A DNA stretch of 36,201 nucleotides from Flavobacteriales bacterium. Lineage in GTDB: Bacteria > Bacteroidota > Bacteroidia > Flavobacteriales_D > Parvicellaceae. The notes under the pieces are model-generated. The model did not search any database, was not told the DNA's origin, and saw only the letters and a list, made by a program, of their open reading frames with translations. Each line of letters begins with the position of its first letter. Position 1 is the stretch's first letter. A program made the translations under genes and the position numbers. Below, in pieces: positions 1 to 36,201 of this stretch. The stretch covers positions 1 to 36,201 of the forward strand of contig JALWSJ010000422.1 in NCBI GenBank assembly GCA_026993705.1. Reading direction: 5' to 3'.

Positions 1-464
1 CTCCTGTACATATGGTTAGTGCATGGGCAAATGAAAGTAACTTAGTTTTAGGACAAGTAAGAGTAAATGAAAAATCTAATGAAATAACAGCTATTCCAAC
101 ATTAATAGAAAACTTAATGATTAAAGACTGTATTATTACTATTGACGCAATGGGTACTCAAACAAATATTGCAGAAAAAATTATTGATAATGGAGCAGAT
201 TATATATTAGCAGTAAAAGAAAATCAAAAACAACTTTTAGACGAAGTTAAAGAGGAATTTAGATTTTCACAAAGTATTGAAACAGATATAAACATAGATA
301 TTGGACATGGTAGAATAGAAACAAGAACTTGTAGTGTCATTTCTGATTTTTCATTCATTGAAAATAAAAATAAAAAAACAGTAAAACAGAATATTGCTAG
401 TAAAAGGCTTAAAGCTGCATGGAATGAAGAATACCTACTTAAAGTTTTAAATGTAAAAGTATGA
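1..464 (+). pseudogene. ISAs1-family transposase, 5'-truncated by the window edge and apparently internally deleted
   Basis: VSAWANESNLVLGQVRVNEKSNEITAIPTLIENLMIKDCIITIDAMGTQTNIAEKIIDNGADYILAVKENQ is typical of the ISAs1/H-repeat transposase core. The C-terminal tail (SKRLKAAWNEEYLLKVL) follows too soon after it. Confidence 0.85.
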
Positions 465-474
465 TTTTGCCCTG
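465..474 (+). mobile_element. probable right terminus of the ISAs1-like element (ends ...GCCCTG, i.e. CAGGGC on the other strand)
   Basis: CAGGGC read from the end is compatible with ISAs1-type terminal repeats. It lies directly after the transposase stop. Confidence 0.5.
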
Positions 475-486
475 CTCACCAGTTCT

Positions 487-634
487 GCGTTAGGGATAGA
501 ACGGCGTGTTTGAACTCCTTTTGGTTTGTTGCATATATGCAAACCAAAAGAGTGAGTAGTGATAGCCCGACCCTAAACACAAAAAGTACGTACCCAGTGA
601 GGGTATGTGCTTTTTGTGTTTAGGGAAACGCCCG
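487..634 (+). repeat. Structured repeat A, copy E1 (subtype I)
   Basis: GCGTTAGGGATAGAACGGCGTGTTTGAACTCCTTTT-GGTTTGTTGCATATATGCAAACC-AAAAGAGTGAGTAGTGATAGCCCGACC-CTAAACACAAAAAG...CTTTTTGTGTTTAG-GGAAACGCCC. Confidence 0.9.
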
Positions 635-636
635 AA

Positions 637-1077
637 TTAACAGTTCTTACACCATGGAATTTTATCAATTCTTCGTTGGTGTCTTCCGCCTTCAAATGTT
701 GCGTTTAGGTAGGCATCTACAATGTCTTTTGCAGTTTCTTCGGTTATGAATCTTGCGGGCATTGAAAGGACGTTAGCGTTATTGTGTTGACGAGCCAGCG
801 TTGCTATTTCCGGTGTCCAGCAGAGGGCGGCTCTTATTTGCTGATGTTTATTGGCGGTCATAGTGATTCCGTTTCCGCTACCACACATTAAGATGCCGAG
901 TTCAAATTCATGGTTTTCTATGCTTTCACATAAAGGGTGTGCTGTATCGGGGTAATCTATACTTTCGGGTGAATAACAGCCAAAATCTTTAACTTCCCAA
1001 CCTTTTTCGCTTAAATATCTTTTTAAGGTTTCTTTTAATTCGAATCCTGCGTGGTCACTTCCTATTGCTATTTTCAT
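637..1077 (-). CDS. rpiB: Ribose-5-phosphate isomerase B
   Basis: MKIAIGSDHAGFELKETLKRYL...GILMCGSGNGITMTANK...; internal start at 1077 preferred over the ORF start at 1089. Confidence 0.95.
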   Translation of the reverse strand: MKIAIGSDHAGFELKETLKRYLSEKGWEVKDFGCYSPESIDYPDTAHPLCESIENHEFELGILMCGSGNGITMTANKHQQIRAALCWTPEIATLARQHNNANVLSMPARFITEETAKDIVDAYLNATFEGGRHQRRIDKIPWCKNC

Positions 1078-1334
1078 TTTTCTTGACAATTTCTGTAGGC
1101 TTTCATAAAAAGCTGTTTTTCTTCTGTTTTGTTTTTCAACCGTTCCAATTCGGATTGAAATAGTAAGTTACATTTATCTATTTCTCGTTGTAGTTCCTCC
1201 TCATTATCGGCTGTTTCTTTTATGCTGTGTATGTTTTCATAGCAGTCGCAAATTTTTTGAGCCGTGGAATCACTTTCAGGATTTTTTCTACAAGAAAACG
1301 AAAGAATAATGAGAAAAAATAGTGCTAGTTTCAT
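1074..1334 (-). CDS. small lipoprotein, unknown function
   Basis: N-terminal hydrophobic signal with lipobox LSFSC; ATGA overlap with the rpiB start. Confidence 0.7.
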   Translation of the reverse strand: MKLALFFLIILSFSCRKNPESDSTAQKICDCYENIHSIKETADNEEELQREIDKCNLLFQSELERLKNKTEEKQLFMKAYRNCQEK

Positions 1335-1338
1335 GAGA

Positions 1339-2448
1339 TTAACTAAAATGTTCTTTTACCCTTTCAAAGAAACTTTTTGCTTTCTTTAGGTTGGGTTTGA
1401 AGTTGTCGCTATGGCGTATTTTTTCTAATAATTCTCTTTCGTGTTTGCTTAGGTTTTGTGGTGTCCAAAGTTGGATATTTACTAGTAAATCACCTACTCC
1501 GTACCCGTTGAGATCCGGTATTCCTTTTCCTTTTAATCGTAGTATTTTACCACTTTGTGTTCCCGGTGCAATTTTAACTTTTGCTTTGCCTTTAACTAGA
1601 GGCACTTCTACTTCTGTTCCCAGTGTAGCGTCTATAAAGTTAAGGTGCAAGTCATAGTGTAAATCATTTCCATTCCTACGTAACTTCTCGTGTGGAATTT
1701 CTTCGATAGCAACGATTAAATCTCCCGGTATTCCTCCCCCCGGAGCGTCGTTTCCTTTACCTCTTAGACTGAGTTGCATCCCGTCTTCAACACCTGCAGG
1801 GATTTCAATTGGTATGATAACTTCTTTTCTTACCATTCCATTTGCATCTGCTCCTGCGGGTTTTTTAGTAACAATTTGCCCTAAACCGTTGCAAGCAGGG
1901 CATGTTGATGCGGTTTGCATTTGTCCGAGTATCGTGTTAGTTACTCGCATTACCTGTCCTGCTCCATTACAAGTTGTACAGGTGTTGTATTCTACGCCAT
2001 CCGCTAAGACAAGTTTTTGAACTTTAATTTTCTTTTCAACACCGGTTACGATGTCTTCTAGTGTTAGCTTTAGTTTTACTCGTAGGTTTGTCCCTTTCCT
2101 TTGGCGAGTTCTTCCTCCTCTTGAGCTACTAAATCCCCCTCCAAAAATATCGCCGAATTGCGAGAATATATCTTCCATGTTCATTCCGCCGAAACCTCCG
2201 CCTCCGCCGAAACCACTATCTCCTCCTACTCCTGCGTGTCCAAAGCGGTCATAGCGTTGTCTTTTCTCATCATTTCCCAACACGTCATAAGCTTCTGCCG
2301 CCTCTTTAAACTTTTTCTCAGCTTCCTTATCTCCAGGGTTTTTGTCTGGATGGTGTTTTAAAGCCAATTTTCTATATGCTTTTTTTATCTCTATGGTAGT
2401 TGCAGACTTACTTACCCCTAATACTTCGTAATAATCTCTTTTACTCAT
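1339..2448 (-). CDS. dnaJ: Chaperone protein DnaJ with reduced zinc-finger domain
   Basis: [41 protein letters not shown]-domain, G/F region, two CxxCxGxG motifs, C-terminal domain. Confidence 0.95.
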
Positions 2449-2523
2449 AATGTTATATAACCAACAAAGACGTATAGGATAATCCCTATACATCTTCTAT
2501 CTAGTATTTATTTAATTCGGTGT

Positions 2524-3117
2524 TTATTTACCTACAATTACTTTAGGATATCGAACGATTGAATCCTTCATTTTGTAGCCCTTTTCTACTACGTCGATTA
2601 CTTTTCCTTTGTCTTCTTCAGTAGGTGCAGGTACCTGTGTAATCGCTTCGTGTTTATCTACATCAAAATTTTCTCCTTTAGCTTTTATTTCTTCCACTCC
2701 TTTCGATTTTAAGAATGAAGCTAATTTGTTGTGAATTAACATAAAGCCTTTTTTTATAGCATCTATATCCTGCGATTTTTCATTGTTTTCTATAGCTCTT
2801 TCAAAATCATCTGCAATAGAAAGCACATCTTTAATAACAGAAATACTTGCATTTTTATGTGTTTCTATTTTTTCCTTTGCTGTTCTCTTTCTGTAATTAT
2901 CATATTCAGAATAGAGACGCAAAAACTTATCATTCAGTTCTTTTTTTTCTCTTTCCAAACGCTCTATTATCGAAGAAGTGTCTTCTTCCCTATTGTTCTC
3001 TTTTTCGCTTTTATTCATATTTTTTTCTTCGGTGTTTGCCTCTGCATTTTGAACTTGATCAACTGTTTCTTGTTCGTTTATATTTTCTTGTTCTCTCTGT
3101 TTATTTTTTTTACTCAT
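2524..3117 (-). CDS. grpE: Nucleotide exchange factor GrpE
   Basis: LRLYSEYDNYRKRTAKEKIE...; adjacent to dnaJ; C-terminal MKDSIVRYPKVIVGK. Confidence 0.93.
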   Translation of the reverse strand: MSKKNKQREQENINEQETVDQVQNAEANTEEKNMNKSEKENNREEDTSSIIERLEREKKELNDKFLRLYSEYDNYRKRTAKEKIETHKNASISVIKDVLSIADDFERAIENNEKSQDIDAIKKGFMLIHNKLASFLKSKGVEEIKAKGENFDVDKHEAITQVPAPTEEDKGKVIDVVEKGYKMKDSIVRYPKVIVGK

Positions 3118-3218
3118 TGCTACACTTTTTTAGTATCACTCCGCTTTAATCAATTTGTTTGCCATTGGTGGTTTGAAAGTCATAATGTCAGACCTTGCTT
3201 TTGTTCTGTGTAGTATTG

Positions 3219-3935
3219 TCAGTTTTTAAACAAATTCTTTGGATTTTTCTCAAAAGCAGTCCCTACGATTACTAAATTAGCTCCTGCTTTCCATGTTTCT
3301 TTGATTTGTTCTTTTGTTTTTATTCCTCCACCCACAATTATCGGTACTTGTAAGTGTTCCTGTACTGTTCTTACCATTTCTAAAGGAACTGCCTTGTTTG
3401 CTCCTGAACCGGCGTCTAAATAAATAAGTTTTAGTCCTAGTTGTTCTCCCGCTAAAGCTGTTGCAACGGCAATATTATTTTTGTCGTTGGGGATGGGTTG
3501 ACTATTGCTAATATATTGGACAGAGGTCTTTTTTTCGCCATCGATGAGTAGATAACCTGTTGGGATAATTTCTAAACCGCTTTTTTGTAAAATAAACGCA
3601 CTTTGTACGTGTTGACCTATCAAAAGCTCTGCATTTCTTCCCGAAATAAGAGATAAAAGAAGGATTGCATCTGCCTTAGAGCTAATTTGTTGGTTGTTAC
3701 CCGGAAATAAAACAACGGGAATAGAAAGTCTTGTTTTAAAGAGCTTAACCATTTCATCCATAAGATTATGGTTGATTAAACTTCCTCCTACAAAAAGAAA
3801 ATCGGGTGCTATTTTTTGTACATCTTTTACGACTTGCTCTAATTCTGATACAGAAAGATACTTATCAGGGTCTATTAATATCCCTAATAAATTGGATGCC
3901 TGTGTTATTTTGGATAAGATAGAGTTTTCTTTCAT
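3219..3935 (-). CDS. Geranylgeranylglyceryl phosphate synthase-like protein (GGGPS/PcrB family)
   Basis: TIM-barrel prenyltransferase motifs: ILIDPDK, FLFVGGSL, VVLFPGNNQQIS, LIYLDAGSGA, IIVGGGIKT, ANLVIVGTAFE. Confidence 0.85.
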   Translation of the reverse strand: MKENSILSKITQASNLLGILIDPDKYLSVSELEQVVKDVQKIAPDFLFVGGSLINHNLMDEMVKLFKTRLSIPVVLFPGNNQQISSKADAILLLSLISGRNAELLIGQHVQSAFILQKSGLEIIPTGYLLIDGEKKTSVQYISNSQPIPNDKNNIAVATALAGEQLGLKLIYLDAGSGANKAVPLEMVRTVQEHLQVPIIVGGGIKTKEQIKETWKAGANLVIVGTAFEKNPKNLFKN

Positions 3936-4014
3936 TACGCGAACAAAAGTACTCTTTTTTTTAAAATACAGTAGAGGTGTTTAAGATGAGATTGTGAAAC
4001 TCAAAAATGATTGG

Positions 4015-4641
4015 TTATCCTTTTGTTTTTGATTGCCCGTTTGATTTACCTGCATTAACATATCTTGAAATCCAATTGGAATCTTTCATGTCGCTAAATA
4101 AACGAAACATATTTTCTCCATAGAAAGTATCATCAATGTTTATTATTCCGTATTGTTGCAGTATTTGAATTTGTGGCCAAGTAGGTCTAAAATTGTTTCC
4201 CGCCCAACCATTTAACAGCATTCCTTGTGCAGGAATACAATCACCTCCACACAAAGGATTTCTTCCATAACGCAATGCCCATAAATCAGTTAACCGAAAA
4301 CAATTATAGCCATCTACATATAAATCCCTTATAGAGTCGTATTTGTAAAAACAATCCGTTAGTTCATATTTTTCAAAGTAATTAATTTTTTCCGGATTGG
4401 CTTTTGAATATTCTAAACCGGCTACTTGTCTAATAAAACTACTTTCGGTAATATTTCTTTTATAGACAATTTTACCATCTCTTGTGGCTACAACGGAAAA
4501 GGTAACCAATTGCGTATTGTACGTTGCTCCTATGTTAAAAGCAAAATCATATTTTACCATTGATGTTTCCGTTCTAAACCCTGAAAACAGCAACATCCCT
4601 AAAAAAAGGAAAAAAGATAAATATGTAGCTTTTTTTAACAT
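4015..4641 (-). CDS. secreted protein of unknown function
   Basis: N-terminal signal-like hydrophobic segment; no recognised family. Confidence 0.6.
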   Translation of the reverse strand: MLKKATYLSFFLFLGMLLFSGFRTETSMVKYDFAFNIGATYNTQLVTFSVVATRDGKIVYKRNITESSFIRQVAGLEYSKANPEKINYFEKYELTDCFYKYDSIRDLYVDGYNCFRLTDLWALRYGRNPLCGGDCIPAQGMLLNGWAGNNFRPTWPQIQILQQYGIINIDDTFYGENMFRLFSDMKDSNWISRYVNAGKSNGQSKTKG

Positions 4642-4870
4642 CTCGAGGTAATTTTCTATTAAGATACAGAAGAATTCCCCTTTTTATTTTTTCTTTTGAT
4701 GAGAGTTGTTAAAAAAGTGTTAACCAATCTGTTGACAAGGATTAAAATTTTGAGAATGTTATTGAAATGATAAAAACATTACCTCCTTTCAACTACTTGA
4801 CCTCGTTCGTGATTTTTCATGTTTTCAGGTATAGTTTTTAAAATAATTTGTTTTTAATTCCTTAACCATC

Positions 4871-4900
4871 TTTTTTTATGCCGTAATGGGAACGCCCAAA
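4871..4900 (+). repeat. Truncated structured repeat A (3' end only)
   Basis: TTTTTTTATGCCGTAATGGGAACGCCCAAA closely matches the 3' end of copy E6 (TTTTTTATGCTGTAATGGGAACGCCCAAA). Confidence 0.75.
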
Positions 4901-4901
4901 T

Positions 4902-7355
4902 TTAAAAATTATACCGAAAACTTAGGGTTATACTTCGTCCCATTCCGCTTACTCCTGATGCAAAGGTTTTGTAATAGACGTCCATTATGTTTTGTATGCC
5001 TCCTGATAATAGAAAGCGTGATGAGAATTGATAACTTCCGCGTAAATTTAGCGTAAACCATGCGGGGATTCCTTCTGCGGTGGCTTCGTCTGCATTATCT
5101 ACTCCGTTGGGAGCGAAGTCGTTTATTTTTTTCCATCCGTTGTAGATGGTGTAAAATTCAAAATCCCATTTCGGCTGGTCAATAAGGAAACTAGTACGTC
5201 CGAACAGTGGCGGTATATGTGGCATTGGTTGATTGACCGAAGTGATTCGTCCGACAGTGTAATTAATGGTTGATTTTAACTTGAAATTTCGGTTGAACGA
5301 TAGGTTTACGCCTCCTGTTATTCCATAAATTGCACCTTTATCAAAATTGACGTTTGCTTGTATTTTTGCCATGTCGCCTTCGTATAAGATAGAGTCGTTT
5401 CCATTGAGTTGGTAATTGGATTTTGTTATCATATTGTCTAGTAATGTATAAAATCCTGTGACACTTAACGTGGCAAAATGAATACGGGTCGTGGTACTGT
5501 CCAGCTCGATATAATCTCGATAAAACGAGGTGGAGAAACCAAATTCTCCTGTATAAGCAAATTCGGGCTTTAGGTTGTTGTTTGGAACGACAACATATCC
5601 GTTTTTTTCAAATACTTTTCCGAAGTCATCTATATTGGGTGAGCGAAATCCTGAACTTAAGTTGGTATGTATTTTTAATCGGCTATCTGGGGTATAAACT
5701 ACACCAAAACTAGTAGAGAACGCTTTAGAATTTGCTTTTATATTATTGAAAGGAAGATGAATTAACGAAGTGTCTTTAAAATTTGCGTCGAGCTGAGTTA
5801 GGGTTAAGCGATTGCCAAAACTCCACATAATTTTGTCAAAATTTTGCTCTAGTTTAGCATAAACAGCTTGTGCGTTCATCGTGCTACCTCCATCGGGGTA
5901 ACGAGTGTTTGTGCTCGATTGGTTTTCGGTACTGATATTAAAACTTGAGGCTTTAGAGTGTACATCGTTATGCGTAAATTCTGCTCCATAGAACAACTGC
6001 ATTTTATAGGCTATGTATTTAGAGAAATCTAAATTTAGTGCTCCTACGTTTACTTTTTCTACACGAGTGATTCTGTTTTTTTTCTTGAACTTACGCGTGA
6101 TACGACTTTCTTCTAAATGCTGAAAGGAAGCGATAATATTTGCATTATCAAAAAAGCGATTAGTAGTGTCTTTTATTGTGGTTGTAAGTGCCGATAAAAA
6201 ACGTCCTTGAGGTCCGTAATACCACTCTGCATATTTGAATTGATTGTTTTTGTATTTGGTTAGTTGGTCGTAGCGATTTATCCTTGAAGAATTGGAATAT
6301 TGCGTATTTAGTGTAAAGGAAACTTTTTGATTGGGCTTAAATACAACTTTTTGAAGTAAATCGAGTTGTTTATAACCTGTATTTAGTTGTGTATTGGTGT
6401 CTGTATTGACTACCATTGAATCAATACCATTGATAAACAGTCGGCGATTATATACTTTTCCCCAAGTTGGATAATTGCCAAAAACACGGCGTTTACCCAT
6501 GGTTACATCACCTAAATCTTTTGCGGTAACCGAAGTTAAACTTCCCCATTTTCCTTTGCCTAAAGATATATCCGTATGCACCATTTTCCCATTGTTTCCT
6601 GAGGTGTACGAAGAACTTAAAACACCGTTTACATCAAGAACGCTATCGTTGTGAATGATAGGGTTTTTGGTGTAGTAATGAATAACACCTCCCAAAGCAT
6701 CGCTCCCATATATTACGGAACCAGGACCATAGGAAACATCTACCTGTTCTAAAATATTGTTGTCTATAGTTATACTGTTCTGCAAATGACCTCCTCGATA
6801 AATAGCGTTGTTCATTCGTATTCCATCTACGACCAGCAATACTTTATTGGCTTCCATTCCTCGAATGATAGGACTTCCTCCACCTGCTTGACTTTTTTGC
6901 AATAATACTCCAGTAGTTTCTTCTAGCACTTCCGCAGAAGTTTGAGCACCTACTTTGTGTAAATCTTCATTATCTAATACATCAAGTTGAATGGGTCTTG
7001 TGGCTTCTTTTTTTCTTCTATTCCTAACGGTTATAGTAGCTTCTACTCCTTCTAAAAAAATGGTTTTGTAATGAAGTATAATATCATTGTGTAGCTTTTC
7101 TCGAATAACCTTCAATGAAAGTTTAAGTGGTTCGTAATTAGAATGAAGGATTAACAAGGTATCATCTTTTGGAAAATTTTTGACGTTTGCCGTCCCTTTT
7201 TCATTGGTATAAATAGCATCGCCTGTTTTTAAGGAAATCAACTCAACATGTTCAATCGGCTCTAAATATTTATTGAAAATCCGAATTTGCTGTGCGGTTG
7301 TTATGTTGCCACATAGTAAAAATACTAACACTAAAAAAATAAAGCTACCTCTCAT
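4902..7355 (-). CDS. TonB-dependent outer-membrane receptor
   Basis: Signal peptide, N-terminal carboxypeptidase-like region, plug domain (SPIIRGMEANKVLLVVDGIRMNNAIYRGGHLQ), C-terminal barrel ending ITLSFRYNF. Confidence 0.92.
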   Translation of the reverse strand: MRGSFIFLVLVFLLCGNITTAQQIRIFNKYLEPIEHVELISLKTGDAIYTNEKGTANVKNFPKDDTLLILHSNYEPLKLSLKVIREKLHNDIILHYKTIFLEGVEATITVRNRRKKEATRPIQLDVLDNEDLHKVGAQTSAEVLEETTGVLLQKSQAGGGSPIIRGMEANKVLLVVDGIRMNNAIYRGGHLQNSITIDNNILEQVDVSYGPGSVIYGSDALGGVIHYYTKNPIIHNDSVLDVNGVLSSSYTSGNNGKMVHTDISLGKGKWGSLTSVTAKDLGDVTMGKRRVFGNYPTWGKVYNRRLFINGIDSMVVNTDTNTQLNTGYKQLDLLQKVVFKPNQKVSFTLNTQYSNSSRINRYDQLTKYKNNQFKYAEWYYGPQGRFLSALTTTIKDTTNRFFDNANIIASFQHLEESRITRKFKKKNRITRVEKVNVGALNLDFSKYIAYKMQLFYGAEFTHNDVHSKASSFNISTENQSSTNTRYPDGGSTMNAQAVYAKLEQNFDKIMWSFGNRLTLTQLDANFKDTSLIHLPFNNIKANSKAFSTSFGVVYTPDSRLKIHTNLSSGFRSPNIDDFGKVFEKNGYVVVPNNNLKPEFAYTGEFGFSTSFYRDYIELDSTTTRIHFATLSVTGFYTLLDNMITKSNYQLNGNDSILYEGDMAKIQANVNFDKGAIYGITGGVNLSFNRNFKLKSTINYTVGRITSVNQPMPHIPPLFGRTSFLIDQPKWDFEFYTIYNGWKKINDFAPNGVDNADEATAEGIPAWFTLNLRGSYQFSSRFLLSGGIQNIMDVYYKTFASGVSGMGRSITLSFRYNF

Positions 7356-7370
7356 TTTCTCCCTTTCTTA

Positions 7371-8093
7371 TCAACGGTTAAATACCGATTCTAATACTTC
7401 AATAGAACGAATACTTCCTACGGGGATTTCAGTTTGGACTTCTATGTATTGTACCATTTTTTTTAACAGATTTTTTTTTACGCTATTCGCAATTCTAAGA
7501 GCTGTTTCATTAGCAAAATTCGTGCCTAATATCGTTTTAAAAGCCAACGACTCTTCATGGGTAAAATGTATTTTTTGAGGTTGGTTTACACGCTCAAATA
7601 AGCCTGTTTCAAGGTTAAACAAATCAATACTTTGATTTTTTCCGAAATTCGGCATAATTCCCAATTCTTTAATCAGCTGAACAAGAAACAGATGATGAAA
7701 AATAGGAGAAAAATCTTCGGTATCAAAATAGGTGATTAAATATTCTAACTTTTCATACAGCGATTCGTTGGGTGCAGATTCTTGAAGGGTTTTCGCAAGA
7801 ACTTCGGTTAAAAAAATAGCAACAGTGGTTTTTCTTATATCAGAAGTAATGCTTTGCGTAGGCTTAAACAATTTTACTTTGTTTCCAAAATTTAATTCCC
7901 TGTCTGGTTTAAAATTGGAAGTCAATTCAATGTAATGAAAAGGTTGCAACAAAGCTAAACCGCCCTTTTTTCGTTTAATCCCCTTCACGATAAACGAAAC
8001 CGTTCCATACTCCTTTGTATATAACCGTACAATTACGCTTGTATCACCGTAACTTATATGGTTCAAGTATAAACCTGTAATATTTTGTTGCAT
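7371..8093 (-). CDS. recO: DNA repair protein RecO
   Basis: MQQNITGLYLNHISYGDTSVIVRLYTKEYGTVSFIVKGIKRKKG N-terminal OB fold typical of RecO. Confidence 0.85.
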   Translation of the reverse strand: MQQNITGLYLNHISYGDTSVIVRLYTKEYGTVSFIVKGIKRKKGGLALLQPFHYIELTSNFKPDRELNFGNKVKLFKPTQSITSDIRKTTVAIFLTEVLAKTLQESAPNESLYEKLEYLITYFDTEDFSPIFHHLFLVQLIKELGIMPNFGKNQSIDLFNLETGLFERVNQPQKIHFTHEESLAFKTILGTNFANETALRIANSVKKNLLKKMVQYIEVQTEIPVGSIRSIEVLESVFNR

Positions 8094-8165
8094 AATCTCG
8101 ACAAACAAAAAAAGAGGAAATTACACATTTGTAAATTCCTCTTTCTTTAAAAAGTTAATCTCATC

Positions 8166-9104
8166 TTACTTCTCTACCACAGCAGGAAACTCCAATGAAA
8201 AGTTAGTCAACTCCGCAAATTCATTAATTCTATCGGCGATTTCTTCCATAGTTAAATCTCTCAAACGCTCGATACCAAATTTTTCTACGGTAAACGAAGC
8301 CATAGCCGACCCCATAATGATGGCATTCTTCATGTTTTCCCAAGATAAATCTCCAGTAGCCGCCAAATGACCGATAAAACCTCCAGCAAACGTATCTCCA
8401 GCTCCTGTTGGATCAAAAACTTCTTCTAAAGGAAGGGCTGGTGCAAAAAATACTTTTTCTTCATTAAACAATAACGCACCATGCTCACCTTTTTTGATAA
8501 TTAAGGTAGAAGGTCCCATTGTCAATATTTTACGAGCCGCTTTACGCAACGAATATTCACCTGAAAGCAAACGAGCTTCTTCGTCATTGATGGTTAAAAC
8601 ATCCACTTCCTGAATCACTTTTTTCAAATCATCCATCGCCACTTCCATCCAAAAATTCATTGTATCTAACACAATCAATTTAGGTCTATTTTGTAACCGT
8701 TGAATTACTTTTAATTGAGTAGCAGGCGTCAGATTTCCCAACATCAAATACTCGCAATCCTGATAACTATCTGGTATAATTGGGTCGAAATTTTCCAAAA
8801 CATTCAGTTGCGTATCCAACGTATCTCTACTGTTCATATCGTTATGATATTTCCCCGACCAAAAAAACGTTTTCTCACCTTTTTTCACCTGCAACCCTTC
8901 GGTTATAATATCTTTTTCTTTAAACATATCCAACACATCCTGAGGAAAATCCTCACCAACCACCGAAACGATTTTTGCTTGTTTTGTGAAATATGAAGCT
9001 GCCAAACTAATATAAGTGCAAGCTCCTCCAATAATTTTATCGGTCTTTCCGAAAGGGGTTTCTATAGCATCAAAAGCTACCGTACCAACGTTTACTAAGC
9101 TCAT
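8166..9104 (-). CDS. PfkB-family carbohydrate kinase
   Basis: GGACTYISLAASYF N-terminal motif; DPTGAGDTFAGGFIGHLA C-terminal signature. Confidence 0.92.
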   Translation of the reverse strand: MSLVNVGTVAFDAIETPFGKTDKIIGGACTYISLAASYFTKQAKIVSVVGEDFPQDVLDMFKEKDIITEGLQVKKGEKTFFWSGKYHNDMNSRDTLDTQLNVLENFDPIIPDSYQDCEYLMLGNLTPATQLKVIQRLQNRPKLIVLDTMNFWMEVAMDDLKKVIQEVDVLTINDEEARLLSGEYSLRKAARKILTMGPSTLIIKKGEHGALLFNEEKVFFAPALPLEEVFDPTGAGDTFAGGFIGHLAATGDLSWENMKNAIIMGSAMASFTVEKFGIERLRDLTMEEIADRINEFAELTNFSLEFPAVVEK

Positions 9105-9189
9105 TATTTTTTGTTTTAATTTTTATATGCCACAAAGGTACTTTTTTCTTTTTAAATTAAAATAGTTTTTTACCTCTATATGATGATTT

Positions 9190-9342
9190 GGGCGTTTCCA
9201 TTACAGCATAAAAAAGTGGTGTAGTTCTCACTACACCACTTTTTAACGCTGTAATGGTCGGGCTATCACTACTCACTCTTTTGGTTTGCATATATGCAAC
9301 AAACCAAAAGGAGTTCAAACATACCGTTCTATCCCTAACGCG
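9190..9342 (-). repeat. Structured repeat A, copy E2 (subtype I)
   Basis: Reverse complement reads GCGTTAGGGATAGAACGGTATGTTTGAACTCCTTTT-GGTTTGTTGCATATATGCAAACC-AAAAGAGTGAGTAGTGATAGCCCGACC-ATTACAGCGTTAAAAAGTGGTGTAGT...-GGAAACGCCC. Confidence 0.9.
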
Positions 9343-9344
9343 GG

Positions 9345-12300
9345 TTACTTCTTCATCACCAAACTCGTTGACTTCTTTTCTCCAACCGAAACGCCCACAA
9401 AATAAGCTCCTTTTGGTAAATATTGTAGATTGATAGTTACTTGAGTCTTATTCAAGTTTGTTTTTCGATATACGATAGCTCCGATTGAATTAGTAACCCA
9501 TATTTCTTCTATTTCTCTCGGTGATTCAATCATTAAGAAATCGGTTAGCGGATTAGGATAAATTCTTACGTTTACATCTTCATATAGAGATAGAACATTT
9601 ACAGAGCTATCAATTGTTAAAGCAGTTTCTATTATACTATCGCAGTTATATTGATTTGTTAACGTATCGTAATACGTTCCTTGTGTAGATTGGTAGCTAC
9701 CCTCCAAGAGGATGCTGTCGCCTAAAAATATAGTCGTATCTACGTGAATCAATTCGCTCGGGTTAACCATCAATGTTGTTTCTATTATACTATCGCAACC
9801 GTTCACCGCCGAATAAGTTACAGGATAAGTTCCTGCTACACTTTGGTAGGTACTCCCGATTTGCACACTATCTCCTTGACAAATAGTTACTGTTTCCGTC
9901 CCTGAATAAGTTGGTAAAATAGATAAATAAGTGGTTGTTGTACTATCGCAACCACCTATACCTACATAATTATCGTGATAAATTCCAGCTGTAAATTGGT
10001 ATGTTCCTTCTAATAAAATACTATCACCTTGACAAATCGAGGTAAAGACGGAACCGTTATACACAGAAGTAACAGTAAGCTGTGTTAATACTACGCTATC
10101 ACAACCTACAGAAGAAACCAATGTATCATAATAATTACCGGATGTTGTTTGATATGTTCCCTCTAACAACATACTGTCGCCCTGACAAATAAAAGCAGAA
10201 TGAACAAAGAAATTCGGCATATTAATCACATGGGTAACAATAGTACTATCGCAACCGGATGAACTTGTAAAATAATCAGAATAATATCCGCCGGCTATTT
10301 GATAGCTGCCCCCTGCATAAACACTATCTCCGGCACATAAATAGAAATTTGTCGTATCTGAATAAACAGGATTTACAACTAAGTGCGTTACAACAAGACT
10401 ATCACAGAAGGTGTTGTTTATCAACGTATCAACATAATAATCTTCTGTTGTTTGATATGCTCCTTGTAAAAACACACTATCTCCTTGACAAATAGAGACA
10501 GTCATAATTACGGTATCTTTTCGTCCTGCTGCTAAAATTGATTTTACAATACTATCACAACCAAAATAAGATACTAATGTGTCTTGTAAGGTTGTTGGAG
10601 TAGTATAATAAACTCCACCAACCTGAACACTATCGTTGGGGCAAATAGATAGATGTTGGATATAAATAGAGTCGGAAAAATCAACAACCACATTGATAAT
10701 GCTATCTGCTCCAGAATTAGCGGTCAGCGTATCATAGTAAGTTCCTGACTCATGATAGTAAACGCTTCCAACTTGAATACTATCACCGAAACAAACATGT
10801 TGTTGTGTAGTTGTGTTTTCAATGATTTCAACAATTTGATTTACAGGAACATTAAGTTCTGTTTGCACAGCTCCACTACCCCAATACACCAAAAGAGTAT
10901 CTATTGTTGAAACAGTTCCTAAACCAAAATGAGCTTTGGTACTGTTGTGCGACAGATAGCCAGAGCCACCATCAATTTCTCTGATAAAACTTTGACCTCC
11001 AGCTATTAGTTTAATGTGTGAACCATAAGCATCTCTATTGTTTTGAGTACCTGTTAATTTTACCTCTAACCAGTTATTCGTATTTGAGGTTTGGTTTTTA
11101 AAAAACATCGTTCTGTGCACTGTATTAGAATCAGCATTGACATTGACGAGAACAAAATCCAAATCTCCATCGTTATCGAAATCTGAATAAGCAGCTCCCC
11201 TTGAACGAGTTGAATCTAACAATCCTTCGGTTAGTGCTACATCAGAAAAAATTCCGCCGCTGTTTTGAAACAAATTATTGTATTGGTATTGGTTAGGTTC
11301 TTCAAACATCATTTGTCCGCTGGCTACAAATAAATCCAAAGAGGTACTGTTGTCGTAATCAAAAAAGAAACCACTCCACGAAGTTACAGACGGTGCTTCT
11401 ATCCCCAACGAAGGAGCTGTATTGCCAAATGTTTTATTTCCATTATTCTTTTTTAGTAGATTTTCCATCATATTACTTACGTAATAATCCAAGTAACCAT
11501 CTTCGTTATAATCGCCTACCGCAATACTCATTGCATCAATAGCATCATTTGCATTCGCTACTTGAGAAATATCGGCAAACGAATCTAAAGGATAGAGATT
11601 TTCATATATTTTATTGTGAAGCCCTAATGAGGTTATACCAAAATCATTTCCAATCATTATATCCACATCGTTGTCATTATCAAAATCTGTAAAGGTTACC
11701 GCTAAACTTGCATTTGTGTCTGCAACCCCTAATAATGATGCTTTTTCAGTAAATGTATTATTACCGTTATTTACGTACAGATAATTAGCTTCAAAACCTG
11801 CCACACTATCATAAAAATGAGAAGTGGGAGAATAATGAAAATCAACATAATTCGCCACGTAAACATCCAAAAAGCCGTCTAAATTATAATCACCAAAAGT
11901 AACGGACGTACTCCAAGCTGTATCAGTTATACCTGCAGTTGTGGAAATATCTGTAAATGTATTATTGCCATTATTTAACAATAAAATATTTGCTGAAAAC
12001 TTATCGGTGGTTACAAAAACATCTCTATCTCCATCATTATCGATATCACCCGATGCCACTCCAACTGTATTTTGATTGGCAGTAAAAGTTAAACCTGCAG
12101 CTACACCAACCTCTGTGAATGTACCGTCTTGGTTGTTTTCGTATAATAAATCTCTTCCTTTTCCTCCTGTTAGATATAAATCGTCATATCCGTCATTGTT
12201 ATAATCGAAGAAAGCAGCACCTCCCCCCATTAACTGTTCATCTACATGTAGGTGATTAATTCCGACAGTTGATGATGATTCAAGAAATGTTTGTGCTTGA

Positions 12301-12356
12301 GTATGTATTGCTCCTACTGTAAGGGTTAGCAGAATTAGATAACTTAATCTGGTCAT
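9345..12356 (-). CDS. Secreted FG-GAP/VCBS-repeat, ASPIC/UnbV-like protein with eight Cys-containing tandem repeats and T9SS C-terminal sorting domain
   Basis: Repeated DxDNDGxxD motifs; ASPIC-like GYLSHNSTKAHFGLG; ~51-aa repeats ICQGDS...GCDS; C-terminal YPNPLTDFLMIES...GAYFVGVSVGEKKSTSLVMKK. Confidence 0.9.
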   Translation of the reverse strand: MTRLSYLILLTLTVGAIHTQAQTFLESSSTVGINHLHVDEQLMGGGAAFFDYNNDGYDDLYLTGGKGRDLLYENNQDGTFTEVGVAAGLTFTANQNTVGVASGDIDNDGDRDVFVTTDKFSANILLLNNGNNTFTDISTTAGITDTAWSTSVTFGDYNLDGFLDVYVANYVDFHYSPTSHFYDSVAGFEANYLYVNNGNNTFTEKASLLGVADTNASLAVTFTDFDNDNDVDIMIGNDFGITSLGLHNKIYENLYPLDSFADISQVANANDAIDAMSIAVGDYNEDGYLDYYVSNMMENLLKKNNGNKTFGNTAPSLGIEAPSVTSWSGFFFDYDNSTSLDLFVASGQMMFEEPNQYQYNNLFQNSGGIFSDVALTEGLLDSTRSRGAAYSDFDNDGDLDFVLVNVNADSNTVHRTMFFKNQTSNTNNWLEVKLTGTQNNRDAYGSHIKLIAGGQSFIREIDGGSGYLSHNSTKAHFGLGTVSTIDTLLVYWGSGAVQTELNVPVNQIVEIIENTTTQQHVCFGDSIQVGSVYYHESGTYYDTLTANSGADSIINVVVDFSDSIYIQHLSICPNDSVQVGGVYYTTPTTLQDTLVSYFGCDSIVKSILAAGRKDTVIMTVSICQGDSVFLQGAYQTTEDYYVDTLINNTFCDSLVVTHLVVNPVYSDTTNFYLCAGDSVYAGGSYQIAGGYYSDYFTSSSGCDSTIVTHVINMPNFFVHSAFICQGDSMLLEGTYQTTSGNYYDTLVSSVGCDSVVLTQLTVTSVYNGSVFTSICQGDSILLEGTYQFTAGIYHDNYVGIGGCDSTTTTYLSILPTYSGTETVTICQGDSVQIGSTYQSVAGTYPVTYSAVNGCDSIIETTLMVNPSELIHVDTTIFLGDSILLEGSYQSTQGTYYDTLTNQYNCDSIIETALTIDSSVNVLSLYEDVNVRIYPNPLTDFLMIESPREIEEIWVTNSIGAIVYRKTNLNKTQVTINLQYLPKGAYFVGVSVGEKKSTSLVMKK
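9605..10805 (-). repeat. Coding tandem repeat array: 8 units of ~51 aa (~153 bp)
   Basis: Units anchored by (V/I)C-x-GDS and (G/N)CDS in the translated ORF. Confidence 0.85.
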
Positions 12357-12532
12357 AATTGTAACGTTTGCTTATGATTATACGATTGTATTCCCTACGA
12401 GAAAATACTTTAATTAATCAAATATAGGTATAATTGAATGATTTTCAAATAGAGATAATGATTGGTATTGAGGATTTTATTCGAATTGTTGTATAATTTG
12501 TTTTATTTACTTCTTCCGCACTAGGGATTGGT

Positions 12533-12694
12533 ATCCCTAACACGAGTGAAATAGACGGTATAAAGCGTTTTTTTCATTCCTTATCCTTCTTCAAAAAATA
12601 TTTCTATAGCGGGTGCTATGCAAAGATTTTTTTCATCGTCTAAGAAACCAAAAATTCACTTTCTCTCCGCCAATTTCACTCGCACTAGGGATAG
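12533..12694 (+). repeat. Module C (spacer module 5' of repeat A), copy C1
   Basis: ATCCCTAACACGAGTG...CACTCGCACTAGGGAT inverted ends; internal TTTTTTTCATCGTCTAAGAAACCAAAAATTCACTTTCT shared with the 20.8 kb and 32.3 kb copies. Confidence 0.75.
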
Positions 12695-12829
12695 AACGGC
12701 GTGTTTGAACTCCTTTTTCTCTCTCGCTGTTCGAGAGAAAAAGAGTGAGTAGTGATAGCCCGACCCCATTTTATGAAAACAATGTTTCGCGTTAGCGATA
12801 TGTTGTTTTCATAAAATGGGGGAGTGCCC
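12684..12829 (+). repeat. Structured repeat A, copy E3 (subtype I, variant closing stem GCACT/AGTGC)
   Basis: GCACTAGGGATAGAACGGCGTGTTTGAACTCCTTTT-TCTCTCTCGCTGTTCGAGAGAA-AAAGAGTGAGTAGTGATAGCCCGACC-CCATTTTATGAAAACA...TTGTTTTCATAAAATGG-GGGAGTGCCC. Confidence 0.9.
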
Positions 12830-13755
12830 TACAATATCATATCGGAATAATTTAATATTGTTTTATACCCTTTTTCTTCAAAATAGTGCATGTTATTTTT
12901 ATTGCCTGTAACTAAGACAAAATCTCCTCCCCAGGCTCCTAGTGATTTGACAATTCCTCCTTGATAATCGGAAAAAAGTTTCGGCTGTATTGGTTCTTGT
13001 TGTAATATTTCCGCTACGATATTTTCGTGTTCGTTAAGGTAATGTTCAAACGATTGCAAATCAGAAACTGTGGTTAAAGCTGCTGAAATTTCGCTTACGC
13101 GTTGCACTTTTTGGTAAAAACTATCGTCTTTCTTTGTCTTTTTCTGATATTCTTTTATTTCTGCGTAACTGTTTTGTTTTTGATTGAGGTGAACAAAATA
13201 GATTTTATCATTAAAGTCTGGAAAAAAATCAACAGGTGAAATAATTGCCTTTTTTGCTTTCTTTTGGTATAATATTGGTGTGTTTGAATTGGCACAAGCT
13301 ACATCGTACCCACTACCACTAAAGACATTAAAAAACAGAGTCAACACATCTATTTCAAACCATTTTGCTATATTGTTTAGGAGGGTAGAGCTACTTCCTA
13401 ACCCCCAATTTCTAGGAAACTCTAAGCGTGTGGTTACCTGATAACTTTTTTGTTGTTCAAAAATAGTTTTGGTTGATTGGTTTTGTGTAGATTGTAGAAT
13501 TTTGATTAATGTCTCAGCCGTTTTTTTATCACTGGTTTTGAGTATTGAAAAGTTGTTGATTTGTATTTCGGCGGTAAACCAACTATTTTCTTCATTATCT
13601 ATACTGTTCCATTTTAGAATTGAGCCTTTATTTGGTTGTACTTCTTCTACTTGCAAGCTCTGCCCAAATTTAGTAGGCAAAGCAAGGGTTGTTGCTCCAT
13701 CTAAAGCCAGATACTCCCCCGTGAGCATTAATTTACCATTGCTGTGATAGTGCAT
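12829..13755 (-). CDS. GHMP-family kinase
   Basis: NGKLMLTGEYLALDGATTLALPT N-terminus; FPRNWGLGSSSTLLNNIAKW GHMP ATP-binding motif; GSGYDVACA. Confidence 0.85.
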   Translation of the reverse strand: MHYHSNGKLMLTGEYLALDGATTLALPTKFGQSLQVEEVQPNKGSILKWNSIDNEENSWFTAEIQINNFSILKTSDKKTAETLIKILQSTQNQSTKTIFEQQKSYQVTTRLEFPRNWGLGSSSTLLNNIAKWFEIDVLTLFFNVFSGSGYDVACANSNTPILYQKKAKKAIISPVDFFPDFNDKIYFVHLNQKQNSYAEIKEYQKKTKKDDSFYQKVQRVSEISAALTTVSDLQSFEHYLNEHENIVAEILQQEPIQPKLFSDYQGGIVKSLGAWGGDFVLVTGNKNNMHYFEEKGYKTILNYSDMIL

Positions 13756-16700
13756 TTATCGTATTAAATTTACGTGTCCTCGGTATTCGTGCGATTTTCC
13801 AAAAACGTCTTTCAATAAAACTTTATAGGTGTAAACATCTTGTTGAGCTGGAACTCCTTTGTAAGTGCCGTCCCACGGAATAAAAGAATCGGTAAAGTAA
13901 ATCATTTTTCCCCAACGGTCAAAAATCATAAATTGAAAATTGTCTTCTACGATGGCGTAGCCTTTTAAGAAGAAGGTATCGTTTTCTCCATCACCATTTG
14001 GTGTAAACGTGTTAGGAATATAGACATTTAATACGGCTTCGATTCTTACGTTTCTAGTTGTAGTGTCTTTACAATTGTACTCTGTCGTAACGATGTGCGT
14101 TACTTCATACGTTCCCGTATCCGGATAGAGATGAACAGGGGCAAACATAGTAGAAGAATCTATATCACCAAAATACCATAAGTAGGTCACCCCTCCTTCA
14201 TCGTTATTTTCGAACTCTATTTCGGTTTCATACATATTGGTTTTAGGTGGTAATGCTTCAAAACTAGCTAACGGTTTAGGCCAAACGGTAATATATTCTT
14301 CTCGCAAAAGCGTATCGTAACAGCCCAAGTTATTTTGTGTAATTAATTGTACACCAAAAGTTTTTGTGTCGGTATGGCTTAGGTTTTCAAAACAAACAAC
14401 TTGTGTTGAATCAAATGATTGATCATTTTCTTCAAATGACCAAAAGCGAGCTACGATACTCCCGGCATTCGGTACGGTTAAATCAGAAAATTCAGTGCAA
14501 TTCGGTTGACAGTATTCTGTTAAAGTTGCTGTAAAATCATTGGTTGGTTTCGCAAGAACGGTTACAGTATTTTCTGTAGTATCCACACAACCAAAATCTG
14601 TTTGAGCAATCAACTGTACATTATAATCTCCATCTTGTTCGTAATCGTGAGAAGGGTTGGGCAATGTAGATGTGTTATTTTGTGTGTCGTCAAAATCCCA
14701 AGACCATCCTACTACTAATCCCCACACAACCGAGGATTGATCAGTAAAAGCTGTGGCTTCTCCATTTTCACAGACTGTTGTTTGAGAAAAAGCAGCTATC
14801 GGTTCAGGGTAAATAGTAATCGTATGCGATGTATCATTAATACACCCATGATTGGAAGTAGCGATTAATGTAATGGTATAATCTCCTTCTTGTGGATATT
14901 TGTGTTTTTCTTGTTCAACGCTTGAAAAAGCAGAACCATCACCATAATTCCAAACCCAACTCGATATATTATCAGGAGCATTGATGGTGGTTAAATTTAC
15001 AAAAGTTACAGAATCATATTCACATTCCGGTTCAAAAGAAAAATCTACTTGCGGAATTGGATAACGAGTGGTAGTTTTTACCAGTGTATCATTACAGTTT
15101 TTATCAGTAATAACAATCAACTTGACATCATACGAGCCATCATTAACATAATGGTGTGTAGGGCTTTCTGCAGTAGATTGAATCAGGGTTGCGGAAGTGG
15201 TATCTCCGAAATTCCAATTCCATGTTTCTATCGTTCCGCTTGCGACGCTTGAAGCATCGGTAAAAACCGGATCGGTATATAAACAATCGTCCGTAAAATT
15301 AAAATCGGCGACAGGCTCATCGTAAACTTGTATGATTTGAGTGCTATCATCGGTACAGCCATTTCCTGCATCTACACTAAGATGAACAGCATAATCTCCG
15401 GCAGCAGTATAATCGTGTGTTGCATCAAATGTTGTTGCAGGAGGAGTTTCGTCGCCAAAATCCCAAGAGTAACTGAATAAATTAACACTTCCTTGTGTCA
15501 GGTTGGTGAAGTTGGCAGTTTCCTCAAGACAAATACTATCGAAATCAAAACCGGCTATCGGTCCTGGTTTTACGGTAACGGTTACCGTTGTATCATGCGT
15601 ACAACCAAAGCTATTGGTTACCGTGTAAGTATAGTCATAATTTCCTGCTGTGTTTTGTTGAGCACAAAGAGTATCACCGTCAGATGATAAATAGGTCATA
15701 CCCGATCCTGAAAGAACAGAAGAATCTGCATTCGGACCTATCGTTGGAGATAAGGCTGTCAAATCAACATACAAACTAGGGTCTATGTTTACACTCCAGC
15801 CAAAAACATCTCCTTCATCTTGAGCCCACATATCACAAATTTGCAACGTCCACGTTCCGTTTAATTCGCACCCCACCAACCCACTTAAACTTTGTACACT
15901 CGCGTAAGTGCCGGGAGGCAACATACCGCCTGCTCCACTATTTGCCCACGTAGGGTTACTGGTTGTTGGAGACCAATAATAATCACCACCTAGGTCAGCT
16001 CCCCCGCCACCTTGTTGGTGCATAATAACCGATTGACCACTAGGGCAAATAATGGATATAATTAAATCACCAATAAAAGTGTGTTGCATATTGGCATAAA
16101 CACTTTGTAATTGGTTTATATTGGTTAAGTGTGATCCAACAGGAAAGACATTAAAAAACTGTGTCGCCTGAAAACAACTCCCTACATCATCGGGAATGTG
16201 AATGCCTTGTCCAAACATATTCGGAGCAGGAGCGGGTAAAGGTGGCGATGTTGCTCCGGCTTCCAAACAGAAAATTTCCCCTTCACACACCGATTTACTT
16301 TCTAAAGAAAAAACAGGATCCGTTTCAACTATTACCTCCACAAAAGCTGCGTTTTTATTTTTACACCCGTTATCATCTTTTACCTCCAAACTCACAATAT
16401 ATCTTCCTGTTTGATTGAATGTATGGCTAGTTGTAGGTATAGTATTTGCTTCGTTTGTTCCGTCACCAAAATCCCAATCATATTCCGAAAGTGTAAACCC
16501 CGGTTGAGCCGTAGAGTTAGAACCGTCTAAATTTACGGTTGTCCCTTTACAAATTTGAACTAAGGGATTAGTAGGTGTAGCTACTCCGGCAAGAGGATAA
16601 GCACAAGGAATTTCGCATTTAACCGAAGCATTAAACACTCCATTGTCTGCCCCATCCGATACAAAATGAAGGGTTAAGCAACCCGAAGTATTATTAATAG

Positions 16701-17043
16701 AAGCGTAGGCTACTAGATTATTTAAATCTGTCCCTGTGTAAGTTCCTAAAAGAGGAGCTGTGGTAGAGTTTCCGTCATAAATCTCCATAAAATCTCCTGC
16801 TCCCAAGGTAAACGTAAACCATGTTAGCACAATGGCTTGGTTTGCTTGATCAGGACAAATCGTCATAGTGAAATCTTGATTAGCTGAATATCCTGAGGCG
16901 TTTACTCCTCCAGTATCGTATAGTGTAAAATTACAATCATTTCGAGTTGTGTTGGAAATGATTACTTCTTGAGCGAAAATACCTAATCCAGCAACAGAAG
17001 TAAGTAGAAAAAGTAGAACTAATTTTATTATTTGTGTTGTCAT
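13756..17043 (-). CDS. Large secreted PKD-repeat protein with CUB-like and P-domain-like regions and gliding-motility-associated C-terminal (T9SS type B) domain
   Basis: Multiple WDFGD(T/G/E) PKD signatures; IIVEMYDGN-like CUB segment; GDLIISIICPSG...WTLQICDMWAQDEGDVFGWSVNI P-domain; C-terminal VYIPNTFTPNGDGENDTFFLKGY...FQFMIFDRWGKMIYFT...WDGTYKG. Confidence 0.93.
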   Translation of the reverse strand: MTTQIIKLVLLFLLTSVAGLGIFAQEVIISNTTRNDCNFTLYDTGGVNASGYSANQDFTMTICPDQANQAIVLTWFTFTLGAGDFMEIYDGNSTTAPLLGTYTGTDLNNLVAYASINNTSGCLTLHFVSDGADNGVFNASVKCEIPCAYPLAGVATPTNPLVQICKGTTVNLDGSNSTAQPGFTLSEYDWDFGDGTNEANTIPTTSHTFNQTGRYIVSLEVKDDNGCKNKNAAFVEVIVETDPVFSLESKSVCEGEIFCLEAGATSPPLPAPAPNMFGQGIHIPDDVGSCFQATQFFNVFPVGSHLTNINQLQSVYANMQHTFIGDLIISIICPSGQSVIMHQQGGGGADLGGDYYWSPTTSNPTWANSGAGGMLPPGTYASVQSLSGLVGCELNGTWTLQICDMWAQDEGDVFGWSVNIDPSLYVDLTALSPTIGPNADSSVLSGSGMTYLSSDGDTLCAQQNTAGNYDYTYTVTNSFGCTHDTTVTVTVKPGPIAGFDFDSICLEETANFTNLTQGSVNLFSYSWDFGDETPPATTFDATHDYTAAGDYAVHLSVDAGNGCTDDSTQIIQVYDEPVADFNFTDDCLYTDPVFTDASSVASGTIETWNWNFGDTTSATLIQSTAESPTHHYVNDGSYDVKLIVITDKNCNDTLVKTTTRYPIPQVDFSFEPECEYDSVTFVNLTTINAPDNISSWVWNYGDGSAFSSVEQEKHKYPQEGDYTITLIATSNHGCINDTSHTITIYPEPIAAFSQTTVCENGEATAFTDQSSVVWGLVVGWSWDFDDTQNNTSTLPNPSHDYEQDGDYNVQLIAQTDFGCVDTTENTVTVLAKPTNDFTATLTEYCQPNCTEFSDLTVPNAGSIVARFWSFEENDQSFDSTQVVCFENLSHTDTKTFGVQLITQNNLGCYDTLLREEYITVWPKPLASFEALPPKTNMYETEIEFENNDEGGVTYLWYFGDIDSSTMFAPVHLYPDTGTYEVTHIVTTEYNCKDTTTRNVRIEAVLNVYIPNTFTPNGDGENDTFFLKGYAIVEDNFQFMIFDRWGKMIYFTDSFIPWDGTYKGVPAQQDVYTYKVLLKDVFGKSHEYRGHVNLIR

Positions 17044-17090
17044 ATATCGTTTATTCTATACGCATAACGAACAAGGATACTGAGGGTTGC

Positions 17091-17519
17091 TTAGTCCTTC
17101 CTCCAATTTTCTCGCTTTATATATACTATTCCTTTAAAAAAAGCTACTCTTTCTCCAGAGCTTTTAATCACTTCTACAACGTAATGCCCTATTTTAGAAG
17201 ACTTACTTATCTCTTCTGCCTTTGCCAATAATACATCTCCTTTTCTAACAGGATGTAAATGAGCAATAGATGTTTCTACAGAAACCGCATGATTCCCATA
17301 AGAATTTGACGCAAAAGCCAAGCAAGAATCTGCCAAAGAATAGGTGATTCCACCATGAGCAATACCGAAACCATTTAGCATTTCTGGACGAATTTTCATC
17401 TGTAACACACATTTGCCCTCACCAATTTTCACTACTTCAATCCCTAACCACTTGGAGAAGAAATCTTTCTCCAACATCTGTTCTACAATTTCTTTCGCTT
17501 GCATGTAACTATCTTTCAT
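17091..17519 (-). CDS. PaaI-family hotdog thioesterase
   Basis: GFGIAHGGITYSLADSCLAFASNSYGNHAVSVETSIAHLHPVRKGDVLLAKAEEISKSSKIG; internal start MKDSYMQ preferred. Confidence 0.85.
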   Translation of the reverse strand: MKDSYMQAKEIVEQMLEKDFFSKWLGIEVVKIGEGKCVLQMKIRPEMLNGFGIAHGGITYSLADSCLAFASNSYGNHAVSVETSIAHLHPVRKGDVLLAKAEEISKSSKIGHYVVEVIKSSGERVAFFKGIVYIKRENWRKD

Positions 17520-17520
17520 A

Positions 17521-19209
<1,689 letters not shown>

Positions 19210-19227
19210 TTATTAACAACATGAATT

Positions 19228-20409
19228 TTACGCAAAAATAACTCCACTACCCAGCAACTCATCCCCGTCATACCACGCTACAAATTGCCCTGAAGCAATG
19301 CCTCTTTGAGGTTCATCAAATAACACGTATAACCCATTACTCTCTTGCATCAAAGTAAGAGGCGTTAGTTCCTGCCGATAACGGATACGTCCCATATATT
19401 TTCGTTTTTCTCCCACTTCCATTTTTAAATCATCCCTAACCCAATGTACATCTTTACTCTGTACCAGAAGTCCCTTTCTATAAAGTCCTTTATGCTCTGT
19501 TCCTTGTCCAACATACACAATATTATCGATAGTATCTGTTCCAATGACAAAAAGAGGTTCTTTTGTTCCTCCTACTCCTAACCCTTTTCGTTGCCCTTCG
19601 GTAAAATAATGAGCTCCTTGATGTTTCCCCACTTCTTTTTTGCTTTTTGCTAAATGTAAAGGATACGGGTTTACCAATGTTTTCATATCGTTATTCTCAT
19701 AAGAGAAAATTGCATCATCATCTGCGATTTCAATGATACTTCCTTTTTTAGGCTTTAACTTTTGCTGTAAAAAAACCGGTAGTTTAACCTTTCCAATAAA
19801 GCAAAGTCCTTGTGAATCTTTTTTATCTGCTGTATTCAAGCCAATTTCACGAGCAATTTCCCTTACCTTACTTTTTTGCAAATGACCAATAGGAAATAAT
19901 GCTTTACTCAACTGCTGCTGGCTCAACTGACACAAAAAATAACTTTGGTCTTTGTTGTTATCCGCTCCGGCAATAAGACGATACATCTCTTTCCCGTCTT
20001 TTTCCATCACTTCTTTCTGGCAATAGTGCCCCGTCGCCACAAAATCAGCCCCCAATTCCAATGCTTTGTCTAAAAAAATATCAAACTTTACTTCTCGGTT
20101 ACACAACACATCAGGATTAGGCGTTCTACCTCTTTGGTATTCTGCAAACATATAATCGACTATTCGTTCCTTATACTCCTCGCTAAAATCAATAACCTGA
20201 AAAGGAATACCTAAGCTCTCTGCGACCTGCAAAGCATCATTACTATCATCAATCCAAGGACAATCATCGCTAATAATTACGGAATCATCGTGCCAATTTC
20301 GCATAAAAATACCTACCACATCATATCCTTGCTCTTTTAATAAATAAGCACTTACACTCGAATCAACTCCCCCAGAAAGTCCTACTACAACTCGTCCTTT
20401 GTTCTCCAT
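19228..20409 (-). CDS. mnmA: tRNA-specific 2-thiouridylase MnmA
   Basis: [35 protein letters not shown]...; [14 protein letters not shown]; start at 20409 preferred. Confidence 0.96.
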
Positions 20410-20490
20410 TTGATAACTTCTATAAAATTTAACCACAAAAATACGCAAATCTAAAACAAATACTTCCGAATGATAAAAAAGATAATAATT

Positions 20491-20630
20491 TGGGCGTTCC
20501 CCTTTTCTGCTAAAGACACATATCGCTATGCGAAACGTGTCTTCAGCAGAAAAGGGTCGGGCTATCCACTATATCTTTTGCCCTCCAAAAGGAGGGAGGG
20601 CAAAAGGATGCCGTTCCTATCCCTAACGCG
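20491..20630 (-). repeat. Structured repeat A, copy E4 (subtype II)
   Basis: Reverse complement reads GCGTTAGGGATAGGAACGGCATCCTTTT-GCCCTCC...GGAGGGC-AAAAGATATAGTGGATAGCCCGACC-CTTTTCTGCTGAAGACAC...GTGTCTTTAGCAGAAAAG-GGGAACGCCC. Confidence 0.9.
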
Positions 20631-20668
20631 GGTCAGGTAAGTGTAAATTTTATTGTGCTAAGATGTTC

Positions 20669-20796
20669 CGTGTTAGGGATTCCAACTAACGTAAAAATAC
20701 AATATTGAAAATCAATGGATTATGAAATTACCTAAATTTTTATGTTAGCTCAAAAACTCAACTGTTTTTCGCAGTCGCTTAATGATCCCTAACGCG
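20669..20796 (+). repeat. Module B, copy B1 (~128 bp, inverted GTGTTAGGGAT/ATCCCTAACGC ends)
   Basis: Shares TTCCAACTAACGTAAAAATA...CTCAACTGTTTTT...CAGTCGCTTAAT.ATCCCTAACGC with the copy at 32393. Confidence 0.85.
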
Positions 20797-20891
20797 AAGA
20801 AAATGAGCGAGAAGAAAACGGAGTTTATTTTTCATCGTCTAAAGAAACTAAAACTCATGTTCTTAGCACTCATTTCACATGCGTTAGGGAT
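20785..20891 (+). repeat. Module C, copy C2
   Basis: ATCCCTAACGCGAAGAAAATGAGCG...TTTTTCATCGTCTAAAGAAACTAAAACTCAT...ACTCATTTCACATGCGTTAGGGAT. Confidence 0.75.
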
Positions 20892-21013
20892 AGAAGTGGC
20901 ATCCTTTTGGGTTGTTGCGTATATGCAACCCAAAAGATATAACGGATAGCCTGACCTTTCGCGAGTAAAATAAACGGTAAAACCTTTATTTTATTCGCGA
21001 AAGGGAACGCCCA
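20881..21013 (+). repeat. Structured repeat A, copy E5 (subtype II)
   Basis: GCGTTAGGGATAGAAGTGGCATCCTTTT-GGGTTGTTGCGTATATGCAACCC-AAAAGATATAACGGATAGCCTGACC-TTTCGCGAGTAAAATAAA...TTTATTTTATTCGCGAAA-GGGAACGCCC. Confidence 0.9.
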
Positions 21014-21028
21014 AAACAATCTAAAAAA

Positions 21029-21349
21029 CTACACAAAAACAATATCAAGCACTACCGTTCTGCCTAAGTCTTCGTTTATCATATCTATGATTTTAGACCT
21101 CCCCATACTTAACTCCTCGCGAATAATAGAGGAAGTTAACTTGACATACATTCGCTTGTTTTTCAGATGGATTTTTTCGGTGTATTTAACGATAGGTGCT
21201 CCCATTAGTTTTTTGAACGAATTGATGGCTTCGTATTCGTCAAAATTTTTGGTCAAACCGTAGGCTTTTAGCAATTTGGTTACCACCTCATCAATGCTTT
21301 CTTCGTTTGATGTTCGCTTATATCGCGGGTTAAATTTCTTCATTTTCAA
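21029..21349 (-). CDS. DUF721 / DciA-like protein
   Basis: Small protein with KMKKFNPRYKRTSNEESIDEVVTKLLKAYGL...LMGAPIVKYTEKIHLKNKRMYVKLTSSIIREELSMGRSKIIDMINEDLG, typical of DUF721. Confidence 0.75.
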   Translation of the reverse strand: MKMKKFNPRYKRTSNEESIDEVVTKLLKAYGLTKNFDEYEAINSFKKLMGAPIVKYTEKIHLKNKRMYVKLTSSIIREELSMGRSKIIDMINEDLGRTVVLDIVFV

Positions 21350-21352
21350 GTA

Positions 21353-22786
21353 TTAATGGCGAACAAATATGCTAAATAATTTCATTAAATTTTCTATTTC
21401 TTCAATCGTCTTCGGTACACAGTCCGATAGTACTTCGGGGGCTCCATCGGTTATCAATACATCGTCTTCTATTCGTACGCCTATGTTCCACCATTTAGGG
21501 TCGCATGGTGAACCTTCTGGAATGTAAATACCTGGTTCAACTGTGATAACAACGTTTCGTTTAAGAGGCAAATACGTGCCAACATCGTGTACGTCTAACC
21601 CCAAATAATGAGAAGTGCCGTGCATAAAATAACGGCGAACACCCAAAGGATTTTTTGTGATGCCCAACTTCTGTAATTCCTGTGAAACCACTGAGGTTGC
21701 TGCAATATTTGGATCCCAAAAGGAGTTGCCTTCTTTGCATTTTTTTATTCCCGCTTGTTGAGCTTTGAGGACGATATTGTAAATAATTTTTTGTTCTTCA
21801 CTAAATTTGCCATTCACAGGTAATGTACGTGTAACATCAGCTGTATAACCGTGATATTCTCCCCCGATATCACTTACCAATAATGAATTGTCGGTGGTGA
21901 TTTTACGATTGGAATTGTAGTGTAAGACACAAGAGTTTTCTCCGCTTCCCATAATGGAAGGAAAACCGGGGTATTCAGCTCCGTTAGCTTTAAACACATA
22001 TTCTACAATTGCTTCTGTTTGATATTCTGGCATGTTCGGCTCTAAGGCTTTCATCAGTTCTATTTGTGCTTTACATGTGATTTCTACTGCTTTTCGCATC
22101 ATATACAACTCTTCTTCGCTTTTTATTTCTCTTAGTTGAGCCATCCAATGCGATAGTGATGTAGAATCTTTTTTATTCTTATCTTCTACTCCTATTTTTG
22201 AATCAAACTGAAGAAGTAGGTTGTTTAAATCTGCTTTGTCAAACACGTTATCTCGGACGTCTTTTCGTATCGGAAAGTAAAAGATTTTGTCTGCTTTATC
22301 GAAATACAAATCGGTGTTTTTAAACTTTGTATTGTTTTCTGCGGTTTCTATTTCCAGCACCAATTCTGCTCCTAAAGCACCTAAACGCTTCCCTGTCCAA
22401 AGTTCGTCTTTGGTATCTTTTTTTTGAACAAACAAAATTTCCTTTGTTGTTTCGCCATTAATCTTCACAGGGTTTTTGAAAATAACCAACACAGAATGAG
22501 GCTCTCTTAATCCGGTTAAGTAATAGAAATTAGGGTCTTGATGGTATTCGTAATCCACATCGTTTGAGCGAGTTCTTACCGGGGCAGAAAAAAACACAGC
22601 TACAGAGTTATTGGGCATCAAACTTCTTATCTTTTCTCTATTTTTTTTGTGGAATGATGCAGGTAGTAAATCCTTGTCATAAATTCCAAACTGTTTTAGG
22701 TTTACACCATCAACACCCTTAACTTCCTGTGCTATGGAAGTAAGTAAAGGAAAAATAAAAAGGACTAAAAAGCTAAAAGGTTTCAT
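21353..22786 (-). CDS. Secreted Xaa-Pro aminopeptidase (aminopeptidase P family, M24)
   Basis: PNNSVAVFFSAPVRTRSNDVDYEYHQDPNFYYLTGL N-terminal AMP domain; GYTADVTRTLPVNGKFS, GTSHYLGLDVHDVG, VEPGIYIPEG metal site motifs. Confidence 0.93.
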   Translation of the reverse strand: MKPFSFLVLFIFPLLTSIAQEVKGVDGVNLKQFGIYDKDLLPASFHKKNREKIRSLMPNNSVAVFFSAPVRTRSNDVDYEYHQDPNFYYLTGLREPHSVLVIFKNPVKINGETTKEILFVQKKDTKDELWTGKRLGALGAELVLEIETAENNTKFKNTDLYFDKADKIFYFPIRKDVRDNVFDKADLNNLLLQFDSKIGVEDKNKKDSTSLSHWMAQLREIKSEEELYMMRKAVEITCKAQIELMKALEPNMPEYQTEAIVEYVFKANGAEYPGFPSIMGSGENSCVLHYNSNRKITTDNSLLVSDIGGEYHGYTADVTRTLPVNGKFSEEQKIIYNIVLKAQQAGIKKCKEGNSFWDPNIAATSVVSQELQKLGITKNPLGVRRYFMHGTSHYLGLDVHDVGTYLPLKRNVVITVEPGIYIPEGSPCDPKWWNIGVRIEDDVLITDGAPEVLSDCVPKTIEEIENLMKLFSIFVRH

Positions 22787-22790
22787 ACAA

Positions 22791-24677
22791 TCAATAAGTT
22801 ACTTCGTTGCGTTGTAGCCAATGTGCCAACACCACCAAGTGCCAGACTCTACTCCACGAAACCTTGTAATGGTTATTTAAAAATAGTTGCCACAATTCGT
22901 CAATAGCATTCGCATCGAAATAAGGTTGTTTTTTCAGCCAATCTAATTGCGTTATACAAAAATCTTTCAATTCTTTTTTCATCCAATGTTGCCACGGAAA
23001 CACAAAACCCATTTTTTTCCTGTTTACAATTTCCTTTGGTAATAAATCACCCATACTATCTACCAATAATTTCTTGGGAGTGTAAGGGAATTTATATTCA
23101 TCTGGCACACCGTAAACGTACTCAACAAAATTATGGTCTAAAAAGGGAACTCTAACTTCCAAAGCACTCGCCATACTCATTTGATCGACATCTCGCAACA
23201 ATACGTTTTGCATGTAAGTATGTAGTTCCAAAAATGAAACTTTACTCAAAAAAGGAACATTAAATCCCGGTTTTTCTACATCAATATGTTGTACTCCGTA
23301 TTCAAAAACTGCATTTTTAGGCAGAGAGTTTTTATGGGTTGCTTTTTTAATCATATCGTCAGGTAAAACTTGACGACTTACCGGGTAATAAAAGGGTAAT
23401 TCTAAATATTTTTTGGTTATGGTTTCTGTTATTTTATCGGAGGCTATCGAAGGTTTTATCAATTGTAAGGTTTTGCCCGCCAATTTTCTAAACACCAAAG
23501 GGAAAGAGTACATCCACTTTTTGTCCAACAAATTTATAGCTCTATGAAAAATATCATACCCGGCAAACAATTCATCGCCACCTAAACCGGACAGTGCCAT
23601 GGTAACTCCTTTTTCTTTGGTTACTTTTGCTACGACATAGGAATTGATGCCATCAGCACTCGGATGATCCATTGCATCAAGGGCAGCAGGTAAATCATTT
23701 AAGAAATCTTGTGGTGTTAAATTGATTTGTGTATGTTCAGTTTTGAACTTTTCAGCGATGATTGAAGCGTATTTTGCTTCGCTAAATTCTTCTTCATCAA
23801 ACGAAATAGAGAATGTACGAACGGGACGAGAACTGACTTCACTCATCAAAGCAACAATAGAACTTGAATCTATCCCGCCACTTAGGAAAGCTCCATAGGG
23901 AACATCGGCTTGCATTCTATTTTTTACGGAGGTCAACAAGCGTTCTTTTATCTCTTTAGTTACTTCTTCATAACTTTGATTTTCTGCTTTTCTATTAATA
24001 AAGACTCCTATATCCCAATAGCGTTCTATCATATATTCATCATCACTAAGAAAAATATAATGCCCTGCTTCCAACATTTTGACGTTCTTCACTATCGTGC
24101 GAGGAGCGTGGACAGTTCCGTATCTCAAATAATCAATTAATCCTTCCTCGTCTATTTTCTTATCGATAAAAGGCAATGAAATCAAACTTCTAATTTCTGA
24201 GGAGAAAGCAAAATGTTTGTTGTCGTCAAAATAATACAGAGGTTTAATGCCTAGTCTATCTCTGGCAATAAAAAGTGTTTCGTCTTTTTTATTCCAAACG
24301 GCAAAAGCAAACATTCCGTCCAGCTTATGCAAACAACCTTTCCCCCATTTTTGATAAGCCGCTAAAAGAACTTCGCTATCCGAATTGGTTTTAAAGTCGT
24401 AAGATTCTTTCAGTTGTTCTTTGAGTTTTAAGTAATTGTAAATTTCGCCATTAAATACTAAAACAAGGTTACCGTCATTGCTTAGCATGGGTTGGTTTGC
24501 TTCATCAGACAAATCGATGATAGACAAACGATTATGACCTAATGCTATTTTATGGTCTTGAATACAGAAATCGGTAGCATCCGGACCTCTGTGAGCCGAA
24601 AGCTTGTTCATCTTTTGAATTGCCGACTTGGGGTCAGGTAAGCCTTGCAGATTATAAATCCCGTTTACTCCACACAT
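22791..24677 (-). CDS. asnB: Asparagine synthase (glutamine-hydrolyzing)
   Basis: MCGVNGIYN N-terminal nucleophile Cys; SAHRGPDA; PYGAFLSGGIDSSSIVALM. Confidence 0.95.
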   Translation of the reverse strand: MCGVNGIYNLQGLPDPKSAIQKMNKLSAHRGPDATDFCIQDHKIALGHNRLSIIDLSDEANQPMLSNDGNLVLVFNGEIYNYLKLKEQLKESYDFKTNSDSEVLLAAYQKWGKGCLHKLDGMFAFAVWNKKDETLFIARDRLGIKPLYYFDDNKHFAFSSEIRSLISLPFIDKKIDEEGLIDYLRYGTVHAPRTIVKNVKMLEAGHYIFLSDDEYMIERYWDIGVFINRKAENQSYEEVTKEIKERLLTSVKNRMQADVPYGAFLSGGIDSSSIVALMSEVSSRPVRTFSISFDEEEFSEAKYASIIAEKFKTEHTQINLTPQDFLNDLPAALDAMDHPSADGINSYVVAKVTKEKGVTMALSGLGGDELFAGYDIFHRAINLLDKKWMYSFPLVFRKLAGKTLQLIKPSIASDKITETITKKYLELPFYYPVSRQVLPDDMIKKATHKNSLPKNAVFEYGVQHIDVEKPGFNVPFLSKVSFLELHTYMQNVLLRDVDQMSMASALEVRVPFLDHNFVEYVYGVPDEYKFPYTPKKLLVDSMGDLLPKEIVNRKKMGFVFPWQHWMKKELKDFCITQLDWLKKQPYFDANAIDELWQLFLNNHYKVSWSRVWHLVVLAHWLQRNEVTY

Positions 24678-24680
24678 TGG

Positions 24681-25628
24681 TTATAAGTTGATTTGTTGAA
24701 GAAATTCCTTGTTATTTATCATCTTTTCAATCCCTTCTTCAATGGATACCAACGGACGATTTAATATTTTTTTCATTTTGGAATTATCGGGTAATCTTCT
24801 TGTCATATCTCCTTCTTTCAATGGAGGGAGGTGTATGATTTTTGATTTTGAGTTGGTTTTCTTGATGACTAATTTTGCTAAATCAAGTACACTGATTTCG
24901 TCCGCTCCTCCAATATTTATGGTGTCGTTCAGATGTAGATTGTTTTCAAAAATTTTTACACAAGTATCAATATTGTCATCTACATAACAAAAAGTACGTG
25001 TTTGCGAACCGTCTCCGTATATGGTTATCGGTTCGTTTTTAAGTGCTAAAGCTATAAATTTAGCCACTACAAAATCAACACTTTGATTCGGCCCGTAAGT
25101 GTTAAAAAAGCGAAAAATAGTATAATCTAAGTCAAAAGATTGTTTGAATGAACGGAAATAGGCTTCGCCTACGTTTTTAACTACCGCGTAAGGAACTTTT
25201 GAGTTTAGTGGTGTGGTTGCTTCGTTTTGGGGAAGCTCTACCGGTTCTCCGTAAACTTCGGAAGATGATGAAAAGAAAACGTGTTGAACAGAAGTGTTTT
25301 TACATAGATTTAGAACGTTTCTTATTCCTTCAATATCGGTTAAAACTTGAATTGGATTTTCTTGTGTGCGTTTTACACCTACGACTGCGGCATAGTGAAA
25401 TACATAGTCGAATTTATACGACAGCATCAACTCTGAAATATCTCTATAATTATTTACATCGCAATATACAAATTCCCAATTGTCGTATTCTTTAGAGGGT
25501 AGTTTTGATTTGTTTCCGGTTGATAAATTATCCGCTATAACTACGTGATAATCGGGGTTTTGGACTAATCTTTTTGCTAACGCTCCTCCTACATTTCCGG
25601 CACCACCTGTTATTAATATTTTTTTCAT
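24681..25628 (-). CDS. NAD-dependent epimerase/dehydratase (extended SDR)
   Basis: KKILITGGAGNVGGALAKRL; SSSSEVYG; PYAVVKNVGE; FRFFNTYGPNQ. Start at 25628 preferred. Confidence 0.92.
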   Translation of the reverse strand: MKKILITGGAGNVGGALAKRLVQNPDYHVVIADNLSTGNKSKLPSKEYDNWEFVYCDVNNYRDISELMLSYKFDYVFHYAAVVGVKRTQENPIQVLTDIEGIRNVLNLCKNTSVQHVFFSSSSEVYGEPVELPQNEATTPLNSKVPYAVVKNVGEAYFRSFKQSFDLDYTIFRFFNTYGPNQSVDFVVAKFIALALKNEPITIYGDGSQTRTFCYVDDNIDTCVKIFENNLHLNDTINIGGADEISVLDLAKLVIKKTNSKSKIIHLPPLKEGDMTRRLPDNSKMKKILNRPLVSIEEGIEKMINNKEFLQQINL

Positions 25629-25772
25629 TTTTCTTACTTTAGTATTTCGTCTTCCAAAGTTATGCAATATTTTAGAACCTATTTAATTTGAGTTAAAAAA
25701 CTATTCTTTTTTCTGCTTTTGAAGGGATGGGGTATGTTTTCTTCGCTTCTTTTTATTCTCGCTCATTTTCCT

Positions 25773-25917
25773 GCGTTAGGGAAAGAAGTGGCATCCTTTT
25801 GTGTTGTTGCATATATGCAACACAAAAGATATAACGGATAGCCCGACCATTACGGCGTTAAAAAGTGGTGTAGTAGTAACGGAACTGCTTTTTTATGCTG
25901 TAATGGGAACGCCCAAA
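25773..25917 (+). repeat. Structured repeat A, copy E6 (subtype II)
   Basis: GCGTTAGGGAAAGAAGTGGCATCCTTTT-GTGTTGTTGCATATATGCAACAC-AAAAGATATAACGGATAGCCCGACC-ATTACGGCGTTAAAAAG...TTTTTTATGCTGTAAT-GGGAACGCCC. Confidence 0.9.
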
Positions 25918-25955
25918 TCTTTTTTTTCTTATCTTGGCTTTTTCTTTTTTTTAAG

Positions 25956-26708
25956 ATGACTTTTTTTACTTTTATGACAAAGAATAATTTGAATGCTATA
26001 ATTTTTGCTGTGGCGATTGTGTTATCTGCCGTTTTTTTGGGACGTGCTTATGTGAACCGTAGTAAGAAAGACGGTGAAATTAGTGTTACAGGGCTTGGAA
26101 AAAAGGATTTTACTTCGGATTTGATTATTTGGGATGCAACTTTTGTGGAGGAGGCTTATGATTTAAAAGAAGCCTATCAACAATTGAAACAGGCTAAACA
26201 ATTAATTGAGAAATATTTAACGAATAAGGGCGTTCCTGACAGTCAGATTGTTTTTGAGGCGGTGGATGTTGCTAAAAACACCAGACGTTTATATAATGAA
26301 AGAGGAAATTATATGGGGGAAGAATTTGCTGGGTATCGTTTGCGTCAGCAGTTTACTATTGAATCGGGAGAGGTTGAAAAGATAGAACAACTTTCGCGAG
26401 AAATTACGGATTTATTAAACCAAGGGGTTACACTTTATTCGGAGTCTCCTCGTTACTATTATACGAAATTGGCAGATTTGAAAATTGAAATGATTTCTAG
26501 GGCAACGGAAGATGCTAGAATTAGAGCTGAGAAAATTGCCGAAAATTCTGGCGGTGTTTTGGGTAAGTTAAAATCTGCAAAAATGGGTGTTTTTCAGATT
26601 ACTGGACAAAATTCTAACGAGAACTACTCTTGGGGTGGAGCTTTTAATACGAGTTCCAAAAATAAAACGGCTTCGATTACGATGAAGTTAGTGTACCAAA
26701 TTAAATAG
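25956..26708 (+). CDS. SIMPL domain (DUF541) protein
   Basis: Signal anchor; ISVTGLGKKDFTSDLIIWDATF...; C-terminal KNKTASITMKLVYQIK. Confidence 0.8.
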   Translation: MTFFTFMTKNNLNAIIFAVAIVLSAVFLGRAYVNRSKKDGEISVTGLGKKDFTSDLIIWDATFVEEAYDLKEAYQQLKQAKQLIEKYLTNKGVPDSQIVFEAVDVAKNTRRLYNERGNYMGEEFAGYRLRQQFTIESGEVEKIEQLSREITDLLNQGVTLYSESPRYYYTKLADLKIEMISRATEDARIRAEKIAENSGGVLGKLKSAKMGVFQITGQNSNENYSWGGAFNTSSKNKTASITMKLVYQIK

Positions 26709-26717
26709 ATTTAGACT

Positions 26718-29700
26718 TTGCGTTTTTTATATACATATCTAGTTTTTTCTGTGCTACTTTTGTGTAGTTTGGTAGTTGATGCTCAATTTTACAGAGGTTC
26801 TAACCAATCATTTGGACAAAACAGGGTGCAATACAATTCTTTTGCGTGGCAACGTTATAATTTTCAAGAATTTGAAATTTATTTTACGGTTTCGGGTAAA
26901 AGCACCGCCATTTACACTGCTAAATCTGCACATAAGTTTAAGAAAGTTATTGAGCGAAAATTGGATATCGATTTGACCGATAAGTTGCAAATCATTGTTT
27001 ATAACTCGCTTTCGGAATTTAGGCAGAGCAACATAGGGCTTACCAATAACGAGAATACGAATATTGGTGGTGTTACTCAACTTTCCGACAACAAGCTATT
27101 TGTGTACTTTGACGGTAGTCATGAACATTTAGATGAACAAATAAAAAAAGGACTATCGGAAGTTGCTTTCAATAAAATTATTTACGGTAATAATTGGCGA
27201 GAAGCGATAAAAAGTTCTACAACGGTTTCTATGCCGGCATGGTTTAAACCGGGATTGTTGGCTTACTTAAAGCAAGATTGGAATACCGACATTGACAACA
27301 GGGTGAAAGAAGCCATTATGAGTGGCAAGTTTAAAAATTTAAATTGGTTGGAAGGTGAAGATGCGGAACTTGCGGGGGTTGCTCTTTGGAATTATATTTC
27401 TTCGGTGTATGGAGAAAAGATGATTCCCAACATTATTTACTTGACACGAGTCAGCAAGAATGTTGAAAGTGGTTTTTTGTTTTCTATTGGTGCTACAATT
27501 GACAATGTGGTTGCGGGAGTGATTCATTATTACCGTTCTCGATACATTGAAGATGATATGAGCAAGCAAGCGATAACACTAGAAGAAGTACCTGTAAAGA
27601 CAAAGAAAAGATACACCAAATATGCCGAATTTAAAGTGAGTCCGGATGGAAAATTCGCTTCCTATATTACCTACGAACTCGGACAATATCGCGTTTGGAT
27701 AAAAGATTTAACTCGTGGTAAAACTCGAAAAATAGGTCAAGGAAGTTATCGGTTGGATCGTATTCCTGATTATTCTTTTCCGGTAACCGTTTGGCATCCA
27801 TCAAGTACAACTTTTGTGTATAGCGAAGAACGAAAAGGGAAATTGGTTTTGAACCTCTACGATGTAGCGTCTAAGAAAACAGACACCAGAACGATTTTAA
27901 GACTGCAAAAGATATTAAGCATGAATTACAGTCCCGACGGTAAAAAAATGATTTTTTCTGCTGTTTCAAAAGGGCAAACCGATATTTATCTTTACAACCC
28001 TATCGGCAATAGCCAAAAGCAACTTACGCATGATTTCTATGATGATTTCCAACCTAACTTTGTCAACAACGGCACACAGATTATTTTTGCTTCTACCCGT
28101 CCGGACGACACATTAAGAAAAGAGAAAAAACCTAAAATAGAGTTTCAGAACGCAACAACAGATTTATTTGTTTTGGATATTGAACGCCCGAAACTCCGTT
28201 TGCAACGCATCACTAAAACACCTTTTGCTAATGAGTCTTATCCTGTCGAATACAGTAAAGGAAATTACACATATCTTTCAGACGAAACAGGAATCACAAA
28301 CCGATATAGAGCCTATTATGATAGTACGATTAGCAGTATAGATACGAGTATTCACTATCGTTATTTTTCGGTTTCGGAACAGTTGACAAATTTTGATAGA
28401 AACATACTGGAATTTTCAACGATTAAGAGCAGAGAAAACTACACGTATTTAATCCTCAAGGATGGGAAACATCATTTTTATACTTCTTCGTTTTCAAAAG
28501 ACTCTGCCGTAGAACCTGACGACGTAAAATACACCAAATTTATGAAATCTGTCTTATTGAAAAATGATGCTTATGAGGAGAAAATTACCCCAACTGAATC
28601 GGAGGATGAAGAGGAACAAAAGAAAGGAGAAATAGATATCAATAACTATCAATTTGAAGAAGACGTACAAACTGATGAGGTAGAAAAAGAAACAATAGAG
28701 GTTGTTTTTTCTGAAGATACCGAACCCATTAAAACGGTTAAAAACACAAATAAGAAAGGAGAACAAAAAGATTCGGTAGATTTTAAACCGCCTCGTCAAG
28801 AACTCTATGAAACCAACTTTACCATCAATCAAATGGTGGCTCAAATAGATAATGCTTTTCTAACACCTACCTATCAGCGTTATGATGGTGGAGGATACCG
28901 CAATTCAGGATTTAACGAATTGATAAAAGTCGGGGCTTCTGATTTATTTGAAGATTATCGGCTTGTCGGAGGGTTTAAACTACCGGTAAACCTTAATAAT
29001 ACTGAGTACTTATTAGTCTTTGAAGATTTAAAAAGCAGATTAGATAAAAAATACTTACTTTCAAGAAGAACATTTAAGCAAGTAGGGCAAAATTACGTAG
29101 AGAAGAAACAAACACTCTTATTTAAGTACGCTTTGAAATATCCTTTTAATGAAGTAGCTTCACTTAGATTAACCTCTAACCTTCGTTACGATAGAGATGT
29201 TTTGTTGAGTACCGAACAGGCTACGTTAACTTATCCTACACAACGCGATTATTTTGGAGGTCTAAAGTTGGAATATATTTATGATAATGCTCGTAAAAAA
29301 GGGTTAAACATTTTAGACGGAACACGTTTAAAACTTTGGGGGGAATTTTACCATCAATTAGATAAAGAAAAAACCGATTTTTTTGTACTTGGAGCAGACG
29401 TTCGACACTATCAAAAAATTCACCGCAGTTTTTATTGGGCGAGCAGGATAGCTACCAGTACCTCTTTCGGTCATCAAAAATTATTGTATTATATGGGAGG
29501 TGTTGACAATTGGTTGTTTGCTAAATTCGATAATTCAGTAGTGCCTTCATCTACACAAGGTTACCAATTCCAAACCATAGCTACACCCATGCGGGGCTTC
29601 TTCCAAAACACAAGAAACGGAAACTCTTTTGCGGTAATTAACAACGAACTTCGTTTGCCGATATTTAAGTATTTCTCTAAAAAACCTATTAAATCAGACT

Positions 29701-29981
29701 TCTTGGAAAATTTTATGATTATCGGTTTTGGTGATGTTGGTACAGCTTGGACAGGCTCTAACCCTTACGATACCAAAAACTCGTTTAACACAACCATTGT
29801 AAAAGGAGCAAATTATGAAATTATACTAAAAAACCAGAAAGAACCGATTGTATATGGTTATGGTGGAGGGCTACGTAGTAGAATTTTCGGTTATTATGTA
29901 CGTTTTGATATGGCTTGGGGTGTTGATGACCACATCTTACTGAAACCCGTCAAATACATCTCTTTATCTCTTGATTTTTAA
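26718..29981 (+). CDS. TolB-like (PD40) beta-propeller protein with Omp85/surface-antigen-like C-terminal barrel
   Basis: Repeats such as KFASYITYELGQYRVWIKDL and SPDGKKMIFSAVSKGQTDIYLYNP; C-terminus VYGYGGGLRSRIFGYYVRFDMAWGVDD. Confidence 0.75.
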   Translation: MRFLYTYLVFSVLLLCSLVVDAQFYRGSNQSFGQNRVQYNSFAWQRYNFQEFEIYFTVSGKSTAIYTAKSAHKFKKVIERKLDIDLTDKLQIIVYNSLSEFRQSNIGLTNNENTNIGGVTQLSDNKLFVYFDGSHEHLDEQIKKGLSEVAFNKIIYGNNWREAIKSSTTVSMPAWFKPGLLAYLKQDWNTDIDNRVKEAIMSGKFKNLNWLEGEDAELAGVALWNYISSVYGEKMIPNIIYLTRVSKNVESGFLFSIGATIDNVVAGVIHYYRSRYIEDDMSKQAITLEEVPVKTKKRYTKYAEFKVSPDGKFASYITYELGQYRVWIKDLTRGKTRKIGQGSYRLDRIPDYSFPVTVWHPSSTTFVYSEERKGKLVLNLYDVASKKTDTRTILRLQKILSMNYSPDGKKMIFSAVSKGQTDIYLYNPIGNSQKQLTHDFYDDFQPNFVNNGTQIIFASTRPDDTLRKEKKPKIEFQNATTDLFVLDIERPKLRLQRITKTPFANESYPVEYSKGNYTYLSDETGITNRYRAYYDSTISSIDTSIHYRYFSVSEQLTNFDRNILEFSTIKSRENYTYLILKDGKHHFYTSSFSKDSAVEPDDVKYTKFMKSVLLKNDAYEEKITPTESEDEEEQKKGEIDINNYQFEEDVQTDEVEKETIEVVFSEDTEPIKTVKNTNKKGEQKDSVDFKPPRQELYETNFTINQMVAQIDNAFLTPTYQRYDGGGYRNSGFNELIKVGASDLFEDYRLVGGFKLPVNLNNTEYLLVFEDLKSRLDKKYLLSRRTFKQVGQNYVEKKQTLLFKYALKYPFNEVASLRLTSNLRYDRDVLLSTEQATLTYPTQRDYFGGLKLEYIYDNARKKGLNILDGTRLKLWGEFYHQLDKEKTDFFVLGADVRHYQKIHRSFYWASRIATSTSFGHQKLLYYMGGVDNWLFAKFDNSVVPSSTQGYQFQTIATPMRGFFQNTRNGNSFAVINNELRLPIFKYFSKKPIKSDFLENFMIIGFGDVGTAWTGSNPYDTKNSFNTTIVKGANYEIILKNQKEPIVYGYGGGLRSRIFGYYVRFDMAWGVDDHILLKPVKYISLSLDF

Positions 29982-29993
29982 ACTCAAACAAAC

Positions 29994-30425
29994 ATGGATA
30001 TACAAACATTTGTTAGTCTTGTCCTCATCGGGCTATTAGCAGGAACACTCAGCGGATTTATCGGTATTGGCGGAGGAGTTATAATGGTACCTGCACTGAT
30101 TTTTGCTTTAGATGTTTCCCAACACGAAGCACAAGGGCTGAGTCTGACAACGATGTTACTGCCTATCGGAATTTTAGCTTTTTACAACTACTATATGGAC
30201 GGACAAGTAACCAATCAATTTATCGGTTATGCAGCCATCATAGCCGTCTCTTTTGTCATTGGAGGATATTTCGGTTCTAAACTTACACTAAAACTTAATC
30301 CTAAAATTGTAAAGCTGATTTTCGGTGTGTTAATGTTGTACATCGGAGCAAAAATGGTCAACGATGGTTGGGGTTATTTTAAAGAAAAAAAACAGGCTGA
30401 TGTTACACATCAGAAGAAAGTATAG
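29994..30425 (+). CDS. TSUP (TauE/SafE) family permease, half-length
   Basis: LAGTLSGFIGIGGGVIMVPALIFALDVSQHEAQGLSLTTMLLPIGILAFYNYY; glycine-rich TSUP motif. Confidence 0.87.
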   Translation: MDIQTFVSLVLIGLLAGTLSGFIGIGGGVIMVPALIFALDVSQHEAQGLSLTTMLLPIGILAFYNYYMDGQVTNQFIGYAAIIAVSFVIGGYFGSKLTLKLNPKIVKLIFGVLMLYIGAKMVNDGWGYFKEKKQADVTHQKKV

Positions 30426-31290
30426 GTAACTCACCTGATTCGTATTCTTCAATAATTTCCTCTGCAATTTCTCGTCCGATGTTTATAATTTCTTGAGCTT
30501 TAAAAAAATCAAACAACCCGCAAGCATCGTCAGAAATAGGGATATAAATATCGGGGGGAATACGTTCTAATTTTGCTTTTATGACTTGGTCTATCAATAA
30601 ATTAACAGACTTATCAATAAGTTCAAAATTATTTAAACTGGTTTTCAACTTCTTATACTTTAGCTCACCCAAGTACTTCTTAAACTTATTAACTTTTGCC
30701 TGTAAGTTCTCATCTTTATCAGCTCGTTTATAAAAAGGAACATTCGCTACCACATTTACAGCGACTAGAATATCATCAGGTGTTCTCAATACCCTGTCAA
30801 TTGGCAAATTATTAATTGTTCCCCCATCAACCAACAAAGTAGAATCTGTTTTAACAGGCGTAAAAACCGTTGGAATAGAAATAGAAGCACGTACCGCATC
30901 AAAAATAGGACCTTGTGTAAAAACAATCTCCCTTTTATTCATAATATCCGTAGCAATTGCGGTGTAGTTAATTCCCAATTTTTCAATATCTCGATTAGGG
31001 ATAAACTTTCTAAGTTCCTCAAATAAACGTTCTCCTTTGATAAAACCATAGGTGCTAAACGTAAAATCAACCAACTTAAAAATATCCACCTTATCAATGC
31101 TTGTAATCCATTCCTTAAACTCCGGTAATTTCCCCAATACATAAACCGCTCCGACAAACGCTCCCATAGAAGTTCCCGCAATCGAACGAATTTTATACCC
31201 ATGCTCCTCCAATACCTCAATCACTCCAATATGAGCAATTCCTCTTGCTCCACCACCGGAAAGCACTAAAGCTACATCTTTGTTTATCAT
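30403..31290 (-). CDS. Patatin-like phospholipase
   Basis: ALVLSGGGARGIAHIGVIEVLEEHG; GTSMGAFVGAVY nucleophile elbow; VDGGTINNLP Asp-Gly catalytic motif. Confidence 0.93.
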   Translation of the reverse strand: MINKDVALVLSGGGARGIAHIGVIEVLEEHGYKIRSIAGTSMGAFVGAVYVLGKLPEFKEWITSIDKVDIFKLVDFTFSTYGFIKGERLFEELRKFIPNRDIEKLGINYTAIATDIMNKREIVFTQGPIFDAVRASISIPTVFTPVKTDSTLLVDGGTINNLPIDRVLRTPDDILVAVNVVANVPFYKRADKDENLQAKVNKFKKYLGELKYKKLKTSLNNFELIDKSVNLLIDQVIKAKLERIPPDIYIPISDDACGLFDFFKAQEIINIGREIAEEIIEEYESGELPILSSDV

Positions 31291-32042
31291 TTTTTAGTCG
31301 ATTTACCTTGTTTGCTCACCATCTTAATAAAACCTATTTCCTTTTTCGTCAGCTCTCTAAATTTACCTCGTGTAACTTGGTCTTTTTTTATCCCTGCAAA
31401 AGCAGTTCTATCCAGTTTTTTTACCTCATATCCAAGATGCTCAAACATTCTTCTCACGATTCTATTTTTTCCCGAGTGCAAAGTAACCAAAACCACCTTT
31501 TTATTATTTCCGTTCTTTCCATATTCAGCTTTATCCACTTTCGTGTAGCCATCTTCTAGTTCAAAACCCTTCAGCAATAATTCTAAATCTTTATCTGACA
31601 CCCCCTTATCCAATTCAACCATATACGTTTTTTGCACATTGTAGCTTGGGTGTGTCAATCGTTTAGCCAATTGTCCATCATTCGTAAAAAGTAAAAGTCC
31701 CGTAGTATTTCTATCCAAACGCCCCACCGGATAAATACGTTCCGAACAAGCCTTATCCATAATATCCATCACCGTTTTTCTTCCCTCAGGGTCACTCGCC
31801 GTTGTGATATAATCTTTAGGTTTATTCAAAATAAAATACTTAAACCGCTGACGAGAAAGAGGCTTCCCTTTATACTGAACCAAATCTCTAGGCGAAACCT
31901 TAAATCCCATTTCTTTCACCACCTTACCATTCACACTAATCTCCCCATTCGCAATCAATTTATCCGCTTCCCTCCTCGAACAAATGCCAGCGTCAGCAAT
32001 AAATTTATTCAATCGAACCTCATAAGTATTCTTTGTTTTCAT
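31287..32042 (-). CDS. rRNA pseudouridine synthase, RluB/RsuA family
   Basis: S4 domain RLNKFIADAGICSRREADKLIANGEISVNGKVV; YPVGRLDRNTTGLLLFTNDGQLAKRLTHPS. Confidence 0.93.
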   Translation of the reverse strand: MKTKNTYEVRLNKFIADAGICSRREADKLIANGEISVNGKVVKEMGFKVSPRDLVQYKGKPLSRQRFKYFILNKPKDYITTASDPEGRKTVMDIMDKACSERIYPVGRLDRNTTGLLLFTNDGQLAKRLTHPSYNVQKTYMVELDKGVSDKDLELLLKGFELEDGYTKVDKAEYGKNGNNKKVVLVTLHSGKNRIVRRMFEHLGYEVKKLDRTAFAGIKKDQVTRGKFRELTKKEIGFIKMVSKQGKSTKK

Positions 32043-32115
32043 AGACCGGTAAAGATTTTCGGCAAAAATAGGACATTATTTGCGAGAAAGATAAGAAATC
32101 TACTAAATAGTTTTT

Positions 32116-32255
32116 GGGCGTTCCCATTACAGCATAAAAAAGCAGTTTCGCTACACAACACTACTTTTTAACGCTGTAATGGTCGGGCTATCCGCTATAT
32201 CTTTTGCCCTCCAAAAGGAGGGAGGGCAAAAGGATGCCGCTTCTATCCCTAACGC
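32116..32255 (-). repeat. Structured repeat A, copy E7 (subtype II)
   Basis: Reverse complement reads GCGTTAGGGATAGAAGCGGCATCCTTTT-GCCCTCC...GGAGGGC-AAAAGATATAGCGGATAGCCCGACC-ATTACAGCGTTAAAAAG...CTTTTTTATGCTGTAAT-GGGAACGCCC. Confidence 0.9.
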
Positions 32256-32403
32256 GAGTGGAATGAGGATTAAGAAAGTGAGTTTTAGTTTCTTGAGACG
32301 ATGAAAAATTCTTTTGCATAGCCCCAGCTATGGAAAATAATTTTGAAGAAGTATAAAGGAAGTAAAAACGTTTTATGGTTCTCATTATGCTCGCGTTAGG
32401 GAT
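32245..32403 (-). repeat. Module C, copy C3
   Basis: ATCCCTAACGCGAGTGGAATGAG...GTGAGTTTTAGTTTCTTGAGACGATGAAAAATTCTTTTGCATAG...GCTCGCGTTAGGGAT. Confidence 0.75.
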
Positions 32404-32521
32404 GCTTCCAACTAACGTAAAAATATCGTGCTGAATATCAAATAGTTATAAAATTGTTGTTTTTTACGTTAGCAACAAAACTCAACTGTTTTTTACACAG
32501 TCGCTTAATAATCCCTAACGC
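32393..32521 (+). repeat. Module B, copy B2 (~129 bp, inverted GCGTTAGGGAT/ATCCCTAACGC ends)
   Basis: GCGTTAGGGATGCTTCCAACTAACGTAAAAATAT...TTTTTTACGTTAGC...CAACTGTTTTTTACACAGTCGCTTAATAATCCCTAACGC. Confidence 0.85.
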
Positions 32522-32522
32522 C

Positions 32523-32619
32523 AGATTGTCTAAAAACCTAATTTACAGTAAGATTTATATCTGATTATCCATGTGTTATAATTCTTGTTTTCAAGTTTCT
32601 TAGGGTTTTTAGACAGTCT
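32523..32619. repeat. MITE-like inverted-repeat element (~97 bp)
   Basis: AGATTGTCTAAAAACCTAA ... TTAGGGTTTTTAGACAGTCT imperfect inverted ends. Confidence 0.6.
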
Positions 32620-32752
32620 GACGCAAGTGGAATGAGTGCATAGAAAGCGAATTTTAGTTTTCTTAAACAATGAAAAATTCTTTTGAGTATTCTTATACCA
32701 TTTAAACATAAAAACGTAATTTTATTATTTTCGTAAAAACTTTTAATCAACG

Positions 32753-33607
32753 ATGCTCAAAGACCTGACCTTAGGATTTCGTAGTTACATAATGGCTACA
32801 CGATTTATCATCAAACACAAACTGTGGGTTTATTTTTTCTTCCCGATGCTTATGTTCGTGTTCATTTATTACCTCGGTGTAACCTTTGAAGAATGGAAAA
32901 TGCAAGCATCCACTGCAACAACAGAAGATGATATTTGGATAAAAATAATTCGAGCTCTAGAATACGGACTATACACCGCCTTAGCCTTTATGGTCTTTAA
33001 GTTTATGCGTTATATCCTAATTATTTTGCTCTCGCCTGTACTCTCTATAGTATCCGAAAGAGTAGAAAGAATAATAGCAGGTAATGTCTATAAATTCAAC
33101 CTTAAACAACTAATTAAAGATATTAAGAGAACCATAAATCTATCCATCAGAAATTTAATTTGGGAATTTGGAACCGTTTATTCCATTTACCTCATTGTCG
33201 CTATTTTTTCTTGGGTATTTAGTATTCCCGAACACATAACGACAACTATTAACACTACCGTATCTATGTTAATTGGGTTTTATTACTACGGCTTTAGCTT
33301 CATCGACTACCTCAACGAACGAAGAAGATTAACCATCTCAGAAAGTGTAATTTTCGTAAAAAAACACAAAGGATTTGCCCTTGCTTTGGGGTCTGTTTTT
33401 ACCCTTTTGTTTCATTACACGAATATTTATTTTGTTTCTATCAAAGACGACTTAACGAGCAACGCCTTTTTGACGTTGGTAATTTTTTCTTCCGTAATAA
33501 TGTCCATTATTCCTATTATCACTATCGTTGCCGCCACATTGGGGGTACACGAATTAGTAGATTTAACTACAAATCCTTATGCGTTGAAAAACACCGAAAC
33601 AAAATGA
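32753..33607 (+). CDS. EI24/CysZ-like membrane protein
   Basis: MLKDLTLGFRSYIMATRFIIKHKLWVYFFFPMLMFVFIYYLG; several TM segments; ILLSPVLSIVSERVE. Confidence 0.75.
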   Translation: MLKDLTLGFRSYIMATRFIIKHKLWVYFFFPMLMFVFIYYLGVTFEEWKMQASTATTEDDIWIKIIRALEYGLYTALAFMVFKFMRYILIILLSPVLSIVSERVERIIAGNVYKFNLKQLIKDIKRTINLSIRNLIWEFGTVYSIYLIVAIFSWVFSIPEHITTTINTTVSMLIGFYYYGFSFIDYLNERRRLTISESVIFVKKHKGFALALGSVFTLLFHYTNIYFVSIKDDLTSNAFLTLVIFSSVIMSIIPIITIVAATLGVHELVDLTTNPYALKNTETK

Positions 33608-33730
33608 TTTAAGGTAAATATCTCTTTTCAATCATAATTACACCATAAAAACAAAATCTTTTCAACAAAACAACCAAAAATCATTAACAAGACTAAAAAA
33701 GTTATTTTTTTATTCACTGAAATAAATATA

Positions 33731-33764
33731 TTTGTTGTAAGGTATTGCATAGTAAATACTTTTG
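33731..33764 (+). promoter_or_regulatory. candidate Bacteroidota-type promoter (TTTG ... TAnnTTTG)
   Basis: TTTG at 33731 and TACTTTTG at 33757-33764, 22 nt apart, upstream of the 33824 CDS. Confidence 0.45.
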
Positions 33765-33823
33765 TTGTAAATATGCAGACTATAAAATAAACTTGATTAA
33801 AGTCAACTTCATAAACTGAAAAC

Positions 33824-35197
33824 ATGAAAAAATTATTACTGATAGCATTGTTATTCGGAATTGGAAATTCTTACGCTTCTATGGAGTACCAAAGCTATAG
33901 AGACACATCTAAAAACATCATCGAAGCTACCAAATTACAATTTAAAGTGGCAAACGGTATGGATATGTTCTATTCCTATAATTACAGAGGTGCTTTAAAC
34001 ACTTTTAGAGAAGTATTAGCTTTAGACGAAAAAAATGCTGGAGCCATGTTTGGAATCGCTCGTTGCCAGTATGCCCTCGGTAAATTTGATTTGGCAAAAG
34101 AATACATTGACCGTGCTATGAAAATTGATTCTACGGTTGATAGAGATGTTTATCTTATCCGCGGGCAAATTGAACACCGATTAGAACTGCTGGACGATGC
34201 GATTGCCGATTACGAAAAACACAAAGCAACACTGGACGGAAAAGAAAAATTAATTGAAGAATCTGGCGTTGACACTTATATTACTCAATGTGAATTTGCG
34301 AAAAAAGCCATGGCTAATCCTGAAGATGTTAAAATAACAAACATAGGAGGAGAAATAAATACGTCAGCTCCTGAATTTGCTCCTTGCATTTCGCAAGACG
34401 GGAGAATTTTGGTCTTCACCTCAAGACGTTCCGATACCAAAGGCGGAAACGTAGATAAGAATTTTGATTTTATGTACTATTCGGATATTTATATTTCCGA
34501 CTTGGATACCATTACAGGAAAATGGACAAAAGCAGTACCTGCTCACGGAAAAGTAAATACGGAGTTCCACGATGGAGCGTTAGGTTTTACCCCAAAAGGA
34601 AAAATGCTAATCTACCGAAACATTATGAAGGTAACCGGAAGCGGTGATATTTACGTTTCTAAAAGAAGTAAAACAGGTAAATGGGCAGAACCCAAACCTA
34701 TTTTGGAAAAAGAGGATAAAAAAATCAGCAAAAAAATTAACTCCAGCTATTTTGAGTCTTCTGCAACCATGACTGCTGATGGTAAGTTTATCTATTTCGT
34801 ATCGGAAAGACCCGGAGGATTGGGAAGAGCAGATATTTATGTAGTAGAAAAGAAAAGCGGAGCTTGGCAAGAACCAAAAAATATTGGAGCTACCATTAAC
34901 ACTAAAGGAGATGAAAAAAGCGTCTTTATTTCCTTAGACGGAAACACCATGTATTTTTCTTCCAACGGGTATAAAAATAGTTTAGGAAGTTACGACATCT
35001 ACGTTACACACAAAAAAGAAGACGGAACGTGGAGCGAACCCAAAAATATGGGCTACCCAATTAACACCACAAAAGAAGAAAAAACAATCTCGATAAGCCC
35101 CGATGGCAAAACCGCTTATGTAAGTGCTTATTACGACATCGACAGCAAAGGAAACGCAGATGTGTTTACCATTGATCTTTCTAAATTGAATAAATAG
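33824..35197 (+). CDS. Secreted TPR + PD40 (WD40-like) repeat protein
   Basis: Signal peptide; TPR segment AGAMFGIARCQYALGKFDLAKEYIDRAMKID; PD40 repeats ADGKFIYFVSERPGGLGRADIYVVEKK, LDGNTMYFSSNGYKNSLGSYDIYVTHKK. Confidence 0.85.
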   Translation: MKKLLLIALLFGIGNSYASMEYQSYRDTSKNIIEATKLQFKVANGMDMFYSYNYRGALNTFREVLALDEKNAGAMFGIARCQYALGKFDLAKEYIDRAMKIDSTVDRDVYLIRGQIEHRLELLDDAIADYEKHKATLDGKEKLIEESGVDTYITQCEFAKKAMANPEDVKITNIGGEINTSAPEFAPCISQDGRILVFTSRRSDTKGGNVDKNFDFMYYSDIYISDLDTITGKWTKAVPAHGKVNTEFHDGALGFTPKGKMLIYRNIMKVTGSGDIYVSKRSKTGKWAEPKPILEKEDKKISKKINSSYFESSATMTADGKFIYFVSERPGGLGRADIYVVEKKSGAWQEPKNIGATINTKGDEKSVFISLDGNTMYFSSNGYKNSLGSYDIYVTHKKEDGTWSEPKNMGYPINTTKEEKTISISPDGKTAYVSAYYDIDSKGNADVFTIDLSKLNK

Positions 35198-35218
35198 CTT
35201 GGTTATTTATATATTTAC

Positions 35219-36040
35219 GTTGCCCTTCATTAAGAAATAAAAAAGTTCTTTAAAATACTGACGATTAAGACTAAAACAAACGGATGGAGAAAAACTAAAC
35301 TTTTGTGCTAAATTTTGAGCGACAAGCCTTTTTAAAATTTTTGAGAAATTGAGTTTTTTAAACGATAAATCCGATGCAGTGCTTAACGAATAGAAAGAGC
35401 CTCAAACTGAATAAAGATTTGAACTGAAAGATTTTCTTTTAGAACTCTGCTAATCCGACAGTTTTTAGCAGTTTTTGAGAGAAGATTAAACCAGAGGATA
35501 AGAATTGAAAGAAACAGACTAAAACCCTAACGAAAAGAATTGACTAAGCACCGTGAGAACTGATTAAACAAACTCTTTAAATTTCTGTAAAAAATGACTG
35601 ATAATTAAATCTGATTCTTAGCTAATTGATTAAAACTGAAAATTAAATAAACGCAAAACATTCAACCAAATAAATCTAAATCATCAGGATATTTAAACAT
35701 TTCAAGTCTAGTAAAAGATATTTGATTAAACTTCTGTGAGAATTGACAAAAATAAACGGATAAGAATTTCTTAAGAAAGGAAACGATAATGAGTTAGAAA
35801 CGTTTGAAAATTAAGTTTAAAATAGGAGAGGAGTTAAAGTGATAAATCAAAAGAAAATGAGAATTAAGCACAAAAATTGAAATTGTTGATAAAAATTGAT
35901 ATTGAAAAATATGATAAGTCTTTAGATTTATGTAGCTTAGATGAGTTTTAGTGCTTTTCTAATTATTGAGGTGCTTAACCTAAGAATTGAAGAGAGCTGA
36001 ACGATAAAATTGAATAAAAATGAAGAATACGAAGGGCAAC
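35219..36040. other. Stop-rich noncoding tract with inverted ends GTTGCCCTTC / GAAGGGCAAC
   Basis: No ORF in the supplied track; 10-bp inverted repeats at 35219-35228 and 36031-36040. Confidence 0.6.
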
Positions 36041-36045
36041 ACAGC

Positions 36046-36085
36046 GTATAGCTCATAGCCGACTACCGTCGGCTACGAGCTATAC
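36046..36085. repeat. strong hairpin followed by CGTTAGGCG
   Basis: GTATAGCTCaTAGCCGAC-TACC-GTCGGCTAcGAGCTATAC, 18 paired positions with one mismatch. Confidence 0.85.
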
Positions 36086-36201
36086 CCACACGTTAGGCGT
36101 AATCAGAGAATAAGCAAATGAAACGATAAGAAAAACAGACTTTTAAAAAAAGGATAAAAACCCCAAAATTGAAAAGAGGAGATAACCTGAAAGTTTTCTG
36201 C

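Follow-up and report, generated by a model that had tools for sequence, protein, structure and literature searches.

An outer closing stem joins a Flavo-1-related repeat of Flavobacteriales into a three-way junction

The outer stem that pairs the two ends of a dispersed, Flavo-1-related repeat is real and general, and it closes the repeat into one three-way junction. The repeat was studied in a window of 36,201 nucleotides from a Flavobacteriales bacterium of the Parvicellaceae (contig JALWSJ010000422.1 of GenBank assembly GCA_026993705.1). Parsing of the window revealed seven full copies, six of which begin with GCGTT and end with AACGC; the seventh, designated E3, begins with GCACT and ends with AGTGC (Table 1). 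The earlier note had reported the same terminal sequences, which were reproduced exactly on re-parsing, and had placed E3 at positions 12684-12829, of which both ends are 2 nt too high, as the parse gives 12682-12827. The P1 closing stem and the third arm lie beyond the public Rfam model of Flavo-1.

Table 1. Features of E3 and of the other full copies in the window.
Feature	Coordinates	Strand	Basis
E3, entire three-way-junction unit, 146 nt	12682..12827	+	parse, fold, Flavo-1 match
E3 outer stem P1, 5′ arm GCACT (GCGTT in the six other copies)	12682..12686	+
E3 outer stem P1, 3′ arm AGTGC	12823..12827	+
E3 arm P2 (hp1), GGGATAG...ATAGCCC, variant with enlarged internal loop	12688..12761	+	cmscan alignment; basal and middle pairs covary
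E3 arm P3 (hp2), 58-nt hairpin with GNNA-type loop, outside the Rfam model	12764..12821	+
E3 conserved 3′ tail, CC[AT]A	12828..12831	+
E3 5′ module: short hairpin GCACTAGGGATTGGTATCCCTAACACG (12518-12544), then long imperfect hairpin	12518..12681	+	fold z -5.3
GCGTT/AACGC copy, hp1 variant as in E3	487..631	+	parse
GCGTT/AACGC copy, hp1 variant as in E3	9192..9341	-	parse
GCGTT/AACGC copy	20494..20629	-	Flavo-1, 60.6 bits
GCGTT/AACGC copy	20881..21010	+	Flavo-1, 57.6 bits
GCGTT/AACGC copy	25773..25912	+	Flavo-1, 52.7 bits
GCGTT/AACGC copy	32118..32255	-	Flavo-1, 63.5 bits

RNA folding of E3 gives -68.2 kcal/mol (z -10.5) with all five outer-stem pairs formed at probabilities of 0.92-0.99, and folding with DNA parameters (z -10.6) again contains the outer stem and hp2. 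The base of hp1 in the optimum RNA fold of E3 differs slightly from the family structure, which is based on comparative data rather than on that optimum. Beside a Flavo-1 core, GCACTAGGGA has no second instance in the 1.07 Mb of the source genome examined. It recurs once, 164 nt upstream (12518-12527), inside the 5′ hairpin module of E3 itself, and owing to this recurrence the 5′ allele of E3 may be a local copy. Elsewhere in the window, a lone 3′ end (hp2 arm plus GGGAACGCCCAAAT) at 4872-4901 is 97% like the copy at 25889; no full element was detected there, and it is probably a remnant. The two copies at 20494-21010 lie back to back in opposite orientations, and between them the minus strand carries an extra partial GCGTTAGGGAT end.

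The repeat shares the P2 arm and the internal loops of that arm with Flavo-1 RNA (RF01705; Weinberg et al. 2010, PMC2864571). In a cmscan search, four window copies exceed the Flavo-1 cut-off (52.7-63.5 bits), and three, including E3, fall below it; in these three, hp1 is of a variant type whose internal loop is longer. E3 matches at 12677-12769 with 27.5 bits against a gathering cut-off of 42, and it is therefore termed a below-cut-off relative of Flavo-1. It aligns across model positions 1-76 and shows P2 folded over its full length, with the GGG-A-UA base, the GAA/GGA loop and a paired apical stem, deviating from RF01705 in the middle of the arm by its larger loop. As the 76 positions of the Rfam model describe P2 alone with unpaired flanks, without P1, P3 or tail, the outer stem and hp2 fall outside it. 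The source genome contains at least 150 Flavo-1 matches, and 219 copies were parsed, the genome counts resting on 1.07 Mb chosen around family matches. Among congeners the copy number of the family ranges from 1 to more than 80. In the phylum sample, the genomes taken from one genus (g70, family f17) have Flavo-1 in high copy number among the matches listed, and the genus of the window is therefore not alone in its strong amplification. Many matches in the source genome are a few hundred nt or less from a contig end, as if the repeat broke the assembly. Flavo-1 is counted among the most abundant small-RNA families (PMC9029176).

Comparison across genomes revealed the outer stem without any structural input. 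RNAalifold, run on a MAFFT alignment of 32 elements from 16 genomes (set 1), recovered P1 together with arms P2 and P3 unaided, which bears out the proposal of the earlier note that ends about 140 nt apart pair and that the outer stem, hp1 and hp2 make one three-way junction. Double changes occur at 24 of the 27 predicted pairs. Over all pairs, 97.1% of the cells are paired (75.7% when shuffled, 38-53% when slid), and 175 cells are double-changed, compared with 46 in shuffles and with 8 one-sided cells in the alignment itself. For P1, 97.5% of the cells are paired (75.5% shuffled, 19-61% with a slid partner) and 33 are double-changed (8.1 in shuffles); double changes at all five pairs were matched by 4 of 500 shuffles, and the paired percentage, the double-changed cells and the covariation score by none of 500, a test that is inflated by kinship among the sequences, whereas the slid control retains that kinship. 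In a second set (52 elements, 22 genomes), in which the 3′ arm was set without recourse to complementarity, by the CC[AT]AA tail and in a few cases by hand, 96.9% of P1 cells are standard pairs (shuffle maximum 73.8%) and 65 are double-changed (shuffle maximum 25); one element, L250, is visibly off by one base, an error that works against the result. The basal and middle pairs of P2 also covary across genomes. One genome (G001) alone has seven different complementary P1 arm pairs, which argues against a fixed terminal-repeat sequence. The third arm, hp2 (P3), is an optional part of the unit. It is missing from four elements (L145, L241, L248 and L252), where a short TCG linker joins P2 to the 3′ arm of P1.

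Covariation evidence from the source genome alone is thinner than this cross-genome evidence. The 3′ arm of the 219 copies was set by the end of hp2, and complementarity was not used. The inner four P1 pairs are almost always retained, with 589 Watson-Crick, 14 G.U, 4 A.C and 6 other combinations at pairs 2-4, and double-changed pairs among the inner four occur in 7 of the 219 copies (GTGTT/AACAC in four, GCATT/AATGC in two, and E3). At the outermost position, 163 copies have a G-C pair and 44 a one-sided A.C mismatch. Many copies mutated in one arm only, which the earlier note had named as evidence against the stem, were thus found at this position and at none of the inner four. Orthologous-site comparison showed that the outermost base co-varies with the 5′ flanking module, and hence this base may belong to that module. 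The earlier note had further presented E3 as direct covariation evidence. E3 is indeed a good example, but as proof it is weak and not direct, because source-genome copies exchange arms and its 5′ allele repeats in its own module; its altered stem may represent one or two copying events and not four substitutions.

The repeat is intergenic. With genes called by a simple codon-usage script, 217 of the 219 copies overlap no called gene. A convergent 3′ neighbor is found for 116 copies, its stop codon lying within 15 nt in 73 and within 30 nt in 16 more, and 88 copies lie upstream of a same-strand gene at a median of 94 nt. The tail of E3 contains the TAG stop codon of a convergent gene (12829-13755, minus strand). 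In five congeners the E3 site, downstream of this gene, a kinase gene, is empty under strict patterns, on which such verdicts of absence depend, and is too diverged for a duplication to be read. In other genomes, a start codon often follows the 3′ end at a distance of 14-50 nt, or a convergent stop codon is close by. Three genera (L129, L175 and L236), each with one family match in its genome, have retained the element between the same pair of genes, ahead of one for an RND-like transporter. Three congeners (L243, L249 and L254) likewise have it ahead of a probable glycerol kinase gene (probable glpK); both gene names come from reading short translations without a family search. At the probable glpK sites the P1 arms are GCATT/AATGC, GCATG/CATGC and GCGTT/AACGC, and the non-coding DNA upstream barely aligns. 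These two fixed sites give the cleanest covariation, although at the probable glpK site replacement by copying is possible. Both look functional rather than selfish. A consistent sense position upstream of related genes, true at these two loci, is false for the family, in which gene starts and convergent stops are mixed in most of the genomes covered.

Comparison with a related genome, G005, which shares about 91% DNA identity with the source genome over the matching parts of the window, revealed how the repeat turns over. Among 24 matches of 3′ flanks, the element is present in both genomes at 19 and, by reading the sequence, at 2 more; the remaining 3 are short and hit unrelated places. The 24 matches include no clear case in which one genome has the element inserted and the other lacks it, and recent movement is therefore without support from this comparison. 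Median identities at the 19 shared sites are 92.5% for the 3′ flank, 88% for hp2, 80% for hp1 and 54% for the 5′ 60 nt. The hp1 and hp2 types switch independently at fixed sites, and all nine changed hp2 pairs at the shared sites keep pairing. The tips of hp2 look inverted between the two genomes at two sites. One site differs between the two genomes by a 252-nt 5′ module that only one of them has and whose GCGTTAGGGA junctions are exact, insertion and deletion being indistinguishable. At window positions 32404-32641 there are about 240 nt of 5′-module sequence where G005 (L202, 6779-6810) has only a short GTTAGGGATTGGTATCCCTAAC hairpin. The 5′ modules (window 12534-12691; L023, 2180-2452) form a long imperfect hairpin with the ends TCCCTAAC and GTTAGGGA (TAGGGA in E3). 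Owing to this swapping of arms and modules, apparently compensatory changes within one genome may be imported by copying.

Regarding the origin of the family, we put at even probability that the E3 family is a REP/BOX-like non-autonomous mobile repeat that folds as one three-way junction in single-stranded form, either RNA or DNA. The unit comprises 4-5 pairs of closing stem (P1), arm P2, whose internal loops are conserved, an optional P3 and then the CC[AT]AA tail. The repeat most likely spread as a non-autonomous element recognized by its fold rather than by a fixed sequence; such recognition would let P1 drift while still pairing. Inserted copies would remain in place beside gene ends, their pairing kept by selection and also by hairpin arms being copied from one paralogue to another or from one arm to its partner, and a few sites were apparently retained as structured leaders. 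We infer that recognition is by fold and that mobilization occurs in trans, as we do any effect on neighboring genes.

Several candidate enzymes and systems were considered, and none gained support. For mobilization of the RAYT/IS200 type, the Y1_Tnp domain (PF01797) is absent from the source genome (84% complete), in which no RAYT/Y1 transposase was found, and from G005, the two genomes with the most copies; elsewhere it has no link with copy number. For retro-mobilization, RVT_1 was found only in the source genome, G006 and G003 and does not track copy number. Integron attC-like cassette sites were considered because direct GCGTTAGGGA repeats bound the 5′ module, and the core is, by eye, unlike RYYYAAC/GTTRRRY.

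A cis-acting structured RNA, in which the repeat would be a leader or intercistronic element tuning translation, processing or stability and the high-copy genomes would reflect secondary amplification, is a possible but tentative alternative. It agrees with the orthologous position upstream of the RND-like gene in three genera at one match per genome, with the retention upstream of probable glpK in three congeners with differing arm pairs, and with 3′ ends that in other genomes often lie 14-24 nt upstream of a start codon. In the source genome, G.U cells are also more numerous than A.C cells when unshared cells are counted, and for 216 of 219 copies the sense strand folds better than the antisense strand. 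However, DNA parameters give the same strand bias in that genome (72 of 73), and the bias is gone across genomes (19 of 32). Being strong in one genome and absent across genomes, it was dropped as proof of RNA. Similarly, set 1 has 10 G.U against 7 A.C in 837 consensus cells, compared with some G.U excess in the source genome, and a pooled hp2 excess of 124 G.U to 15 A.C was set aside as mostly one shared family position, amounting to 17 to 11 by distinct context. Most source-genome copies are antisense to the nearest 3′ gene, and a promoter of the repeat's own is not indicated, as the 300 nt upstream of 191 copies contain 43 instances of TANNTTTG, no enrichment over a background of 0.24 each. 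In Flavobacterium psychrophilum, Flavo-1 matches are found in sense and antisense orientation alike relative to transcribed regions, outside which many of them lie (PMC9723704).

The paired changes may instead be a by-product of DNA processes, the arms being templated by strand switching or by gene conversion among paralogues so that function is unneeded. The ratio of 175 double-changed to 8 one-sided cells, the seemingly inverted hp2 tips, the independent arm swaps at fixed sites and the second GCACT in the 5′ module of E3 would all be expected from it. Yet the P1 arms covary at conserved single sites although about 140 nt and two hairpins separate them, wobble steps occur in the source genome (14 G.U and 4 A.C in P1), and the conserved unpaired loops and tail are left unexplained, which makes this account unlikely. 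It is highly improbable that conservation of the 5′ arm serves the upstream module and not P1, through pairing of GCGTTAGGGA with TCCCTAAC in the 5′ hairpin, so that its match to the 3′ arm would be incidental. The long 5′ hairpin is predicted to end on the 5′ arm of E3, and an alternative pairing of that arm plus GGGA with the module, instead of with the 3′ arm, is likewise predicted. In the sequences read from other genera, however, elements lack a GCGTTAGGGA 5′ module, and their arms covary all the same; as a sole explanation this reading is refuted by the cross-genome covariation of P1. The upstream module may be a competing pairing in the source genome.

The REP-like mobile repeat proposed above resembles several known systems. 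BOX, ERIC and MITE-like elements are modular, non-coding, imperfectly palindromic repeats scattered between genes. The present repeat is like them in description, being modular, non-coding, intergenic and imperfectly palindromic, and differs in that its terminal repeats are about 5 nt long, complementary and variable between copies of one genome. MITEs of Porphyromonas named BrickBuilt are mentioned in PMC5771137. REP and GTAG- and CGTC-tagged repeats (PMC3733652; PMC12306157) are likewise high-copy, intergenic and palindromic and often lie within 15 nt of a stop codon; at that distance REPs are reported, in a statement quoted in PMC12306157, to stall ribosomes. In contrast to the single hairpin of 20-40 bp in REPs, the unit described here is a three-way junction of about 130-150 nt, which ends in variable P1 arms and the CC[AT]AA tail instead of an unpaired GTAG/CGTC tag, and for which the Y1/RAYT enzyme search of the source genome gave no candidate.

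A further, tentative idea is that the repeat has fixed addresses and exchangeable contents. Sites beside gene ends would persist between related species while the hairpin arms and 5′ modules at each were replaced from other copies. With the closing stem kept paired but free in sequence, the cell or a mobilizing enzyme would then recognize the three-way junction itself. The closed structure gives the true boundaries of the unit, and copies with the hp1 variant that had been missed become findable. What has been reported as Flavo-1 in either orientation is a dispersed repeat and not simply a small-RNA gene. Covariation among paralogues of one genome can arise by arm copying, and covariation between species at fixed loci is harder to dismiss.

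Follow-up and report, generated by a model that had tools for sequence, protein, structure and literature searches.

In the 36,201-nucleotide stretch of Flavobacteriales DNA analyzed here (the window; its genome is denoted G000), mnmA and dciA (DUF721) are neighbors (20449 to 21028), and no ORF of at least 80 amino acids is present between the two positions. The genes are not adjacent in congeners: the assembly of G004, the closest relative found (91% identical), lacks both mnmA and dciA, and in other congeners the two genes have different neighbors, with no spacer comparable to the one here. Thus, the island described below sits at a gene-order break.

A first-pass annotation had described the spacer as A(−), a 38-bp gap, B, C, and A(+), joined at copies of an 11-mer, GCGTTAGGGAT/ATCCCTAACGC, with GGGCGTT and AACGCCC at the outer ends. 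Direct reading of the sequence bore out the order, the joints, and the outer ends, and the limits were right to 1 to 2 bases (Table 1). The left A runs from GGGCGTT to ATCCCTAACGC on the plus strand, its Flavo-1 strand being the minus strand, and the left end of B, GTGTTAGGGAT, is the 11-mer with one change. The short module C on the right was resolved with a hidden Markov model (HMM) into a plus-strand part (20786 to 20834) and a minus-strand part (20826 to 20890). The gap, GGGTCAGGTAAGTGTAAA/TTTTATTGTGCTAAGATGTTCC, represents both ends of a full 157-bp C (e.g., L044:13167-13323) with the middle deleted, and its match to both termini led us to reject the idea of a mere spacer. In the 2.97-Mb draft genome, 418 exact copies of the 11-mer were counted versus 0 for a reversed-letter control, and the modules of the island gave 124 matches genome-wide, indicating that the island is not a chance arrangement.

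Table 1 Repeat modules, joints, and inserted elements (positions without a locus prefix are those of the window)
Feature	Position	Strand	Remarks
Module A, left copy; full Flavo-1 element with P1 GCGTT/AACGC, P3 (Flavo-1 stem), and variable hairpin P2	20492-20629	-	
RF01705 Flavo-1 match, left A	20551-20638	-	60.6 bits (gathering 42)
Module C remnant, middle deleted (the 38-bp gap)	20630-20669	+	Compared with L044:13167-13323
Module B, 126 bp, hairpin closed by GTGTTAGGGAT...ATCCCTAACGC	20670-20795	+	Orientation canonical for left A
Short hybrid module C, composed of two A-proximal arms in head-to-head fusion	20786-20890	.	Hairpin 20785-20891
Module A, right copy; full Flavo-1 element	20881-21012	+	Outer end 16 bp from dciA (DUF721) stop codon
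RF01705 Flavo-1 match, right A	20861-20960	+	57.6 bits (gathering 42)
11-mer joint, exact (ATCCCTAACGC on plus strand)	20619-20629	-	
11-mer joint, exact, common to B and C	20785-20795	-	
11-mer joint, exact, common to C and A(+)	20881-20891	+	
Solo module A	487-633	+	Two C modules at same site in G004, none in G000
Solo module A	9190-9341	-	
Module C joined to following A	12534-12691	-	
Module A, altered P1 that still pairs (GCACT...AGTGC)	12682-12829	+	Sequence reading
Solo module A	25773-25914	+	C modules at same site in G004
Array A-C-B-D-C remnant	32116-32685	-	G004: A-C-C remnant, B and D absent
Element D, 99 bp, inserted at ATCCCTAACGC, 4-bp duplication ACGC	32522-32620	.	
Element D, other G000 copies	L050:7012-7110, L212:8816-8914, L222:8107-8205, L227:814-912, L234:1503-1601, L237:4810-4908, L241:6743-6841		
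Free-form C copies	L171:2664-2822, L207:3024-3182, L231:6784-6942		

Module A is a complete Flavo-1 element

A 2010 report described Flavo-1, from Bacteroidetes, as a likely RNA of unexplained role and rated it not cis-regulatory (PMC2864571). Both focal A copies passed the gathering threshold of the Rfam RF01705 covariance model (60.6 and 57.6 bits versus 42), in agreement with it in strand and stem; the other 10 of the 12 Rfam matches at E values up to 1 in the region 20300 to 21200, including mir and MIR families, fell below gathering and were dismissed as chance. The Rfam model covers only about half of A, namely, P3 with single-stranded flanks, whereas the module here adds P1 and P2, and about 10 Flavo-1 copies in other genomes of this order have both as well. 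The whole of A folds as a three-way junction that consists of P1 (GCGTT/AACGC), P3 (the Flavo-1 stem, from GGG.TA/TA.CCC), and the long hairpin P2, with z scores of about −7 to −10 for the two focal copies. At the start of the 5′ strand of A is the 11-mer GCGTTAGGGAT, a segment that contributes one side to both P1 and the Flavo-1 stem.

Covariation was assessed in 48 A copies, in which 98.6% of cells were paired and 24 of the 46 pairs had changed on both sides, giving a covariation score of 0.419 versus 0.129 for shuffled sequences and at most 0.10 when the sequences were slid. P1 is nearly invariant within this set. Across 13 diverse copies, most of them from other genera, it pairs at 5 of 5 positions in every copy with seven different helices (e.g., GGCTT/AAGCC, GCGTG/CACGC, CGGTT/AACCG, and GCATT/AATGC). 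The resulting 35 of 35 pairs, versus a shuffle mean of 17.9, were equalled in 21 of 100,000 shuffles, a figure that serves only as a guide since the P1 strings were chosen by eye beside conserved anchors. These data indicated that the complete form of A is a three-way junction with strong covariation, across genera too.

About 40% of the A copies (L044 to L063 and L162 to L241) have one P2 family (CATTACRGCATAAA), and the remaining copies have nearly unique P2 outer stems whose arms always match; these stems diversify fast. A second Flavo-1 architecture, TAGCCCTGAT...AGCAGGAAATAGCTCC without P2, was observed in other genera (L242, L243, L244, and L257), and the Rfam family seems to mix the two forms. 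The Flavo-1 cutoff was exceeded in 63 of 299 sampled genomes of the order, with copy numbers ranging from one up to the scoring cap; this patchy spread fits bursts of amplification. The literature searched contained no description of the array habit with B, C, and D, which is also absent from the Rfam model; searches on the 11-mer and the module ends returned chance oligonucleotides only, and those aimed at previous accounts of similar repeats in Flavobacterium yielded no usable result.

Array grammar and position relative to genes

HMMs for A, B, and C were run on 618 kb of G000 and 370 kb of G004, in contigs chosen for holding copies, and 133 and 86 arrays were found, respectively. Module A occurs solo or at one end of an array, C and B lie on its inner side, and the orientation is fixed in nearly all arrays, the common forms being A, C-A, C-C-A, B-C-A, and C-B-C-A. 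Scaled by 11-mers, G000 contains about 390 A copies. The focal island is one among several hundred Flavo-1 repeat arrays in this genome. The draft contigs of these metagenome-assembled genomes often break inside arrays (G004 ends L163, L164, L165, and others), which probably explains their 459 to 720 contigs.

When simple ORFs of at least 100 codons were taken as genes, the outer end of A facing a gene 3′ end was placed at a median of 8 bp from the stop codon, and 70 of 83 such ends fell within 17 bp. The stop codon TAG uses the first G of A in 12 cases. The inner ends of A are less tightly placed, and array-free spacers next to gene 3′ ends have a median gap of 47 bp. Such adjacency to stop codons is not the rule in 11 copies from other genomes.

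A fixed regulatory region serving mnmA and dciA would accord with the structured, RNA-like nature of A and with the 16-bp distance between its outer end and the dciA stop codon. We nevertheless regard this explanation as highly unlikely: the two genes are not adjacent in congeners where both neighborhoods were seen, the same modules adjoin hundreds of unrelated genes, and in Flavobacterium psychrophilum the Flavo-1 matches lie sense or antisense to transcribed regions, with many outside them (PMC9723704).

Comparison with a close relative

Anchoring on both sides in G000 and G004 was possible for 11 A-bearing loci, whose flanks are mostly 85 to 95% identical. All 13 A copies at these loci are present in both species, none having been gained or lost, and the C/B contents differ at 10 of the 11 loci; one compared pair, L217/L192, also involves a larger rearrangement. 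Module B is cleanly absent at the G004 orthologue of window positions 32403 to 32642, and L049 and L194 differ by a 262-bp B+C segment lying between two GCGTTAGGGA copies, the flanks otherwise matching. With 11-mers at both ends, such indels of B+C and of array C may have arisen by deletion or by insertion. Module A is often swapped for another A subtype at the same site, and this replacement in place suggests gene conversion. A 173-bp segment of G000 (L045:7461-7634) has no counterpart at the G004 locus (L184); a short repeat marks the joint, and a related copy lies at C275:414-597 in G004. The segment is probably another hairpin MITE family.

These data bear on the first-pass reading of the island as a composite mobile element, in which A(−) and A(+) would be end modules that mobilize B and C together. 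The modular, dispersed, and partly mobile character that it implied stood up: the modules are scattered through the genome, B, C, and D are gained and lost at the 11-mer joints, and B, with 37 matches in 618 kb of G000 versus 1 in 370 kb of G004, is abundant in the former and nearly absent from the latter, hence almost specific to G000. The layout is symmetric as well. The assignment of A as end module failed, however, since most arrays have a single A and only 4 of 133 contain a pair of A copies whose outer ends face outward. Identity between the focal copies of A is 70%, a value typical of random A pairs (mean, 76%), rather than the near-identity of terminal copies, and no target duplication was found just outside 20492 and 21012, the flanks sharing only TTT/AAA that belongs to A. 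No ORF of at least 80 amino acids, and hence no encoded transposase or cargo gene, lies inside. Moreover, no two A...A islands share ends, and two others occupy the same places in both species with different contents: L048, with the order of the focal island, has the orthologue L172 arranged as A-C-C-A, and L227/L173 is the second such pair. Taking the A-A identity, the missing flanking duplication, and the lack of a gene within together, we rejected the composite transposon as very unlikely.

Inserted elements B, C, and D

Element D is 99 bp long in all eight G000 copies, with one diverged 89-bp copy in G004. All nine copies share one insertion point within the 11-mer, immediately following ATCCCTAACGY or the complement of this sequence, and eight of them are accompanied by a 4-bp duplication, ACGY/GCGT (in one of these with a one-base difference). 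As 9 of 9 D copies are at a single point, the 11-mer constitutes their landing site. The G000 copies, including the one in the window, are palindromic, with ends CAGACTGTCTAAAAACC, and always follow ATCCCTAACGC with the duplication ACGC, strictly site-specific for the array joint. Thus, D combines the terminal inverted repeats, constant size, and target duplication of a MITE. A free form of C, ending in TACCATTT...AAATGGTA, is distinct from the array form with its 11-mer ends. One copy has inserted in P2 of an A copy at L207 with a 3-bp duplication, and a solo copy in L171, for which a 3-bp duplication is probable, has an empty site in L219; terminal inverted repeats, target duplication, and empty site are again features of a MITE. 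Module B has inverted ends that coincide with the 11-mer joint, where a target duplication would be indistinguishable. The terminal sequences are TACCATTTNAA for C, CAGACTGTCTAAAAACC for D, and GYGTTAGGGATTCCAAC for B. B, C, and D appear to behave as MITE-like inserts. In a search for the parent transposase of C and D, no ORF was found between matching ends in the sampled contigs (roughly 1 Mb, about a third of the genome). As short hairpins with terminal inverted repeats and, for D and free C, target duplications of 4 and 3 bp, these inserts resemble MITEs such as the Correia elements, and they differ in that no parent insertion sequence was found here and that D is strictly specific for the 11-mer.

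An integron attC site has the core RYYYAAC...GTTRRRY, and the resemblance of GTTAGGG/CCCTAAC to core sites, together with an imperfect hairpin of variable tip and the gain and loss of units, would be compatible with 11-mer pairs acting as attC-like recombination sites in a cassette array. Yet GTTAGGG lacks the final pyrimidine of GTTRRRY, such that CCCTAAC...GTTAGGG fails the core test, the modules are devoid of ORFs, and A is a three-way junction and not one hairpin. The probability of this explanation is close to negligible.

Strand bias in modules A and C

Among 91 distinct stems of the variable P2, to which the counts for A are restricted, the Flavo-1 strand would form 46 G-U pairs versus 8 A-C mismatches (binomial P of about 1e-7, computed on sequences that are related). 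Of 161 A copies, 159 fold better on this strand. For module C, 207 G-U pairs versus 46 A-C mismatches were counted, and the strand running away from A, i.e., the opposite strand, folds better in 96 of 98 copies. The G-U bias most likely marks A and C as RNA hairpins, on opposite strands, that have been under selection or at least transcribed. Part of the excess could be inherited from a few ancestral copies or reflect mutation bias in transcribed DNA.

The bias also weighs on the possibility of A being a REP-like element that a Y1 (RAYT/IS200-like) transposase mobilizes in single-stranded DNA form. Module A is a hairpin element with a conserved foot, hundreds of copies, and one polar end, and in Bacteroidetes the RAYT subclass 2.6 provides a precedent, being flanked by atypical structures that have further genomic copies (PMC6006769). 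More generally, REP/BIME systems share with the present one many short structured extragenic repeats and arrays of palindromic units; here there is no GTAG foot, and the module is much larger. On the other hand, the G-U bias exceeds what single-stranded DNA would require, and neither G000 nor G004, both full of A, yielded a match to the Y1 transposase family PF01797 in their incomplete assemblies; the Y1 genes of G001, G003, and G005 do not have Flavo-1 sequence motifs nearby. Movement of A in this manner is thus unlikely.

DISCUSSION

The gap is a C remnant, the right C is a head-to-head module, and B has the canonical orientation for the left A only, which points to an A-C-B array and an opposed C-A array fused within C. 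We consider it likely, therefore, that the island represents two polar Flavo-1 arrays pointing away from each other, joined through their C modules and each anchored by its own A.

In the scheme that we propose, A, a complete Flavo-1 folding as a three-way junction on one strand, serves as the array anchor. Hairpin elements are added on its inner side at the 11-mer: the 157-bp C, the 126-bp B, which lies in the loop separating C units, and the 99-bp D. They are presumably moved by transposases acting in trans. Arrays may shrink through recombination between directly repeated 11-mers, A copies may exchange sequence via gene conversion, and A itself would have spread at an earlier time.

In organization, the arrays are reminiscent of the pneumococcal BOX, RUP, and SPRITE repeats (PMC3049150), which are likewise small intergenic composites with a fixed module order, a strain-variable number of inner modules, families that insert into one another, and low present mobility. 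The likeness is one of organization alone, and no sequence relation is expected. They differ from the repeats described here, which have one 11-mer joint common to all modules, a three-way junction in A, and a strand bias of A and C on opposite strands. A more speculative proposal, to which we assign a low probability, is that full-length Flavo-1 and C form a divergent pair of structured RNAs with complementary 11-nt 5′ ends that would act, at several hundred loci, on the 3′ ends of genes abutting A, the 11-mer being both an RNA helix strand and a landing site for hairpins.

For Flavo-1, catalogued since 2010 without a known role, these results provide a complete boundary and a three-way junction supported by covariation, and they place the family in a repeat system numbering about 390 copies per genome, in which the parts that stay can now be told apart from those that move. 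The Rfam Flavo-1 model could be extended on this basis. The function of Flavo-1 becomes testable now that the full element, its likely strand, and natural variants that have or lack B, C, and D are defined.
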